Assembly: GCA_023665865.1 (NCBI GenBank)
Contig: JAMPDC010000001.1
Location: 150,134 to 214,133, forward strand
Length of the DNA: 64,000 nucleotides
DNA from: Staphylococcus sp.
GTDB taxonomy: Bacteria > Bacteroidota > Bacteroidia > Bacteroidales > Muribaculaceae
Reading direction: 5' to 3'
Part shown: in pieces, positions 1-64,000 of the stretch
How positions within the stretch are numbered: the first letter of the stretch is position 1
Layout: each line of letters opens with the position of its first letter
The notes under the pieces: generated by a model
The model's input: only the letters and a program-made list of their open reading frames with translations
Databases searched by the model: none
What the model was told of the DNA's origin: nothing
Made by a program: the position numbers and the translations under genes

Positions 1-715
1 ATGAAGTCACGAATGGATATGAACCGAAGTCAATATCGAGGAGTGTGCCCTGTGCGCCTTCACACAATACACTCTTACCCTCGCTTAGCAACTGGTTGAT
101 GAGAAATTCCGAGTCAACAATGCCAAATCCTTTAAGATAGACAATAGCATCCATCCATTTCTCCTCAAGTTCATTGAGATTCTCAGGCTTGGCACCGAGA
201 GCTTCAAGCTGATCTATGTGACGCTGACGGAGAGCGGAATACTTTTCCTTGAAATTGTGGAACACATCGCCCAGACGCAAACCGTTGCGCGAGATTTTGT
301 CAGTATAAGTCGGACCGATGCCTTTGCCTGTGGTGCCGATCTTCTTACCTCCCTTGGCCTTTTCGTTGGCAGCGTCGAGCAGACGGTGGGTCGGAGTGAT
401 GAGATGGACTTTCTTTGAAATCTTAAGGATTGAACGAAGATCCACACCGCTCTTCTCAAGCTCTTCAGCCTCCTGCTTGAACAACACGGGGTCAAGCACT
501 ACGCCATTGCCTATGATATTGATCTGACCATGCTGGAAAATACCTGAGGGTATTGAACGGAGGACATATTTTTTGCCTTCAAACTCAAGAGTGTGACCGG
601 CGTTAGGGCCACCCTGAAAACGGGCTACGGCATCGTAGCGCGGTGTCAGGACATCCACAACCTTACCTTTTCCTTCGTCTCCCCACTGGAGGCCGAGAAG
701 CACATCAACTTTCAT
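1..715 (-). CDS. purA: Adenylosuccinate synthetase, N-terminal part (runs off the window)
   Basis: Catalyses GTP-dependent joining of IMP and aspartate to adenylosuccinate, the first committed step of AMP synthesis in the cytoplasm. About 238 N-terminal residues are visible, starting MKVDVLLGLQWGDEGKGK. The GDEGKGK phosphate loop lies at residues 12-18, followed by the family segment ARFQGGPNAGHT. The remaining roughly 180 residues lie beyond base 1. It sits 49 bp downstream of a Fur-family regulator on the same strand, with no convincing promoter in the gap, so it is probably co-transcribed with it. The truncation is only the window edge. Confidence 0.97.
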   Translation of the reverse strand, partial: MKVDVLLGLQWGDEGKGKVVDVLTPRYDAVARFQGGPNAGHTLEFEGKKYVLRSIPSGIFQHGQINIIGNGVVLDPVLFKQEAEELEKSGVDLRSILKISKKVHLITPTHRLLDAANEKAKGGKKIGTTGKGIGPTYTDKISRNGLRLGDVFHNFKEKYSALRQRHIDQLEALGAKPENLNELEEKWMDAIVYLKGFGIVDSEFLINQLLSEGKSVLCEGAQGTLLDIDFGSYPFVTS

Positions 716-764
716 GTTACTATAATTCTATTTTATATTTATTGTGTAATGAATTTTTCCTATA

Positions 765-1226
765 TCACTTTTTCGGTCTGCCTCCGCCACGGCAACGCGA
801 ACAGATGCCATGGATGTAGAGATCAAAACCGTTCATGGTAAACGAGGGGTAGCGTCTCAGTTTCAGAAGCTTCACCAGCTGCGCGTCGCGGAGCTCCTTG
901 ACCTTTCCACACCGCGAGCACACGAGTGTCAAGTGTTCATCTGCCCGTGTCGCCGCTTCATAAGTATCGACTCCGTCTTCCGAAGGGCGCTTTCTGACAA
1001 TACCGACAGTCTCAAGGAGTTTGAGAGTATTGTAGACGGTTCCTTGGCTCAGACGTAGCCCGTCATCGGTAAGCGATCGCAGAAGGGCGGCCGGCGTGAA
1101 ACTTCCACGTAGCTCCATCACCTTGTGGAGAATCATCATGCGCTCAGAGGTGCAACGCAGATGATGCTGAGACAAATAGTGAAGCAATCGGCTTTCAGCT
1201 TCTGATTTTTGCTTTTCCTCGTTCAT
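765..1226 (-). CDS. Fur-family metal-responsive transcriptional regulator
   Basis: A 153-residue protein with the Fur layout: an N-terminal winged helix (about 10-85, including SQGTVYNTLKLLE, the DNA-recognition part) and a C-terminal metal-binding and dimer domain. Two CxxC pairs (about C103/C106 and C142/C145) are the structural zinc site of the family; HL at about 98-99 and H139 are further ligand candidates. Whether it senses iron, zinc or peroxide cannot be read from sequence. The ATG at 1226 is preferred over the TTG just before it, and it lies almost on the predicted transcription start. Upstream of purA in the same direction. Confidence 0.9.
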   Translation of the reverse strand: MNEEKQKSEAESRLLHYLSQHHLRCTSERMMILHKVMELRGSFTPAALLRSLTDDGLRLSQGTVYNTLKLLETVGIVRKRPSEDGVDTYEAATRADEHLTLVCSRCGKVKELRDAQLVKLLKLRRYPSFTMNGFDLYIHGICSRCRGGGRPKK

Positions 1227-1233
1227 CAATCGA

Positions 1234-1265
1234 CAAAATTACAATTCATAGTGAAAATTTCCAAA
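1234..1265 (-). promoter_or_regulatory. Sigma-ABfr-type promoter of the fur-like gene
   Basis: On the minus strand TTTG (1262-1265) is followed after exactly 20 bases by TAATTTTG (1234-1241), a full match to the Bacteroidota -33/-7 pattern. The expected start of transcription falls only 1-3 bases before the ATG at 1226, so the mRNA would be essentially leaderless. Confidence 0.7.
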
Positions 1266-1312
1266 TTTTCGCATGATGAAAAGGCAGAAATGACATAAAA
1301 ACCATTGCAAAT

Positions 1313-2347
1313 CTATCCGATGAAACCTCTTGCCGTCAGGATATGGAAAACCAAGTCCTGCAAGAGGTCATATTCATTCTGACGCGAACCGATGCCCTTG
1401 CTGCGCGTGTCAAACTCCCGGATGGCAGAAATTATTTCTATTGTCTGACGCACATTATAGTTACGGGCAGCGATCTCATATCCTTTCAAAGCCCATTGCG
1501 AACGCAGGCCAAGAGCGTCCATGTAGCCGCTTGGAGACTTGTCACGGGTGTATTGATAGATGAGCAGATTGGAGAATTGATTAAAGAGAGCCGACACAGT
1601 CATCACCGTGGGATTGCTTTTAGGATTTTCCCGGAAGTAGCCTATGATTGCAAAAGCCTTGGCTGCATTCCGGCTATTGACAGCATCTATCAATTCGAAA
1701 TTATTATAATCTTTTGATATACCGACATTTCTCTCTATCGCTTCAGGTGTGATCATTGCACCTTTGCCAAGAATCATGGCAAGTTTGCCAATCTCGTTAT
1801 ATAAACGCGAGAGATCTGTCCCGATATAATCACGCAGCATCGACAGGGCTTTCGCATCGACATTAAGATTCTTTTCCTTTATAAGATCCGAAATGACAGG
1901 GAGCACATTGCGCTCACTCAAACGCTTCGACTCAAAAATCACACCGTTTTTCTTGACTGCGGCAAGGAGATCCTTACCTTTGGCCTGGGCTCCACGACAC
2001 GAAATAACCAGGACAGTCGTGGGATTAGGCTTCGACACATAGCTATGGAGCTTGTTGAGCTGGTCAGCACGGATAGCTTGGGCTTCCTTAACAATGACAA
2101 CCTGACGTTCGGCCATCATTGGATAGCGATGACAGACATCCATGACAGTCTCTACCCCCGACTCAGGAGCATAGAGTATATAAAGATTGAAATCCCTTTC
2201 CTCTTCAGGAACCAGAGCCTCAAAATCCTTGACAAGCTCATCAATATAATATCCCTCCTCTCCATGCAGCAGATAGACAGGCGCGAGAGAGCTACGTGCG
2301 GCAAGCTGCCGCTTCAATTCTGAGAATGTCGGGGTTGACGATGCCAT
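1313..2347 (-). CDS. holA: DNA polymerase III delta subunit
   Basis: Clamp-loader subunit that opens the sliding clamp and works with the tau/gamma and delta-prime subunits. The 344-residue length is typical. The N-terminus has the delta features VYLLHGEEGYYIDELVKD and a long central run (RDYIGTDLSRLYNEIGKLAMI) characteristic of the family; delta lacks a functional ATP site, and no P-loop is visible. Divergent from the nuclease-domain gene at 2446. A possible but weak -7 box (TAAATTTA, 2390-2397, minus strand) lies upstream. Confidence 0.93.
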   Translation of the reverse strand: MASSTPTFSELKRQLAARSSLAPVYLLHGEEGYYIDELVKDFEALVPEEERDFNLYILYAPESGVETVMDVCHRYPMMAERQVVIVKEAQAIRADQLNKLHSYVSKPNPTTVLVISCRGAQAKGKDLLAAVKKNGVIFESKRLSERNVLPVISDLIKEKNLNVDAKALSMLRDYIGTDLSRLYNEIGKLAMILGKGAMITPEAIERNVGISKDYNNFELIDAVNSRNAAKAFAIIGYFRENPKSNPTVMTVSALFNQFSNLLIYQYTRDKSPSGYMDALGLRSQWALKGYEIAARNYNVRQTIEIISAIREFDTRSKGIGSRQNEYDLLQDLVFHILTARGFIG

Positions 2348-2420
2348 GATTGTCGATTGTGGTTGACGGATGAATCACTGTTCAGAGTGTAAATTTACGA
2401 AATTTTCCCGGAGAATTGGC

Positions 2421-2428
2421 TAACTTTG
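2421..2428 (+). promoter_or_regulatory. -7 box upstream of the HsdR_N-domain gene
   Basis: TAACTTTG is an exact TAnnTTTG match about 18 bases before the ATG at 2446; no good -33 element is seen. It overlaps the upstream TTG at 2416, which argues against that TTG being the start codon. Confidence 0.5.
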
Positions 2429-2445
2429 CAGAAAAATCACTTACA

Positions 2446-2925
2446 ATGCCATCAAGCAAACAGGACTGTTCACCCATCCGGCCTCTCAACCTTCCTCCGG
2501 CCGACCTGCGCCTGCGCCAAAGCCGTCGTGGGACGGAAGTCTATGACGCTCTGCGTAGGAAATGGCTGCTCCTGACTCCCGAAGAATGGGTCAGGCAACA
2601 TTTCACCGCCTACCTTTCGACAGTGCTGTCATACCCGCGCGGCCTTATGGCCAATGAAATAGCCATAACACTCAACGGGACGAGCAAAAGATGTGACACA
2701 GTCGTCCATGACCGTTGCGGACATCCGCTGATGATTATAGAATATAAAGCCCCACACATCCCCATCACCCAGCAGGTCTTCGACCAGATAGCCCGCTACA
2801 GTCTGACTCTGAAAGTGAAATACCTGACCGTCAGCAACGGCCTACATCACTATTGCTGCATGCTTGATGACGAAAGTGGAAAATATCGGTTCCTACGCGA
2901 CATCCCCTCCTACGAAAAGCTATAA
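2446..2925 (+). CDS. Stand-alone type I restriction HsdR_N-type PD-(D/E)XK nuclease domain protein
   Basis: A 159-residue protein resembling the N-terminal nuclease domain of type I restriction R subunits (HsdR_N/HSDR_N_2), with no helicase or translocase part and no hsdM or hsdS nearby. The catalytic pattern is intact: D84 in RCDTVVHD, then E99-Y-K101 in IIEYKAP, followed by a QIARY helix typical of the family. Short proteins of this type are common in Bacteroidota genomes; their function is not established. The start at 2446 is chosen because the upstream TTG at 2416 lies within the promoter. It is convergent with dnaA and divergent from holA, which hints at DNA metabolism, but that is inference. 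Confidence 0.8.
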   Translation: MPSSKQDCSPIRPLNLPPADLRLRQSRRGTEVYDALRRKWLLLTPEEWVRQHFTAYLSTVLSYPRGLMANEIAITLNGTSKRCDTVVHDRCGHPLMIIEYKAPHIPITQQVFDQIARYSLTLKVKYLTVSNGLHHYCCMLDDESGKYRFLRDIPSYEKL

Positions 2926-2942
2926 AGCATATCCACAAATTG

Positions 2943-3008
2943 ATACCGCGTGCGATGTCAGCCCTCTCAAAGCAGCCCGGCATCACACGCGGTATTATTT
3001 CGTTTTTT
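2943..3008 (+). terminator. Long-stem intrinsic terminator between the nuclease-domain gene and dnaA
   Basis: Arms ATACCGCGTGCGATG (2943-2957) and CATCACACGCGGTAT (2981-2995) pair over 15 positions with one mismatch, followed on the plus strand by a T-run at 3003-3008. It ends the plus-strand gene; on the minus strand no T-run follows. Confidence 0.8.
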
Positions 3009-3022
3009 CTTGATCTCTTCAG

Positions 3023-4414
3023 CTATTGCACTGCAAGCAGCTCGCTCTCGATCTTGTTCAGATCATCATAGAGTTTCTTTTCGATAGGCAGACGCTCGTC
3101 AATCAAGCGGCAGGCATAGAGCACAGTAGCATGAGTACGCGACAAGCGGGTTCCGATCGCTTTGAGTGGCATCTTGGTATGCTTCTTGGCAAGATACATC
3201 ACCATCTGACGGGCATCGGACACCTCGCGTTTGCGCGATTTTGTGAAGATCTGATCGACATCAATACTATAGAATTCACTCACAGTTCTTGCGATCGATT
3301 CGAAATTGATCTCCCGTTTGCTGAGCTTAACAGAGTTTGAAAGAACACGACGAGCAAGATCTACCGTGATTTCACGATCAAGGAAAGTAGCATGTGCCAA
3401 CAGGGAGACAACCACACCTTCCAGTTCACGAATACTGTTTGTGACGTTTGATGCGATGTAGTCCATGACGTCTGAAGGCAAATGGAGACCGTCGCGGAGA
3501 GCTTTCTGGCTGAGCACATCTCGACGGAGTTCAAAGTCAGGACGCTCAAGTTTGGCTGTCATACCCCATTTGAAACGTGAGAGCAACCGATCCTGCATAC
3601 CTTCCATTTCGGAGGGGGAGCAATCGCTCGACATGATGAGCTGGCGATGGTTCTGCTTCAGATGGTTGAAGATGTGATAGAACGTCTTCTGCGTCTTTTC
3701 TTTGCCGATAAAGTCCTGGATATCATCAATGATAAGAGTGTCGATACTCTGATAGAAGTTGACAAACTCATTCACCTTGCTGCGCTGGACTGCCGCTGTA
3801 AACTGGCTCTCAAAGAGACGTGCAGTGATATACAGTACACGTGCGTGGGGATTCTGTTCTTTGATTCTGATACCTATCGCCTGGATGAGATGGGTCTTGC
3901 CGACGCCACAAGGGCCGAAGACAAACAAGGGATTAAAAGTCTGGAGCTTAGGATCATTGGCTATAGCCTCACCGATTGAGCGCGCTACCTTGTTGCTCGG
4001 GCTAATGCAATAGTTCTCAAAAGTATAGTCAGGATTCAACTGAGAATCAATATCCTCTACAATCTGTTCCTTGAAAGGATTTGATGTAGCACCCGGCATC
4101 GGCTTTACAGCCTGGCTCGGATGAGCACTACCGACAGTCATCTTTGTGCTCGGATCGTTGGCGACGATGGGATATTGGTAGACCAGGCGGATGTTCGGGC
4201 CGAACACTCGCTTCAACGTTTTGCCAAGCACATTTATATATCGTTCTTCAAGTTGCTCAGCAAAATACTCAGTGGGGCAGTTGATGGTCAATACATCATT
4301 TTCAACCCGCAGGAATGTCAGCGGGCTGAACCACGATTTAAATTGTTCTGCCGGAAGAATATCTCGGATTATCTCCAGACATTTCTCCCATTTCTGGGCA
4401 TATTCGTTTTGCAT
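3023..4414 (-). CDS. dnaA: Chromosomal replication initiator protein DnaA
   Basis: AAA+ ATPase that binds DnaA boxes and opens the origin. The 463-residue length is usual. Visible parts: domain I (1-85), a short linker, domain III with Walker A GPCGVGKT (167-174) and Walker B LIIDD (227-231), and domain IV with the DNA-binding signature LSRTHATVLYACRLI near residue 430. No dnaN or gyrB follows, as is common in Bacteroidota where dnaA neighbours vary. A 461-bp gene-free stretch lies upstream. Confidence 0.98.
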   Translation of the reverse strand: MQNEYAQKWEKCLEIIRDILPAEQFKSWFSPLTFLRVENDVLTINCPTEYFAEQLEERYINVLGKTLKRVFGPNIRLVYQYPIVANDPSTKMTVGSAHPSQAVKPMPGATSNPFKEQIVEDIDSQLNPDYTFENYCISPSNKVARSIGEAIANDPKLQTFNPLFVFGPCGVGKTHLIQAIGIRIKEQNPHARVLYITARLFESQFTAAVQRSKVNEFVNFYQSIDTLIIDDIQDFIGKEKTQKTFYHIFNHLKQNHRQLIMSSDCSPSEMEGMQDRLLSRFKWGMTAKLERPDFELRRDVLSQKALRDGLHLPSDVMDYIASNVTNSIRELEGVVVSLLAHATFLDREITVDLARRVLSNSVKLSKREINFESIARTVSEFYSIDVDQIFTKSRKREVSDARQMVMYLAKKHTKMPLKAIGTRLSRTHATVLYACRLIDERLPIEKKLYDDLNKIESELLAVQ

Positions 4415-4875
4415 TGGTCAGTAGGGGTAGCTATTTTGATTAAGCAGTCAGTTGTGCAGTCAAATGTACCTGAATTTTTATTGAGAAGAGGATTGAATTC
4501 CGCTTAGTGTGTCTGTCAACTCTTGCTTCTGTGTATGCAAATTTCCAAAAAACATTTTATCTAAGCAAGGCCATTTTTTTTTGGAAGTTACAAACTATTT
4601 ACACACAGTTGATTTACAGCAATTTAACTTCCACAATCAACTTTATCCAAACCGACGGTTCGAACAATGAGCCTATGTCATTTGTTTTCAAAGCCTTACA
4701 AGCTGTATAAATTTGGCTACAGGCAAGATTATCACGCTTTTGAGAGAGGCGAAAACCATTGAAAATCGGGACTATGCCGATTGACTGAAACAAAATGCAA
4801 ATTTCAGCGTTATTTATAATCATTCTAAATAACAAAAATCATCTGTCACACCGAAATCACGACTCAAAACCCAAG
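4415..4875. other. Gene-free AT-rich region upstream of dnaA
   Basis: No convincing gene is seen. It holds a candidate dnaA -7 box (TACATTTG, minus strand, 4461-4468) and a loose cluster of DnaA-box-like sites: TTTACACAC (4598-4606) and TTATCCAAA (4643-4651, one mismatch to TTATCCACA). This could be an autoregulatory or origin-related region, but the boxes are too few and imperfect to call an origin. Confidence 0.35.
4461..4468 (-). promoter_or_regulatory. Candidate -7 box of dnaA
   Basis: TACATTTG on the minus strand matches TAnnTTTG exactly, predicting a leader of about 40 bases before the ATG at 4414. No clear -33 element is present. Confidence 0.4.
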
Positions 4876-5667
4876 CTAATCCGCCTTAGTATTCTTTAAG
4901 TATATGTAAGTAAAATTTCGTCCAGAATCAATCCCCGATGCCCGTGCCGAAAAGAACTCATCCGGATGACACCGTGTGCAAATTTCCTCATGAAACCCCT
5001 CGAGGTAGCCTCGTCCCACTCCGGCCAATTCAAGTTCCCGGGCCACATAGCCGGGCAGATCAACATGAGGCCTCCGCCATCCATGATGTCTGACCACAAA
5101 CTCATCAGGGAAGCAGGCTGCAACCTCCTCCCCAACCTCAAAACAACCGGTACATATGGCCGGCCCGACAAAGGCTCTGATACGAGCGGGTTCTGCGCCA
5201 AGACGGATCATAGCGTCAATTCCTTTGCCTATTATACCTGCCACAGCCCCACGCCACCCGGCATGAAACACTCCGCTCACACCGGCCACACAGTCTATAG
5301 CAGCGACCGGGACACAATCTGCCGTAGACACACCTGTGACAATCCCTCTGACATTGGTGACAACCCCGTCAACGCCATGAAGCAATCCGTCGGCAACAGG
5401 GAGCGATGATATAGTAAGGATCTCCGCCGAGTGAGTCTGACGCGGCACAATCACATCTGCCACATCAATCCCGAGAGCCTCTGCAAACATAGCCCGTGAA
5501 AGTCCGACATGCTCCGGCGTGTCTCCGGTATAGTGACAGAGGTTGAAACTATCGTAGGGCGAAAGTGAAGTCCCGGTTTCACCACGCGAAGTGTAGCCGA
5601 CATTATATAAAGGAGAGTCTTCAAGTACGTGTAACCATCTTGGAGAAGCGGGATATAAACTTGACAT
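4876..5667 (-). CDS. pgeF: YfiH/PgeF-family multicopper-type oxidoreductase / purine nucleoside phosphorylase
   Basis: 263 residues of the YfiH (laccase-domain, DUF152) family. Characteristic segments are PRQTHSAEI, GVSTADCVPV, and HAGWRGAVAGI, which together provide the His/Cys metal-binding residues, plus CTGCFEVGEEV and EEICTRCHPDEFFSAR at the C-terminus. Members have been reported as purine nucleoside phosphorylases/adenosine deaminases and as peptidoglycan-editing factors; which applies here cannot be told. Divergent from the EamA transporter. Confidence 0.88.
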   Translation of the reverse strand: MSSLYPASPRWLHVLEDSPLYNVGYTSRGETGTSLSPYDSFNLCHYTGDTPEHVGLSRAMFAEALGIDVADVIVPRQTHSAEILTISSLPVADGLLHGVDGVVTNVRGIVTGVSTADCVPVAAIDCVAGVSGVFHAGWRGAVAGIIGKGIDAMIRLGAEPARIRAFVGPAICTGCFEVGEEVAACFPDEFVVRHHGWRRPHVDLPGYVARELELAGVGRGYLEGFHEEICTRCHPDEFFSARASGIDSGRNFTYIYLKNTKAD

Positions 5668-5672
5668 ATAAT

Positions 5673-5703
5673 TTTGTTATCTGTAGCTTTTATTATACTT
5701 TTG
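5673..5703 (+). promoter_or_regulatory. Sigma-ABfr-type promoter of the EamA transporter gene
   Basis: TTTG (5673-5676), 19 bases, then TACTTTTG (5696-5703), an exact match to the pattern. The predicted leader is about 80 bases long before the ATG at 5790. Confidence 0.6.
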
Positions 5704-5789
5704 CGCCCGAATTTATACAGCCGGGTACGCCGTGACAGATTAGCCTCGGCAAATTTACTCGATTTTCAGGGATAATTCATCAACCAAAC

Positions 5790-6710
5790 ATGAAAGATTT
5801 CAAACTGAAAGGCCATCTGGCCATGATGGGCGCCAACATGACATGGGGAATGATGGCACCTATAGCAAAAATCGCAATGGCAACAGGGATAGTCACGCCT
5901 CTTCTCCTGGTCAACTGCAGGATTTTTGGAGCAGCAATACTATTCTGGATCGCATCCATCTTCGCACCATACGAAAAAGTCCCTCCAAAGGATTTGCTGA
6001 AACTCGCAGGCGCCGGCATGCTTGGGATCGTCTGCAACCAGGGATGCTATGTTTTCGGGATTGGTTTCACTGCCCCCGGCGAAGCATCAATCATAACCAC
6101 GACCATGCCTCTGTGGGTAATGCTGCTCGCAGCGGTCATCTTGAAAGAACCGATTACGTTAAAGAAAATAGGTGGCATCGCTCTCGGTGCCTCGGGAGCA
6201 CTCCTGCTTGTGCTTGGCAGCGCGTCGGCAGCCATGAAGGGGGACAACCCGATGCTTGGCGATATCCTCGTCCTGACCGCACAGCTCAGCTATGCGCTAT
6301 ATCTTACGTTCTATAAGAATTTCATACGGAAATACTCGGTGTTCACTCTGATGAAATGGATGTTCACATTTGCCACCATCGCAGTGATTCCGGTATCCAT
6401 CACCCAGCTACATGACATCCGTTGGGACGCAATGTCTACTACAGAAATAGCCGGTATCGCCTATGTGGTCGTTATCGCCACTTTTCTGGCATATATCCTG
6501 ACAATGATCGGACAAAAAAATCTACGCCCCACCCTTGTCGGCATGTACAACTATGTGCAGCCGATCGTAGCATCGGTGATCGGTGTGACATTAGGCCTTG
6601 ACCGCTTCACACCGGTAAAAGTAATAGCTGTAGCCCTCATCTTCTCTGGAGTCTATCTGGTGACCATCAGCAAGGCAGCCAAGCCCCATTCCGAGGCTGA
6701 ACCACAATGA
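5790..6710 (+). CDS. EamA-family drug/metabolite transporter (DMT) permease
   Basis: A 306-residue inner-membrane protein with ten hydrophobic segments in two EamA halves (about 8-140 and 155-295). The second half ends with the typical YNYVQPIVASVIGVTLGLDRFTPVKVIAVALIFSGVYL region. Such proteins export amino acids, nucleobases or other metabolites; the substrate cannot be read from sequence. It has its own promoter and is convergent with the TonB-domain gene, only 8 bp away. Confidence 0.9.
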   Translation: MKDFKLKGHLAMMGANMTWGMMAPIAKIAMATGIVTPLLLVNCRIFGAAILFWIASIFAPYEKVPPKDLLKLAGAGMLGIVCNQGCYVFGIGFTAPGEASIITTTMPLWVMLLAAVILKEPITLKKIGGIALGASGALLLVLGSASAAMKGDNPMLGDILVLTAQLSYALYLTFYKNFIRKYSVFTLMKWMFTFATIAVIPVSITQLHDIRWDAMSTTEIAGIAYVVVIATFLAYILTMIGQKNLRPTLVGMYNYVQPIVASVIGVTLGLDRFTPVKVIAVALIFSGVYLVTISKAAKPHSEAEPQ

Positions 6711-6718
6711 CAGCGGTG

Positions 6719-7165
6719 TCAGCGACGGAATGAAATAGGCAGGATGCAATAGACCGGGACCGGAGTATCATCTATGAACCCGGCGTCCCATGCAGGCATC
6801 TTTGAAAGGATGCGGACAGCTTCACGGTTGAGCGACTCCTCAACTCCCTTTATCACGGAGATATGGGAAACGGAGCCATCTTCATTGACCACGAAACTGC
6901 ACAACACACGGCCTTCGATGCCATCGTCATAGGCCTTCTGAGGGTAGCGGCGCTCATGATTGATGAAACGCAACATCGCAGTATCGCCACCTGGGAACTG
7001 TGGATGCACATCGACGCTATTGTATTCGTAGACATCGATGGATATTTGAATCTGTGGCGATTCTGTCACATTGACAGTATGCCGGGGCTGCCCCTGTGCG
7101 TGCCCCTCGAGGGCAAAGGCAGCGATGAGAGGGAGGAGAATGATTGTGTGTAGAAGTTTAAGCAT
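6719..7165 (-). CDS. Small exported TonB C-terminal-domain protein
   Basis: 148 residues with a signal peptide (about 1-23, ending GHAQ) and a TonB_C-type domain (about 58-148). The segment PQFPGGDTAMLRFINHERRYP followed by GRVLCSFVVNEDGSVSHISVIKG is the usual form in Bacteroidota, often found fused to M56 peptidases or TonB. Here it lacks the N-terminal transmembrane anchor and proline-rich spacer of a real TonB, so it is more likely a periplasmic protein with this fold than an energy transducer. It is transcribed alone from a promoter shared back to back with porQ. Confidence 0.8.
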   Translation of the reverse strand: MLKLLHTIILLPLIAAFALEGHAQGQPRHTVNVTESPQIQISIDVYEYNSVDVHPQFPGGDTAMLRFINHERRYPQKAYDDGIEGRVLCSFVVNEDGSVSHISVIKGVEESLNREAVRILSKMPAWDAGFIDDTPVPVYCILPISFRR

Positions 7166-7188
7166 ACAATTAAGCTAATGTGGCGAAA

Positions 7189-7220
7189 CAAAATTAGCTA
7201 TTGGGAAAGTCAACTGCAAC
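7189..7220 (-). promoter_or_regulatory. Promoter of the TonB-domain gene
   Basis: On the minus strand GTTG (7217-7220), 20 bases, then TAATTTTG (7189-7196). This predicts a short leader of about 17 bases before the ATG at 7165. Confidence 0.6.
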
Positions 7221-7223
7221 TAT

Positions 7224-7254
7224 TTTGAGATTGATTACAATAGTTTTAGCTTTG
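7224..7254 (+). promoter_or_regulatory. Promoter of porQ-cmk
   Basis: TTTG (7224-7227), 19 bases, then TAGCTTTG (7247-7254), an exact match. It lies back to back with the promoter of the TonB-domain gene, their -33 elements four bases apart. Confidence 0.65.
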
Positions 7255-7336
7255 TTGACATTTTGCCAAACTGCTTTCCCTACCGACATAATAATGGGCC
7301 TCCACACGCGTTTTATATAAGAACTACCAATCATAC

Positions 7337-8377
7337 ATGTCAACATATCGTAACACATACCACTGCATGCGTGGCATCTGCACAGCTCTGGCACTCATAT
7401 TGCTTTCCGTGGCTCAATCCCACGGTCAGGACTCGTCGCCGGCCTACAATTTCCTCAACATCCCGACCTCTACCCTATCCTATGGACTCGGTGGCATCAA
7501 CATCTCGGCTATCGAAGATGACATCAACAGCATTGACCAGAATCCGGGACTTCTCGGAGCTGAAATTGACATGCAGCTTGGCGTCAACTACATGCGCTAT
7601 ATCGGAGACAGCAACTTTGCAGGCGTGAAGTTTGGCCGCAGAGCCGGAGATCATGGTGCATGGCTCACCGGAATCCAATATTTCGGTTATGGCACCATCA
7701 AGGGCGCAGATGTCAACGGTGTCCTCACAGGCGATTTTTCACCGAAAGACATGCTCTTTCACGCAATGTATGCCCACGATATCAATGAGCGCTGGCGTGG
7801 TGGCATCAATTTGAAGTTTATCTATTCAAGCTACGACTCATATTCGGCGATGGCGATAGCCACGGACCTTGGCGTCAACTACTTTGATCCTGAACGCAAT
7901 CTGTCGTTCTCGGCCGTGGTCGCCAACCTTGGCGGACAGGTGAAGAGGTTCAACGAACGCTATGACCGCCTCCCCATTGATATCCGCCTTGGAATCACCA
8001 AATCGTTCGGCTCACTACCGATCAACTGGTCAATCACAGCCTGGAATCTCACAAAATGGCATCTGCCGTTCTACGATAATGGCGATGGCAGCGAGAATTC
8101 CACCTCAGTTGTAAAAGACAATTTTGCCTCCAATCTGTTCCGACACCTGATTTTCTCAGCCGACTTTGTCCCGAGTGATAAATTTCACATCGGTATCGGC
8201 TACAACTACAAGACACGCACAGACATGTCGACATACAAACGCAGTATGCTCTCAGGCTTCTCTCTATGCGGAGGGCTCAACGTCAGAAATTTCGGACTCG
8301 GTCTCGCCCTTTCCCAGCCACATTCAGGTGCGACAACCATCATGCTCAACATTTCAACTAAATTATATGAATTCTGA
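7337..8377 (+). CDS. porQ: Type IX secretion system outer-membrane protein PorQ
   Basis: 346 residues with a signal peptide and a FadL/PorV-like beta-barrel pattern: NFLNIPTSTLSYGLGGINIS near the N-terminus, and NPGLL, the usual opening motif of PorV/PorQ proteins. PorQ is an accessory outer-membrane part of the type IX secretion system of Bacteroidota. The ATG at 7367 (MRGICTALALILL) would give a more classical signal peptide and may be the true start. The gene overlaps cmk by 11 bp, an arrangement recurrent in Bacteroidales. A second T9SS gene, porV, lies at the far end of the window. Confidence 0.82.
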   Translation: MSTYRNTYHCMRGICTALALILLSVAQSHGQDSSPAYNFLNIPTSTLSYGLGGINISAIEDDINSIDQNPGLLGAEIDMQLGVNYMRYIGDSNFAGVKFGRRAGDHGAWLTGIQYFGYGTIKGADVNGVLTGDFSPKDMLFHAMYAHDINERWRGGINLKFIYSSYDSYSAMAIATDLGVNYFDPERNLSFSAVVANLGGQVKRFNERYDRLPIDIRLGITKSFGSLPINWSITAWNLTKWHLPFYDNGDGSENSTSVVKDNFASNLFRHLIFSADFVPSDKFHIGIGYNYKTRTDMSTYKRSMLSGFSLCGGLNVRNFGLGLALSQPHSGATTIMLNISTKLYEF

Positions 8378-9062
8378 GAAAATCACCATAGCCATCGACG
8401 GCTACTCTTCCTCAGGGAAAAGCACTATGGCACGCCGTCTGGCTCAGACCATCGGCTACCGCTATATTGACTCAGGCGCCATGTATCGCGCTGTCACACT
8501 CTATGCTATGCGCAACGGTATGATCCATCCTGACGGTTCTGTAGATACCGACAAGCTCATTGACGCCCTGCCCGAAATCCACGTTGATTTCAAAGTTGAT
8601 GGAGACGGTCAGCTCACGATGCTCAACGGATCTGTGGTCGAGGAAGAGATCCGCTCGCTTGAGGTCTCAAACCATGTATCCCCAGTTGCTGCTATTCCAG
8701 AAGTGCGCCACGCACTTGTCAAGATGCAGCGCGAGATGGGTAAATCGAAGGGTATTGTGATGGATGGGCGTGACATTGGGACAGTGGTCTTTCCTGAGGC
8801 TGAGATGAAGGTGTTTTGCAACGCCACTCCTGAACGCCGTGCCGAGCGTCGCTTCAACGAACTGCTCGAGAAGGGTGCCGATGTCACTTATGAAGAGGTT
8901 CTCGCCAACGTAATGGAGCGCGACCACATTGACATGACACGCAAAGAAAGTCCGCTCCGCTGCGCCGAAGATGCCGTCATGCTCGACAATTCAGCCATGT
9001 CTATCCAGCAGCAGAATGAATGGCTGCTCAGCCTCTACAACTCGATCATAAATCAACAGTAG
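8367..9062 (+). CDS. cmk: Cytidylate kinase
   Basis: Phosphorylates CMP and dCMP with ATP. The 231-residue protein starts MNSEKITIAIDGYSSSGKST, with the P-loop at about 12-20, and continues with YIDSGAMYRAVT, the MDGRDIGTVVFP nucleotide-binding segment and RRFNELLEKG (lid region). The reading frame stays open further upstream, but the ATG at 8367, just inside the end of porQ, gives the family's normal N-terminus. Confidence 0.97.
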   Translation: MNSEKITIAIDGYSSSGKSTMARRLAQTIGYRYIDSGAMYRAVTLYAMRNGMIHPDGSVDTDKLIDALPEIHVDFKVDGDGQLTMLNGSVVEEEIRSLEVSNHVSPVAAIPEVRHALVKMQREMGKSKGIVMDGRDIGTVVFPEAEMKVFCNATPERRAERRFNELLEKGADVTYEEVLANVMERDHIDMTRKESPLRCAEDAVMLDNSAMSIQQQNEWLLSLYNSIINQQ

Positions 9063-9120
9063 CGACAACTTGCTGCCACTACGTTATATTTACCTCTGCC
9101 TCATACACTTTTTTTGAATT

Positions 9121-10020
9121 TTGGATACAAGAATACCCGTCATAGAAATAGATGCACGCTCCGGCTTCTGCCACGGAGTGGTCACAGCAATCCGCAAAGC
9201 AGAGGAGGAGCTTGAGCGCAACGATGAACCCCTGTATTGCCTCGGCGACATCGTCCACAACAGTGATGAGGTGGAGCGTCTTGAAAAAAAAGGTCTTTCT
9301 ACCATCACCCATGACGACCTCCGGCGCCTATCCTCGGCCAAAGTCCTTCTGAGAGCACACGGCGAACCTCCGTCAACCTATCAGCTTGCCCGGGAGCGAA
9401 ACATCGAGATCATCGACGCGACCTGTCCGGTTGTACTACAGTTGCAACGACGCATCAAGGCTGCCTACGACACCCTCTCGCCACGTCCACAGATAGTGAT
9501 TTACGGCAAAGCAGGACATGCTGAGGTCAACGGCCTTGTCGGACAGACAAACGGCGAAGCGATTGTGGTCGAGAACCCCGGCCAGCTCTCACGCATTGAC
9601 TTCTCACGCGACATTGCTCTCTATTCCCAGACGACAATGTCTCTACAGGGGCTCGCCGAAATGGTTAAGGAGATAAACCAACGTATTGCCCCCGGAGTCT
9701 CTTTCACCTACCACGACACCATTTGCCGTCAGGTAGCAAACAGGGTTGACCATCTGCGGGAATTTGCCCGCCGCCACGACGTGATTCTCTTCGTAGCCGG
9801 GGCAAAGAGCAGCAACGGGAAAGTTCTCTATAATGAATGTAAGAACGTCAATGACCGTTCGCACCTTGTCTCCAATCCTAAAGACTTCCGTCCCGAATGG
9901 CTCGACAATGCCGGCAGTATCGGCATCTGCGGTGCCACATCCACACCGCGTTGGCTGATGGAACAAGTGCGTGATGCAGCTGCTGACGCCGTCGGAGCAC
10001 CGAACGGAAATAATCGATAG
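9121..10020 (+). CDS. ispH: 4-hydroxy-3-methylbut-2-enyl diphosphate reductase
   Basis: Last enzyme of the MEP isoprenoid pathway, an Fe-S protein producing IPP and DMAPP. The three conserved cysteines are visible: C17 in SGFCHGVVTAI, the Cys in DATCPVV, and the Cys in HDTICRQVANR. 299 residues is normal for the family. The start is TTG at 9121; no ATG fits, and the family N-terminus begins a few residues before SGFC. Follows cmk by 58 bp in the same direction. ispF of the same pathway is at 62257. Confidence 0.95.
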   Translation: MDTRIPVIEIDARSGFCHGVVTAIRKAEEELERNDEPLYCLGDIVHNSDEVERLEKKGLSTITHDDLRRLSSAKVLLRAHGEPPSTYQLARERNIEIIDATCPVVLQLQRRIKAAYDTLSPRPQIVIYGKAGHAEVNGLVGQTNGEAIVVENPGQLSRIDFSRDIALYSQTTMSLQGLAEMVKEINQRIAPGVSFTYHDTICRQVANRVDHLREFARRHDVILFVAGAKSSNGKVLYNECKNVNDRSHLVSNPKDFRPEWLDNAGSIGICGATSTPRWLMEQVRDAAADAVGAPNGNNR

Positions 10021-10025
10021 CGCGG

Positions 10026-10529
10026 ATGGAAAATTTTGTAGCTATCGACGTAGAGACTGCCAACAATGAGCCATCGTCAATATGTGCGATCGGAGCCGTC
10101 AAAGTGATCGACGGCTGTATAGTCGACCGCTTTTATGAACTCGTAAAGCCTGAACCAGAATATTATTTCCGACATTTCACAGAAAACATCCACGGTATCG
10201 GACGTGAGGACACTGAAAACGCGAGGGTGTTCTGCGACGTATGGCGCGATATACATACCCGGCTCATCGGCCACCTCCCGCTCGTTGCCCACAACAAGGC
10301 TTTCGACGAGCGCTGCATACGCGCTGCCCACCGCGTCTATGGCATGGACTATCCCGATTATGATTTTCTCTGCACCCTTGCTGCATCCAAACGGCGCTTT
10401 CCCCGCACTCTACTGACATCCTACTCGCTCCCATATGTATGCGAGTTTCTCGGTATCCCTTTCCATAATCATCACAACGCGCTCGCCGATGCTGAAGCTT
10501 GCGCTAAAATCGCCATGACAATCCTATGA
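10026..10529 (+). CDS. DEDDh 3'-5' exonuclease (DnaQ/epsilon-like)
   Basis: A 167-residue single-domain exonuclease. Motif ExoI is AIDVETA (D and E), ExoII lies in HNKAFDERC, and ExoIII is HNALADAEACAKIA with His and Asp, making it a DEDDh enzyme. The length equals the bare catalytic domain, so it is a stand-alone exonuclease rather than a full polymerase subunit. It follows ispH by 5 bp and overlaps the next gene by 4 bp (ATGA), so it is part of an operon. Confidence 0.88.
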   Translation: MENFVAIDVETANNEPSSICAIGAVKVIDGCIVDRFYELVKPEPEYYFRHFTENIHGIGREDTENARVFCDVWRDIHTRLIGHLPLVAHNKAFDERCIRAAHRVYGMDYPDYDFLCTLAASKRRFPRTLLTSYSLPYVCEFLGIPFHNHHNALADAEACAKIAMTIL

Positions 10530-10885
10530 TCAATCTCAACAGATATGCCATCAGGCTGACAGCACTTGTCACATCAACACTTTTTCTCATCATCTCACTC
10601 CCTTCGTGCTCCCGGTGCAGCGACATTGTATCCTCTGCGAAACAAGAGAAAGTATCAGTCAAAGTCAAGGATCACAAAGCCTATTCGCTCGGCGAGGAAC
10701 ACGCCCAACAGCTACTCATGAACGCCGACGATGAAGACAAAGTACAGGACAACCTGCTTGAAATCCAAGCCCGCATCAGCAACATCCGGTCAAAGCTCGG
10801 CGCGCAGTCCGCGGCAGACTACGAACGTGGATTCACTGACTATCTCAAGGCCAACAACGACTCGCTCGCAAAAATAATTTTCTAA
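10526..10885 (+). CDS. Small predicted lipoprotein of unknown function
   Basis: 119 residues. The N-terminus (about 1-28) is a hydrophobic signal ending in SLPSC, a lipobox with the cysteine at residue 28. The mature part is charged and helical, with no domain I recognise: KVKDHKAYSLGEEHAQQLL, then ISNIRSKLGAQSAADYERGF. Translation is probably coupled to the exonuclease gene through the ATGA overlap. Confidence 0.7.
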   Translation: MINLNRYAIRLTALVTSTLFLIISLPSCSRCSDIVSSAKQEKVSVKVKDHKAYSLGEEHAQQLLMNADDEDKVQDNLLEIQARISNIRSKLGAQSAADYERGFTDYLKANNDSLAKIIF

Positions 10886-10913
10886 ATTTTTACAAAATTT
10901 TAAAACACCTCCG

Positions 10914-10945
10914 TTTGCAACTCCCTACAGAGTTGACTATCTTTG
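10914..10945 (+). promoter_or_regulatory. Promoter of thrC
   Basis: TTTG (10914-10917), 20 bases, then TATCTTTG (10938-10945): full match. The predicted leader is about 19 bases, leaving no room for attenuation. Confidence 0.7.
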
Positions 10946-10969
10946 CCAGACCTATTCTGACATACCATA

Positions 10970-12280
10970 ATGGACTTTTACAGCACAAACGGACAAAGCC
11001 GACATGCTTCGCTCGAAGAAGCTGTCATGACCGGGTTGGCTCCCGATGGAGGACTCTTCATGCCGGAGCGTATCCCGGTTATTCCCCGTGCATTCTTCAA
11101 TAATATAGCCGAGATGTCGGTCAGCGACATAGCTTATGTAGTGGCGACGACTGTCCTTGGTGAGGACATCGAGGCTTCCGAGCTTAAACAGATAGTCTTT
11201 GATACATTCTCTTTTGAGATACCGTTGCGCAACGTCGACAACGACATCTATGCGCTCGAACTATTCCACGGCCCGACTCTCGCATTCAAGGATGTCGGTG
11301 CCCGTTTTCTCGCGCGCATCATCAGCCACTATTCACGCCCACACGACAAGGAAGTCAACGTACTTGTCGCCACTTCAGGAGACTCTGGAGGCGCCGTTGC
11401 AGCCGGTTTCCATAAAGTCCCCGGAGTAAAAGTCTTCGTTCTCTATCCCGAACGTGGTCTTAGCGCTCTCCAGCGCCACCAGTTCACCTCTCTTGGCGAC
11501 AATGTCTATCCGATAGAGATAATGGGCACGTTTGACGACTGCCAGAGAGTGGTGAAAGAAGCCTTTACTGATGAGAATCTCCGTGAGGACATGCACATAA
11601 CCTCAGCCAACTCAATCAATGTCTGCCGTCTGTTACCGCAGATGTTCTACTACTTTTATGGCTACAGCCAATTCCTGCGCCATGAAGGAGAAACAGCCGA
11701 TGGTGTTGTCGTCTCTGTGCCTTGCGGCAATCTCGGCAATCTTACGGCCGGACTTCTCGCCCGCAAAATGGGCCTTCCGATCAAGCGCTTTGTTGTGGCA
11801 AACAATCGCAATGCCGCATTGTCCAACTATCTGAAAACCGGCGTCTTCCGGTCACACGTCCCCTACCGGACCATAGCCTGCGCAATGGATGTCGGCAATC
11901 CTTCGAACTTCGCCCGCATCCTTGATCTATATAATGGTGACTATGAAGCGATCCGGAATGATATGCACGGCTATGCTCTGGACGACGAGGAGATAGCAGA
12001 CAGCATACGCCGGATTTACCATGACAACAACTACATCATGGATCCGCACGGTGCCACAGCCTATGAAGCACTCCGCCGTGACCTCAGGCCGGAAGAAAAA
12101 GGCATATTTCTCGCCACAGCCCATCCGGCCAAATTTCCGCGTACTTTAGAGAGCCTGACCGGGGTGACATTCAAAGAATTAGAAGTCCCACAACCAAACG
12201 GAGCCGCCGAGCACCATACCACACCCCGTATCACTCCTTCGCTGCCGGCGCTGAAAAAAGTTTTGCTTTCCGCAACATAA
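10970..12280 (+). CDS. thrC: Threonine synthase
   Basis: PLP enzyme that converts O-phosphohomoserine to threonine. 436 residues. The N-terminal segment SLEEAVMTGLAPDGGLFMPE is typical of the bacterial class, LAFKDVGARFLAR holds the PLP lysine, and ATSGDSGGAVAAGF and PCGNLGNLTAGLLA are cofactor phosphate-binding loops. It has its own promoter and no homoserine pathway gene beside it. Confidence 0.96.
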   Translation: MDFYSTNGQSRHASLEEAVMTGLAPDGGLFMPERIPVIPRAFFNNIAEMSVSDIAYVVATTVLGEDIEASELKQIVFDTFSFEIPLRNVDNDIYALELFHGPTLAFKDVGARFLARIISHYSRPHDKEVNVLVATSGDSGGAVAAGFHKVPGVKVFVLYPERGLSALQRHQFTSLGDNVYPIEIMGTFDDCQRVVKEAFTDENLREDMHITSANSINVCRLLPQMFYYFYGYSQFLRHEGETADGVVVSVPCGNLGNLTAGLLARKMGLPIKRFVVANNRNAALSNYLKTGVFRSHVPYRTIACAMDVGNPSNFARILDLYNGDYEAIRNDMHGYALDDEEIADSIRRIYHDNNYIMDPHGATAYEALRRDLRPEEKGIFLATAHPAKFPRTLESLTGVTFKELEVPQPNGAAEHHTTPRITPSLPALKKVLLSAT

Positions 12281-12296
12281 ATCAATTCTTTTTTGT

Positions 12297-12304
12297 TAAA
12301 TTTG
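12297..12304 (+). promoter_or_regulatory. -7 box before the gene at 12381
   Basis: TAAATTTG is an exact TAnnTTTG match 17 bases after the thrC stop. No -33 element at the right distance. It predicts a leader of about 70 bases. Confidence 0.45.
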
Positions 12305-12380
12305 CATTATGGCTTGACTATGCAAGCCACTTCATTGTTTCAACAACGATTTTTACAAACCCCTTAAACCCTGAAACGTA

Positions 12381-12749
12381 ATGGCTTCCAACAAACGTCT
12401 TCTCAAAAAAGAAATCCGCATAGTCTGCGGCGCTCTTGCCGGTGAGTGTGTCATCGCAAAGATCACAATGCCGTCAATCAACCCCGAGACTCTCAACGAG
12501 ATCATCTATGAACTCGCAGAACTTCAGGAAAACGCCCTGCGCCGCACCAACTTCGACTTCCCGCAGTCGTCAAAGGCATTTGAAAACGCTCACGAATATC
12601 GCAAGGCCCGCGCTGCATATTTCGCAGCAGCCTATGGCAAGCTCAAGGCTGAATTTAACGACCACATCGACGCAATCATCAAAAAGATGAACGCAGCTCT
12701 CCCCGCAGAGCAGAAAGAAGCCAACAAAGCTGCTGCAAAAGCGAAATAA
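12381..12749 (+). CDS. Conserved hypothetical helical protein
   Basis: 122 residues, cytoplasmic (no signal or membrane segment), mostly helical and rich in Ala, Lys and Glu. It begins MASNKRLLKKEIRIVCGALAG and ends in a lysine/alanine tail (KEANKAAAKAK). I do not recognise a domain. It lies 18 bp before an acyltransferase gene in the same direction, possibly as one transcript. Confidence 0.75.
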   Translation: MASNKRLLKKEIRIVCGALAGECVIAKITMPSINPETLNEIIYELAELQENALRRTNFDFPQSSKAFENAHEYRKARAAYFAAAYGKLKAEFNDHIDAIIKKMNAALPAEQKEANKAAAKAK

Positions 12750-12767
12750 AAACCCAACAGAAGGCCA

Positions 12768-13304
12768 ATGTCACTGAGCAAATTCATCCTTAAGATTTTC
12801 GGATGGGAAGTGAAATGTAGCGTCCCAGATTATGATAAATGTATAATCTGTGTCGCCCCACACACATCCAACTGGGACTTTGTACTCGGCAAACTGGCCT
12901 ATTGGTCACTCGGACGTCAAGCCGGCTTCCTCATCAAAGAGACCTGGTTTTTCTTCCCGATGAATCTACTATTCAAGGCGTTGGGGGGGATTCCGGTCCC
13001 CCGACGCCGTGGATCGTCACTCTCGGAGACTCTAATCGAACGTTTCAAGGAGTCAAAGCGCATGTCGCTTGCCATCACTCCTGAAGGGACTCGCTCACGT
13101 GTCAGCGAATGGCGGACAGGCTTTCTCCATATAGCCTACGAAGCCAGGGTACCCATTGTCCTCGGCGCTATTGATGCCGCTACAAAAACAATCTTTCTCG
13201 AACGCACTTTCACCCCTACAGGTGACTTCCAGGCCGACATGAAGGCCATCAAAGAATACTATCGTAATTTCACGGGCATCATCCCGGAAAATTTCACCGT
13301 CTGA
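12768..13304 (+). CDS. PlsC-type 1-acyl-glycerol-3-phosphate acyltransferase family protein
   Basis: 178 residues with the acyltransferase motifs: H-x4-D as HTSNWD at about 32-37 (catalytic His and Asp) and PEGTRSR (motif III) at about 105-111. The protein lacks an extra membrane helix and is shorter than PlsC (about 240), so it is a compact member whose acceptor may be lysophosphatidate or another lipid. It is followed after 5 bp by an omega-amidase gene, probably co-transcribed. Confidence 0.82.
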   Translation: MSLSKFILKIFGWEVKCSVPDYDKCIICVAPHTSNWDFVLGKLAYWSLGRQAGFLIKETWFFFPMNLLFKALGGIPVPRRRGSSLSETLIERFKESKRMSLAITPEGTRSRVSEWRTGFLHIAYEARVPIVLGAIDAATKTIFLERTFTPTGDFQADMKAIKEYYRNFTGIIPENFTV

Positions 13305-13309
13305 TCAGA

Positions 13310-14110
13310 ATGAAAATCTGCGCAATTCCGATGGACATCGCCTATGCCGATGTCGAGAACAATCTCATCACCGCGGCCCACCAGCTCAACCAAGTCGAGC
13401 CGGACACAGACATCGTGGTGTTACCGGAACTGTTCACAACAGCTTTCATCCCTGATGCAAAAACCATCGCTGAGACAGCCGAGACCAACTCAGGCCACAC
13501 CGTCGACAGCATCAAGCGTTGGGCCCAGTATTTCGGCTTTGCCATAGCCGGAAGTTTCCTCGCAACAGACGGAAACGGACACTACTTCAACCGGGCGTTC
13601 TTTGTCGAACCGATGGGCGATGTGACATTTACCGACAAGCGTCACCTCTTCCCACTCTCGACCGAAAATGCCTCCTATACACCCGCCTCTACCCTTCCCC
13701 AGACCATTCGTTTCCGTGGATGGAACATACGGATGGTTGTCTGCTATGATCTCCGGTTCCCCGTATGGACGAGGAATCATCCTGAAAATCTCTACGACCT
13801 GCTCCTTGTGCCCTCTAATTGGCCGGTCTCACGCCAGAAACAATATCATCTGCTGCTGAGTGCCCGTGCCGTCGAAAATCAGATATACACCGTCGGGTGC
13901 AACCGCACGGGTTCCGACAAATACGGCGATTATCTGACCGGAATGACATGCGTTTTCGATAATCTTGGAGATGAAATCCGCGAGACCCGTCGAAACGGCC
14001 ATGTCTACGCACTACTTGACCTTACAAACCTTAAAGAAGGCCGCGAACGCTTCCCTGCTTACCGCTCTACCGACCGTTTTTCTATTGATCTGACACCTGA
14101 GAAGCGCTGA
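13310..14110 (+). CDS. Carbon-nitrogen hydrolase, omega-amidase (YafV/Nit2-like)
   Basis: 266-residue nitrilase-superfamily amidase. The catalytic triad is visible: Glu in VLPELFTTAF, Lys in FTDKRHLFPL, Cys in VVCYDLRFPVW. The DKRHLF and CYDLRFP segments fit the YafV group, which hydrolyses alpha-ketoglutaramate and related omega-amides in methionine salvage or transamination. The exact substrate is inferred from that likeness only. Confidence 0.88.
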   Translation: MKICAIPMDIAYADVENNLITAAHQLNQVEPDTDIVVLPELFTTAFIPDAKTIAETAETNSGHTVDSIKRWAQYFGFAIAGSFLATDGNGHYFNRAFFVEPMGDVTFTDKRHLFPLSTENASYTPASTLPQTIRFRGWNIRMVVCYDLRFPVWTRNHPENLYDLLLVPSNWPVSRQKQYHLLLSARAVENQIYTVGCNRTGSDKYGDYLTGMTCVFDNLGDEIRETRRNGHVYALLDLTNLKEGRERFPAYRSTDRFSIDLTPEKR

Positions 14111-14333
14111 TACACCAACCTAACCTAAAAGTCTACCCTACACGTAGTCAGCTTCGTTAGCTCTATCTGTTCTTCATTCTTCTATCTTAATTTCATTTTT
14201 CTGTATGACCGGTTCATTTCGGCCATAAAAACGCATACTTTTCATTTTTTTTGAGAAATATTCGCATCTTTTGGCTGAACCTTCTTAGCTTTAATCCGTT
14301 ATATTGACATCTAACGTAACGAATAAAAACACA

Positions 14334-14495
14334 ATGGAAATGGAAAACAAAGACAAATTTAGCACTGTACATGATGATTTTTTTGGTAACATCGTTGGAA
14401 CTATTGTCCAGACAGTCAAAAAAATCCCCCCGAAATCCTCAGTAACAACAGATTTTGTTGCCGAATGGTCTGTACCAGCCATCGGACAGCCGTAG
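14334..14495 (+). CDS. Small 53-residue hypothetical peptide
   Basis: Starts at ATG 14334, read MEMENKDKF, with an amphipathic middle (DDFFGNIVGTIVQTVKKI) and a tail ending SVPAIGQP. No cysteine, no signal peptide, no family I know. Support comes from the open frame, its position in an otherwise empty 490-bp gap, and a perfect terminator 34 bases downstream. No strong promoter is seen; TAGCTTTA at 14286-14293 is a near match. Confidence 0.4.
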   Translation: MEMENKDKFSTVHDDFFGNIVGTIVQTVKKIPPKSSVTTDFVAEWSVPAIGQP

Positions 14496-14528
14496 TATCA
14501 TTCTCCTGCTCTACTCCATAACAACAAC

Positions 14529-14570
14529 AGAATCCGCATTGCACCATTCACTCTCTGCAATGCGGATTCT
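14529..14570 (+). terminator. Perfect 15-bp hairpin terminator after the small peptide gene
   Basis: Arms AGAATCCGCATTGCA (14529-14543) and TGCAATGCGGATTCT (14556-14570) pair without mismatch around a 12-base loop. The following T-content is modest (CTATTTGTGT). It separates the small ORF from the convergent hslR gene. Confidence 0.7.
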
Positions 14571-14596
14571 CTATTTGTGTCACAGACCGGACCGTC

Positions 14597-15022
14597 TCAA
14601 TCCTCGTCGTCAATATCGTCAAGGAAATCCATATCCCAGCCATCGGACATTGACTCCGTGAACTGCGCCAACTCTCGGCCTTCTCGCTTGGTCGGACGCC
14701 CAAGACCTTTGCGACGGTCAATAAAACCTGATATCTTCACCACCTCAAGCAGATCAAGCTCGCTCTTTGGAGTGATATTCTCCATGTAGTCAGGGACGAG
14801 TTTGGCTCCGAGACGATTTTGAGCCAACTGGAGCACCCGGAACGAATAGGTCACAGGTGGTTTCCTGACATTAATGACATCTCCGACCTTCACCGTGCGC
14901 GAAGGCTTAGCTATGACATTGCCGATGTAGACACGGCCTTTCTTGCAGGCTTCAGTCGCTACTGTGCGCGTCTTGAACACACGCATCGCCCACAACCATT
15001 TGTCGACTCTAACTTCGTTCAT
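14597..15022 (-). CDS. hslR: S4-domain RNA-binding protein, Hsp15 family
   Basis: 141 residues. The S4 domain is at the N-terminus: VRVDKWLWAMRVFKTRTVATEACKKGRVYIGN, residues about 3-35. Hsp15 binds stalled 50S subunits carrying nascent-chain tRNA and helps recycle them. The C-terminal tail is acidic (FLDDIDDED). It follows pth by 10 bp on the same strand, an apt neighbour because Pth releases peptidyl-tRNA. Confidence 0.9.
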   Translation of the reverse strand: MNEVRVDKWLWAMRVFKTRTVATEACKKGRVYIGNVIAKPSRTVKVGDVINVRKPPVTYSFRVLQLAQNRLGAKLVPDYMENITPKSELDLLEVVKISGFIDRRKGLGRPTKREGRELAQFTESMSDGWDMDFLDDIDDED

Positions 15023-15032
15023 GCTCGCAATT

Positions 15033-15599
15033 CTATTTATTATTATAGGTATTCATAGCAATCTGGATTCCGGCCAGACAGAAAGTCTTGACAGCATCGA
15101 CCGCCAGTTCAATCCTGGCGCCCATCGCCTTCTCTTCATCTTCTGAAAAACGACCGAGAACATAGTCAATCTGAGTGCCCCGCGGGAAATCATTACCTAT
15201 GCCGAACTTCAGACGCGGGTAGTCCTGCGTGCCGAGCATCTGGGCTATATTCTTCAGACCGTTATGACCGGCATCACTACCTCTTGGCTTTATACGGATT
15301 GCTCCAAAGGGCAACGAACAGTCATCGACTATCACAAGAATCTGTGCATTGTCGGCAATACCCTCCTTCTCCTTCCAGTATCTGACAGCATTACCTGAAA
15401 GGTTCATATAGGTTGAAGGCTTGAGTATCACAAGCTGTACATTCTTGACCCTCGCACGGGCAATGTCGCCATAACGCTCGGTGGTAAAGACTGCGCCACA
15501 ACTTTCGGCGAGCGCATCCGCCACCCGGAAACCCGCATTATGGCGAGTCATGGCATACTCCGGACCGATGTTTCCAAGACCGACGATTAGATATTTCAT
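15033..15599 (-). CDS. pth: Peptidyl-tRNA hydrolase
   Basis: Cleaves peptidyl-tRNA released from ribosomes. 188 residues with the family start [20 protein letters not shown] (Asn10 and catalytic His20), the Asp of [28 protein letters not shown], and GQ-type tail absent as usual. Lies between rplY and hslR; the terminator after rplY means pth may need its own promoter, which I did not find. Confidence 0.97.
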
Positions 15600-15629
15600 T
15601 AACTTATAAATGCGCTTGTTATAATTTCA

Positions 15630-15685
15630 GATAAATAAACAACAGACTTTCTCTCCGTTATGTTTAACTTTGAGAAAATCTGTTG
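15630..15685 (-). terminator. Intrinsic terminator of rplY
   Basis: On the minus strand CAACAGATTTTCTC (15672-15685) pairs with GAGAAAGTCTGTTG (15640-15653), 14 positions with one G-U, followed by a T-rich tract (TTTATTTATC). It lies between rplY and pth. Confidence 0.75.
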
Positions 15686-15709
15686 CTATGTTTTGACTAA
15701 GCAATCTGC

Positions 15710-16357
15710 TTACTGAGCGTTGGCCTGAGCACCACGGGCAGCACGGGTGAGCTGAACGGCGCAGACAACTGCATTCTTGGCATTCATCAGTTCGAGGCCC
15801 TCGAAGTGGAGGTCGCCGATCTGGAGAGTCTTGCCGAGACCGAGGTGGTCAACGTTGATGACAACGCGCTCAGGGATTTCAGTATAGATAGCCTTCACGC
15901 GGATTTTCTTCATTGAAAGGTTGAGCTTACCACCGGCCTTAACACCCTCAGCGTGGCCTTCGAGCTTAACGGGAACTTCGATAGCGACGGGCTTCTTGTC
16001 GTTCACTTCGAGAAGGTCCATGTGGAGGATGGTATCCTTAACAGGATGGAACTGGATATCCTTGAGGACAGCCATACGGGTCTCACCGTTGACGGTAAGT
16101 TCGATAGCATAGATATCGGGGGTGTAAACCAACTTGCGGACTGCATCCTGGCTGACAACGAGGTCAGTTGTGATGAGGCCCTTGCCATTGCCGATTTCAA
16201 CGATTTTTTCGCCGGGCTTAAGAGCTTTTTCGTAAGGAAGAGCTACGATTTCGCCGCCGTTGAGGACTACGGGAATTTTGTTTTCTTGACGGAGGGCTTT
16301 GGCAGCCTTTTTGCCGAGGTCAGTACGGGGCTCAGCGTTCAGTTGAAATGTCTTCAT
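15710..16357 (-). CDS. rplY: Ribosomal protein bL25, long Ctc form
   Basis: 215 residues, the long (CTC/general stress) form: an N-terminal 5S-rRNA-binding L25 domain (about 1-92, FQLNAEPRTDLGKKAAKALRQ) and a C-terminal beta domain (about 100-190, HMDLLEVNDKKPVAIEVPV). The C-terminal tail is Ala-rich. Binds 5S rRNA in the large subunit. A near-perfect -7 box lies about 90 bases upstream. Confidence 0.95.
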   Translation of the reverse strand: MKTFQLNAEPRTDLGKKAAKALRQENKIPVVLNGGEIVALPYEKALKPGEKIVEIGNGKGLITTDLVVSQDAVRKLVYTPDIYAIELTVNGETRMAVLKDIQFHPVKDTILHMDLLEVNDKKPVAIEVPVKLEGHAEGVKAGGKLNLSMKKIRVKAIYTEIPERVVINVDHLGLGKTLQIGDLHFEGLELMNAKNAVVCAVQLTRAARGAQANAQ

Positions 16358-16443
16358 TTCTGATTGGATTTTTTTTAATTTGTGTTACTAAAAATTAAGA
16401 TGCTCCTTAATTTCCCATCACACGGGATGCTAAAAAGCGACTG

Positions 16444-16451
16444 CAAAGTTA
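16444..16451 (-). promoter_or_regulatory. -7 box of rplY
   Basis: TAACTTTG on the minus strand, exact match; the -33 element is weak. It predicts a leader of about 80 bases containing a short TTAAGGAGCATCTTAA inverted repeat. Confidence 0.5.
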
Positions 16452-16495
16452 CGAATTTCCGTCCTGTTTCCATCATCCAATTCACATAGTTTAAC

Positions 16496-16531
16496 AAAAA
16501 AAAGACCTCCCGGCTATTAAACCGGGAGGTC
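16496..16531 (-). terminator. Intrinsic terminator of the receptor-lipoprotein operon
   Basis: A perfect 10-bp stem, GACCTCCCGG / CCGGGAGGTC (16504-16513 and 16522-16531), with an 8-base loop, followed on the minus strand by eight T (16496-16503). Confidence 0.92.
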
Positions 16532-16568
16532 GGCAGAGTATTATCTGATATGTTCTGCGAACAGAATC

Positions 16569-18536
16569 TTATTCGCTGAGCATATAGAGAGCGGGACGAG
16601 AGTCATTTTCAGAAAGTGTCTCATATATACCCCAGCTACCGTAGTTCTTAGAGTATGCGAGAGTGCGGACACTGCTCGGACGGCTATTGACAATGTTCCA
16701 TGTGCCGTCACCGGCAGGAGCAGCGGTCCAGAGATAAGCGTCGTCGATGACACCGTCTTTGACAACGGGAGCTGCTGTAAGATTAGCGCTTGAGAATGTG
16801 CCCGACATGTAGAGATAACGGCCATTGGAGTCACGGAGGAGGAATTTACCCTCAGGAGCCTTGACAACAGTACCTTCTATCTCACAAGAAGATGCGAAGT
16901 TATAAGCGTTAGCGTCGCTGGGCTCAACAATCTGACCGTTTGAGGGCGATACAGAAGCAATCGGGAGATAACCATAGTTGTTGTTCTTGCTAACAGCTGT
17001 AGCACATACGTCACCGCTGACGAAGAGATAGCTTCTGTCAAGTTCAATCTGTGCCTCGGTGTACTCTACGAAGATTGCCTTGCCGACATACTTGACGAAA
17101 GTCCATACATTGTCCTTCTTGGTGAAGCGTCCGGTGACAGTCTCGAGGCCATTGTTGTTGAGGGTCCAGGTCGAACCGTCAAACACGAAGAGATCAGCCT
17201 TGTTCTTGTTGTAGACCACATATTCCTGATCGCCGCTCTGTGCATAGGGAAGTTTACCCTTGAGGAACATCGGGATGAAGATGTCGGGATCGGAAAGCGA
17301 GTTGTCTTTGAAGCCCATAGCTGTGTAGTCGGCCGGATTGAGAGCAACTATTCCGGAAGCTACAGCCCACTTGCCGCCGTTATAGACATAGACAGCATTT
17401 TCAGTGGTTGAAACCGGAGTATAGAGAGGAATTTCAACGGGAGTTGAAGCCTCTGCATTGGGCACATAGAGGGTAGGTTTGGTACCGCGGGCATCATTAT
17501 ATTCACCCCAGGTTGAATATGAGGCTGAATATTCGACACACTTCTGTGCGAGGACATTGGTGATCGACCATGTACCGTCGGAGTTCTTAGTGACAGTCCA
17601 TTTGTAGTCGTCAGTGGTACCGGCGGTGCTGCTGATGTAGAAGTTATTGTATTTCGCAGCGCCATAGTAATAATGACCGAGGTCATCACCCATGTAGTAG
17701 ACACCGGGAGTACCTGTTTCAGTGAAAACAAACACATTGTTCTCTACATCGAAACCGGTGATAGCTTCGCCGTTGACAGTAACTTCAGTAGCGTTGAAGT
17801 AGCTGTATTTTCCGTCGGCGAGGTTCGGATCCATGATATTGGCTACTATACCCTCAGCAAAGAGGACATATTTACCGGCCTTGAACTCGGCAGCCTTGTA
17901 AAGGTCAGCGGAAGCAGGCACTTCGTCAGGAAGGCCGAACATCGGATTCTGGGTGGCGACGTTGTAGGTCACAAGAGCAAAAGTTCCCTCACTGACATCT
18001 GTAAATGCACCGGCGAGTGCGTCGGGGATATTGGATGCAGCGGGAGCATCGGGAGCATAAGCTCTGATAAACGCAGTCTCGCTACCCCATGCGGTTGCAT
18101 AGTCGGCAGCGCTGATAGTATAGGACTTTCTTCCGACAATAGCTGCGAGCTCGTCAGGGACGGACGATGCTTCCTGATATGTCACGTCGACTGTCGACCC
18201 GTTTGATACGAGATAATACGGGAAAGCCGAGTTGTCAAGGAAGTAAGGAAGCGCTACAGAAGCGGGATAGAGACTTGACTTGTCGAAATAGAGATTTGAA
18301 CCGATGGCTTTGGCAGCCGCGGTCTGCTCAGGGGTTGTGGCCTGAGCCTGCATCAGCGAAGCGACAGTGGCATAGTCGGCCGCGGTCAGCGTATAGGTCG
18401 CGTCGACAGACTCCTCATAGTCTACACCACCCTTGAAGTCATCAAGGAAGTGGTCATTCCAACTGTTTTCGCTGCAACTTGCCAGACCCATAGCGAATGA
18501 TCCGACAATGAAAGCGTTAAGAATATTCTTGTTCAT
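16569..18536 (-). CDS. Large predicted surface lipoprotein with duplicated domains, partner of the TonB-dependent receptor
   Basis: 655 residues. A lipobox LASC puts the lipidated cysteine at 21; it is followed by SENSWNDHFLDD, an acidic start of the kind seen on surface-exposed Bacteroidota lipoproteins. A motif of the type Y-T-[LI]-[TS]-A-A-D-Y-A-T occurs at 48-57 and 139-148 and, degenerate, at 397-404. A domain of about 140 residues is present twice (about 221-360 and 501-655): compare YKWTVTKNSDGTWSITN with YLWTAAPAGDGTWNIVN. It is not SusD-like. It follows the receptor gene by 30 bp and ends at a strong terminator, so the two form one operon. I do not recognise a named family; ligand unknown. 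Confidence 0.75.
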   Translation of the reverse strand: MNKNILNAFIVGSFAMGLASCSENSWNDHFLDDFKGGVDYEESVDATYTLTAADYATVASLMQAQATTPEQTAAAKAIGSNLYFDKSSLYPASVALPYFLDNSAFPYYLVSNGSTVDVTYQEASSVPDELAAIVGRKSYTISAADYATAWGSETAFIRAYAPDAPAASNIPDALAGAFTDVSEGTFALVTYNVATQNPMFGLPDEVPASADLYKAAEFKAGKYVLFAEGIVANIMDPNLADGKYSYFNATEVTVNGEAITGFDVENNVFVFTETGTPGVYYMGDDLGHYYYGAAKYNNFYISSTAGTTDDYKWTVTKNSDGTWSITNVLAQKCVEYSASYSTWGEYNDARGTKPTLYVPNAEASTPVEIPLYTPVSTTENAVYVYNGGKWAVASGIVALNPADYTAMGFKDNSLSDPDIFIPMFLKGKLPYAQSGDQEYVVYNKNKADLFVFDGSTWTLNNNGLETVTGRFTKKDNVWTFVKYVGKAIFVEYTEAQIELDRSYLFVSGDVCATAVSKNNNYGYLPIASVSPSNGQIVEPSDANAYNFASSCEIEGTVVKAPEGKFLLRDSNGRYLYMSGTFSSANLTAAPVVKDGVIDDAYLWTAAPAGDGTWNIVNSRPSSVRTLAYSKNYGSWGIYETLSENDSRPALYMLSE

Positions 18537-18566
18537 GTCTGTTTGTTTATGAGTATGGTGTCGTTA

Positions 18567-21344
18567 TTAGAAGTGGAGTTTCACACGGAGGCTGAATGTA
18601 CGGCCTGTGCTATAGAACACACGGTATGCGTTCTCCCAGGTGCCGACTGAATTATAGTCGGTATAGGCATCCATAATGTAGTAGTTGTTGCAAGCGTTAT
18701 AGACGTTGGCAGAGAATGTACAACGCACTCCCTCGGTGATGGGGAAGTTGTAGCTTGCATTAAGATCGAGCTGGTTGCCGAAGGGGATTTCCCAAGGTTC
18801 GGAGATCTTGAGAGTCTGACCGGGAGTGATTGAGACGCTGCTGCTGTTTGACAGAGAAAAGTCGCTGTAATTGCGAGCGTTGCATACCCAATCAGCACCG
18901 ACGCGGAATCCCTTGAACGGCTTGAATTGAACACCGAGAGCACCGGTCATCTGGGCAGAGCCGCCGACCTTGATGCCTTTCTGGTTGATGGTGGCATAGA
19001 GATGGTCGTCTGCCAGAGGAGTGGTGGTAGTGGCGGGGACGTTGCGGTCACCGAGGCTTGAGAGCGCCTGGCCCTGGCTGTTGTAGTAGTAACCGATGGG
19101 GTCATTCTGCCAGGTGTTGTCAGCGTAGGCAAACATACCCGATAGTTCAAACCAGTTGGTGGGTTTGTAGACGAAATTGAGCTCGATGCCCATGTAGCGT
19201 GAGTCAACACCGTTCATAGTTGCAGTGTAACGGTCGTTGTCATACTGGAGAGTACCGGTGGTGATGAGTGTACGGTCCATCCACATTGTATAATAGCCGT
19301 TGAGCTGAGCGGTGAACTTGGGAGAGTGATATTCATATCCAACCTCGACAGCACCTACCTTCTCATTTTTCGGATTGGGGTTGATAGCGTTTGAGTTGGC
19401 AGGAGATACAAAGACGCCATACTGAAGATAAGGAGCGCGGGTGATGTAACCACCGTTTACAAAGACGTTGTTGTTGCGGTCGATATTGTAGTTGGCACCG
19501 GCTTTCACATTACCGGCAAAGAAAGTTTTGGAGGGTGAAGTGCCATCCTCTTCATTCATGTAGAAATGCTCGTAGCGGGTATAGGTGTTGAGGTTTGCAG
19601 CACCGGCCAAAACGAGGTTGAGTTTCTTGTCAAGTGCCTGATATTCGGCCTGTGCATAGACACCTTCCTGCCAGATGCGGCTATCCCAGTCGCGGTAAAC
19701 GACGTCGCCGACACCAAGTTTCTGATTCACGTAAGCTTTGCGCTCTGCATCGGTAGCGAAAGTGCGGAGGTTGTTGGAAGCAGCACGGTAGTAATCAATG
19801 AAATATGAACCGTTGTAAAGGTCAGCGATCTCATTGGTGTGCTCGCCGTAGTAGTAACGGATGTCGAGACCGGCAGTGATCGAGAGATTGTCGGTAAGCT
19901 CATTCTTGTAGTTGGAGACACCGCCAAACCATCTGTGGTTGTTGACCGAGTTTGACATAACCATGAGAGAGCCACGGGTACTGTTCTGGTTCATCAACTG
20001 GATCTGGTCATAGGCAAACATACCGTTGCCATGACGGAGATTGTAGGTGACACCATTGTCCTCGATAGTCTTCCAGTTGAGGTTACCGTTTGAAGAACCA
20101 TACCAGTAGCTGTAGTAGGTAGAGCTGCCTGTGCCGATCTGCGCACCCTGACCGCTCGAACCGTAACCGCTGCCGATAGAGGCATAGACTACAGATGAGA
20201 GTGATGACTTGTGGTTGATCTGCCATACATGATTGAGCATAGCGACAGGCTTGTTGTAGACATTGTATTGTGAAGCCTTGCGCTCGCCGTTAAGACCGAG
20301 ACCATAGGTCGGGTTGTAACGGTAGGCCTGACCCTTGGGCATGAAGTTTGCCACATCCTGCCAGCCCTGGATTGAGAGACCGTCACCTGAGTTGCGTTTG
20401 TAGTGAGTCTGGGGAGCACCGGTTACAGTCAATGAAATCTGGTTGCTCTCGTTGATTCTCTTCGAGATATTGAGGAAGTAGTTGTAGGCCTCAAATTCTG
20501 TACCCTGGACGTAACCGTCACCTGTCTTGCGGGAACCGAGGAATGTGAGAGCCCAACCGTTTTTCATAAGGCCTGTAGAAAATGAGATACCATAGTTCAT
20601 AGAATTGTCATTGCCGAGGCCATACCATGCGGAACCACCCTTCTTGGCATCGAGGCCCTTGGTGATCATGTTGATTGTACCACCGAATGAGGGTGAGGAG
20701 ATGATGGTAGCACCGAGACCGCGCTGAACCTGCATTGATGATATCACATCACCAAGACCTGACCAGTTTGACCAATAGATACCGCCCCATTCCATATCGT
20801 TGACGGGCACACCGTTGACCATAGTTGCAGTATTGGCCGACTTGAAACCACGGATGTTGATTTTAGCATCGCCAAAACCGCCACCGTCTTTTGTAGCCCA
20901 TACACCGGGAGTGGTCTTGAGGACTTCGGGGAGTTCCTGGTTGCCGAGCTTGGTGTCAAGCGTAGCTCCGTCGATAGCCGATACAGCCACCGGAGTGCGG
21001 CGCGTACGGGCGATTGACTGAGTGACGACAACGTCCTGAAGCATCTGTGACTCTACTTCCATCACAAGTTCGCCGAGATTAGCGGCTGCCTTGATATTAA
21101 GGGGCTTATATCCGATGTAGTTTACATGAATATCCTTCCCCTTAGGAACTGAAATAGTAAAATGGCCTTCGACATCGGTTGTAGCGACAATTTTAGTGCC
21201 GGGAACTGTGATGGTTGCACCGATGATAGGCTCTCCATCGTCACCGAGAAGCACACCACTACACTTGATGTCGTTCGGGGCAGCCATAGCCGACATACAT
21301 GTCAGCCACACGGCCGCTACTAAGAGAATAAGTCTCCTAATCAT
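18567..21344 (-). CDS. TonB-dependent outer-membrane receptor with CarboxypepD_reg-like N-terminal domain
   Basis: 925 residues. Signal peptide (about 1-21), then a carboxypeptidase-regulatory-like beta-sandwich (about 27-105, GEPIIGATITVPGT and VEGHFTISVPKG), a TonB-box-like DVVVTQ (about 104-109), a plug (about 112-235, with LKTTPGVWATKDGGGFGDAKI and RGLGATIISSPSFGGTINM) and a C-terminal barrel ending in an aromatic residue (LRVKLHF). It takes up a scarce ligand using TonB energy. No SusD, metal or vitamin gene flanks it; the partner is the lipoprotein downstream. The substrate is unknown. The MerR gene is divergent and might regulate it, but this is speculation. Confidence 0.92.
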   Translation of the reverse strand: MIRRLILLVAAVWLTCMSAMAAPNDIKCSGVLLGDDGEPIIGATITVPGTKIVATTDVEGHFTISVPKGKDIHVNYIGYKPLNIKAAANLGELVMEVESQMLQDVVVTQSIARTRRTPVAVSAIDGATLDTKLGNQELPEVLKTTPGVWATKDGGGFGDAKINIRGFKSANTATMVNGVPVNDMEWGGIYWSNWSGLGDVISSMQVQRGLGATIISSPSFGGTINMITKGLDAKKGGSAWYGLGNDNSMNYGISFSTGLMKNGWALTFLGSRKTGDGYVQGTEFEAYNYFLNISKRINESNQISLTVTGAPQTHYKRNSGDGLSIQGWQDVANFMPKGQAYRYNPTYGLGLNGERKASQYNVYNKPVAMLNHVWQINHKSSLSSVVYASIGSGYGSSGQGAQIGTGSSTYYSYWYGSSNGNLNWKTIEDNGVTYNLRHGNGMFAYDQIQLMNQNSTRGSLMVMSNSVNNHRWFGGVSNYKNELTDNLSITAGLDIRYYYGEHTNEIADLYNGSYFIDYYRAASNNLRTFATDAERKAYVNQKLGVGDVVYRDWDSRIWQEGVYAQAEYQALDKKLNLVLAGAANLNTYTRYEHFYMNEEDGTSPSKTFFAGNVKAGANYNIDRNNNVFVNGGYITRAPYLQYGVFVSPANSNAINPNPKNEKVGAVEVGYEYHSPKFTAQLNGYYTMWMDRTLITTGTLQYDNDRYTATMNGVDSRYMGIELNFVYKPTNWFELSGMFAYADNTWQNDPIGYYYNSQGQALSSLGDRNVPATTTTPLADDHLYATINQKGIKVGGSAQMTGALGVQFKPFKGFRVGADWVCNARNYSDFSLSNSSSVSITPGQTLKISEPWEIPFGNQLDLNASYNFPITEGVRCTFSANVYNACNNYYIMDAYTDYNSVGTWENAYRVFYSTGRTFSLRVKLHF

Positions 21345-21419
21345 AGAAATTGATTGATTAGATGGTGAATAAATAATTGGTTTGTTTGAATTGATGTAAC
21401 TTGCTCAGAATATTTTTCA

Positions 21420-21427
21420 CAAAATTA
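21420..21427 (-). promoter_or_regulatory. -7 box of the TonB-dependent receptor operon
   Basis: TAATTTTG on the minus strand, exact match, about 76 bases before the ATG at 21344. The -33 element is poor, as would suit an activated promoter. I see no riboswitch-like structure in the leader. Confidence 0.45.
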
Positions 21428-21552
21428 ACCATTATTTAGGAGTTTTTAGGTAAGTAAGATGTTAAATCTTCATCCTAATTCAATAGTTTCTACTGTTTTT
21501 TGAGCTCTAACGTTTATTTTACAACCATCTTGCCCACACTTGCAATCCAACG

Positions 21553-21584
21553 GTTGCATTTTCCAGATTTTATAACTAAGTTTG
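21553..21584 (+). promoter_or_regulatory. Promoter of the MerR-family gene
   Basis: GTTG (21553-21556), 20 bases, then TAAGTTTG (21577-21584). It predicts a leader of about 16 bases before the ATG at 21606. Confidence 0.6.
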
Positions 21585-21605
21585 TAGTGTATTTTTTATG
21601 CCCTG

Positions 21606-21941
21606 ATGGATAACACAAGTAAGAAATATTACAAGATAAGCGAAGTGGCCGAGATGACAGGATTGCCGATGTCCACACTACGTTTCTGGGAAAGCTGCTT
21701 CCCCACCATCAACCCGCGACGCAACGATGGTGGTACCCGATTCTACACTCCACAGGATGTTGAGACTATACGGATGGTGGCCTACCTCGTCAAAGACCGT
21801 GGCATGCGGCTCGAAGCGGCGCAAGAGGAGATCAGACGCAACCGCGATGGAATTGCGAAAAAATTCGAGGCGATCCAACGTTTGAAAGAAGTCAGAAACC
21901 GCTTGCAGGAACTTGTCGATTCACTCCATCATCTGCGCTAA
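21606..21941 (+). CDS. MerR-family transcriptional regulator (short form)
   Basis: 111 residues. Winged-helix part KISEVAEMTGLPMSTLRFWE (about 10-29) with RRNDGGTRFYTPQDVETIRMVAYLVKDRGM, then a coiled-coil dimerisation helix (about 68-108). There is no C-terminal effector domain and no cysteine cluster, so it does not look like a metal sensor; such short MerR proteins are common in Bacteroidales. It is followed by mltG after 58 bp and is divergent from the receptor. Confidence 0.88.
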   Translation: MDNTSKKYYKISEVAEMTGLPMSTLRFWESCFPTINPRRNDGGTRFYTPQDVETIRMVAYLVKDRGMRLEAAQEEIRRNRDGIAKKFEAIQRLKEVRNRLQELVDSLHHLR

Positions 21942-21999
21942 GTATCCATCCGCAATATTAATCACGCAATAATCTCGTCATACACACATATCCGATAGA

Positions 22000-23067
22000 A
22001 TGGCAACCAGACAACAGACCAAAAAGAAAAAGAAAAAGCGGCCGTCGTGGTTTCAGCGTCACACCCTTGCAATATTGATTGCAGTAGGAGCCTTGTTTTC
22101 GGCCATCGTTTCAATACTGGCCTTCGCCCTCATCCCCTATTCGGGCCAAGACGGTGAAAGCGAATGGATATATATCCCACGCGAAAGTTCTACGGCAGCC
22201 GTCAAGGATTCGATGAAGATAAATCTCGGATCATCAATGGGTACACGCGTCTACATCCTTTGGAAGCTTATGGGTGGCGATGCAGACCGATCACAAGGAG
22301 CCTACAAGGTCGCTCCGGGACAAAGCGCCTTGACTATAAGCCGGCGTGTAGCCACCGGACGACAGACACCTGTCGAAGTACGGTTCAACGGTACGCGCAC
22401 CATGGATCAACTTGCCAAAAGAATTGCCTCCCAACTCCAGTGTACCCCCGAAGAATTCATCGAAGCATGTGACGAAGTCCTCCCCGACAGCGGATTCACA
22501 CGCGACTGGTATCCGGCCGCATTTATTCCTGACACTTATCAGTTCTATTGGAGCGCAGCTCCGCGCAACGTCATCCGCCGCCTCCTTGACTATAGAAACA
22601 GATTTTGGAATGACGACCGACGGGCAAAAGCCAAATCCATGGGACTGACGCCGGTCCAGGTCGCAACAATAGCGTCGATCGTCGAGGAAGAGACCGCTAA
22701 AGCCGACGAGAAGCCCAAAGTGGCCCGCCTATATCTGAACCGTCTGAACAAAGGGATAAAACTTCAGGCCGATCCGACAGTGAAATTCGCATCCGGTGAC
22801 TTTTCGCTTCGTCGCATCACCGGCAAGCATCTTGCCATCGAGTCTCCCTACAACACATATAAGGTATCCGGACTTCCTCCCGGCCCTATACGCATACCTG
22901 CCTCTGCGACACTTGATGACGTACTCAATGCTCCACACCACGACTACATCTATATGTGTGCCAAAGAGGATTTCTCAGGCTATCATAACTTTGCCACAGA
23001 CTATCAGACACACATGGCCAATGCACGCAGATATCAGGCAGAGCTCAACAAGCGAAACATCCATTGA
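22000..23067 (+). CDS. mltG: Endolytic peptidoglycan transglycosylase MltG
   Basis: 355-residue inner-membrane enzyme that cuts nascent glycan strands and sets their length. A lysine-rich N-terminus (KKKKKKRP) precedes one transmembrane helix (about 27-48), then the LysM-like and YceG domains. The catalytic region IASIVEEETAKADEKPKVARLYLNRL and QADPTVKFASG are clear, as is SPYNTYKVSGLPPGPI. Same direction as merR and the DUF2007 gene. Confidence 0.95.
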   Translation: MATRQQTKKKKKKRPSWFQRHTLAILIAVGALFSAIVSILAFALIPYSGQDGESEWIYIPRESSTAAVKDSMKINLGSSMGTRVYILWKLMGGDADRSQGAYKVAPGQSALTISRRVATGRQTPVEVRFNGTRTMDQLAKRIASQLQCTPEEFIEACDEVLPDSGFTRDWYPAAFIPDTYQFYWSAAPRNVIRRLLDYRNRFWNDDRRAKAKSMGLTPVQVATIASIVEEETAKADEKPKVARLYLNRLNKGIKLQADPTVKFASGDFSLRRITGKHLAIESPYNTYKVSGLPPGPIRIPASATLDDVLNAPHHDYIYMCAKEDFSGYHNFATDYQTHMANARRYQAELNKRNIH

Positions 23068-23121
23068 CACAAAGCCAAGCGAGTCAATCACTATAAAAAA
23101 TCTCTAAAACCTGACTATAAT

Positions 23122-23340
23122 ATGAAAACAGTAGCTACATTCGCAACCGTTGCCGATGCAAGTATTGTCAAAGGTATGCTTGAAAGCAATGGCATCCCCT
23201 GTCTGCTCGACAACCAAGCCATGAGTTCCCTCTATCCGACTCCGATGTCTGACACATGGGACGTCTCTCTCAAAGTCAACGATTCAGATTATGAGGAAGC
23301 CTGTAAACTGATGAAAAACGCCGGCGATCACATCGACTAA
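23122..23340 (+). CDS. DUF2007-family small protein
   Basis: 72 residues: MKTVATFATVADASIVKGMLESNGI is the usual start of DUF2007 proteins, a PII-like small alpha/beta fold of unknown function. The next residues (CLLDNQAMSSLYP and TWDVSLKVNDSDYEEACKLMK) fit. It is separated from mltG by 54 bp and may be co-transcribed. Confidence 0.85.
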   Translation: MKTVATFATVADASIVKGMLESNGIPCLLDNQAMSSLYPTPMSDTWDVSLKVNDSDYEEACKLMKNAGDHID

Positions 23341-23451
23341 ACCATCGGATTTCTCCATCCTCAACAGCTTTGATTAGGATGGCTTTTGGCCATCCGGAAC
23401 ACATATGTGCTAAAAATCGGCGATATTGACCAATTTTTCGAAAATTTTCTA

Positions 23452-23459
23452 TAACTTTG
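23452..23459 (+). promoter_or_regulatory. -7 box of the AraC-family gene
   Basis: TAACTTTG, exact match; the -33 element (ATTG, 23425-23428, 23 bases away) is slightly too distant. The predicted leader is about 80 bases. Confidence 0.45.
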
Positions 23460-23548
23460 TGCGTCTCGACACACACAATGTGAGAATCGACATTGCCAGT
23501 GTCTGACGCCTACACATTGTCTATAAAGCACGCTCCAGAAAATATCAG

Positions 23549-24394
23549 ATGCCGCACACAACCTCAAAACGTCAAACTCCGATGATCAACGTATTCCGGT
23601 CTTTGTCCGAAATACCATCTGTGACATTCCCCTCACGCCTTGACTTTATGCTTCTCGCTGTCTGCAAACAGGGAGAAATATCAGCTGTGATCGATGTCGC
23701 ACCCCGTCGCATGGGGCCGGCATCGATAATGGTGCTCCGTCCGGGACACATCATCAGCAAATGTAAGGAGAGTGATGATTTCGACGGGTTCTTCATAGTC
23801 GTTGAGGAAGATAAACTCAACGACATCCTGCCGTCGCTCCACTACGTGATCCCCTACAGCCTCCACTACAACTCCAATCCCATAATAGAAATAACACCCG
23901 ACGAACTTGAAGCCCAGACGCTCATCTATGAAATGCTACAGCGTCAGCTCAAAGCCTCCGGACGCATGTTTAACAGCATGGCATTGAGTTCGCTCTGCGA
24001 AGTGCTTTTCTACAATACTCTCGGCATTTATGCGTCACGCGTCAATGAGACCAAGCACCATTCGCGCCGCGAAGAGTTGCTCGCAAGCTTCATTGACCTG
24101 ATCGAGACCCATTTCAAGACGGAAAGAGCCGTGAACTTCTATGCCGAAAAGCTCTTTGTCACCCCTAAACATCTGTCGGCTGTCCTTAAAGAAGTCAGCG
24201 GTAAGACGGCTGGCGAATGGATTGACCACCGTGTAATACTCGAAGCCAAACTGCTGCTACGCACCACAGGCATGAATATACAGGAAATCAGCCTTGCGCT
24301 CAATTTTTCAAACCAATCATTTTTCGGAAAGTATTTCAAGCATCTGACAGGAGTGTCACCGCGCGACTACCGCAACCACCTCTCGGAATTCTAA
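23549..24394 (+). CDS. AraC-family transcriptional regulator
   Basis: 281 residues. The N-terminal half (about 20-150) is a cupin-like sensor domain (LLAVCKQGEISAVID, MGPASIMVLRPGHII). The C-terminal half (about 180-281) has the two helix-turn-helix units, AVNFYAEKLFVTPKHLSAVLKEVSG and MNIQEISLALNFSNQSFFGKYFKHLTGVSPRDYR. The latter is the AraC signature. Its own promoter is upstream; a TPR-protein gene follows 27 bp later and may be co-transcribed. Targets cannot be read from sequence. Confidence 0.93.
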   Translation: MPHTTSKRQTPMINVFRSLSEIPSVTFPSRLDFMLLAVCKQGEISAVIDVAPRRMGPASIMVLRPGHIISKCKESDDFDGFFIVVEEDKLNDILPSLHYVIPYSLHYNSNPIIEITPDELEAQTLIYEMLQRQLKASGRMFNSMALSSLCEVLFYNTLGIYASRVNETKHHSRREELLASFIDLIETHFKTERAVNFYAEKLFVTPKHLSAVLKEVSGKTAGEWIDHRVILEAKLLLRTTGMNIQEISLALNFSNQSFFGKYFKHLTGVSPRDYRNHLSEF

Positions 24395-24421
24395 ACATTT
24401 TCATACCGAACAGTCAACACT

Positions 24422-25303
24422 ATGACAAGCAAACACTTCATACTTACCATACTAATACTTCTGCAAATCTCCATTGTCAAGACTATCGCCGCGACATTGC
24501 CATCTGCGTCCGACATACAAGAGACAAAGTCTGACAGCTTCTATATGGACAAAGTCGATGAAGCTGACAAAGCCTGCGCAGAGGGTAAATGGCGGGAAGC
24601 GGAACAAGCGCTGCTCTCGGCACTGAAAGCCGAGCCGGCCAACCCGACCAATGTCATGCTCATGTCAAATCTCGGCATCATCCGATTCAACATGGGACAG
24701 GACTCGCTGGCCATCGAAACCCTGACCGACGCGCATACCATTGCCCCGGCCTCGGTGACAATCCTCGCAAACAGAGCCCGCGTGCTTTCAGCATGTGGAT
24801 ATGAAGAAGAAGCATATCATGACTATGAGCAGATCCTAAGGCTTGACTCCATGGAAATGTCGGCACGTCTGCACCATTGTCTTCTTGCATTGCGCCGACA
24901 TGAATTCCGCAAGGCAAAAAAAGATTATGAATTCATGGAAAAAAATTTCCCTGACGAACTGGAAACCCAAATAGCAGGCGCGACAGTGCTCAGTGGCACC
25001 GGAGACTTCACCGGTGCCATCCCATGCTATACACGCATACTCGAAAAGCGTAAAGACCCGGAGTATTATGGAGCCCGCGCCTATTGCTATCTGCTCACCG
25101 GTGCTTTGCAGGATGCCTCAGACGATATCAACGCTGCTCTTGAACTTGCGCCCGACGACGGTGAACTTTACCTATACCGTGCGGCGTTAAACAAGATGCG
25201 CTATCGTCCGGCCGACGCTGAGAATGACGCCCGCAAAGCTGTCGAACTCGGAGTCAACAAAGCGAGAGCGGCACAATTTATCAACAGCTCGACCTCACGG
25301 TAA
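24422..25303 (+). CDS. Exported tetratricopeptide-repeat protein
   Basis: 293 residues. Signal peptide about 1-24 (HFILTILILLQISIVKTIAA). TPR-like helical pairs follow from about 45 to 285: ACAEGKWREAEQALLSALKAEPANP, ALRRHEFRKAKKDYEFMEKNFP, GDFTGAIPCYTRILEKRKDP, GALQDASDDINAALELAPDDG. Probably a periplasmic scaffold or chaperone; no specific partner is suggested apart from the AraC gene 27 bp upstream. Confidence 0.85.
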   Translation: MTSKHFILTILILLQISIVKTIAATLPSASDIQETKSDSFYMDKVDEADKACAEGKWREAEQALLSALKAEPANPTNVMLMSNLGIIRFNMGQDSLAIETLTDAHTIAPASVTILANRARVLSACGYEEEAYHDYEQILRLDSMEMSARLHHCLLALRRHEFRKAKKDYEFMEKNFPDELETQIAGATVLSGTGDFTGAIPCYTRILEKRKDPEYYGARAYCYLLTGALQDASDDINAALELAPDDGELYLYRAALNKMRYRPADAENDARKAVELGVNKARAAQFINSSTSR

Positions 25304-25332
25304 GAGTCTTTAAACAATCACCAACCAAGATC

Positions 25333-26280
25333 ATGACAGGAACCGTTATAAAAAATACAGGCAGCAACTACCTTGTGCGCACAGATGAAGGCCAGGAAGT
25401 CAGCTGCAAGATAAAAGGCAACTTCAGACTGAAAGGAATCCGCACGACCAATCCGGTCGCTGTCGGAGACCGCGTCACAATCAGCGGATGTAATGATGAG
25501 ACAAATTATATAACGGCAATCGAACAACGCCGCAACTATATCATCCGCAAAGCTACCAATCTTTCTAAACAAGGGCATATTCTGGCCGCCAACATTGACC
25601 AGGTATGCCTTGTGGTGACACTCTTCCATCCGGTCACATCGACTACGTTTATCGATAGATTTCTCGCAACCGCCGAGGCCTACAGAGTCCCGGCCATAAT
25701 CGTCATCAACAAGATCGATCTGATTGAAGATGATGCCGAAAGCCTTGAATACCTTGAAGCCGTGGCCTATCTATATGATTCCATAGGCTATCCGGTAGTA
25801 AAACTCTCGGCTAAAACAGGACAAGGCATCGAAGAACTGCGCACGAAGCTCAATGCAAAGACTACATTGTTCTCCGGGAACTCCGGAGTAGGGAAATCAA
25901 CGCTTATCAATGATCTGATACCAGGTCTTGACCTCGCAACAGCTGAGATCTCCGACACTCATGACACCGGTATGCACACCACCACCTTCTCCGAAATGTT
26001 TGAAATCCCGGATATGCCGGAGAAAAGTTACATAATCGACACACCGGGAGTGAAAGGTTTCGGCACGCTTGAGTTTGACAAGCATGAAGTGAGCCATTTC
26101 TTTCCGGAGATCTTCAGGATCGGGGCTGACTGCCGCTATGGAGACTGCACGCACACGCATGAACCGGGATGTGCTGTGCGCGAAGCGCTTGAAGAGCACC
26201 GCATATCCGAATCCCGCTATGCGTCATATCTTTCAATCCTTGAGGACTCGGAAGAAGACAAATATAGGAAAGGATACTAA
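25333..26280 (+). CDS. rsgA: Ribosome small-subunit GTPase A
   Basis: Late 30S assembly GTPase. 315 residues: an N-terminal OB domain (about 1-65), then the circularly permuted G domain with NKIDL (G4) before GNSGVGKST (G1) and DTPGVKGFG (G3), and a C-terminal zinc finger CRYGDCTHTHEPGC. All family features present. The stop codon overlaps the stop of convergent yigZ by 4 bp. Confidence 0.97.
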   Translation: MTGTVIKNTGSNYLVRTDEGQEVSCKIKGNFRLKGIRTTNPVAVGDRVTISGCNDETNYITAIEQRRNYIIRKATNLSKQGHILAANIDQVCLVVTLFHPVTSTTFIDRFLATAEAYRVPAIIVINKIDLIEDDAESLEYLEAVAYLYDSIGYPVVKLSAKTGQGIEELRTKLNAKTTLFSGNSGVGKSTLINDLIPGLDLATAEISDTHDTGMHTTTFSEMFEIPDMPEKSYIIDTPGVKGFGTLEFDKHEVSHFFPEIFRIGADCRYGDCTHTHEPGCAVREALEEHRISESRYASYLSILEDSEEDKYRKGY

Positions 26281-26900
26281 CCTCTATCGATGACCGATGT
26301 GCCGGAGATAGCCGAGATACGCCCGGAAAGCTCCGGGAGAAGATCAAGAGGTAATGATAGTGTGATGGAGCATGTGTTGTCGAAACTCTGCTCCATTATT
26401 TTTACAATCTCCCGCCCGCCGGAGGGTGGATTCTGGGCTTTGAGTAGTTTCATGACATCGTTCATGGCAAGATATGGAAAGGTGAAACTTAGAGTAGTCA
26501 TATCTCTTCCTTCAATAATCTCCGCCGTTTCCAATGCCAGTCTGGCAGCCTCACGGTAGGCCGCTATCAATCCGGAAGTCCCCAGCTTGATGCCTCCGAA
26601 ATATCTCACCACTATAATGACAATATTGGTCAGTCCAAACGAGTTTATCTGTCCGAGTATAGGCTTTCCGGCTGTACCGGAGGGCTCGCCATTATCTGAT
26701 GAAAGAAACTCCTTGCGCTCGGAACCTATCATATAGGCCCAACATACGTGACGCGCATCATGATACTCATTTGCATACAAAGTTATATACTCCTTTGCTT
26801 CCTCGGCTGTTGAGACCGGGATTGCAAAAGAGATGAAGCGGCTCATCTTTTCACGAAAAGCCGCTTCACTTTGAGTTGCTATTGTCAGATACTTAGCCAA
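26277..26900 (-). CDS. YigZ/IMPACT-family protein
   Basis: 207 residues. N-terminal UPF0029 domain (about 15-125) with HDARHVCWAYMIG, NGEPSGTAGKPIL and IIVVRYFGGIKLGTSGLIAAYREA, the family signature; then a smaller C-terminal domain. IMPACT relatives bind ribosome-related or Gcn1-type partners in eukaryotes; the bacterial role is unclear. Start is TTG at 26900: an in-frame stop two codons upstream excludes any earlier start, and the next ATG would remove conserved N-terminal residues. It follows queA by 22 bp. Confidence 0.88.
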   Translation of the reverse strand: MAKYLTIATQSEAAFREKMSRFISFAIPVSTAEEAKEYITLYANEYHDARHVCWAYMIGSERKEFLSSDNGEPSGTAGKPILGQINSFGLTNIVIIVVRYFGGIKLGTSGLIAAYREAARLALETAEIIEGRDMTTLSFTFPYLAMNDVMKLLKAQNPPSGGREIVKIMEQSFDNTCSITLSLPLDLLPELSGRISAISGTSVIDRG

Positions 26901-26922
26901 ATCTTATTTTGGATATGTGAGG

Positions 26923-27975
26923 CTATGAAACAATCAGCATGGCATCGCCATAGACGCCAAACTTATATCCTTCCTTGACAGCCTTTTTATAGGCATCCAT
27001 GACGAGATCATAGCCACCGAATGCAGCGACCATCATCAACATGGTTGAATACGGTAGGTGGAAGTTGGACACAAGAGCATCGGTTACAGTGAAATCGTAG
27101 GGCGGGAAAATGAATTTGTTTGTCCATCCCGAATATGTCTTCATGTGCTCACCCATGCTGACCGAGCTTGCGATTGCACGGAGAACAGACGTTCCGACGG
27201 CACACACACGATGTCCACCATCCTTTGTCTTGTTAACGAGATCGACGAGTTCCTGTGTCGATTCCATCTCCTCCGAGTCCATGCGGTGCTTGGTCAGATC
27301 CTCAACATCTATCTCACGGTAATTGCCAAGACCGCTGTGAATGGTGATGAATCCCTGGTTGACACCCTTTATCTCAAGACGTTTCAGAAGCTCACGTGAG
27401 AAGTGCAGGCCGGCTCCGGGGACAATGACAGCGCCCTCCTTGCGGGCAAAAATGGTCTGGTAACGCTCGGCATCCTCCTCGTCGGGCTCCCGCTTGATGT
27501 AATAGGGAAGCGGAGTAGTGCCAAGTTTATAAAGCTCTTTCTTAAACTCTTCGTGAGGGCCATCATAGAGGAAACGGAGTGTGCGTCCACGCGAGGTGGT
27601 ATTATCAATCACCTCAGCCACCATTGACTCATCATCGCCAAAATAGAGTTTGTTGCCTATACGGATCTTACGGGCCGGCTCAACGAGAACATCCCAAAGC
27701 TTGTTTTCAGCACTGAGTTCACGAAGCAGAAACACCTCGATGCGTGCTCCGGTTTTCTCCTTGTTGCCATAAAGACGCGCGGGGAAGACCATAGTGTCAT
27801 TATAGACAAAAAGATCACCGTCATCAAAATAATCAATAATGTCTTTGAAGATTTTGTGTTCAATCTCGCCAGTGCGCCGGTTAACCACCATCATTCTTGA
27901 CTGGTCACGTTCGGGACAAGGACGCTGCGCGATAAGCTCCTCCGGCAGACGGAATTTGAATTGTGAAAGCTTCAT
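26923..27975 (-). CDS. queA: S-adenosylmethionine:tRNA ribosyltransferase-isomerase
   Basis: Adds the epoxycyclopentane ring precursor to 7-aminomethyl-7-deazaguanine in tRNA (queuosine pathway). 350 residues, normal length. Recognisable parts: [28 protein letters not shown] at the N-terminus, [12 protein letters not shown], and [15 protein letters not shown] / [14 protein letters not shown] in the middle. It is the penultimate gene of the minus-strand ftsX cluster. Confidence 0.97.
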
Positions 27976-28024
27976 GTGTATAAATTATTCTTTATCTGAG
28001 TTACCTAAATTTTCCTGTGTTATC

Positions 28025-28756
28025 TCATTCAACACCTTCCCCACTCTCTTCATCGGGAAAGGTTATCTCAGTCGTGCGGATAAGTTCCACCGCTTGCTCG
28101 ACACTCAGGCAACGGTCGATGCCGACGTCTCCGACTTTCGTGCGACGGAGACCTATCAAATGTCCGCCCGAGCCCAAAGCCTCACCTATATCACGGGCAA
28201 GAGCACGAATATAGGTGCCTTTACTACATACGATGCGCAACGTCAGCGTCATTGCATCCGGATTGAAGTCGAGAATCTCAATATCATCAATGACAAGAAT
28301 CTTCGGCTTCAACTCGACTTCATGGCCCTTGCGTGCCATCTTGTAGGCACGCTTACCATCGACTTTACATGCTGAAAATGCAGGCGGCACCTGCTCTATA
28401 CGCCCAATGAACCGTGGCAATATTTCCTTGACAAGCTCAATGTTGATATGACCGGTGGGATAAGTCGCATCGATCTCTGTCTCCAGATCAAACGAAGGTG
28501 TGGTTGATCCAAGCTGAATTGTAGCTACATACTCCTTTACCCCGGCCTGAAGTGATTCTATCAACTTGGTCGCACGCCCTGTCACGACAACCATGACTCC
28601 TGTTGCGAGCGGATCGAGAGTGCCGGCATGTCCGACTTTAAACTTCTTGCGATGGAGACGATGGAGAAGGACTCCACGCAGACGCTTCACGACGTCAAAC
28701 GAGGTCCATTCCAGAGGCTTGTCAACATAGAGGATTTCTCCTGTTACAAAATCCAT
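28025..28756 (-). CDS. truB: tRNA pseudouridine(55) synthase
   Basis: 243 residues. The catalytic motif GHAGTLDPLATGVMVV carries the active-site aspartate; DKPLEWTSFDVVKRLR and GKRAYKMARKG are further TruB landmarks, and the C-terminus is short. Converts U55 in the T-arm of tRNAs. In the conserved ftsX-DUF3098-uppP-truB-queA order. Confidence 0.96.
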   Translation of the reverse strand: MDFVTGEILYVDKPLEWTSFDVVKRLRGVLLHRLHRKKFKVGHAGTLDPLATGVMVVVTGRATKLIESLQAGVKEYVATIQLGSTTPSFDLETEIDATYPTGHINIELVKEILPRFIGRIEQVPPAFSACKVDGKRAYKMARKGHEVELKPKILVIDDIEILDFNPDAMTLTLRIVCSKGTYIRALARDIGEALGSGGHLIGLRRTKVGDVGIDRCLSVEQAVELIRTTEITFPDEESGEGVE

Positions 28757-28778
28757 AAATCTTCAAAGAGGATTGTGT

Positions 28779-29597
28779 TTACCAAAAGATACAAACGAGA
28801 CCAACGGCGACGCAGTAGACTGCAAACCATACCAATTTGCCCTTTCTTACTATCGAAAGCATCCATTTGCAGGCGATGCATCCGACAATAAACGAGGCAA
28901 GGAAACCTATGAGCATCGGCATAGCTCCAATAGCGTCATTGACACCTTCGCCACCAAGCATTTCCTTCACATCAAGGAGAGCCTCGCCAAGAATCGGAAT
29001 AATCACCATGAAAAACGAGAACTGGGCGATCTTGTCGCGCTTGTCGCCAAGGAGAAGTCCAGTAGCAATAGTTGTACCGGAACGGCTAAGGCCGGGAAGC
29101 ACAGCCACAGCCTGCGCGCAACCAATTATAAAGGCGTCAAGCCATGTGATATCGTGACCTTTTATACCCTCAACACGCTCGCGCTGCGGATTTCTGAAAA
29201 GATAGGCAAAAGTGAGCAATGCAGCTGTCACAAGAAGACAAATTCCCACTACGCGCAGGCCGCCACCGAAGAAACCCTCGACAAAATCTTTGAACAAAAG
29301 ACCTACAATGGCAACAGGGATACACGAAAGCAGAATCTTGCAGACATAAAAAAACTTGTCGTCACGACGGATTGTAAAGAATGACTTACACAGCGGGAAA
29401 AACTCACGCCATAATACGACTATCGTACTCAAAACTGTTGCAACGTGGAGGACGATGTCAAACTCAAGAGCATCCGCTCCTGAAAGCTCAAGGCCAAGAA
29501 TCTCCCGGCAAATCTCAAGGTGACCACTGCTACTGATAGGAAGATATTCGGCAAGTCCCTGAACTATACCTAAGATAAGCGCATCAATGCTATCCAT
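28779..29597 (-). CDS. uppP: Undecaprenyl-diphosphatase (UppP/BacA)
   Basis: Recycles undecaprenyl diphosphate for cell-wall and surface-polysaccharide synthesis. 272 residues, about eight membrane helices. Motifs: GIVQGLAEYLPISSSGHLEI near the N-terminus and the second catalytic loop LPGLSRSGTTIATGLLLG (about 165-182). Cotranscribed with its neighbours (truB starts 22 bp downstream). Confidence 0.96.
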   Translation of the reverse strand: MDSIDALILGIVQGLAEYLPISSSGHLEICREILGLELSGADALEFDIVLHVATVLSTIVVLWREFFPLCKSFFTIRRDDKFFYVCKILLSCIPVAIVGLLFKDFVEGFFGGGLRVVGICLLVTAALLTFAYLFRNPQRERVEGIKGHDITWLDAFIIGCAQAVAVLPGLSRSGTTIATGLLLGDKRDKIAQFSFFMVIIPILGEALLDVKEMLGGEGVNDAIGAMPMLIGFLASFIVGCIACKWMLSIVRKGKLVWFAVYCVAVGLVCIFW

Positions 29598-29612
29598 ATT
29601 TCTGACTATTTA

Positions 29613-29897
29613 CTATTTTTTCTTTTTAGGGCTATACATTATCGCAAAGCCCATGAATATGAATCCTATGAAAGCGATTGTCGGGCCGACAACAATACGG
29701 CGAGTCGAGAAAATATCAGGGTTGAAAGCATCCCAGTCGGTTGCACCGCCGGCCATAAGACAGAAACCGAGTACGATGAGCACTCCGGCTACGGCCATAA
29801 GGATGAAATTGATTTTGAGAAGCGGAAGCTGACTTTCATTCTCGGTGAGGAGCTGAGTCTCACCACTTCCACGCTTCGAAGCAGGGGTATTTGCCAT
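29613..29897 (-). CDS. DUF3098-family membrane protein
   Basis: 94 residues. Two hydrophobic helices (about 27-48 and 70-90) joined by the GATDWDAFNPDIFSTRRIVVGP loop of DUF3098. Almost always found between ftsX and uppP in Bacteroidota. Function unknown; context suggests a division or cell-wall role. Confidence 0.88.
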   Translation of the reverse strand: MANTPASKRGSGETQLLTENESQLPLLKINFILMAVAGVLIVLGFCLMAGGATDWDAFNPDIFSTRRIVVGPTIAFIGFIFMGFAIMYSPKKKK

Positions 29898-29910
29898 AAT
29901 TTCTTTATTG

Positions 29911-30789
29911 TTATTTAAACATTTCGTCGTATGAGAGCCGCAGATAGCGGTTGGCAGCGAAAATCGCCGCTACAAGACAAATCAAAATGCCGACGATGAT
30001 TACCCCGACAGACACAGCTATGACCGTCTCCCAGGTAAGAATCTCGGCTATCGAAAAATCAACACTGCGACTATAGGCCACACTAAGAGCCAGAGCAACC
30101 GACGCTATGATGCCGGCCACAAGACCGTTGACAACATTGTCCATGAGAAACGGCCGGCGGATAAACGATGCCGTAGCGCCGACAAGCTTCATAGTGTAGA
30201 TGGTAAACCTCCGTGCATAGACTGAGAGACGCACTGTATTGAATATAAGGATAAACGACACCGTAAGCAGTGCTATGGCAATGAAAATCAGCCAGAGCGA
30301 AACGCTGCTGAGTGTCTTGTTGACATGATCGACAATTTCGGTATGGATCTTAATCTCGCTTACCTGAGGCATAAGTGCCAATGGTTCAGCAATCAAGGCG
30401 ATACTGTCGGCTGAAGCGTATCTTGATTTCATCTTCACCTTAAGCTCACCGACAAAAGGATTGACACCGGCAAGACTGATGATATCCTCATCCTCACCCA
30501 TCATCTTTTGCCAACGGTCAAGCACCACTTCCGGAGAGGAATATGCCATGGAATTAACCCCGGGCTCCTTTGCAAGGCGTGCTTTGACATCGCTTATGTC
30601 TGACGCGGTGACATCTTCATTAAACAATACAATGAACCCCATATTCTCCTTGATACCTTCAGTAACCCGATGGGCTGCAATGCCCATAAATGTCGCAAGA
30701 CCAAGTATAAAAAGCACCAGCGCGACCGAAAACGTAGCAGTTGCGCGGGTAGTGAACAATGGAATTAAGTGTTGACGCCTTTTTGCCAT
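29911..30789 (-). CDS. ftsX: Cell division protein FtsX
   Basis: Permease-like partner of the ABC ATPase FtsE that controls peptidoglycan hydrolases at the septum. 292 residues from the ATG at 30789 (MAKRRQHLIPLF); the TTG at 30801 is rejected because it lies within the promoter's start region. Four membrane segments: about 20-40, and three in the C-terminal half (VSLWLIFIAIALLTVSFILIF, VVNGLVAGIIASVALALSVAY, VIAVSVGVIIVGILICLVAAIF). The periplasmic loop lies between the first two. ftsE is not in this window. Confidence 0.94.
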   Translation of the reverse strand: MAKRRQHLIPLFTTRATATFSVALVLFILGLATFMGIAAHRVTEGIKENMGFIVLFNEDVTASDISDVKARLAKEPGVNSMAYSSPEVVLDRWQKMMGEDEDIISLAGVNPFVGELKVKMKSRYASADSIALIAEPLALMPQVSEIKIHTEIVDHVNKTLSSVSLWLIFIAIALLTVSFILIFNTVRLSVYARRFTIYTMKLVGATASFIRRPFLMDNVVNGLVAGIIASVALALSVAYSRSVDFSIAEILTWETVIAVSVGVIIVGILICLVAAIFAANRYLRLSYDEMFK

Positions 30790-30805
30790 AATAATTAACA
30801 AAGTG

Positions 30806-30837
30806 CAAATTTACAATTAACGAAGGGCGATGTCAAG
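30806..30837 (-). promoter_or_regulatory. Promoter of the ftsX-DUF3098-uppP-truB-queA cluster
   Basis: On the minus strand CTTG (30834-30837), 20 bases, then TAAATTTG (30806-30813). It predicts a leader of about 10 bases before the ATG at 30789. Confidence 0.55.
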
Positions 30838-30906
30838 TGATTTAACCAAAATTTAACATACTTGGCACGAATATCGCTTTTCCCCTTACTTTTTAGCTTC
30901 CGGGAA

Positions 30907-31995
30907 TCATCTCGCTGAATAAAGACGCCATTTTTCAATCAATGCTGTCATGTCGGCGGGTATAGGGGCGGAGAAAAACATCTCCTCACCGCTGACAGGA
31001 TGGACAAACCCAAGCGTCCTAGCATGAAGAGCCTGCCTGGGACAAATCGCAAAGCAGTTCTCCACAAATTTTTGATACGAACCGCTGCGCTCACCACGAA
31101 GGATCACATCTCCACCATACCTGGCATCAGAAAACAACGGATGTCCGATATGGCGCATGTGGACTCGGATCTGATGCGTCCGGCCAGTCTCAAGCACACA
31201 TTTCACAAGCGCCACATGCGTGAAATCCTCAAGGGTCTCATAGTGGGTGACGGCATGCTTGCCGGTAGGATCATCGGAAGGAAGCACAGCCATCTGCAAA
31301 CGATCTTTGGGATTACGGCCGATATTTCCCTCGATTCTACCTGCCGCCGGCTCCGGGACTCCCCAGACAAGGGCGTTATACTCGCGTTTGGTTGTCTTAT
31401 TGAAAAATTGCTTACCCAAATGAGTTTTCGCATCAGGCGTCTTTGCCACTACAAGAAGTCCGGATGTATCCTTGTCGATTCTATGGACAAGTCCGAGTCG
31501 TGGGTCGCTCACATCATAATCCGGATTGTCGCGGAAATGCCAGGCCAAAGCATTGACAAGCGTACCGGAATAATTGCCATGACCGGGATGCACCACCAGA
31601 CCGGCAGGCTTGTTGACCACCAGAAGGCTATCATCTTCATACACAATATCAAGCGGAATGTCCTCGGCAATAATCTCAAGCTCATAACGAGGTCGATCCA
31701 TCACGATCTGCACAACGTCGAGAGGTTTGACGCGATAATTTGACTTCACAGCCTTCCCGTTGACAAGTATGCAACCGGCATCGGCAGCCTGTTGGATACG
31801 GTTGCGCGATGACTTCTCCATACGGCTCACCAAAAACTTGTCGACACGCAAAAGTTGCTGTCCCTTGTCGGCGACGAAGCGGAAATGCTCGTAAAGGCCA
31901 CCCGGTCCCTCCTCGCCGACGTCGTCGAGATCTTCCGGATCTGTTTGATTTATCACATCCTCATCCTCAAGCATTGCTGTATCATTGTCGTTCAT
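30907..31995 (-). CDS. rluD: RluD-type 23S rRNA pseudouridine synthase
   Basis: 362 residues from the ATG at 31995. An acidic N-terminal extension (about 1-45) is followed by an S4 domain (LLRVDKFLVSRMEKSSRNRIQQ) and the catalytic domain: HRIDKDTSGLLVVAKT has the active-site aspartate. Also TGRTHQIRVHMRHIGHPLFSD. RluD modifies helix 69 of 23S rRNA; assignment to RluD rather than another RluA-family member rests on general similarity. It follows the PASTA gene by 17 bp. Confidence 0.88.
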   Translation of the reverse strand: MNDNDTAMLEDEDVINQTDPEDLDDVGEEGPGGLYEHFRFVADKGQQLLRVDKFLVSRMEKSSRNRIQQAADAGCILVNGKAVKSNYRVKPLDVVQIVMDRPRYELEIIAEDIPLDIVYEDDSLLVVNKPAGLVVHPGHGNYSGTLVNALAWHFRDNPDYDVSDPRLGLVHRIDKDTSGLLVVAKTPDAKTHLGKQFFNKTTKREYNALVWGVPEPAAGRIEGNIGRNPKDRLQMAVLPSDDPTGKHAVTHYETLEDFTHVALVKCVLETGRTHQIRVHMRHIGHPLFSDARYGGDVILRGERSGSYQKFVENCFAICPRQALHARTLGFVHPVSGEEMFFSAPIPADMTALIEKWRLYSAR

Positions 31996-32012
31996 AGGCA
32001 ATCGGGATATCT

Positions 32013-32609
32013 TTAGTCAAACAAATCAAGACGTTCAGCGGAAGTCTCAGCTTCATCCGTAAGGCTATCGATCTCATCAAATGATTCCTGCACACCCTCA
32101 CCGACCTCAAGTTGAATCGTTGCGGAAACAGGGACTCGGGCTCCGGGCGACAAACGACGGCCATTATAGTAAACTCCTAATACGAGATCTTTAAACTCAC
32201 TCGGCACTCGCTTCTCTACAACTTTCTTGATCTCAAGGCCTTCGAGGATTGACTTAGCCTGACGGACAGATATGTCGGTCAGTGTGGGTACTGTGACCAT
32301 CTTGGGCGAGAAGGCATTGATGGTCAAATAGATCTCTCGGCCTTCCTTGACAACAGTGCCAACCTTGGGATTTTGCTCGATGACAGTACCGGGGCGTGTC
32401 GACTTGTCGTAAACCGAATCACTGAGGACTGCCACAAGCCCTTCATCGCTGAGGAGTTTGCTCGCAGTCTCAAAAGTCGTTGACTTGACCGAGGGGACGG
32501 TAATAGTCGAATCGTGACGAGTCCAGACATCAAGCCACAGCATGGCAAGCCAACCTATCACGACTGCGACAAGGATCATTAACCCTATGTGGATGAAGAT
32601 TCTTTTCAT
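32013..32609 (-). CDS. PASTA-domain membrane protein
   Basis: 198 residues. One N-terminal membrane helix (about 5-27), then two or three PASTA repeats (TVPSVKSTTFETASKLLSDEGL, TVPTLTDISVRQAKSILEGL, and a weaker third), ending in an acidic tail. PASTA domains bind peptidoglycan stem peptides or muropeptides in penicillin-binding proteins and kinases; this protein has no kinase or transpeptidase part. It lies between lon and rluD. Confidence 0.85.
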   Translation of the reverse strand: MKRIFIHIGLMILVAVVIGWLAMLWLDVWTRHDSTITVPSVKSTTFETASKLLSDEGLVAVLSDSVYDKSTRPGTVIEQNPKVGTVVKEGREIYLTINAFSPKMVTVPTLTDISVRQAKSILEGLEIKKVVEKRVPSEFKDLVLGVYYNGRRLSPGARVPVSATIQLEVGEGVQESFDEIDSLTDEAETSAERLDLFD

Positions 32610-32644
32610 ATAAAATAAGAACGTGTTTAAATGTTACATGCTTG

Positions 32645-35032
32645 TCATTCGCCGATCGCCACTGCGAAAACATCGTCGATGGTCGACACGTAATGGAAGT
32701 TGAGACCGGAAATATAAATAGGTTTTATATCCTCAATGTTCTTGCGGTTGTCTGCACAGAGAATGATATCAGTGACACCTGCACGCTTAGCTGCGAGAAT
32801 CTTCTCTTTGATACCACCGACCGGCAACACTTTGCCCCGCAATGTGATCTCGCCGGTCATGGCGAGACGCGGACGCACCATGCGACCCGTAAGAGCGGAG
32901 AGGATAGAGACACACATTGTAATACCTGCCGAGGGGCCATCCTTCGGAATAGCACCTTCGGGCACATGGATGTGCAACTGGCGGTTTTCAAAACTCTCCG
33001 GGTCTATGCCGTAGCGCGATGCACGGGCTTTGACCACCTGCGTAGCTATCACGGCTGACTCTTTCATGACATCGCCAAGATTGCCGGTGATGGTGAGCTT
33101 CTCACCCTTGCCCTGCGTGAATGATGATTCAATGAAAAGTATCTCACCGCCGACAGCCGTCCATGCCAGACCGGTGGCGACACCCGGAGTGTCGGACACC
33201 TCGTAGCGTTCGGGGGTATAAGTCTCTATGCCAAGATAATCCCGCAAGTCAGACTCCTCAACATTCAATTTGAAGTCCTTACCTCTCATCTTGTTAAGCA
33301 CAATTTTGCGTACCACCTTGGCCAGTTCTTTTTCGAGAAGTCGCACACCGCTTTCGCTCGTATAGCTCTCGATGATTTTGGTAAGAGCCTCTGTCGAAAA
33401 AGTGATCTCATCCTTTGAGAATCCATTTTCGACAGCCAGACGCGGGATCAGATGACGACGGGCAATCTCGATTTTCTCTTCAGCGAGATAACCGGAAATG
33501 TCAATGATCTCCATGCGGTCAAGCAATGGCCGCGGAATGGTCGACAATGTATTGGCCGTAGCGATGAAGAGCACGTGTGACAGATCATAGTCGATATCGA
33601 CATAGTTGTCATGAAAATGGCTGTTTTGCTCAGGGTCAAGCACCTCAAGCAGCGCCGAGGAGGGATCGCCTTTGAAATCACTTCCGGTCTTGTCGATCTC
33701 ATCGAGAAGAAGCACCGGGTTAGACTTTCCTGCACGCTTTACAGCATCAATGATGCGCCCCGGCATGGCGCCGATATAAGTACGGCGATGGCCCCTGATC
33801 TCTGCCTCATCATGAAGGCCACCGAGCGAGACACGCTGATACTTACGACCGAGCGCTTTGGCTATAGACTGGCCGAGAGACGTCTTTCCGACTCCCGGAG
33901 CTCCGACGAGACAGATGATCGGTGAGCGTCCATCGGGAGTATTCATCATGACGGCAAGCTGTTCAAGTATGCGCTCTTTGACTTTGTCAAGGCCATAATG
34001 ATCCTCGTCAAGTATCTGTTCTGCCTTTGTGAAGTCTGTGTTAAGATCTGAATATTTTCCCCACGGGAGGTCGGTCAATAGCTGAAGATAGCTATATTGC
34101 ACCGAATAGTCAGGGCTCTGGGGATTCAATCGACGAAGCTTTTCAAGCTCTTTGGCGAAAGTGCGTTTGACTGCTTCCGGGAAAGCGAGTTTCTTGGCTA
34201 CAGATTCAAGTTTCTTGCAATCGTCATCATCGCCATAAAGCTCTTCGCGGAGCACTTCATACTGATGCTGAAGGAACGCGTTGCGCTGCTGTTCGTCAAT
34301 ATTCTGACGGGCCTTCCGATGAATTTCAGCCCGTATCTCAGCCATTTCCTCACTATGAGCAAGATTGCTCAACAGAAGTCGCGCACGCTCTTTCAGCCTG
34401 TTTTTACGCAAAAGCTTGATCTTGACGTCAGGCGTGAACGGCGAGTGTGTACAGATAATGTTGATCAGGAGTTCAGGGCTTGGTATATTCTCTATGTTAA
34501 ACGCGAGATCTGTCATCTTCTCGTTTCCGGAATTGAGAATATTGAGCGTTGTCTGACGGATATCATCGACAAGTGCAATGAACTCCTTGTCAGATTGACG
34601 GGAGCTGCTGTCGCGGATGACCTCAACCTCAGCGGAAAGAGTGCCAGGGATGACTGTTCCGGCGGAAGGCCCTACGATTTTGATTTTATCACGCGCTGCA
34701 AGGATTGCAGTATGTGTACCATCGGGGAGATCAAAAGTCTTGAGCACATCAGCAACCACTCCATATTCATACAGGTCATCAAGTCTGGGATGCTCTGTCG
34801 AAGCTTTGAGCTGACAGAATATTCCGACCGGTATATGGTTTTCAGCGGCAGCGGCAGCTGTCTTAACTGAACTTTCACGTGCCAGAGTTATAGGAAATGT
34901 CACACCGGGGAAAAGCACGAGATCGCGCATGGCTATGATTGGGAGATCGGCTAAGTTTGGCACCGGCCGTTCGGTGGGGAGTCCTATATCTATCTGTCCA
35001 ACTGATACAATATTTGTGCTATCTTCTTTCAT
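32645..35032 (-). CDS. lon: ATP-dependent protease Lon
   Basis: 795 residues, typical. Order: N-terminal LON substrate domain (about 28-225), coiled-coil region, AAA+ with Walker [10 protein letters not shown] (about 378-386) and Walker B LLLDEID, then the protease domain where KDGPSAG has the catalytic Ser and the Lys follows about 43 residues later in [14 protein letters not shown]. Cytoplasmic quality-control protease. Own promoter region upstream; PASTA gene 35 bp downstream. Confidence 0.98.
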
Positions 35033-35110
35033 ACGTTGTAGTTACTACAATTTCTTCATGTTTGAAATCTTCCGGACCATACGACCGGCAAATTAGCAAA
35101 AATGCGACCC

Positions 35111-35118
35111 CAAAGTTA
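35111..35118 (-). promoter_or_regulatory. -7 box of lon
   Basis: TAACTTTG on the minus strand, exact match, about 80 bases before the ATG at 35032. No good -33 element is seen, so other regulation is possible. Confidence 0.45.
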
Positions 35119-35409
35119 GTAATTTTTCCGCAATCTTCACGCATCATAACCTCCCTATTTTACACAATAACAATTATGGTGACAGCTATACATCCCACGG
35201 CGCTTCGATACTATATGCGCCTAAAAGTTTTAATATATTTTAACTTAATTACAGTTTGGTTTATTTTGTCACCACTCACTGACAATCTGTACCCTTCCCG
35301 GGTACCCTCATTAACAATTTTTTATTTTCGCAAGCTCAACATATGATTTTTCACACCAAACATACAAAATTTTGACTTTGGGAAATTAGGAATTTAAAAA
35401 TAAAAAAAT
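35119..35409. other. Gene-free AT-rich region between lon and the small-RNA locus
   Basis: No coding region or RNA can be supported. It holds a GGGTACCC palindrome and AT-rich tracts only. Confidence 0.5.
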
Positions 35410-35417
35410 TAACTTTG
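35410..35417 (+). promoter_or_regulatory. -7 box of the small transcript
   Basis: TAACTTTG, exact match, with no well-spaced -33 element. It predicts a transcript starting near 35424. Confidence 0.5.
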
Positions 35418-35436
35418 CATCAACATCACGGAGGCA

Positions 35437-35538
35437 ATGCTCAAAAACATCGTAAAACAATTTCCACCGTGGTGCAAGCAAGTTTTCAACAATAACAACA
35501 TACGTTTAAGAGACATTTGCATTATTAGACATTTATAA
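35437..35538 (+). CDS. Possible 33-residue peptide inside the small transcript
   Basis: ATG at 35437 with GGAGG 2 bases before it, a very strong Shine-Dalgarno for this phylum, and reading MLKNIVKQFPPWCKQVF to a TAA at 35536. The GGAGG is inside the 5' hairpin, so it would be masked. It may be coding or coincidental. Confidence 0.25.
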   Translation: MLKNIVKQFPPWCKQVFNNNNIRLRDICIIRHL

Positions 35539-35570
35539 ATCCACTGACGTTAAGTACTATGTGTAAGCAG

Positions 35571-35604
35571 CGAAGGATGACCGTGAGGCCAGCCTTCGTT
35601 TTTT
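35571..35604 (+). terminator. Strong intrinsic terminator of the small transcript
   Basis: CGAAGG (35571-35576) pairs with CCTTCG (35593-35598); TG/CA and CC/GG extend the stem inwards past two mismatches to a GTGA (GNRA-type) tetraloop. Six T follow (35599-35604). Confidence 0.88.
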
Positions 35605-35663
35605 ATTGTATATGGTCATTGCATGTATAATCAGAATCACTGCGGAACATCCGGGACCTATAC

Positions 35664-37118
35664 TCAGAGTATCGGGCTGAGTATGCGGCAGAGCGACTCC
35701 TTGGCACGGCGACGGCGATTGCGCTTGTTCCAGTCAGTGAGTTTAAGTTTGACACACTCCTGGGCATCTTCTATAAAACTGTGCATGAGCCGGGAATTTA
35801 TCTCGGGAGAGTACATCACCAGATTCTCCTCAAAGTTGTGTTCGAGACTACGGAAATCAAAATTCGTGGATCCAAGAGTCGAGAAATCATCATCGACAAT
35901 CAGGACTTTGGCATGAAGCATACCGGCTTTGTAAAGATAGACCTTGATCCCGGCAAGCAGACACTCTTCTATATATGAATGGGAGGCATAGGTGAGCACA
36001 CTTGAGTCAGAATGGCTCGGTATCATCACCCTCACGTCCACTCCTGCAAGTGCAGCGCTTTCAAGAGACTTCATCAGGCCCTCACTCGGGAGGAAATAAG
36101 GAGTCTGCAACCATACTCGTTTTTTGGCGGTCGATATAGCCTTGTAAAATAGCAGGGTCATGTTTCCCCACCGGTCGTTAGGGCCGGAGGCAAGCACCTG
36201 AATAGGCACACCTGCTACTATATCACCTAAACGAGGGCTGCGGCCGCCGACTGAATCGCAAAGCAGATCATGTCCCATGAATTTCCAATCGACCGCAAAG
36301 TGATATTGAAGAGCAGCCACACAAGGACCTGTCACTCTCGCAGCCGTATCACGCCACTTCGCACCACCGATCCCGCTGACATAACGCTCGGCGACATTCA
36401 TGCCGCCAATGTATCCTATTTTACCATCAATGACCACGACCTTCCTGTGGTTGCGCCAATTCAGACGGTTGACATGTGATGGAAACGACAGGCGGAAGAA
36501 AGAGTGCACCTCAACCCCATTCTCCTTCATACGCTGAAAGAAATCATGGCGACGGGCGTCAAAGGAACCTATATAGTCATAGATGACACGGACTCTGACT
36601 CCGGCGCGAGCCCGTTCAATAAGGATGTCGCGCAACCGGCGCCCGAGAGGATCGCAAGCAATGATGTAGAACTGGAGATTGATATAATCCTTAGCGTTAC
36701 GCAAATCATCAAAGAGTTCACAGAAATGTCTCTCTCCATCAGTGAAGAGCTCGATGTTGTTTCCTATATATAGATTGGCGCCACCAATACTATAGGCAAG
36801 ACGTATGCGTTGTTTATTCTCGTCAGAGATACTACGGTCAAATTTAGGCAGTGGCTGGGACACCTCATGACGCAGCAGCTTCCTGCGGTTACGACGCGAA
36901 ATCATCCTGACATTACGGATGCTTCTGCCAAAGACAAAATACAGGATAATGCCACCAACGGGAAACAGCAGCAGAGCTGTCACCCACCCTAAGGTTTTAA
37001 GAGGATTGCGGTTCTCACTGATTACAAACCCAATCACACACAAAATCAGCACCACGTAGGCCGTCCCGAGGCTCCACCAGATGCCATTCCATGTCAGAGA
37101 GATATAATCCAAGTGCAT
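35664..37118 (-). CDS. cls: Cardiolipin synthase (phospholipase D family)
   Basis: 484 residues. Two N-terminal membrane helices (about 12-35 and 40-60) and two HKD catalytic motifs: HRKVVVIDG...GGMN (about 221-237) and HAKVLIVDDDFSTLGSTN (about 401-418). Condenses two phosphatidylglycerols, or PG with another phospholipid, to make cardiolipin at the inner membrane. Own promoter, divergent from nadE. Confidence 0.96.
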   Translation of the reverse strand: MHLDYISLTWNGIWWSLGTAYVVLILCVIGFVISENRNPLKTLGWVTALLLFPVGGIILYFVFGRSIRNVRMISRRNRRKLLRHEVSQPLPKFDRSISDENKQRIRLAYSIGGANLYIGNNIELFTDGERHFCELFDDLRNAKDYINLQFYIIACDPLGRRLRDILIERARAGVRVRVIYDYIGSFDARRHDFFQRMKENGVEVHSFFRLSFPSHVNRLNWRNHRKVVVIDGKIGYIGGMNVAERYVSGIGGAKWRDTAARVTGPCVAALQYHFAVDWKFMGHDLLCDSVGGRSPRLGDIVAGVPIQVLASGPNDRWGNMTLLFYKAISTAKKRVWLQTPYFLPSEGLMKSLESAALAGVDVRVMIPSHSDSSVLTYASHSYIEECLLAGIKVYLYKAGMLHAKVLIVDDDFSTLGSTNFDFRSLEHNFEENLVMYSPEINSRLMHSFIEDAQECVKLKLTDWNKRNRRRRAKESLCRILSPIL

Positions 37119-37140
37119 AATCTATTCTTGAGGTCGACCA

Positions 37141-37172
37141 CAAAGTTAAGCCATTCCACTATATTTATCAAC
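37141..37172 (-). promoter_or_regulatory. Promoter of cls
   Basis: On the minus strand GTTG (37169-37172), 20 bases, then TAACTTTG (37141-37148). It predicts a leader of about 17 bases. Confidence 0.65.
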
Positions 37173-37177
37173 ACATA

Positions 37178-37211
37178 TTTGACAAAAATCGAGAAATTAT
37201 TCCTAAATTCG
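37178..37211 (+). promoter_or_regulatory. Promoter of nadE
   Basis: TTTG (37178-37181), 22 bases, then TAAATTCG (37204-37211; one mismatch to TAnnTTTG). It lies divergent from and adjacent to the cls promoter. Confidence 0.5.
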
Positions 37212-37287
37212 TGCTCCCGCTTCGCCGTTCATAGGTAAAGTGCCAATTCTGACTAATAATTTCATAAAAGACAAACTTAAAAGAAGG

Positions 37288-39216
37288 ATGTTTTCAGGAT
37301 TTCTCCGTGTAGCCGCTGCCGCTCCGACGGTCAAAGTGGCAGATGTAAACTTCAACCTTGCCAGTATAAAAGAGACACTGCTCCGGCTCGAGGAAGCCGG
37401 TACAGAAATAGCCGTGCTTCCCGAAATGTGTGTCACAGCCTACACATGTGCCGATCTCTTCCATAGTTCAACCCTCCTCGACGCTGCTGCAAAAGCGCTG
37501 ATCGAACTTCAGGATTTTTCGAGAGACCTCAATCTCCACTTTGCGGTCGGACTTCCTGTCAGACATGCCGGAGCGCTCTACAACTGTGCCGCGTTCATAC
37601 GCAATGGCATGGTTGATCTTGTCGCTAAAACATATATCCCGAACTACAATGAGTTTTACGAGCGCCGTTGGTGGCGACCGCTTGAAAGCGGCGTGACACA
37701 AACCGTCGACATACTCGGTCAAAAATTTGAAATGTCTACCGGACATATCTTCGAGTCACACGGAGCGCGGATCGGCATCGAGATCTGCGAGGACCTGTGG
37801 GTGCCGATCCCACCGTCATGCCGTCTGGCCATGGCCGGAGCGCAAGTTATCCTGAATCTCTCGGCTTCTGACGACTTGATCGGCAAATACGCCTATCTGC
37901 AGTCGCTCCTACGCCAGCAATCGGCCCGTTGCCTATGCGCCTATGCCTATGCCGGAGCCGGTTGGGGCGAATCGTCGACCGACCTGACCTTTGACGGTAA
38001 GGCGATCATTGCCGAAAACGGCACCATACTGAAAGCCAACCACCGTTGGAATCAGGCTGACAACACCGTCATCTCTGACGTCGACATCGAGGCCCTAAAC
38101 CGTGACCGCCTACATACAACCACTTTCTCCGACTGTGCAACCGCCGAAGTTTCCGGCATCACTCTCATACCTGAGCCGGCAGCATCATCTCAAAACACCC
38201 CTGTGACACCACGGGAGCTCCTCCGCTCTATCGGTCCCCACCCCTTCGTCCCGTCCGACGACAACGCCATCCGCGAACGCTGCGAGGAGATCATCAATAT
38301 CCAGGTCGCCGCTCTCGCAAAGCGGCTTGATGCGATAGGATGCAAGAGTCTCACTGTCGGAATCTCCGGAGGTCTCGACTCAACCCTCGCCCTACTGATT
38401 GCCGCCAGGACATTTGACCGTCTGAATCTTGACCGCAAGGGCATCATAGGCGTAACCATGCCCGGATTCGGCACCACCAACCGCACCCACTCCAATGCCG
38501 TCGAACTCATGGATGGACTCGGAGTGAGCATACGTGAGATTTCAATCGCAGCAGCCGTCACACAGCATTTCCATGACATAGGCCATGATCCGGAAGTCCA
38601 CGACGTCACATACGAGAATTCACAAGCACGCCAACGCACACTTCTGCTTATGGATATCGCCAACCAGACCGGTGGCATAGTCCTCGGAACAGGCGACCTG
38701 TCGGAACTCGCGCTCGGTTGGGCCACATACAACGGTGACCACATGTCAATGTATGGTGTCAACGCCGGTGTCCCCAAAACGCTCGTCAAATATCTCGTCA
38801 ACTATTTCGCCATGGAATCCTCCCCGGGTTCCATCGTGAGAAAATGTTTGCTCGATATCATCGACACCCCTATCAGTCCGGAACTCATCCCGGCAGACAG
38901 CCATGGCAACATCAAGCAAAAGACCGAAGATCTGGTCGGCCCTTATGAGCTTCATGACTTCTTCCTATATTATACGCTGCGCTATGGCTTCACCCCCGAC
39001 CGCATTTACATGCTCGCAAGACATGCGTTTTCAACTGAGGAATATTCCGACGAGACAATCAAGCATTGGCTATCGACCTTCTTCAGACGCTTCTTCAACC
39101 AACAGTTTAAACGCTCCTGCCTGCCCGATGGTCCGAAGGTCGGCTCAGTATGCCTGTCGCCTCGCGGAGACTGGCGCATGCCTTCCGATGCCTCTTCAGC
39201 CCTTTGGAAACTATAA
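37288..39216 (+). CDS. nadE: Glutamine-dependent NAD+ synthetase
   Basis: 642 residues from the ATG at 37288 (MFSGFLRVAAAAPTVKVADV), which matches the family N-terminus; the GTG at 37240 would add 16 unconserved residues. N-terminal glutaminase (nitrilase fold) with Glu in VLPEMCVTAYTCADLF, Lys in VAKTYIPNYNEFYERRWW and Cys in EICEDLW; C-terminal synthetase with the SGGLDSTLAL pyrophosphate loop and GTGDLSELALGW. Makes NAD from deamido-NAD, ATP and glutamine. Confidence 0.96.
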   Translation: MFSGFLRVAAAAPTVKVADVNFNLASIKETLLRLEEAGTEIAVLPEMCVTAYTCADLFHSSTLLDAAAKALIELQDFSRDLNLHFAVGLPVRHAGALYNCAAFIRNGMVDLVAKTYIPNYNEFYERRWWRPLESGVTQTVDILGQKFEMSTGHIFESHGARIGIEICEDLWVPIPPSCRLAMAGAQVILNLSASDDLIGKYAYLQSLLRQQSARCLCAYAYAGAGWGESSTDLTFDGKAIIAENGTILKANHRWNQADNTVISDVDIEALNRDRLHTTTFSDCATAEVSGITLIPEPAASSQNTPVTPRELLRSIGPHPFVPSDDNAIRERCEEIINIQVAALAKRLDAIGCKSLTVGISGGLDSTLALLIAARTFDRLNLDRKGIIGVTMPGFGTTNRTHSNAVELMDGLGVSIREISIAAAVTQHFHDIGHDPEVHDVTYENSQARQRTLLLMDIANQTGGIVLGTGDLSELALGWATYNGDHMSMYGVNAGVPKTLVKYLVNYFAMESSPGSIVRKCLLDIIDTPISPELIPADSHGNIKQKTEDLVGPYELHDFFLYYTLRYGFTPDRIYMLARHAFSTEEYSDETIKHWLSTFFRRFFNQQFKRSCLPDGPKVGSVCLSPRGDWRMPSDASSALWKL

Positions 39217-39250
39217 CGGATAATCATCTTCAATATACCTCGTGTCAATC

Positions 39251-40402
39251 ATGAAAAAACTCGGCCTGCTCCCACGGATCCTCATAGCTATCGTTCTCGG
39301 CATAGCTGTCGGCTACATTTCACCAATGTGGCTGGCACAGACTATGGCGACGTTCAACTCTATCTTCTCGCAGTTTCTCGGATTCATGATCCCGATGATC
39401 ATTGTCGGCTTCGTCGCCCCCGCCATCGCCGATATCGGAGGCCGCGCCGGCAAGCTGCTTGTGGTCACAGCTGCGATCGCCTATTTTGCTACCTTTCTTG
39501 CAGGCATAATCTCCTATTTCACTGGTACCTTGACCTTTCCCTCGCTCATCGGAGGTGAAGAGGGTATAGCTTTAGCTGAAAACACTCCGTCGGTCACGGC
39601 ATTTTTCAATATCGAGATGCCTCCACTGATGACCGTGATGACGGCACTTGTGCTCGCCTTCATGCTCGGTCTTGGGATGGCCTTTATCAACGGAGGTGCA
39701 CTGCGCAAGGGGTTTGAGGAGTTTCGCAACATAGTCTCAAAGACCATCGACGCCGCAATCCTCCCCCTCCTGCCTATATATATCTTCGGTATATTTCTCA
39801 ATATGACACTTGAAGGTCAGGTCGGTATGATCTTGAAATGCTTCATGAAGATAATTATCATCATCTTCATCCTTCATGTCTTTATTTTGGTATTACAATA
39901 CTGCATCGCTGCGATTTTCGCACGCAAGAACCCTTTCAGTATGCTGCGCACCATGCTCCCGGCCTATTTCACCGCGCTTGGCACACAGTCGTCGGCCGCT
40001 ACCATCCCCGTCACTCTCCGGCAGGCCATCAAGATGGGTGTCAGTGAAGACATCGCCGGTTTCGTAGTGCCTCTCTGCGCCACAATCCACATGAGCGGAT
40101 CCACACTGAAAATCGTGGCTTGCGCACTGGCCCTGCTCATCATGCACAACCAGCCCCATGATCTCGGCCTCTTCTGCCACTTCATCGGCATGCTCGGCAT
40201 AACCATAATCGCAGCCCCCGGTATACCCGGCGGAGCCATCATGGCATCCATCGGGCTCTTGCAGTCCATCCTCGGATTCGACGAACAGATGGTGGCTCTC
40301 ATGATCGCACTCTACATTGCGATGGATAGCTTTGGCACCGCATGCAATGTCACCGGCGATGGAGCCATCGCTGCTATCATAGACCGCATCTTCAAGAAAT
40401 AG
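39251..40402 (+). CDS. Dicarboxylate/amino acid:cation symporter (DAACS family)
   Basis: 383 residues, about eight membrane helices plus re-entrant loops. FTALGTQSSAATIPVTL is the first hairpin-loop signature, CATIHMSGSTLKI the TM7 region and GAIMASIGLLQ / MDSFGTACNVTGDGAIAAI the second hairpin and TM8 cation and substrate site. Takes up C4-dicarboxylates, glutamate or neutral amino acids (such as serine/threonine) with Na+ or H+. The ATG at 39251 is preferred over the GTG at 39242. It follows nadE by 34 bp. Confidence 0.9.
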   Translation: MKKLGLLPRILIAIVLGIAVGYISPMWLAQTMATFNSIFSQFLGFMIPMIIVGFVAPAIADIGGRAGKLLVVTAAIAYFATFLAGIISYFTGTLTFPSLIGGEEGIALAENTPSVTAFFNIEMPPLMTVMTALVLAFMLGLGMAFINGGALRKGFEEFRNIVSKTIDAAILPLLPIYIFGIFLNMTLEGQVGMILKCFMKIIIIIFILHVFILVLQYCIAAIFARKNPFSMLRTMLPAYFTALGTQSSAATIPVTLRQAIKMGVSEDIAGFVVPLCATIHMSGSTLKIVACALALLIMHNQPHDLGLFCHFIGMLGITIIAAPGIPGGAIMASIGLLQSILGFDEQMVALMIALYIAMDSFGTACNVTGDGAIAAIIDRIFKK

Positions 40403-40560
40403 CATTTAATTCATTGTCATTTAGCACATTTGAGTATCTAGAGCCTAAAGAATTAGTAAACGATTGCAAAAAAATGTCATTTTTCGTGTAACTATTCCAA
40501 GGCCTTTTCGTCTTATATATAGAACAGATGAAAATATCACCTCTCAAATAACCAACGACA

Positions 40561-41295
40561 ATGAAAAAATCCATTTTCGCACTTATTATTCTCACCCTTG
40601 GTCTATGCAGCCTCTCTGCCATGGCCGATACGAAAATCCTCACGCTGAAAAAATCTTTCACAGCTCTTGAGACAAGCGCCGGTGTCAACGTAGTGTATAA
40701 ACCGACGTCCGGAAACGGCTATGGGACTATCACTCTGAGCGGCGATGCCAACCGTATCGAAAATGTCGATGTCAAAATCAAAAGCAACAAACTGAAAATA
40801 TCGGTAAAAAGCAAGAACGGAATCAAAAGCGGAAACCACATAAAAGGAGTCCTCATCACCATCAATGCGCCGATGGCCATGGATTTCGATGCATCGTCTG
40901 GCTCACATATCCGCTGCGCCACTCCGATTCAGATGGGCACTGCTAAAATGGATCTCGAAGCCTCATCAGGAGCAAGCATCAACTTTGCAGGTATCACGTG
41001 TAATGCTGTCGACCTTGATGCATCATCAGGCGCATCTATAAAAATAAAGGCTCTCAGGACAAACAAGGCTTCACTCGACGCATCGTCAGGATCAGGCATC
41101 TCCCTGACCATGGCCAACATCGGCACCTGCAACAGCGATGCTTCATCAGGTGCCTCAATCAAACTCTCCGGCAAGGCCCAGAAAGGTTTCTTCTCGGCTT
41201 CAAGCGGAGGCTCGATCAGAGGTAAAGGTTTTATAGTGAAAGATGCCAAGATCGACCGTTCGTTGTCGGGCTCTGTTAAAATCGATTCCAAATAA
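40561..41295 (+). CDS. DUF2807 (head GIN) exported beta-repeat protein with six ASSG repeats
   Basis: 244 residues. Signal peptide about 1-22 (ending SAMA). The body fits the DUF2807 putative auto-transporter adhesin fold: LKKSFTALETSAGVNVVYK near the N-terminus. Six repeats of the type D-x-[DE]-A-S-S-G-[AS]-x-I follow at about 20-residue steps (for example DLEASSGASI, DLDASSGASI, SLDASSGSGI), as expected for a right-handed beta-helix. Expected in the periplasm or outer membrane. Own terminator follows. A second DUF2807 gene lies 1.6 kb away beyond the flippase. Confidence 0.85.
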   Translation: MKKSIFALIILTLGLCSLSAMADTKILTLKKSFTALETSAGVNVVYKPTSGNGYGTITLSGDANRIENVDVKIKSNKLKISVKSKNGIKSGNHIKGVLITINAPMAMDFDASSGSHIRCATPIQMGTAKMDLEASSGASINFAGITCNAVDLDASSGASIKIKALRTNKASLDASSGSGISLTMANIGTCNSDASSGASIKLSGKAQKGFFSASSGGSIRGKGFIVKDAKIDRSLSGSVKIDSK

Positions 41296-41364
41296 CACTC
41301 AATCTCCCCTCTCCATCACGATATTGCATACTTGAAAATTGAATAAAAACACAACCATCAGCAC

Positions 41365-41405
41365 GAACCGGAGCCACTGCGAAGCGACTCCGGTTCTCAT
41401 TTTTT
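41365..41405 (+). terminator. Intrinsic terminator of the first DUF2807 gene
   Basis: Arms GAACCGGAG (41365-41373) and CTCCGGTTC (41388-41396) form a perfect 9-bp stem, followed by CA and a T-run (41400-41405). Confidence 0.85.
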
Positions 41406-41422
41406 ATATTTTGTTTTGACAG

Positions 41423-42913
41423 CTACAGGCGCCCGCGGAAATATCCGATTGCATCGCGTTGGATCTTCGACTTCAGCAATGCGTTGACCCCCAAATAGAG
41501 GCATACAAAAAACGCAGCCTGCATAAAGCACACCACAAGCGGGGGAAACGCCATGCGCCCTATCATGACACAAGGAATCGCAATAGCCACCGTCTCCAGA
41601 CAATATGGTAACAAATCAAGCAAATAAGCTCCGAGATGCCGGCCGGTGAGACGGATCACATAGAAAAGCGTCACCCCCCAGGTGACAGCAGAGGCAAGCA
41701 CTTGCCCCATAAGGAAAATTTTCAGACCCTCGACAGGTGAGTCAGGAGTCTCAATAGCAATGTAAGGTAAAGTAAAAATGATCGCTATGGCCGCGACAAC
41801 ATCCCTCACAATCTCCGTCACCACGAGCATCCGGGCTTTGCCAAGGCCAAGGATAAAATTACGATATAGCAACATCAACACCATGAAAATTCCCTGAAAG
41901 AGAAGTATCTGGAACAGCGATATCGACGGATCCCACTTCGTGTGGAAAAGAGTGTGGAAAATCGGCGTAGCCATTACTATCAACAACCCAAGAGAGGGAA
42001 AAAGCAGATAGGCCGTGAAACGATGGGTCTTGCCACACATACGCGCATAGCGCTCACGGTCATCCTGCACTTCCGACAATAGAGGCAGAAATGAAGCAGT
42101 CAGCACCTGCGACAGAGACATGACGCCCATCTTGCTCCATTTGTCTGACTGTCCATAGTAGCCGAGAGGTACAAGACCAACCTTCATACCAATGAAAAAG
42201 GCCGATATATTTTGGAAAGCAGTGTTGAGAAACGAACTGAACATCACTCCGCTGCCGACCGCAAAAAAACCTTTCAATACCGTCCATGAGAAACTTGCCA
42301 ACGGACGCCATCCCCCTGTCATCCACAATATGGCAGACTTCACAGCCGATATAGCGATCGTTTGCCAGACAATAGCCCATGCACCCCACCCGGTCACAGC
42401 CATCCATATACCTATGACCGACCCCACGATCAGTCCGACTGAATTGCTGACCGCTACCATCCTCACATCCATCCGCTTCATCAGTATATTGGTCTGGACG
42501 ATAGCGCTTGCATTGAGTATAAATGTCAGAAACATCACCCTCGAAAGCGGGATCAGACGCTCATCACCCCCAAAGAGCGCTGCAATCCACGGCGCGCAGA
42601 CAAACAGGAGGCAATATAGCAGCACTGCAACACCGAGATTAAACCACAGGACGGTCGAATAATCAAGCCTGGTAGGCTCCTTTCGCTGTATCAAAGCCGA
42701 AGAGAAACCACTGTCGATAAATAGAGATGCGAAAGCTTGAAATACAAGTATTGCCGCCACGAGACCAAAATCTTCCTGCGACAACACGTTGGCAAGGACT
42801 ATTCCCGTGACGGCATAAAGTATCTGTGAGGACACACGGTCAATGACATTCCACTTCAAAGTCCGTGCGACCGCTACCTTCAGGTTCGGTTTTTCTGTAG
42901 TCTCACTGTTCAT
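41423..42913 (-). CDS. Wzx-type lipopolysaccharide/polysaccharide flippase (MOP superfamily)
   Basis: 496 residues with about 12-14 membrane helices. N-terminal TLKWNVIDRVSSQILYAVTGIVLANVLSQEDFGLVAAIL is typical of WzxC/RfbX-like flippases of the MOP (MATE-related) superfamily, which move lipid-linked sugars across the inner membrane. No glycosyltransferases are nearby, so its glycan is unknown. It is the last gene of a minus-strand dusB-DUF2807-flippase cluster. Confidence 0.9.
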   Translation of the reverse strand: MNSETTEKPNLKVAVARTLKWNVIDRVSSQILYAVTGIVLANVLSQEDFGLVAAILVFQAFASLFIDSGFSSALIQRKEPTRLDYSTVLWFNLGVAVLLYCLLFVCAPWIAALFGGDERLIPLSRVMFLTFILNASAIVQTNILMKRMDVRMVAVSNSVGLIVGSVIGIWMAVTGWGAWAIVWQTIAISAVKSAILWMTGGWRPLASFSWTVLKGFFAVGSGVMFSSFLNTAFQNISAFFIGMKVGLVPLGYYGQSDKWSKMGVMSLSQVLTASFLPLLSEVQDDRERYARMCGKTHRFTAYLLFPSLGLLIVMATPIFHTLFHTKWDPSISLFQILLFQGIFMVLMLLYRNFILGLGKARMLVVTEIVRDVVAAIAIIFTLPYIAIETPDSPVEGLKIFLMGQVLASAVTWGVTLFYVIRLTGRHLGAYLLDLLPYCLETVAIAIPCVMIGRMAFPPLVVCFMQAAFFVCLYLGVNALLKSKIQRDAIGYFRGRL

Positions 42914-42943
42914 CAGCGATGGAGAGGATACGGATTCACCAAA

Positions 42944-43645
42944 TCATTCACCGAGCGGAAAAGCCTTGATTCCGACCGAACGGTTTTTAATTTCGGGAGT
43001 ACCTTTATAATACACTTTGGTACTGCCGGCACCCATGATTGAGATTGACTTGGTAGCCCATACACCTATTGAGCCTGTACCACCGGCTTTGACAGAAGCA
43101 GTCGTCGCCTCAAGTTCATCAGCCTGAATGACACCTGTACCCATGAAATTAAGCCCGACATGCTGGCATTTGCCGGAAACTATGAGAGTACCATGTCCGG
43201 TAGAGATTGCTGCATTCACCTCGGTAGCCTTGACATCACGCACGACAAGCCGGCCATTTCCGATCAGTTTGGCTGAAAACTTAGGTCCTTGAGCGATATT
43301 GACAACCTTCACGAGAGAATCACCGGAATTTTCAATCTTGGTAAGATATGAGGAGTAGACACGCACTACCGGAAGATTTCCCGTACCGACACTTTCTGTC
43401 GACAACTGCATCGACAGTTTGCCATTCTTGTTATTGAAAATAAAGGCCGACGCCTGCGACGAAGGGCAAGTGAACACCGCCAGCCCAGCCGAATCAGGAT
43501 TGCATGAATAGACAACGTTAATGCCGTCAATGACTTTCAACTCATGGAATTCATTTACTTTCAATTCATACTTGACCAGATCAGCCGCATGTGAGCTGAC
43601 AAAGCCAAGCATCAGCAAGAAGGATAATAATGCTTTCATATTCAT
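42944..43645 (-). CDS. Second DUF2807 (head GIN) exported protein
   Basis: 233 residues from the ATG at 43645. Signal peptide about 1-20 (MNMKALLSFLLMLGFVSSHA), then a beta-repeat body of the DUF2807 type: YELKVNEFHELKVIDGINVVY, GKLSMQLSTES, then VKAGGTGSIGVWATKSISIMGAGSTKVYYKG. It lacks the ASSG repeats of the gene at 40561 but shares the N-terminal pattern. It begins two bases after the dusB stop, and the flippase starts 30 bp after it: one operon. Confidence 0.8.
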   Translation of the reverse strand: MNMKALLSFLLMLGFVSSHAADLVKYELKVNEFHELKVIDGINVVYSCNPDSAGLAVFTCPSSQASAFIFNNKNGKLSMQLSTESVGTGNLPVVRVYSSYLTKIENSGDSLVKVVNIAQGPKFSAKLIGNGRLVVRDVKATEVNAAISTGHGTLIVSGKCQHVGLNFMGTGVIQADELEATTASVKAGGTGSIGVWATKSISIMGAGSTKVYYKGTPEIKNRSVGIKAFPLGE

Positions 43646-43647
43646 TG

Positions 43648-44640
43648 TCAATTTGATTGGTTTTCTGTTACTATTTCTTCAACACGCGCAAGGATGGCAA
43701 GAAGTTCGTCGAGGGTCGATGCGCGGAGCATTTCTATACGCGTGTCACGGAAGTGAGATATACCTTTAAACAGTTGCGACGCCGCAAGATGCCGGCGGAT
43801 ATGCAGGATGCCCCTGTACTCATCAATCCGGTCTACACTCTCACGGATCTGACGCCGTATCAGATCAAACTTCTCACCGACCGTCAAGGGCGATGCTTCC
43901 GCCCCATCGATACACTGACGTATGTCATGAAAAATCCACGGAGCCCCTATAGCCGCACGGCCTACCATAACTCCATCAACCCCGTAGCGGTCAAAAGCCT
44001 CACGGGCAAGCTCGGGAGTCGTAATGTCGCCATTACCTATAAGCGGGATGTTCAGCCGCGAATTCTCTTTCACTCGGGCTATCATTTCCCAATCGGCTGA
44101 ACCGTTATACATCTGAGACCGTGTGCGCCCATGGACCGTGAGAGCTTTGATACCACAATCCTGAAGCTGTTCGGCCAACTCTACAATGATTTTCGACTCA
44201 TGGTCCCAGCCCAGACGCGTCTTGACCGTGACAGGAATCTTGACAGCATTGACAACAGCCTTGGTGATCTCAAGCATCTTAGGGATATCGCGCAGCATAC
44301 CCGCGCCCGCACCCTTACCGGCAACCTTTTTGACCGGGCAACCGAAGTTTATATCCAGGATGTCAGGCCCGGCACTTTCGACTATACGAGCGGCCTCAAC
44401 CATTGGCTCAACCTCTCGCCCATAAATCTGAATAGCCGTCGGGCGTTCTCCTGGATCAATCGCAAGCTTACGGACTGTCGCAGGGATATCGCGTATAAGA
44501 GCATCGGCGCTGACAAACTCCGTGTAGACCATAGACGCCCCCTGCTCTTTGCATATCAGTCTGAAAGAACGGTCTGTGACATCCTCCATCGGCGCGAGCA
44601 TCACCGGGCGTTCACCCAAATCTATATTTGCTATCTTCAT
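43648..44640 (-). CDS. dusB: tRNA-dihydrouridine synthase (DusB type)
   Basis: 330 residues, FMN enzyme. LAPMEDVTDRSFRLICKEQGASMVYTEFVSADAL at the N-terminus, the catalytic Cys in INFGCPVKKVAGKGAGAGML, and VHGRTRSQMYNGSADW, NGDITTPELAREAF and MVGRAAIGAPWIF. Reduces uridines in the tRNA D-loop. Confidence 0.95.
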   Translation of the reverse strand: MKIANIDLGERPVMLAPMEDVTDRSFRLICKEQGASMVYTEFVSADALIRDIPATVRKLAIDPGERPTAIQIYGREVEPMVEAARIVESAGPDILDINFGCPVKKVAGKGAGAGMLRDIPKMLEITKAVVNAVKIPVTVKTRLGWDHESKIIVELAEQLQDCGIKALTVHGRTRSQMYNGSADWEMIARVKENSRLNIPLIGNGDITTPELAREAFDRYGVDGVMVGRAAIGAPWIFHDIRQCIDGAEASPLTVGEKFDLIRRQIRESVDRIDEYRGILHIRRHLAASQLFKGISHFRDTRIEMLRASTLDELLAILARVEEIVTENQSN

Positions 44641-44704
44641 GAGAATCTATGAATTAACCGGCAACCAAGTGGCTTGGCCGGATATGGTGGTTGATATTTG
44701 ATAA

Positions 44705-44737
44705 CAAAATTAGCTAATTTTTCCCTATTTTCGCCAA
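44705..44737 (-). promoter_or_regulatory. Promoter of the dusB-DUF2807-flippase operon
   Basis: On the minus strand TTGG (44734-44737), 21 bases, then TAATTTTG (44705-44712). Predicted leader about 60 bases. Confidence 0.55.
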
Positions 44738-44798
44738 TATAGATCCCCAAAAGCTATATTAATGGTCAAATATGCTAATATTCGGAATATAGGCATAC

Positions 44799-44836
44799 AA
44801 AAAAAGAAGCTGGTCGCCCAATGGAGCAATCAGCTT
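44799..44836 (-). terminator. Intrinsic terminator of the small repeat lipoprotein
   Basis: On the minus strand AAGCTG (44831-44836 complement) pairs with CAGCTT (44807-44812 complement), with further pairing inwards, followed by C and seven T (44799-44805). Confidence 0.75.
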
Positions 44837-44877
44837 AATTTTTTCTGTTGTAAGAAAGTTACGACTTCTTCGCCGAA

Positions 44878-45075
44878 TTATTCAGCAACGGGAGCAGCAG
44901 CAACTGAGTCAGCAGCTACAGTGTCAGCAGCTACAGTATCAACTACAGCAACTTCTTCTACAGCAACTTCTTCTACAGCAACAGTGTCAGTAGCTTCAGC
45001 AGCCTTGTCAGAAGAACCGCAAGAGAAAAGTGATGTGCTGAAAACAACAGCGAGTAATAAAACTAACTTTTTCAT
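44878..45075 (-). CDS. Small predicted lipoprotein built of five-residue repeats
   Basis: 65 residues from the ATG at 45075. Signal MKKLVLLLAVVFSTSLFSC with a lipobox ending LFSC (Cys19). The rest is low-complexity acidic five-residue repeats: VAVEE twice, then variants TVAAD twice and SVAAA. At DNA level the repeats are exact 15-base duplications. Similar short, acidic, Val/Ala/Glu lipoproteins are found in Bacteroidales, function unknown. Own promoter and terminator. Confidence 0.8.
   Translation of the reverse strand: MKKLVLLLAVVFSTSLFSCGSSDKAAEATDTVAVEEVAVEEVAVVDTVAADTVAADSVAAAPVAE
44908..44973. repeat. Two pairs of exact 15-bp tandem repeats within the small lipoprotein gene
   Basis: gtcagcagctacagt occurs at 44908-44922 and 44923-44937; tacagcaacttcttc at 44944-44958 and 44959-44973. 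They encode the five-residue protein repeats and could change in number by slippage without shifting the frame. Confidence 0.95.
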
Positions 45076-45124
45076 TTTCTTTTTGATTAAATTATAAAAC
45101 AATTTTTAAGCTTCAAAAACACCG

Positions 45125-45155
45125 CAAAGGTATAACAATTTATTGAGATACCAAA
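45125..45155 (-). promoter_or_regulatory. Promoter of the small repeat lipoprotein
   Basis: On the minus strand TTTG (45152-45155), 19 bases, then TACCTTTG (45125-45132), full match. Predicted leader about 44 bases. Confidence 0.7.
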
Positions 45156-45390
45156 CTTTTTTTAGTGTTTTTTCGACACACGTCGTTTTTTTAGCAAAAA
45201 AAATTAAAATTTTGTCATTGTATCTCCGATATTTTAACAATTAGCATCGACTTTCACGCCTCCGTAGCCGGATACAGGTCGTTAAAACGGGTTAATGCCA
45301 ATCCTGCTGCCTCCGCCATTTTTTTGCATCTTTTTCACAAACAATGAAGTTTTTCTTGACAACTAACACTATCAACTCTAAGAAAAGCAT
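45156..45390. other. Gene-free region upstream of hisF
   Basis: No coding region seen. AT-rich first half, then a GC-richer part (about 45256-45320) without a clear hairpin and T-run. I find no his leader peptide or T-box. Confidence 0.45.
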
Positions 45391-45398
45391 TAAATTTG
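45391..45398 (+). promoter_or_regulatory. -7 box of hisF-hisIE
   Basis: TAAATTTG, exact match, without a spaced -33 element. Leader of about 75 bases before the ATG at 45479. Confidence 0.45.
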
Positions 45399-45478
45399 CA
45401 CTTATATAAAATCCTGCTTACGGCTTTCACCCAAGTCCAGGGATAGGAAAACAGACATTACACATTAATATATAATAC

Positions 45479-46237
45479 ATGCTTGCAAAACGCATTATCC
45501 CATGTCTTGACGTCAAGAACGGACGCACTGTCAAAGGCGTAAATTTCACAGGCCTCACCGATGTAGGTGATCCAGTCGAACTCGGGGAAAGATATGCACG
45601 TGAAGGAGCCGACGAGCTCGTCTTCCTCGACATTAGTGCCACATTGGAGGGCCGAAACACCTTCGCGCAACTTGTCGGCCGAATTGCCGACCGTCTCAAC
45701 ATCCCCTTCACGGTCGGAGGTGGCATCGCCTCACTCGACGACGCATCCCGTCTGCTTGACGCAGGCGCCGACAAGATCACCGTCAACTCAGCCGCCGTAC
45801 ATCGGCCGGAACTCATCTCGGAAATTGCCACACGCTATGGATCCCAGTTCATCGTTGTGGCGATAGATGCTCGTCTGACCGACGATGGACTATGGCACGT
45901 CACGACCCACGGAGGCAACAGGCTCAGTGACCGCGAACTCTATTCATGGGCCCGGCAAGCCCGGGAGATGGGAGCCGGTGAAATCATGTTTACATCCATG
46001 AATCACGACGGGACCCGTTCAGGATATCCATGCGACACATTCTCGCGTCTCGCCTCCGAGGTCAGCATACCCATCATCGCCTCGGGAGGAGCCGGTTCTG
46101 TCAGCGACATCGCCGACGTCCTGACCAACGGCAAGGCTGATGCTGCCCTCGCGGCATCCATCTTCCACTATGGAGAGATAACTATCTCAGATTTAAAAAA
46201 AGAACTGCGATCACGCAACATAAACGTAAGACTATGA
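45479..46237 (+). CDS. hisF: Imidazole glycerol phosphate synthase, cyclase subunit
   Basis: 252-residue TIM barrel. MLAKRIIPCLDVKNGRTVKGVNF, VGGGIASLDDA, AIDAR and TSMNHDGTRSGY are the family landmarks, with the catalytic Asp pair at CLDV and the MNHDG segment. Forms the glutamine amidotransferase complex with HisH, which is not in this window. Overlaps hisIE by 4 bp. Confidence 0.96.
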   Translation: MLAKRIIPCLDVKNGRTVKGVNFTGLTDVGDPVELGERYAREGADELVFLDISATLEGRNTFAQLVGRIADRLNIPFTVGGGIASLDDASRLLDAGADKITVNSAAVHRPELISEIATRYGSQFIVVAIDARLTDDGLWHVTTHGGNRLSDRELYSWARQAREMGAGEIMFTSMNHDGTRSGYPCDTFSRLASEVSIPIIASGGAGSVSDIADVLTNGKADAALAASIFHYGEITISDLKKELRSRNINVRL

Positions 46238-46833
46238 CTTTTGACGATTTCAACCTCGACAAGTGTGCCGACGGGCTTCTCCCCGTCATTATTCAGGACG
46301 CCGTGACCCTACGGGTGCTCATGCTCGGATATATGAACCGTGAGGCTTTCGAGCGGACATGTTCAAGCGGACATGTCACTTTCTACAGCCGCACCCGATC
46401 GACACTGTGGACAAAAGGCGAGACAAGCGGCCATTTTCTTGAAGTAGTCGAGATGTTCAGTGATTGTGACAACGACACTCTTCTGATCAAAGCCAACCCG
46501 ATCGGTCCGACCTGCCACCGCGGGACCACAGCATGTTTTGACACTCCTGCCGAGGACGGCTTCATCCGTTCATTGTCAAAATTGATCCGACAGCGCCATG
46601 CCGAGATGCCTGAAGACAGCTACACGACCCGACTCTTCATCAAAGGAGTCAAGAAAATCGCACAGAAGGTTGGCGAAGAAGCCGTGGAGTCCGCAGTCGA
46701 GGCCGTCGACGGCAACCGCGACCGCTTCACCTATGAAGCATGCGATCTGATATATCACCTGCTCGTTCTCATAGAGCAAATGGGTATCACGCTGCCGGAG
46801 CTGGAAAAAGAACTCCTGCGCCGTCATTCATAA
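46234..46833 (+). CDS. hisIE: Bifunctional phosphoribosyl-AMP cyclohydrolase / phosphoribosyl-ATP pyrophosphatase
   Basis: 199 residues, two domains: HisI (about 1-110; LGYMNREAFERT, SRTRSTLWTKGETSGHFL and the metal ligands D-x-D in FSDCDNDTLLIKA, with CHRGTTACF) and HisE (about 110-199; FIKGVKKIAQKVGEEAVESAVEA). Carries out steps 2 and 3 of histidine synthesis. Confidence 0.96.
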   Translation: MTFDDFNLDKCADGLLPVIIQDAVTLRVLMLGYMNREAFERTCSSGHVTFYSRTRSTLWTKGETSGHFLEVVEMFSDCDNDTLLIKANPIGPTCHRGTTACFDTPAEDGFIRSLSKLIRQRHAEMPEDSYTTRLFIKGVKKIAQKVGEEAVESAVEAVDGNRDRFTYEACDLIYHLLVLIEQMGITLPELEKELLRRHS

Positions 46834-46840
46834 GCGACAA

Positions 46841-46868
46841 CCCCGACAGTCCGACACCGCTGTCGGGG
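46841..46868 (+). terminator. Hairpin after hisIE
   Basis: CCCCGACAG (46841-46849) and CTGTCGGGG (46860-46868) form a perfect 9-bp stem. The tract after it is A-rich (TAAAAATTTCTT), so it may stop transcription only partly. Confidence 0.6.
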
Positions 46869-46917
46869 TAAAAATTTCTTAATTCATCTTATCCATATCC
46901 AATAAAAGCTTAAATCG

Positions 46918-46949
46918 TTTGCAAATTTTATCAAAATAGCCTACCTTTG
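46918..46949 (+). promoter_or_regulatory. Promoter of the acyltransferase gene at 47003
   Basis: TTTG (46918-46921), 20 bases, then TACCTTTG (46942-46949), full match. Leader of about 47 bases. Confidence 0.7.
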
Positions 46950-47002
46950 ACCCAACTATTGTTTCATCTATTTGGTTTATCAACATAAACCCTGCAAGCG
47001 TA

Positions 47003-48172
47003 ATGGACGCACATAATTTAGATTTTTCAGACATAGCTCCATATAATGAAAGCGAATTCAAGGGAGCAATTTCCAAGATGGTGTCAGAGCCCGGATTTGA
47101 ACATGCAATCCGTTGGATCATACCGGATGTAGACTACCCTGAATTTATCGCTCAACTTTCCGGCTGTAACAACAAGCGTGAGTTCCAGACACGCATAATG
47201 GCCAATTTCCTAAACCAGCTTGAACAGAAGACCACTGCCGGGGTGACAGCCTCGGGGGTTGAGAATGTCAAAACCGACAGATCATACACTTTCATCACCA
47301 ACCACCGCGACATCGTGCTCGACGCATCGTTTATCAATCTGATATTCCTGCGCCACGACATGAAGACCTCTGAAGTCGCCATCGGTGACAATCTGCTCAT
47401 CTATGACTGGATCACACATCTTGTCAAACTCAACGGCAGTTTCATTGTCAAACGCAATCTGCCTACCCGTCAAGCCCTTGACGCTGCCCGTCAGCTATCA
47501 GGCTACATACATCATGCCATCTGCGAGAAGCAGGAAAGCATCTGGATCGCACAGCGTCAGGGACGCGCAAAGGACTCAAGCGACCATACCCAGGAGAGCG
47601 TGTTGAAAATGCTCGGCCTGGCCGGAGGCGGTTCGCTCGCTGAAAATCTTGCTCAGATCAACATATTTCCCGCAGCTATCTCCTATGAGTTCGATCCCAA
47701 CGACTATCTCAAAGCTCGGGAATATCTGCTCCGCCACCGCGATCCTGAATTTAAGAAATCGCAGCACGACGACCTGTTCTCTATGGAAACGGGACTCATG
47801 CAATACAAAGGCCGCGTCCATATTTCATTCGCCAACTGCATCTCACCTCTCATCGAAGCCATCCCGGCCGAGACTGACAAGCAGGAAGCCGTCCATCAGA
47901 TATGTCATCACATCGACTGCGGTATCCACAGCGGCTATAAGATCTATCCGATCAACTATGTGGCCTACGACAGAGCTTTCGAGACCGATATGTATCACGA
48001 TCGCTACGACGATGCCGAACTCCAGAAAGTGACCAACTATATTGAAGGTCAGCTTGACAAGGTCGATGTACCCGACATCACAATCCAGGAGCGTAACTTT
48101 ATGAGGACATACATGTACATGATGTATGCAAATCCGTTGCGCAATAAACTCCTTGCCTCCGGAAGTTGTTAG
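47003..48172 (+). CDS. Glycerol-3-phosphate/lysophosphatidate acyltransferase family protein
   Basis: 389 residues. The HX4D-type motif is NHRDIVLD (His then Asp, about residues 99-106) and later KRNLPTRQALDAARQLSGYIH, with IWIAQRQGRAKD in place of the usual PEGT. The long C-terminal part and the FLNQLEQ N-terminus resemble the Bacteroidota acyltransferases annotated as 1-acyl-sn-glycerol-3-phosphate acyltransferase. Probably membrane-lipid synthesis. Own promoter. Confidence 0.8.
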   Translation: MDAHNLDFSDIAPYNESEFKGAISKMVSEPGFEHAIRWIIPDVDYPEFIAQLSGCNNKREFQTRIMANFLNQLEQKTTAGVTASGVENVKTDRSYTFITNHRDIVLDASFINLIFLRHDMKTSEVAIGDNLLIYDWITHLVKLNGSFIVKRNLPTRQALDAARQLSGYIHHAICEKQESIWIAQRQGRAKDSSDHTQESVLKMLGLAGGGSLAENLAQINIFPAAISYEFDPNDYLKAREYLLRHRDPEFKKSQHDDLFSMETGLMQYKGRVHISFANCISPLIEAIPAETDKQEAVHQICHHIDCGIHSGYKIYPINYVAYDRAFETDMYHDRYDDAELQKVTNYIEGQLDKVDVPDITIQERNFMRTYMYMMYANPLRNKLLASGSC

Positions 48173-48255
48173 ATAAGCATACGATGTCAGTTTTCCCGGA
48201 CAAAGCACATCGACATTAAAGACACTTCATCATTTTAACTTCCCACAGATAAAAG

Positions 48256-49446
48256 ATGCGACTCCCACTGATCCCTTTATTTGCATTTCTGATTGTAAAT
48301 ATTCTTTCCGATATTTATATTTACAAGGCCTTGAAACGCAGGTTCAAAAGGTTGTGGCCTTCACGTCTGCAACTATGGTTGGCGGTAGTTTTATTCTGTC
48401 TGATCATAGCGGTGATCTGTATGCCCAAGCGCAACTGCTCCGACAGCACTCTGAGGGCGATAATGTGGATGCTCTACACCTACATAGCTTTCTACCTCCC
48501 CAAATACATATTCATCGTTTTCGATCTCATTGCAAAAATCCCGCAGCTTTTCCGGCATAAGCGGATCAGAGCCATCTCTGTCATCGGAATCATAGCATCC
48601 GTCATAACGTTCATAGCCCTCTGGTGGGGTGCGCTTATCAATCGGTTCAATATCGATATCAAGGAGGTCACGATCGAAATCGAAGGGCTTCCCGAAAGTT
48701 TCGACGGCTACACCATAGCCCAGTTCTCAGACATGCACGTCGGGACTTTTGGCAACGATACAACTTTCGTCTCACGCTTCGTCGACACAATTAATTCGCT
48801 CGATACGGATGCAATAGTATTCACAGGCGACATCGTCAACTCAAAGACGAGCGAGCTTTATCCGCATGTCCGTCCATTCTCCCGTCTGAGCGCCCGCGAC
48901 GGCGTATATGCCATCCTCGGAAACCACGACTATGGCGACTATTCCAACTGGCCCTCCACGGAGGCAAAGAAACAGAATCTAAGTGAACTCAAGAGACTGC
49001 AGGGTGAAATGGGCTGGCGACTCCTGCTCAACGAAACAGAATATCTTACAAACGGCTCTGACTCCGTCGCACTCATAGGTGTCGAGAACATAGGCGATCC
49101 TCCCTTCAAAGTATATGGATCCCTATCCAGAGCATACCCCAATCTCAACGACAGTCTCCCCAAGATACTCCTCACACACAATCCTGCACATTGGGTCGAC
49201 TCCATTTCCGGACAAAACGACATGCGCGTCCAGCTCGCGCTATCGGGCCACACCCACGCAATGCAGCTTGAGCTCCTCGGGTGGTCGCCTGCAAAATATC
49301 GCTATCCTACCTGGGGCGGACTCTATGCCGACAAAAGCAAAAAGCATCAATTATACGTCAATATCGGTGGTGGTACAGTCGGATTTCCGGCCCGCGTAGG
49401 CGCCACCCCGGAGATAACACTCATTACACTTAAAAAGTTAAAATAA
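48256..49446 (+). CDS. Membrane-anchored metallophosphoesterase
   Basis: 396 residues. Three to four membrane helices in the first 135 residues, then a calcineurin-like phosphoesterase domain: FSDMHVG (D and H), FTGDIVNS, LGNHDYGDY, HNPAH and SGHTHAMQ, the five metal-binding blocks in order. The group includes YaeI-like enzymes acting on phosphodiesters and lipid A precursors (the LpxG type); the substrate here is unknown. Only 8 bp before tex. Confidence 0.9.
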   Translation: MRLPLIPLFAFLIVNILSDIYIYKALKRRFKRLWPSRLQLWLAVVLFCLIIAVICMPKRNCSDSTLRAIMWMLYTYIAFYLPKYIFIVFDLIAKIPQLFRHKRIRAISVIGIIASVITFIALWWGALINRFNIDIKEVTIEIEGLPESFDGYTIAQFSDMHVGTFGNDTTFVSRFVDTINSLDTDAIVFTGDIVNSKTSELYPHVRPFSRLSARDGVYAILGNHDYGDYSNWPSTEAKKQNLSELKRLQGEMGWRLLLNETEYLTNGSDSVALIGVENIGDPPFKVYGSLSRAYPNLNDSLPKILLTHNPAHWVDSISGQNDMRVQLALSGHTHAMQLELLGWSPAKYRYPTWGGLYADKSKKHQLYVNIGGGTVGFPARVGATPEITLITLKKLK

Positions 49447-49454
49447 GACTCTTA

Positions 49455-51593
49455 ATGGCAAACGTACACGCCAACGTAATCACAGCCGAACTTGGCACTT
49501 ACCTCCGCAAACATGTAGCAGCCTGTCTGCGATTGCTCGACGACGGTGCTACCGTACCTTTCATTGCCCGCTACCGCAAAGAAGCCACCGGCGGGATGGA
49601 TGAAGTCATTGTCCATGCTGTCCAGACACGTCATCAGGAGTTGACTGAACTTGACAAACGTAAGGAATACATACTTGAGGTCATAAAAGAGCGCGATATG
49701 CTCACCCCTGAGCTCCAGGAGCGCATCATGGAGACACTTGATCCCATAGTCCTCGAAGACATATATCTCCCCTATAAACCCAAGCGCAATACCCGCGCCC
49801 AAGCAGCCCGTTCGATCGGTCTTGAGCCGCTCGCACGCATCATAATGGCCCAGAACTCGACAGATATCGAAAAGCAGGCTAAAAAATATGCCAAAGTAGC
49901 CGGCAGTATTGATTCGGCCATAGCAGGAGCATCGGACATCATCGCGGAGTGGGTAAGTGAGAGCGAGAAGGCTCGCAATCTTGTGCGCTCACGCTATCAG
50001 CGCTCGGCCACAATAACATCCAAGGTTGTCGCCGGAAAAGAGGAGGAAGGCAAGAACTACCAGACATATTTCAACTTCTCGGAACCGCTGCGCCTCTGCA
50101 CCTCTCACCGCTATCTTGCAATCAGACGCGGCGAGGAGGAAGGGATACTTAAAGTCAGCATCTCGATCGAAGACGATGAGATGATCGACCGTCTCTGTCG
50201 CATGTTTGCCAAATCAAATGCGACACCTGAGACAGCCGCCATCGTCAAAAACGCAGTAAAAGACGGTTACCGTCGCCTCATGCGCCCATCGATCGAAAAT
50301 GAGATTGCCGCAGCCACCAAGGAGAAGAGCGACGAAGGCGCGATCCAGATGTTTGCCGACAATGTCCGTCAGCTTCTCATGGCGGCTCCGCTCGGACGCC
50401 GACGCGTGCTCGCTATTGACCCGGGATTCAGGACAGGTTGCAAGCTCGTCATCCTCGACGAACAGGGAAATCTGTTGCAACACGATGTCATCTACCCCAC
50501 TCCTCCGGCCAACGACTTTGTCGGATCGGCAGATGCAGTCTGCTTCTATGTCGATCGCTACCGCATCGATGCCATAGCCATAGGTAATGGAACAGCCGGA
50601 CGGGAGACTGAGCGTTTCATCCGCGACATCATGCTCCCCCGCAAGGTTCAGATCTTCATGGTCAATGAAAACGGCGCCTCAATCTACTCCGCCTCCGAGG
50701 TGGCAAGAGAAGAGTTTCCCGACGAGGATGTCACAGTGCGTGGAGCGGTGTCAATCGGTCGCCGCCTGCTTGACCCCCTTGCCGAGCTCGTCAAGATAGA
50801 TCCAAAATCAATCGGCGTCGGGCAGTATCAGCACGCCGTCAATCAGGCAAAACTCAAGGATGCCCTCGACTATGTGGTCGAAAGCTGTGTCAACACCGTA
50901 GGTGTGAATATCAATACTGCTTCCAAACAGCTGCTCTCCTACGTCTCAGGCATCGGACCGAGTCTTGCTGCAAACATTGTCAAACACCGTGCTGAAAACG
51001 GTGACTTCACATCGCGCATGCAGTTGCTCAATGTCCCACGCATGGGAGAGAAAGCATTCCAGCTATGTGCCGGCTTCCTCAGAATCCCCGGAGGAGAGAA
51101 TCCGCTCGACAATACCGCGGTCCATCCCGAACGCTATGCGCTCGTCCAACAGATTGCTGCCGATGCCAAGGCTGATATCGAACGCCTGACACGCGACCGA
51201 AATCTCCTCCACAGCATCGAACTTGACAAATATGTCACTAAAGAAGTCGGACTCCCCACCCTCACCGACATAATTCTCGAGCTCGAAAAACCAGGCCGTG
51301 ATCCGAGAGAAACAGCAGAGGAGACACCATTTGATGACTCGATAAGAAAAATAGATGATCTCCACATCGGACAGGAACTGACCGGCAAGGTAAACAATAT
51401 AACCGCTTTCGGTGTGTTTGTCGATCTCGGCATGAAGGAAAATGGCCTCATACACATCTCTCAACTCAGCGAAAAGTTCATCTCGTCGCCGGCAGATGTG
51501 GTCAGCATAGGCCAGAATGTAAGAGTGAAAGTAATGGACGTTGATGTAGCCCGCGGACGCATCGCACTGACCATGAAAGGACTCACCCAGTAA
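49455..51593 (+). CDS. tex: RNA-binding transcriptional accessory protein Tex
   Basis: 712 residues. Tex_N region (about 1-190), YqgF-like domain (about 315-430; RRVLAIDPGFRTGCKLVILDE), helix-hairpin-helix (VGVNINTASKQLLSYVSGIGPSLAANIV) and a C-terminal S1 domain (about 635-708; IGQELTGKVNNITAFGVFVDLGMKENGLIHISQL). Involved in transcription and RNA handling. Between the phosphoesterase and the HPPK-like gene. Confidence 0.97.
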   Translation: MANVHANVITAELGTYLRKHVAACLRLLDDGATVPFIARYRKEATGGMDEVIVHAVQTRHQELTELDKRKEYILEVIKERDMLTPELQERIMETLDPIVLEDIYLPYKPKRNTRAQAARSIGLEPLARIIMAQNSTDIEKQAKKYAKVAGSIDSAIAGASDIIAEWVSESEKARNLVRSRYQRSATITSKVVAGKEEEGKNYQTYFNFSEPLRLCTSHRYLAIRRGEEEGILKVSISIEDDEMIDRLCRMFAKSNATPETAAIVKNAVKDGYRRLMRPSIENEIAAATKEKSDEGAIQMFADNVRQLLMAAPLGRRRVLAIDPGFRTGCKLVILDEQGNLLQHDVIYPTPPANDFVGSADAVCFYVDRYRIDAIAIGNGTAGRETERFIRDIMLPRKVQIFMVNENGASIYSASEVAREEFPDEDVTVRGAVSIGRRLLDPLAELVKIDPKSIGVGQYQHAVNQAKLKDALDYVVESCVNTVGVNINTASKQLLSYVSGIGPSLAANIVKHRAENGDFTSRMQLLNVPRMGEKAFQLCAGFLRIPGGENPLDNTAVHPERYALVQQIAADAKADIERLTRDRNLLHSIELDKYVTKEVGLPTLTDIILELEKPGRDPRETAEETPFDDSIRKIDDLHIGQELTGKVNNITAFGVFVDLGMKENGLIHISQLSEKFISSPADVVSIGQNVRVKVMDVDVARGRIALTMKGLTQ

Positions 51594-51609
51594 AATTGCT
51601 TGAAAGAAC

Positions 51610-52011
51610 ATGGACAACGAAAACTCCTGCACGATCGGACTCGGAAGCAACACCCCTGACCGTGAATATCAAATCACCAAAGCCATCGAGCATTTATGTG
51701 GGTATTTTAACAAATGCTCTGTCTCATCCGTATATGAAACCCCGGCCATTAACGGCAAGGATCCATCCTACATGAATGCCGTGGTTCATGGCTACACAGG
51801 CCACGACCGTGACAACATAGTCAAATATCTCAAAGAGTGGGAAAAGGAATCGGGACGCACACCTATGCACACCGCTGAAGGCTTGATCACTATTGATCTT
51901 GACCTCGTCATCTGGAATGAACACATCGTACGCCCTAAGGATTTCGAACGCCTATATTTCAACAAAGGCTACCGCGAACTCCTCGCAAAAGGTGCATACG
52001 AAACAATGTAG
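51610..52011 (+). CDS. HPPK (FolK)-like pyrophosphokinase, short and missing an arginine
   Basis: 133 residues (usual about 155-165). IGLGSNTPDREYQITKAIEHL and VSSVYETPAING are the HPPK start, and TIDLDLVIW keeps the two catalytic Asp. In canonical FolK the run before these Asp is PR-T-[IL]-D-L-D; here it is GLI-TIDLDL, so the conserved Arg is replaced. R82-like residues may be in GRTP. It may be a divergent paralogue, with true FolK elsewhere. Co-transcribed with tex (16 bp). Confidence 0.65.
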   Translation: MDNENSCTIGLGSNTPDREYQITKAIEHLCGYFNKCSVSSVYETPAINGKDPSYMNAVVHGYTGHDRDNIVKYLKEWEKESGRTPMHTAEGLITIDLDLVIWNEHIVRPKDFERLYFNKGYRELLAKGAYETM

Positions 52012-52022
52012 ACGACCACCGG

Positions 52023-54020
52023 TTATCGCCCGATACAATACATGTAACCTCTCTCCCGCAGCGATCTGACAGCGATCCCAGCCTCCTGCAGTTCGCGCAG
52101 ATATCTGGCATGACGACGGTTGTTGAGGTCCGACGACAGGAGTATGGTGTCGGCCTTGATTTTTGTCGCCAGACCGACGACATCTCCTCTGAACCCCGCG
52201 CAGACAAGTGCATAATCCACCCGTTCCTCCATCTCAGGCAGAGGGCTGTCTGTCGCAATCATCACGAACCGCTTCCCTCCGGCCCGGATATGCTCCGGAT
52301 GTGAAACCGCATGGAATCGCATAGAATCTATTCCCCTCGCAAGCAGATAGGGGCGGTATTTCTTTCCATAGCTCTCCCTTAGTTCACCATGCTCGCGCAA
52401 AGGCGCCGACGTCATGATGTCAAGGGTATTTCCGTCCCTTATCAAAAGCGATGTATGGCTATGGGAACGCGGGATAAAGATCTCGATATCCATCCCGGGC
52501 TTCTCGGCAAAGACATGAACTGAAACCGAAAACATCACACAGACCAAAACGGCATAGCCATAGACCTGACGCCGCTTATAGAGCCACAATGCTAACGCTC
52601 CGACACAAAGAAACCACCCTATGAGCACCGGCGGTGTAAGATATATTCCGTCAACTACCGCCCAGGTCTGACTTCCGATCACCGTTGCCACGTCATAGAG
52701 CAGTTTTACCAAAAAATCAATGCAGCCGGCAAGTGGCGACAGCGTTATCCCCAAAGATTCAAATATCAGAAACACGGCCCCACAACCCAATATGAAAGGC
52801 AACAAAAGCGCCCCGAAGAAATTGACCGGAAGAAAGCATAGAGGGAATATGTTGAAATAATATGCGCTGACAGCGGCGGTCCCGAGCATAGCCGCTATCG
52901 TCACTGCCGGATATGCAGCCAATCCATACAACCAGCCCCGACGTCTGGAGAATGGATTGAGTTTCTCAGCAAAAAGCAATATCGACGCTACTGCGATAAA
53001 CGACAACTGAAATCCGACGGAGTAAAGAGCATGGGGAGTGACGATCAAGATAGCAATAGCCGCCACACACAAGGAATTGAACGGCGAACGCCGCCGCTGC
53101 ATCATGCAGGCGAGCAAAAACAATGTTCCCATTATCACTGAGCGCACCACAGAGGGTGCCATACCGGTAATGATGGCAAACAGCCACAACAGACATATCA
53201 ATACCACCGGACGCCACCTGCGCAACCCCGATGAAAACGTCAACGGTATCAGAATCACCGAAGCCACGAGTATCAATATGCTCACATGGAGCCCGCTGAG
53301 CGCAAGAAAGTGAGAAAGTCCGGTGACTGAAAAAGCCTCACGCGTGGTCGGCGAAAGCATTGACCGGTCACCTGTCAGAGTGACATCGAGAAACTCCTTC
53401 GCGCGTGGCGACAACGCAGACATTCCGATCAAGGCTGAAATTTCGGGCTGAAATCTGCGCAAAGCGTTTAGCAAACCTGGCTCCGGACCGACAAGACGGA
53501 CACTATCCGGCCTCACAAATCCGGCACTGACCACCCCGCTCCGGCGCAACTGCGCATCATAGTCAATCTCACCCGGAAGATCCACAGAGACGGTGAGCGA
53601 TGTCAGAACCGCCGATAAAGCCAATCTATTGGTCTCAGCTATTTCAGGCAGCGATGACGGTATCGTCAGTTTTGCGCGGAAAGGCCGACACGGTCGATTG
53701 GCGCAACTGTCGATGCGGACTATGAGCACCTGCGTAGGCTCATAGTTTCTGACCTCTTCAGCCACTCCTGAATATACCAGCTTTTTCCCGGCAAACATCT
53801 CAGGCAACTGACCCGGTTCATTGACCCATGCAACCCCGAAGCCTATCGAAAGGGCCAGTGACATTATCGCCGCATAATTGTGCCGTGATAATATCAATAT
53901 CAGAGAAATCCCCAGTGGCACCCAGAAAAAATAAGCGCCCACACCGCTCCCATGCACAAGGATACCGAGGATAAACGCCACGGTAAATGGCAGGAGTGGC
54001 ATGAGCGAGAGAGGAGACAT
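52023..54020 (-). CDS. comEC: ComEC/Rec2-family inner-membrane DNA-uptake channel
   Basis: 665 residues, about 10-12 membrane helices. The competence domain is clear: LTGDRSMLSPTTREAFSVTGLSHFLALSGLHVSIL. An N-terminal OB-like (DUF4131) segment precedes it. The C-terminal part occupies the position of the usual metallo-beta-lactamase domain but lacks the HxHxDH metal motif. Translocates single-stranded DNA in competent bacteria. It follows aroE by 37 bp. Confidence 0.9.
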   Translation of the reverse strand: MSPLSLMPLLPFTVAFILGILVHGSGVGAYFFWVPLGISLILILSRHNYAAIMSLALSIGFGVAWVNEPGQLPEMFAGKKLVYSGVAEEVRNYEPTQVLIVRIDSCANRPCRPFRAKLTIPSSLPEIAETNRLALSAVLTSLTVSVDLPGEIDYDAQLRRSGVVSAGFVRPDSVRLVGPEPGLLNALRRFQPEISALIGMSALSPRAKEFLDVTLTGDRSMLSPTTREAFSVTGLSHFLALSGLHVSILILVASVILIPLTFSSGLRRWRPVVLICLLWLFAIITGMAPSVVRSVIMGTLFLLACMMQRRRSPFNSLCVAAIAILIVTPHALYSVGFQLSFIAVASILLFAEKLNPFSRRRGWLYGLAAYPAVTIAAMLGTAAVSAYYFNIFPLCFLPVNFFGALLLPFILGCGAVFLIFESLGITLSPLAGCIDFLVKLLYDVATVIGSQTWAVVDGIYLTPPVLIGWFLCVGALALWLYKRRQVYGYAVLVCVMFSVSVHVFAEKPGMDIEIFIPRSHSHTSLLIRDGNTLDIMTSAPLREHGELRESYGKKYRPYLLARGIDSMRFHAVSHPEHIRAGGKRFVMIATDSPLPEMEERVDYALVCAGFRGDVVGLATKIKADTILLSSDLNNRRHARYLRELQEAGIAVRSLRERGYMYCIGR

Positions 54021-54057
54021 GTCGCTCTAATATTTCAGAGGATAAGCCTCATTTTTC

Positions 54058-54816
54058 TTACAAATTCCAGATGTTCCAGGACTCAAAAGCCTGCAGGAGC
54101 AACATCTCAAGGCCATTCTTGACCTCAGCTCCGTTTGCACGGGCTTTCTTCATGAAAGTAGTGACATCCGGGTTATAGATGAGATCGTAACAGAGATGCT
54201 CAGGGGTGAGAAGTTCGTATGGGATGTCAGGACAACGGTCAACATTTGGATACATGCCAAGAGGGGTACAGTTGACTATCACTTTGTGTGACTCCATGAT
54301 CTCGGGCGTGAGATCAGCATACGAGAGTTGCCCCTCGGCAGGGGTACGCGACACAAAGACCGGTTCGACACCAAGGTTTATAAGCGCACGGCGGATAGCT
54401 TTCGAAGCCCCACCGGTGCCAAGAATCAGAGCCTTGCCACGATGAGGGTTAATCAACGGAGCGATTGAATTCTGAAATCCCATCGCATCGCTGTTGTAGC
54501 CCTTCAGCTTGATGTCACCATTCTTATCCTTTATGATCTTGATGACATTCACAGCTCCTATGAGTTCTGCCTCTGAGTCCATCTCGTCCATGTAGGGAAT
54601 CACCAGCTCTTTATAAGGGATGGTGACATTCAGACCGGCCAGGTTGGGATTTTCAGAAATAACTTCCATGAGATCACCGACCTCGGGAATCTCAAAGTTC
54701 ACATATTCGGCATCTATGTTTTCCGATTCAAACATATTGTTGAAATAGTTCATGGAAAACGAATGGGTAAGCGGGAAACCTATAAGGCCATAAACTTTAC
54801 GTCGGGGATGTGCCAT
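54058..54816 (-). CDS. aroE: Shikimate dehydrogenase
   Basis: 252 residues. Substrate region GFPLTHSFSMNYFN with the catalytic Lys and Asp in NVTIPYKELVIPYMDEMDSEAELIGAVNVI, GYNSDAMGFQNSI, and the NADP-binding GTGGASKAIRRAL. Final segment NGLEMLLLQAFESWNIW. Reduces 3-dehydroshikimate in the aromatic pathway. Confidence 0.96.
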   Translation of the reverse strand: MAHPRRKVYGLIGFPLTHSFSMNYFNNMFESENIDAEYVNFEIPEVGDLMEVISENPNLAGLNVTIPYKELVIPYMDEMDSEAELIGAVNVIKIIKDKNGDIKLKGYNSDAMGFQNSIAPLINPHRGKALILGTGGASKAIRRALINLGVEPVFVSRTPAEGQLSYADLTPEIMESHKVIVNCTPLGMYPNVDRCPDIPYELLTPEHLCYDLIYNPDVTTFMKKARANGAEVKNGLEMLLLQAFESWNIWNL

Positions 54817-54884
54817 GATGATTATATCTGTTTTTATTAATTTATTAAGAAGGATTGAAGGTGTATGCCTTGTGGCGCATATTG

Positions 54885-54892
54885 CAAAAGTA
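54885..54892 (-). promoter_or_regulatory. -7 box of aroE-comEC
   Basis: TACTTTTG on the minus strand, exact match, about 70 bases before the ATG at 54816. No good -33 element. Confidence 0.45.
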
Positions 54893-54935
54893 AGAATTAT
54901 TTTTGCTCCATAACTACTTTTTCACACCATTTTTT

Positions 54936-55484
54936 TCACTCTGCGACAACACGTCGTGGCAAAGCCGAATGTGGAATAAGCAGAAATGTCAGCCGCTCGC
55001 CTTTCAGAAGATAGATAGTGAAACGCGAAGTGTATTTCACACCAAGCACCTCTGACCATCCTATTGTTTCCGGATCAGGAAGCGGCTCCTCACGCCGTTC
55101 CTCCACCCGGGACTCCTTATCGGCTATCGGCAAAAGCATCCGTCCGGATTTGTTCTTTTCCTTTTCAATCTCACTCTCCTCTTTTGGCAGATAGACAAGA
55201 CGCAGCGATTCACCCTCAGCGATCTCAACTTCCTTGCGCAACACCGACCGGCGCGCTTCAGGCGTGAGCATATAGTAGGTATAGAGAAAGGACATAAGCA
55301 TCGGCACAACAATAAACAGCAACATAAGTGCTATGAAAAGAAATCGTGCGTCAATGACAAATCCAACAGCTACACAAACGAGCAATGGCACGACAATCGT
55401 CCAGCCATAGCGTGGGAGCCAGAGTGAGATCAACACCGAAAGATAATCACCGGAGGTTGTGGTGAAAGGCTGAGTCTTTTTCAA
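54936..55484 (-). CDS. Hypothetical two-helix membrane protein
   Basis: 182 residues. Two adjacent hydrophobic segments (about 27-45 and 47-70) and a cytoplasmic charged tail (KEESEIEKEKNKSG, VEERREEPLPDPE) with a final beta-like part, WSEVLGVKYTSRFTIYLLKGERLTFLLIPHSALP, reminiscent of YcxB-type C-terminal domains. Start is TTG at 55484 (no ATG fits). It follows aguB by 30 bp and may be co-transcribed. Function unknown. Confidence 0.7.
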   Translation of the reverse strand: MKKTQPFTTTSGDYLSVLISLWLPRYGWTIVVPLLVCVAVGFVIDARFLFIALMLLFIVVPMLMSFLYTYYMLTPEARRSVLRKEVEIAEGESLRLVYLPKEESEIEKEKNKSGRMLLPIADKESRVEERREEPLPDPETIGWSEVLGVKYTSRFTIYLLKGERLTFLLIPHSALPRRVVAE

Positions 55485-55514
55485 AAGCTTATTGTTAATG
55501 TTTTTGTGTGGATA

Positions 55515-56390
55515 CTAATCTATGAAGCGGCGTGTCAAATCGCCATAGTTCTCAATACGTCTGTCACGGAGGAAAGGCCACCAACGGCGCACCTGCTCAG
55601 AGCGTTTCATATCCACCTCGACAATAGTCTCTGCCTCCTCGCTGTCCGGCGCAAGATACAGAAGCTCACCTTGAGGCCCGGCGATAAAACTTGAGCCCCA
55701 GAAAGTGATACCGTTTGTAGCGCCTGAAGGATCCGGCTCATGCCCCACTCTGTTGACAGTGACGACAGGAAGACCGTTGGCCACAGCATGGCCACGCTGC
55801 ACAGTGATCCAAGCTTCACGCTGACGTGACTTCTCTTCAGGGGTATCACTGCTCTCCCAGCCGATAGCAGTAGGATAGATCAGCATCTCCGCTCCATTCA
55901 TAGCCATCAGTCGCGCAGCCTCCGGATACCACTGATCCCAGCAGACAAGCACACCGAGACGGCCGAGTAAGGTATCTATCGGTTTGAAACCGAGATCACC
56001 GGGCGTGAAATAGAACTTCTCATAATATGCCGGATCATCGGGGATATGCATCTTGCGATATTTACCCGCCAGCGAGCCGTCTGCATCAAAGACAAGCGAG
56101 GTATTATGGTAAAGACCGGCTGCGCGGCGCTCGAATAATGAGGTTACGAGTACCACACCGGCCTGACGCGCCACTGAGGAGTAGAAGTCGACTGACGGCG
56201 AATCAAGCGCGACTGCCAGATCAAAGTTATCGACTGATTCAACCTGACAGAAATACAGCGAATCATGCAGTTCCTGGAGCACGACGAGTTGGGCGCCTTC
56301 CGCTGCGAGCCGGCAGATCTTATCGCCAAGCCGACGGCGGTTGTTTTCGATATCCACAGTGTTGTGCTGCTGAATTATTCCTATCTTCAT
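55515..56390 (-). CDS. aguB: N-carbamoylputrescine amidase
   Basis: 291-residue nitrilase-family enzyme. Glu in LQELHDSLYFCQ, Lys in KYRKMHIPDDPAYYEKFYF and Cys in LVCWDQWYPEAARLMA form the triad; DDPAYYEKFYFTPGD and the tail are characteristic of the plant/bacterial carbamoylputrescine amidases. It completes agmatine-to-putrescine conversion with aguA 123 bp upstream. Confidence 0.93.
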   Translation of the reverse strand: MKIGIIQQHNTVDIENNRRRLGDKICRLAAEGAQLVVLQELHDSLYFCQVESVDNFDLAVALDSPSVDFYSSVARQAGVVLVTSLFERRAAGLYHNTSLVFDADGSLAGKYRKMHIPDDPAYYEKFYFTPGDLGFKPIDTLLGRLGVLVCWDQWYPEAARLMAMNGAEMLIYPTAIGWESSDTPEEKSRQREAWITVQRGHAVANGLPVVTVNRVGHEPDPSGATNGITFWGSSFIAGPQGELLYLAPDSEEAETIVEVDMKRSEQVRRWWPFLRDRRIENYGDLTRRFID

Positions 56391-56513
56391 GTCTAATTAA
56401 TTTAATGCTATATATCTTATATCTATTTGCTCCGTTTGAGCTATGATTTTCATCGAAAACAGCTCGGGCAAAGCCACACTGTCCCCCGGTTGTTAGGCAG
56501 AGGGAAAAATATT

Positions 56514-57617
56514 TCAGCCAAGAGTCGTATTTTCCACCCAGCAACCATTCTCAATTCCTGCGATGGCACCGACAGGAAACTGCATCGTCACGCAATGGAG
56601 CGACCCATGTTGTCTGATGAGGGCACGGCAATCAATACCGACAACCTCATGCTCCGGGAAAGAGATCTTGAGTGTCTGCGATGCAAGATAGTCTTTCTTA
56701 GGCTGTCCATAGACCGGGAGAAGGATCTGTTTCGGCGTGATTAGAAAGTTCGCATAGGTTGCCGGGAGTATCTCGCCATCCATCTCGATAGTGTCGGGAA
56801 GAGGAAGTTCGATGAGATTATATGGAAGTCCGTCGGGTGTGCGAAGAGTCGAAAGCTCTTCAGCCATTTTGACAAGACCGGCATAGTTAGGCCCCTCGGG
56901 CTCACCTGCGCCACAATAGACTATGGTATTGTCCGGCGCCAGACGAGCTAATGTATCTATATGGCTGTCCGTATCATCTCCGGCAAGCGCACCATGATGC
57001 AACCACAACTGATGGACGAACCCGAATGTCTCAGCAAGATAAGCGGAAATCTCATTGCGGTCTGACTGACCGTTGCGGTTAGGAGACAACAGACATTCGG
57101 CTGTGGTCAGCAATGTGCCGTTGCCATCCGACTCTACAGAGCCTCCCTCAAGGACAAAATTCAAACGATTTTCAAGAGGTGCAGCCATAAAGCCATCTGC
57201 TGACAGCCTGGAATTAATCAGATTATCCTTGTCGGCTGCAAACTTGAGGCCCCAACCGTTAAACTTGAAGTCGAGCAAACGAAGCGAGCCGTTGGCCTCA
57301 ACAGTCAATGCTCCGAAATCACGGGCCCATGTATCATTCGTGGGCATATCCACAAACTTCACCCTGCGCGGATCGAAGTCCTGAGCTTTGACCGACTCCA
57401 GACACAGAGATGCCGGGCCCACCAGAAGCACACATTCCTCGCGGGAAATAGCCTTTACAATCTCGGCGATACAGGCCCTCGCCTCGTCGAGCATATAGTT
57501 CCAATCCGTCTCCTCATGCGGCCATGCGAGCAAGACGCAATCATGTCTTTCCCATTCAGCAGGGAAACGGCGCAACGACACCGGAGTGTCGGAAGCTTCA
57601 TTCATCTTCATAGTCAT
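56514..57617 (-). CDS. aguA: Agmatine deiminase
   Basis: 367 residues, peptidyl-arginine-deiminase fold. MPTNDTWARDFGAL, VLEGGSVESDGNGTLLTT, HHGALAGDDTDSHIDTLARL and the catalytic Cys in RQHGSLHCVTMQFP are conserved. Converts agmatine to N-carbamoylputrescine. The second ATG at 57605, which overlaps the stop of the upstream gene as ATGAATGA, is an equally good start. Confidence 0.95.
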   Translation of the reverse strand: MTMKMNEASDTPVSLRRFPAEWERHDCVLLAWPHEETDWNYMLDEARACIAEIVKAISREECVLLVGPASLCLESVKAQDFDPRRVKFVDMPTNDTWARDFGALTVEANGSLRLLDFKFNGWGLKFAADKDNLINSRLSADGFMAAPLENRLNFVLEGGSVESDGNGTLLTTAECLLSPNRNGQSDRNEISAYLAETFGFVHQLWLHHGALAGDDTDSHIDTLARLAPDNTIVYCGAGEPEGPNYAGLVKMAEELSTLRTPDGLPYNLIELPLPDTIEMDGEILPATYANFLITPKQILLPVYGQPKKDYLASQTLKISFPEHEVVGIDCRALIRQHGSLHCVTMQFPVGAIAGIENGCWVENTTLG

Positions 57618-57837
57618 CTTTCAGATTGTCCCAAATAGAATCCTGGGAATCAAAATATTCTTCACAATAATCAAGAAAACCGCGTTTTTCCGAACTGCCG
57701 ACCTCATCACACCATTCACGGTAACATGCCTTGAGTTCCGGATCCTCATGGACCCGTTTCTTGAACTCGGCCTCTGCAATGTCGGTACTTCCATATTGAT
57801 TAAGCAAGTCGTTGAAAAGGACGGTAATATCTTCCAT
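57598..57837 (-). CDS. Small acidic hypothetical protein upstream of aguA
   Basis: 79 residues from the ATG at 57837 (MEDITVLFNDLL); an in-frame extension to 57876 is less likely. Very acidic C-terminus (DSQDSIWDNLKDDYEDE), with a helical middle containing two Cys (KACYREWCDEVGSSE). No signal or membrane segment. Its end overlaps the start of aguA, so translation is coupled. I do not recognise the family. Confidence 0.75.
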   Translation of the reverse strand: MEDITVLFNDLLNQYGSTDIAEAEFKKRVHEDPELKACYREWCDEVGSSEKRGFLDYCEEYFDSQDSIWDNLKDDYEDE

Positions 57838-57951
57838 TTTAATTAGTTTTAGGGTAAGATGATGAAAATAAGTCAACGGTCATTATTCCACACAATGCCT
57901 GTGTTCCGTTAAGTTTTTAGCTAAATTTAACAGTTATATGATTTCCAGTTT

Positions 57952-57983
57952 CAAATTTATACCATTGCTTTGAATTGAGCAAA
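57952..57983 (-). promoter_or_regulatory. Promoter of the aguA operon
   Basis: On the minus strand TTTG (57980-57983), 20 bases, then TAAATTTG (57952-57959), full match. Leader of about 108 bases before the ATG at 57837. Confidence 0.7.
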
Positions 57984-58070
57984 TTTTTAATGTTTAAAAT
58001 CCCAAATCTTCAACCTTTTAAGCCTAAAAAATGTTGTTTATGACAAATATCCACTCAAATTAAAGTTTAT

Positions 58071-58769
58071 ATGAAAAAACTGATGGGACTGATGTTGCTG
58101 CTCGCAAGTGTGTTGACAGGGTGTAGTCCTTTTAACCTCGTCACGAGTACGACATACAACGATGCCAATCTGCGCAACTATTCAACGTTTCGCATCGTCA
58201 CCCCCGACGATGGCAAAATGCCTCCCGGCATGACGATGGTGACCTACTACAATATCGAGGCCGCTATACGCGAACAGATGGTCGAACGAGGGTTCACGGA
58301 AGATCCTGCTTCTCCACTGTTGATCAACATTGGCCTGACCGTTAAAAATGAAATCGCAACCGAACCGATGCTACCCCCCGCGCCGGCTCCGGCTCCCATG
58401 CCGGCTCCCATGCCACCGCCTGCTCCCGGCCCGCACCCCGGAGGCCCACACCCGGCACCCGGCCCTCATCCTCATTTCTGGGGTCCTGCGTATGGTGGAG
58501 TAGCTCCGTGGTTCATGTATCCACGAGCCAACTACTGGCCGCCATACAATCCTGACGCACAAGTCATCACCGGCATCTACCGCGAAGGCGTACTCACTAT
58601 GGATATGATCAATCTTGACGAAAAACTGCCGCTCTACTCATCATCGGTAGGTACGATTCTCGACAGCGGCGACTCTCAATTCCGGAATCTCAAGGGCATA
58701 GCTGAAGCTGTCTCCACATTGTTCTCGAAATTCCCTGTGCCGCTGCTTCCGCAATACAGAGGCAAGTAA
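58071..58769 (+). CDS. DUF4136-family lipoprotein with a proline-rich insert
   Basis: 232 residues. Signal with a lipobox LTGC (Cys18). NLVTSTTYNDANLRNYSTFRIVTPD and the region with REQMVERGFTEDP are the DUF4136 pattern; ALSTLFSKFP-type end. Between about 104 and 145 is an unusual insert of Pro, Ala, His and Gly (PAPMPAPMPPPAPGPHPGG and APGPHPHFWGP). Expected at the outer or inner membrane. No confident promoter in the 230-bp upstream gap. Confidence 0.78.
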   Translation: MKKLMGLMLLLASVLTGCSPFNLVTSTTYNDANLRNYSTFRIVTPDDGKMPPGMTMVTYYNIEAAIREQMVERGFTEDPASPLLINIGLTVKNEIATEPMLPPAPAPAPMPAPMPPPAPGPHPGGPHPAPGPHPHFWGPAYGGVAPWFMYPRANYWPPYNPDAQVITGIYREGVLTMDMINLDEKLPLYSSSVGTILDSGDSQFRNLKGIAEAVSTLFSKFPVPLLPQYRGK

Positions 58770-58773
58770 AGCT

Positions 58774-59289
58774 TCAGGACTGACGCCGGCGCAGTGTCAG
58801 AAATTCATAGGCGACTCCTGATCGGGGATCCTCTCGGCTGAACTCCACCGTGGAGGGCATAACCCATCCGTCGTCGACAAGATCAGGGAAAAACGTATCT
58901 GCATCACAGATATCGGCATCTATCAAAGTCAGTTCGACCTTTGAAGCATGAGGGAGCGCCTGACGATAGATTTCCCCACCGCCGATGATGAAACATTCCG
59001 GGGAGGTTCTGCACATAGCCAGAGCCTCCTCCAATGATTCAGCCCTCTCAATCCCCTCGGCAGTATAGGCCGGATTGCGGGTGATCACAATATTGCGTCG
59101 TCCCGGAAGCGCTCCTTTCGGGAAAGATTCAAACGTCTTGCGTCCCATTATGATAGGATGGCCCATGGTGAGCGACTTGAAACGCTTCAGATCATCGCTT
59201 ATATGGAAGAGCAGGTCACCGCGGCGTCCGATTGCCATATTTCGGGTGACAGCAACTATTATCGTTACTTCTGCCGGCTGTTTTGTCAT
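58774..59289 (-). CDS. folA: Dihydrofolate reductase
   Basis: 171 residues. [50 protein letters not shown] covers the family N-terminus, with the catalytic Asp in HISDD and the NADPH-binding MGRKTF and RRNIVITRN. Regenerates tetrahydrofolate used by ThyA. Overlaps thyA by 4 bp, and ends 4 bp from the DUF4136 stop. Confidence 0.96.
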
Positions 59290-60080
59290 ACTGCAACTGT
59301 GGCTTTGATATGTGGCTGAGCTTCATAGTCACGAAGCTCAAAATCCTCATATTTGAAATCAAAAATATTCTTCACATCCGGATTGATGTGCATGGTGGGC
59401 AACTTGCCGGGTGTACGGGCCAGCTGAGTCTTCACCTGCTCGAAATGATTGTGATAGATGTGGGTATCCCCAAGCGTATGCACGAACTCACCCGGTTTCA
59501 GGCCTGTCACCTGCGCAACCATCATCAGCAATAAAGCGTATGACGCTATATTGAAGGGCACACCAAGGAAACAATCGGCACTGCGCTGATAGAGCATGAG
59601 CGAAAGTCGGCCGTCAGCCACATAGAACTGAAACAGAAGATGGCACGGAGGCAGAGCCATGTCCGGGACAGAGGCTACATTCCATGCGCTCACGATGATA
59701 CGGCGGGACTCCGGATTGTTCTTTATGGTCTCTATCACTTCTGCGATCTGATCGATATGACCTCCGTTATAGTCGGGCCATGACCTCCATTGGTAACCAT
59801 AGACGGGGCCAAGCTCTCCATCCGGAGAAGCCCATTCATTCCATATCCTGACTCCGTTTTCCTGTAGATAACGCACATTGGTGTCACCTTTCAGAAACCA
59901 AAGGAGCTCATGGATGATTGACTTCAGGTGGAGCTTCTTGGTCGTCAGCAACGGGAAACCTTTACTAAGGTCAAAACGCATCTGATAGCCGAATATGCTG
60001 CGTGTTCCCGTGCCGGTCCTGTCACCGCGGTCAACGCCTTCGCTCATTATCTTGTCAAGAAGTTCGAGATATTGTTTCAT
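59286..60080 (-). CDS. thyA: Thymidylate synthase
   Basis: 264 residues. [12 protein letters not shown], the active-site Cys in [35 protein letters not shown] and [10 protein letters not shown]. Methylates dUMP with methylene-tetrahydrofolate. Followed directly by folA, the standard thyA-folA pair. Confidence 0.98.
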
Positions 60081-60114
60081 GAATCAAATTCCATTTTTAT
60101 TTTGTAACAACAGC

Positions 60115-61692
60115 TTATGCAAGTCCGCCAACCATTATAGCTTTAGGAGCTGACGGGCAAACATATTGACACGATCCGCACCCTATACACTTATCGGGAT
60201 CTACCACTGGATATGGCCCCCGTGCCTCATCGCCTCCCGGTATCATTGTGATGGCCCCTGAAGGACAACGGCGCGAGCAAGCGCCACAATTCACTCCTTG
60301 CGAATACGAAATGCAGAGATTACGGTCAGTCACGGCAAGACCGACACGCGAACGATGTTTCTCGGATACGGTCAGAGGGTGTAAAGCTTCAGTCGGACAT
60401 AGATTCGAACAGAGCGTGCAGTCATATATGCACCACGATGAATTGAAGTCCATCACCGGATGGAGCGCACGGAGCAAACCGAATTCTTTGAGAGATACCT
60501 TGATGACTTTCTGAGGGCAACGGTCGATACAGAGTCCGCACCCTGTGCAACGGTCAAGAAATTCCCTCCTGGATTTGACCCCGGGCGGAGTCACCGCGAG
60601 GAGGTTACGGCGATCAGATGCCTGCTGCATACCTTCGACCTTTTCCACCGCTTTTGCAGCCTTAGCCGCCACGGGGACTGCAGCAGCGATCAGACCAATC
60701 GAGAGGAACTTACGTCTGTCGAGCGGTACCGCCGGTTTCAAATTGGCGGTCTGTTTATCTGATGCAGCAGTCTTCTCTGCGCTCATCCCTACCTGTCCGT
60801 CGCCGCAACCGGCAGCCGAACCGGCAATCGGATTTTTCACACGCTGCATCAACGGTATGGAGAGCTGATGGCGATTGTAGGTATATGATATGGCATCCGC
60901 CGGACACACCGGTAGACAATCAAAACACACCACACAACGCGATGTATCGACGACATGGCTCTGAAGATCTATACAAGATGCTTTGCACACATGCTCACAT
61001 TTACGACACTGGATACACTTATCCGTATTGATGTCAATGCGGAATATGGAATAGTTCGAGATAAAACTAAGAGTAGTGCCTACGGGACAGACGGTGTTGC
61101 AAAACGTGCGGCCATTCCTGAAGGCAAGCACACTGATCGTGAGCATTGTCACAATGGTAATCACAAGCCCGAGCATTGATGCAAGCCCGATTTTGACCGG
61201 CGGATATGAGTAGAAATCATTCCAGACATTAAGAATCATCCCCCAGGCAGGCCTGAGAACCTCCATGGCAAACCGGCCGAATATGCTGTAGGGATCCAGA
61301 AGGCTTGTGACTGCCGAGACTCCAAGCACAATGGAAAGCGCCACGATAAAAAGCATGATGCGGCGCAGGCGGGTCAGCGGGAGACTGTAATGGTAATGCC
61401 AACGGGCCCTCACCCGTCCGAGGCGAGGCAATCTGGCGCAGATATCCTGAAAGGTGCCGAGTGGACAGACAGTCGAACAATAGACGCGGCCAAATATCAA
61501 GGTGACGAGGAGCCAGACGACAAATGTTGTCATCGCAAACGCCATCGCAGCCGGAAGCAGTTGCACCTTTGCAAGCCACGCAGCCATCGCCGGAAGCTCC
61601 ATGCCGAAATCAGCAAAAAGCCCGACAAGCAGCGAGAACGCTGCAACCGCAACAACTATGCGCGAAATCCTGAGTATATTAGCCGGGACCAT
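60115..61692 (-). CDS. NapH-NapG-like fusion: multi-heme-free Fe-S electron-transfer protein with internal Tat signal
   Basis: 525 residues from ATG 61692 (MVPANILRIS). The N-half has about five membrane helices, CxxxCP pairs near 72 and 198 (YCSTVCPLG, FCNTVCPVG) and two 4Fe-4S clusters (CIQCRKCEHVC near 226; CVVCFDCLPVC near 253), as in NapH/quinol-oxidising proteins. Then a Tat-like RRKFLSIG at about 326-333 with a hydrophobic stretch, and a C-half with four more 4Fe-4S sites (near 382, 421, 460-474, 502), as in NapG. No nap catalytic gene is present. It overlaps the upstream Fe-S gene by one base. Electron partner unknown. Confidence 0.82.
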   Translation of the reverse strand: MVPANILRISRIVVAVAAFSLLVGLFADFGMELPAMAAWLAKVQLLPAAMAFAMTTFVVWLLVTLIFGRVYCSTVCPLGTFQDICARLPRLGRVRARWHYHYSLPLTRLRRIMLFIVALSIVLGVSAVTSLLDPYSIFGRFAMEVLRPAWGMILNVWNDFYSYPPVKIGLASMLGLVITIVTMLTISVLAFRNGRTFCNTVCPVGTTLSFISNYSIFRIDINTDKCIQCRKCEHVCKASCIDLQSHVVDTSRCVVCFDCLPVCPADAISYTYNRHQLSIPLMQRVKNPIAGSAAGCGDGQVGMSAEKTAASDKQTANLKPAVPLDRRKFLSIGLIAAAVPVAAKAAKAVEKVEGMQQASDRRNLLAVTPPGVKSRREFLDRCTGCGLCIDRCPQKVIKVSLKEFGLLRALHPVMDFNSSWCIYDCTLCSNLCPTEALHPLTVSEKHRSRVGLAVTDRNLCISYSQGVNCGACSRRCPSGAITMIPGGDEARGPYPVVDPDKCIGCGSCQYVCPSAPKAIMVGGLA

Positions 61693-62159
61693 CAAATCTG
61701 TTGACAACGTAAATCGCGCAACACATCCGTGAGCGCTGTAATGTTTGACATCTGTTGAGGTATGTTGATTTTGACCGGACATGTAGGCACACACTGCCCA
61801 CAGCTTATACAATGTTGCGACTGCACTTTATCCGGAAACTTATCCTCATAATCCAAAAGAAATTTCCGTCCTTTTTCAGCGAAATCAGGATCATCGAGAG
61901 CGCCGGGCATGGCACCTTCCCGCAGAGCCCGGTCGACAAAAATAAAATTGCTCGGAATATCGATGCCATAGGGACATGGCATGCAATTATCACAAGCGAC
62001 ACAATCAATCTCACTGAGAGGATGGTAGGCGGAAGCAAGCCGCTCCCCCACACTCCTGACATCGCGCGAGATATCCGGGCGACATGAACTCAGGACCGAA
62101 GGCACAAGCAGCGCGCCTCCGGCTCTCAGGAGCCATTGTCTACGGGTCATATTTTGCAT
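61692..62159 (-). CDS. Tat-exported 4Fe-4S lipoprotein resembling the C-terminal part of aldo/keto reductase-like Fe-S proteins
   Basis: 155 residues. Tat-like TRRQWLLRAGGALLVPS, with LSSC26 as a possible lipobox. Two Fe-S motifs: CVACDNCMPC (C53-x2-C-x2-C-x2-C62) followed by PYGIDIPSNF, and CISCGQCVPTC (C117-C127) followed by PVKINIPQQM. The same arrangement occurs at the C-terminus of aldo/keto reductase proteins with a 4Fe-4S module, but the reductase barrel is absent here. Coupled to the NapH-NapG-like gene (TGATG overlap). The ATG at 62150 is an alternative start. Confidence 0.8.
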   Translation of the reverse strand: MQNMTRRQWLLRAGGALLVPSVLSSCRPDISRDVRSVGERLASAYHPLSEIDCVACDNCMPCPYGIDIPSNFIFVDRALREGAMPGALDDPDFAEKGRKFLLDYEDKFPDKVQSQHCISCGQCVPTCPVKINIPQQMSNITALTDVLRDLRCQQI

Positions 62160-62166
62160 ACTGACG

Positions 62167-62197
62167 CAAAATTAGACAAAATTTTCCAAATGTCAAA
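62167..62197 (-). promoter_or_regulatory. Promoter of the Fe-S module
   Basis: On the minus strand TTTG (62194-62197), 19 bases, then TAATTTTG (62167-62174), full match. The predicted start is 1-3 bases before the ATG at 62159. Confidence 0.7.
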
Positions 62198-62212
62198 CGT
62201 AAAATCACACAG

Positions 62213-62247
62213 GGACTCCGCCACACTCCCCTCCATGCAAGGAGTCC
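62213..62247 (-). terminator. Hairpin downstream of ispF
   Basis: GGACTCC (62213-62219) and GGAGTCC (62241-62247) pair, loop 21 bases. Little T-run follows on the minus strand, so termination may be weak. Confidence 0.4.
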
Positions 62248-62256
62248 GCCCAGCCG

Positions 62257-62742
62257 TCAACGGCCCATATCGGTGAGCGTGGCTACAGCCATGGCTGAGA
62301 TGCCCTCACCGCGACCCTCGAAGCCAAGACGCTCTGTGGTAGTGGCCTTGACCGATACACAATCGGCCGGAATATTCAGATCAGCAGCGATATTGGCTAT
62401 CATCTGCGGGATATATGTCAGCAATTTGGGGCGTTGGGCTATGATGGTCACATCAACATTGTTGACAGTCATATTTTTCTCACCGATAATCTCTATCACA
62501 CGGCGGAGAAGCACCCGCGAATCTGCGCCCCTATATTCTTCGGCCGTATCAGGGAAGTGATAACCTATATCACGCATGGCAGCAGCGCCAAGCAACGCAT
62601 CGGATAGCGCATGGAGCGCCACATCTGCATCGCTGTGTCCGAGCAATCCTTTCTCATAAGGGATTTTCACTCCACACAGTATCAAATCCCTGTCTTCGAC
62701 AAGACGATGGACATCATAGCCCATACCGGTGCGTATCATCAT
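62257..62742 (-). CDS. ispF: 2-C-methyl-D-erythritol 2,4-cyclodiphosphate synthase
   Basis: 161 residues. The zinc ligands are visible in [15 protein letters not shown] and [17 protein letters not shown], with the tail [20 protein letters not shown]-pathway cyclase. It starts 22 bp after porV; there is no ispD or ispE beside it. Confidence 0.97.
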
Positions 62743-62764
62743 ATCTTTATCCTTAAAACAGGTA

Positions 62765-63958
62765 TTACTTACGCCCGAAGATTTCCTTCAGGCCATCCAT
62801 ATCAAATGTCAGGGTGAAGCGGAGAGTCTGATCAAGAGGTGAATTCTGAGAAGTCGCTATCATATAGCTGGCGTCGAGACGGAGGACATTGAGCGCGAAT
62901 CCGGCTCCAAGGGCAAAATACTGCTGATTACCCTTCTTCGGATTCTGATAGTTGTAGCCACCGCGGAGGAAGAACTGCTGATTGTAATTATACTCCGCAC
63001 CGATGGCGACACAGACCTCTCTGAGCTCTTCGGCAAATCCACCGGGAGCATCCGAGAATGACTTGAAGATACCGGTGATCGACGACATGTTCTGCCAATC
63101 CTCGTATGCCTTCACATATTCAATCTCGCCATCCGTATCATCCGCATAGTCTACGCGGCGAGGCATAGTCGGGACGAGGAGCTTGTTGAGATCAAGATTG
63201 AGGGCAAGGTTATGGTAGTCGGCGAGCGGGAATGTGAAAGATGTTCCCAAGCGGAGATTCGTCGGAAGGAAGGCCGGATTGTCGCCGTGATTGTAGCTTA
63301 CCTTGGAACCGATATTGGAAATATCCCAACCCCATGACCACTGGCACTCATTACGTCCGATGATCGGATATGAGGTGAAATAGCCTGAGATGTCGGCGGC
63401 AAATGCCGAAGCGCCTGTCGACTGGTCGCCGGCATAGCTCTCGCTGAAACCAAGGTCCGAATAGATGTAGCGGAACACTACGCCCATCGAGAACTTATCG
63501 GACAGTTTGCGCGAATAACCGATATCAAAACTCATCTCGTAAGGATTGAGCGTATGGCTGAATTGTCCGTCAAGTCCTGACGAGACCTCACCAAGTGAAA
63601 AATAACGCAGCGAGGCTGAGATCGCCTGATTGTCCTCGTAGCCGAATTTCCAATAGCCGGCGAGATTGGCAAGGAATATATCATTGACAAGTTTACGGAG
63701 CCACGGGGTATAGCTCAATGCCACAGACCCCTTTGAATAAGCAAAGGCATATTTCGATGGATTCCAAAACTGGCTGTTGGCATCAGGGTCAGTAGCCGCG
63801 CCGATGTCACCCATGCCGGCACCGCGGGCATCCGGAGCGATACCGAGCGATGTCACACCTGTCTGAATCGGGTTGAACTCGTCTTTCTGTGCAAATGAAG
63901 CGAAGGTACCGCACATTGCGATGACCACTACCGCTACTATATTTCTGATCACTGTCAT
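62765..63958 (-). CDS. porV: Type IX secretion outer-membrane protein PorV (LptO)
   Basis: 397 residues, FadL-like barrel. Signal peptide (about 1-23, TFASFAQ), then [50 protein letters not shown], the defining N-terminal region of PorV, and a barrel end in [12 protein letters not shown]. PorV carries T9SS cargo to the attachment complex. porU, its usual upstream neighbour, would lie beyond the window end; the last 40 bases are too few to judge. Confidence 0.93.
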
Positions 63959-64000
63959 CTATGTAATATATAGTAAAAAAGATTTCAAGGGTATGTCTAC

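Follow-up and report, generated by a model that had tools for sequence, protein, structure and literature searches.

A NapH-NapG-like fusion with an internal twin-arginine motif and a Tat-signal ferredoxin neighbor at a thyA locus in Muribaculaceae

The window analyzed here is a 64,000-nucleotide stretch of the genome of a gut bacterium of the Muribaculaceae (assembly GCA_023665865.1), and coordinates are positions within it unless a locus or contig is named. At 60115..61692, the minus strand encodes a 525-residue protein that joins a NapH-like half to a NapG-like half, with no stop and no frame break between 61692 and 60115. These limits are the ones given in the initial annotation of this DNA, which did not name the strand. 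The assignment is based on the translation and on matches to the profiles TIGR02163 (NapH/MauN side; E 2.7e-24) and PRK09476 (NapG; E 4.9e-24), the second of which spans residues 325-521 and begins at the Tat motif. The two halves thus match the profiles of the NapGH proteins known from E. coli and Wolinella, yet with scores far below the curated cutoffs (86.1 versus 213.05 for TIGR02163 and 84.9 versus 269 for PRK09476). In periplasmic nitrate reduction, moreover, napG and napH are separate genes, whereas the window protein is one chain. Among solved structures, 18 relatives of ferredoxin type were found at E <=0.001, none of them named NapG or NapH.

The NapH-like membrane half, residues 1-285 (60838..61692), is delimited by the profiles and by relatives that are made of the NapH half alone. 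Hydropathy predicts four transmembrane segments in this half: TM1 at residues 9-27 (61612..61668), TM2 at 49-67 (61492..61548), TM3 at 114-132 (61297..61353), and TM4 at 173-191 (61120..61176). Two CX3CPxG motifs follow TM2 and TM4, at residues 72-79 (61456..61479) and 198-205 (61078..61101), and two 4Fe-4S motifs of the form CX2CX2CX3C, predicted to lie on the cytoplasmic side, occupy residues 226-236 (60985..61017) and 253-263 (60904..60936). Residues C72, C76, and P77 of the first CX3CPxG, C198, C202, and P203 of the second, and the four cysteines of each cluster motif are invariant in alignment A1, which has 14 rows (row L001 shows an X there and was omitted from alignment A3). The NapG-like half holds four further 4Fe-4S motifs: CX2CX2CX3C at residues 382-392 (60517..60549), predicted to be periplasmic; CX3CX2CX3CP at 421-433 (60394..60432); CX8CX2CX3CP at 460-477 (60262..60315), recognized by eye on the translation; and CX2CX2CX3C at 502-512 (60157..60189). 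The fusion accordingly has six canonical 4Fe-4S motifs, two in the membrane half and four in the half that would be exported, along with two CX3CP motifs, and this is the complement first reported for each half. All of these features lie on the minus strand.

Between the halves, a motif search and comparison with homologous fusions identified the twin arginine of a DRRKFL sequence at residues 326-327 (60712..60717), confirming the join that had been placed at about residue 326 of one open frame. The RR pair stands directly before the last and least hydrophobic transmembrane segment, TM5 (residues 328-346; 60655..60711), a weakly hydrophobic helix of Tat type with a Kyte-Doolittle value of 1.57 versus 2.27-2.51 for TM1-4. 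By eye, lysines are found at positions 344, close to the end of TM5, 347, and 351, and a 25-residue stretch scored for charge in the window protein (row L081) gave +4/-3. Arginine is abundant in the TM2-TM3 loop, where the first CX3CP lies. Since positively charged loops stay cytoplasmic according to the positive-inside rule, we infer from the sequence that this loop and the RR stretch lie on the cytoplasmic side.

The architecture of the fusion is not new, being known in other microbes. Tooke et al. (2017; PMC5449189) describe polyferredoxin Q1NSB0 of the delta proteobacterium MLMS-1 as a fusion of NapH and NapG in which RR immediately precedes TMD5; thus, the separateness of NapH and NapG, which the initial annotation had drawn from known Nap systems, does not hold as a general rule. 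Constructs joining the five MLMS-1 TMDs to MBP or AmiA were exported, but not in a tat mutant (AmiA) or after substitution of RR by KK (both reporters), and release from Sec was attributed to the low hydrophobicity of TMD5 and to the positive charges after it (PMC5449189). The window protein is like the MLMS-1 protein, as described in the parts of that paper used here, in being a fusion with five predicted TMDs, a weak TMD5 that has RR directly in front of it and positive charges behind it, and four exported 4Fe-4S sites. It differs on the cytoplasmic side, where it has two canonical motifs and two CX3CP motifs; for MLMS-1, seven 4Fe-4S clusters are reported, three cytoplasmic and four exported (PMC5449189). 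In the same parts of the paper, the polyferredoxin family is named for Chloroflexi, Nitrospirae, and Euryarchaeota, with a few others added in a table, Bacteroidetes appear under another family and not among the polyferredoxin examples, and gene neighborhoods are not met in the discussion of MLMS-1 (PMC5449189). A three-helix actinobacterial Rieske protein likewise uses Sec for its first helices and Tat for its last, but its exported part is an unrelated Rieske 2Fe-2S domain of a bc complex (PMC5449189). Taken with the conservation of the RR pair, the hydropathy profile, and the TatC gene found in the window genome, this homologous architecture, tested in MLMS-1 (PMC5449189), supports the topology suggested at the outset, in which RR would be cytoplasmic, the C-half would cross, and the N-half would stay in the membrane. 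By analogy, export of the window protein would likewise depend on Tat and on the twin arginine.

Just upstream of the fusion, the minus strand encodes a 155-residue ferredoxin (61692..62159) with a Tat signal (RR at 6-7), a lipobox-like LSSC (Cys26), and two ferredoxin motifs; its stop codon and the start codon of the fusion share one base (TGATG; gap of -1). Downstream, across a 34-bp gap, lies a conserved neighbor, a thyA-like gene (59286..60080, minus strand), which is followed by a folA-like gene (58774..59289, minus strand). An ispF-like gene (62257..62742, minus strand) lies upstream and is a neighbor in many members of the genus, being seldom seen in the examined flanks of other genera. 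The names thyA, folA, and ispF are putative assignments from the sequences. In the window (58774-61692) and at the thyA-locus loci, thyA and folA remain linked where no ispF was seen upstream.

Homologs of the fusion are widespread. In a first sample consisting of the window genome and 60 relatives, all 61 genomes yielded a protein match at E 1e-3, many of these covering a single half or falling on weaker ferredoxins; family-wide, 182 of 198 genomes match the fusion protein at E 1e-40. The fusion is found in seven other genomes of the same genus at 66-72% identity and in two further genomes at 55-56%. That genus includes Duncaniella muris DSM 103720, and the NapH rows of L003 and G012 are identical. 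Loci L008-L013, in records labeled Planctomycetota, Hydrogenedentota, Thermoguttaceae, Phycisphaerae, and Alphaproteobacteria, likewise encode fusions that contain an internal RR. The linker contains RR in 52/52 distinct homologous fusions (in rows L002 and L157, the search pattern caught another RR first). A stricter motif, RRx[FM][LIMFV], is present in 51 of the 52, compared to 0/36 NapH-only tails; the single row that it missed, L161, contains SRRRFL, and undetermined bases there broke the bounding motif.

These data leave next to no probability that a sequencing or assembly artifact fused two genes. Both halves lie in single open frames at 52 distinct loci from independent assemblies, on which ground we rejected an assembly artifact. 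In addition, no remnant of a separate NapG was found between NapH and thyA at the 13 NapH-only loci searched, the weak NapG matches at these 13 loci falling inside the NapH half. Two separate genes in close relatives, which the initial annotation had named as a sign of such an error, were not found: close relatives carry either the fusion or just one of its halves. Neighboring but separate NapG- and NapH-like genes were met once, at the distant locus L200. This locus (G052:C625, 2673-4134), from another family of the order, encodes the two as adjacent genes with 30% and 24% identity to the window halves.

The window genome contains a second fusion (C1:1498032-1499495) in which RR is kept and each half is 42% identical to its counterpart in the window. 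At this paralogous locus, near C1:1496.6-1499.5 kb, a 507-residue frame with the fusion is followed by a 469-residue aldo/keto reductase (AKR) that has a Tat signal, a lipobox, an AKR barrel (PF00248; E 5.5e-37), and a ferredoxin-like Fe-S tail. It is one of two AKRs in the genome. The C-terminal tail of this AKR resembles the window ferredoxin (36% identity), in which no match to the barrel PF00248 was found up to E 0.01. The AKR-linked paralog thus shares the architecture of the window fusion and differs from it in belonging to a separate clade and in its partner, an AKR after the fusion rather than a free ferredoxin before it. The earlier statement that there is no catalytic partner stands in part: the catalytic domain is missing at the window locus, while an overlapping Tat-signal ferredoxin is present whose counterpart is part of an AKR enzyme.

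By eye, the N-termini of such AKRs contain RR in 17/18 cases and RK in the remaining one, L196 (20 loci were given, of which L161 and L197 yielded no row), and a scripted pattern combining RR and lipobox fitted 11/18. Among 20 free-standing ferredoxins (18 at thyA loci plus those of L136 and L139, whose flanks lack thyA), RR is present in 20/20 and a lipobox-like Cys, judged by eye, in 15/20. Outside the family, in others of the order, an AKR adjoins the fusion at L106, L107, L189, L195, L196, and L197, and a Tat-signal DUF362 protein of 305-310 residues is encoded directly upstream of the fusion at L190, L192, L193, and L198; L194 has neither neighbor. Since the neighbors differ between families, the partners appear to change while the wire stays. 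The DUF362 protein is a possible third kind of client of the fusion. As a partner in the window's own genome it was rejected, no DUF362 match being found in that genome (88.75% complete). At L150 (G171:C2, 4171-5540), the AKR barrel and the ferredoxin tail are apparently in different frames, with the tail in a 118-residue frame, possibly reflecting a frameshift or a broken gene.

Our searches returned 91 distinct loci, which are not a random sample (11 duplicate loci were skipped, and L001, L008-L080, and L188-L211 lie outside this count). At the thyA locus, 16 of these have the fusion with the ferredoxin, 16 have the fusion without it, 33 have the NapH half alone, and 2 have the NapG half with the ferredoxin; the others are 17 AKR-linked fusions and seven loci without assignment. 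In 16 of the 32 thyA-locus fusions, then, the ferredoxin gene was not found in the examined flanks, and a motif search for a divergent ferredoxin in their upstream flanks, which are short (0.6 kb in L141), found none in 16/16; the ferredoxin is therefore not obligatory. There is no thyA within at least 1.5 kb downstream at L136, L139, L152, and L166 and none within 2.1 kb at L210, so that the link to thyA is strong, not absolute. Among the 33 NapH-only genes, 20 overlap thyA, by 1 to 82 bases.

A tree of the NapH half (92 rows, 4 of them outgroup), which was built quickly, with no bootstrap and with a weak root, contains an AKR-linked group of 18 rows (SH-aLRT 96), of which one, L187, is unassigned, and a thyA-linked group of 70 rows (SH-aLRT 95). 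L008, dropped in the BLAST choice of NapH rows, was restored as an outgroup row. The NapH-only label changes 8 times on this tree, at least 3 of them on well-supported branches. Both halves are in one frame at 17/17 AKR-linked loci, from this family and two others of the order, and at 9/14 order-level loci (L188-L201), the remaining five being contig ends or single halves (L188, L189, L199, and L201) and the separate pair (L200). Because one frame prevails in both sets, the fusion probably came first. Whether dual-targeted proteins arose from joined neighbor genes or are single chains that were later split is a question that Tooke et al. did not decide (PMC5449189). The presence of the fusion at all 17 AKR-linked loci, together with single halves within the thyA clade, points to separation after fusion in this lineage. 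For the AKR tail and the free ferredoxin, the midpoint-rooted tree did not polarize the direction of change.

The gradation of states at the thyA locus (16/16/33/2) and the 8 NapH-only changes, at least 3 of them well supported, could also be read as decay. The thyA-locus copy would then be a failing duplicate of the AKR-linked fusion that lost the barrel, the ferredoxin, and the NapG half stepwise and has little or no electron-transfer role left. We consider this unlikely, since 35/36 NapH-only copies keep their motifs (no fewer than two of CX3CP and two of 4Fe-4S type), NapH-only copies adjoin thyA in several genera, and all six cluster motifs are intact in the window genome.

In two genomes of genus g53 (L142:2499-3606 and L143:1822-2948), a lone NapG half with a Tat signal and a lipobox-like LTSC lies beside the ferredoxin and thyA-folA, and no NapH half was seen at these two loci. 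Such lone halves, with a Tat signal and a lipobox-like Cys of their own, would be in keeping with translation of the NapG half of the fusion also from an internal start before RR, at Met303, to give a free Tat precursor. However, Met303 is not conserved, since L001 and L002 have Val at the aligned position and L003 has Thr, and we rejected this very improbable alternative on that ground.

If the NapG-like half is exported by Tat, its distribution might follow that of the Tat system. Of the 198 family genomes, 170 gave a TatC match, 146 one to the NapG half (E 1e-20), and 135 one to the ferredoxin or AKR tail (E 1e-8). TatC and the NapG half occur together in 136 genomes, TatC only in 34, the NapG half only in 10, and neither in 18 (Fisher test, 4.8e-6, with related genomes counted as independent); in these tallies, 8 genomes without TatC and 32 without the NapG half were assigned by elimination. 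The corresponding numbers are 104, 20, 3, and 13 for the 140 genomes that are at least 90% complete and 87, 14, 1, and 11 for the 113 that are at least 95% complete. Among the 95 genomes at or above 97%, the NapG half is present in 0/11 without TatC and 71/84 with TatC (Fisher test, 3.2e-8). Permutation within genera gave p values of about 5e-4 for genomes at least 95% complete and 3.5e-4 for the full set. On the thyA-locus tree (51 rows, from genomes listed as at least 90% complete), 8 independent pairs differ in TatC; the NapG half differs in the same direction in 1-2 of them, in the opposite direction in 0, and not at all in the rest, which is not significant. TatC-less genomes often have TatC-bearing neighbors already without the NapG half, indicating that loss of the NapG half mostly came before loss of Tat. 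We take the exported half to be a Tat client that is absent along with Tat, and we do not read each deletion as caused by loss of Tat. One counter-case, G189 (96% complete), has the fusion, and TatC was not found in it; G105 (92%) and G119 (90%) hold the NapG half, again with TatC not found. Three TatC matches each were seen in G035 (one partial) and G213, and two in several other genomes.

The reading that we favor, and hold to be probable, is that the fusion is a dual-targeted membrane polyferredoxin, handled by Sec and then by Tat, that relays electrons from quinol to a periplasmic ferredoxin. Sec would insert the four N-terminal helices so that the CX3CP motifs, together with two 4Fe-4S clusters, face the cytoplasm. 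The weak fifth helix and its RR would be released from Sec and taken by Tat, which would carry the folded four-cluster NapG-like domain to the periplasm. The NapH half would oxidize menaquinol, as proposed for NapGH, and electrons would travel along the one polypeptide and on to a dicluster ferredoxin, the Tat-exported lipoprotein that the overlapping gene would encode. At the paralogous locus, where a related ferredoxin domain forms the end of a Tat-signal AKR, the wire would end directly in the enzyme; at the window locus, where the barrel is missing, the ferredoxin would have to hand its electrons to an unlinked acceptor. We infer the cluster content, the quinol donor, the direction of flow, the docking of the ferredoxin, and the final acceptor. 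A Nap system in the strict sense was rejected: a search for NapA-type molybdoenzymes (PF00384) returned 0 matches in the window genome, an absence that is not final at 88.75% completeness, and the same search was positive in 11/14 control genomes. The lack of a molybdopterin oxidoreductase argues that the locus is not part of a Nap system.

The source of the electrons is where the quinol reading has a serious rival. With the same topology, a cytoplasmic donor such as ferredoxin or flavodoxin could feed the two cytoplasmic clusters, and the protein would then be a conduit of low potential and not a quinol dehydrogenase. By its potential, quinol would be a poor donor for a carbonyl-reducing AKR partner; the cysteines of the cytoplasmic-side 4Fe-4S motifs do not vary among the 14 rows of A1, and the NapH half stands alone at 33 thyA-locus loci. 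Against this, the membrane half is similar to NapH/MauN, for which the accepted role is quinol oxidation (PMC5449189), and no donor gene is linked to the fusion. We therefore regard a cytoplasmic donor as possible and quinol as the better candidate.

Beyond the quinol-to-ferredoxin relay itself, the distribution of the halves permits a broader and doubtful conjecture. An ancestral one-chain wire may have been split repeatedly and in both directions, leaving either NapH on its own or NapG on its own as a lipoprotein exported by Tat. The exported half would have disappeared before Tat did, and the retained NapH half would serve the thyA-folA operon independently of Tat. The AKR, the AKR-tail ferredoxin, and the DUF362 protein, all exported by Tat, would be interchangeable clients of a generic exit.

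What appears new here is the ferredoxin partner and the thyA-locus context, both absent from the literature searched, in which we recognized no paper that deals with the thyA locus or with an exported AKR partnered in this way. The locus connects the proposed wire in the membrane with an AKR bearing a Tat signal, with a ferredoxin that lacks the barrel, and, elsewhere in the order, with DUF362 proteins. The exported half is missing in many relatives, and the small ferredoxin partner is unusual. These genes offer concrete partners for tests in a named relative, for example, Duncaniella muris, the species of locus L003.

Elsewhere in the window, the minus strand at 55515-57617 contains two adjacent genes that we take to resemble those for carbamoylputrescine amidase and agmatine deiminase. 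At 62765-63958, also on the minus strand, lies a gene for a 397-residue protein of predicted outer-membrane type, presumably resembling PorV of type IX secretion. The PorV-like gene is located upstream of ispF in several members of the genus as well.
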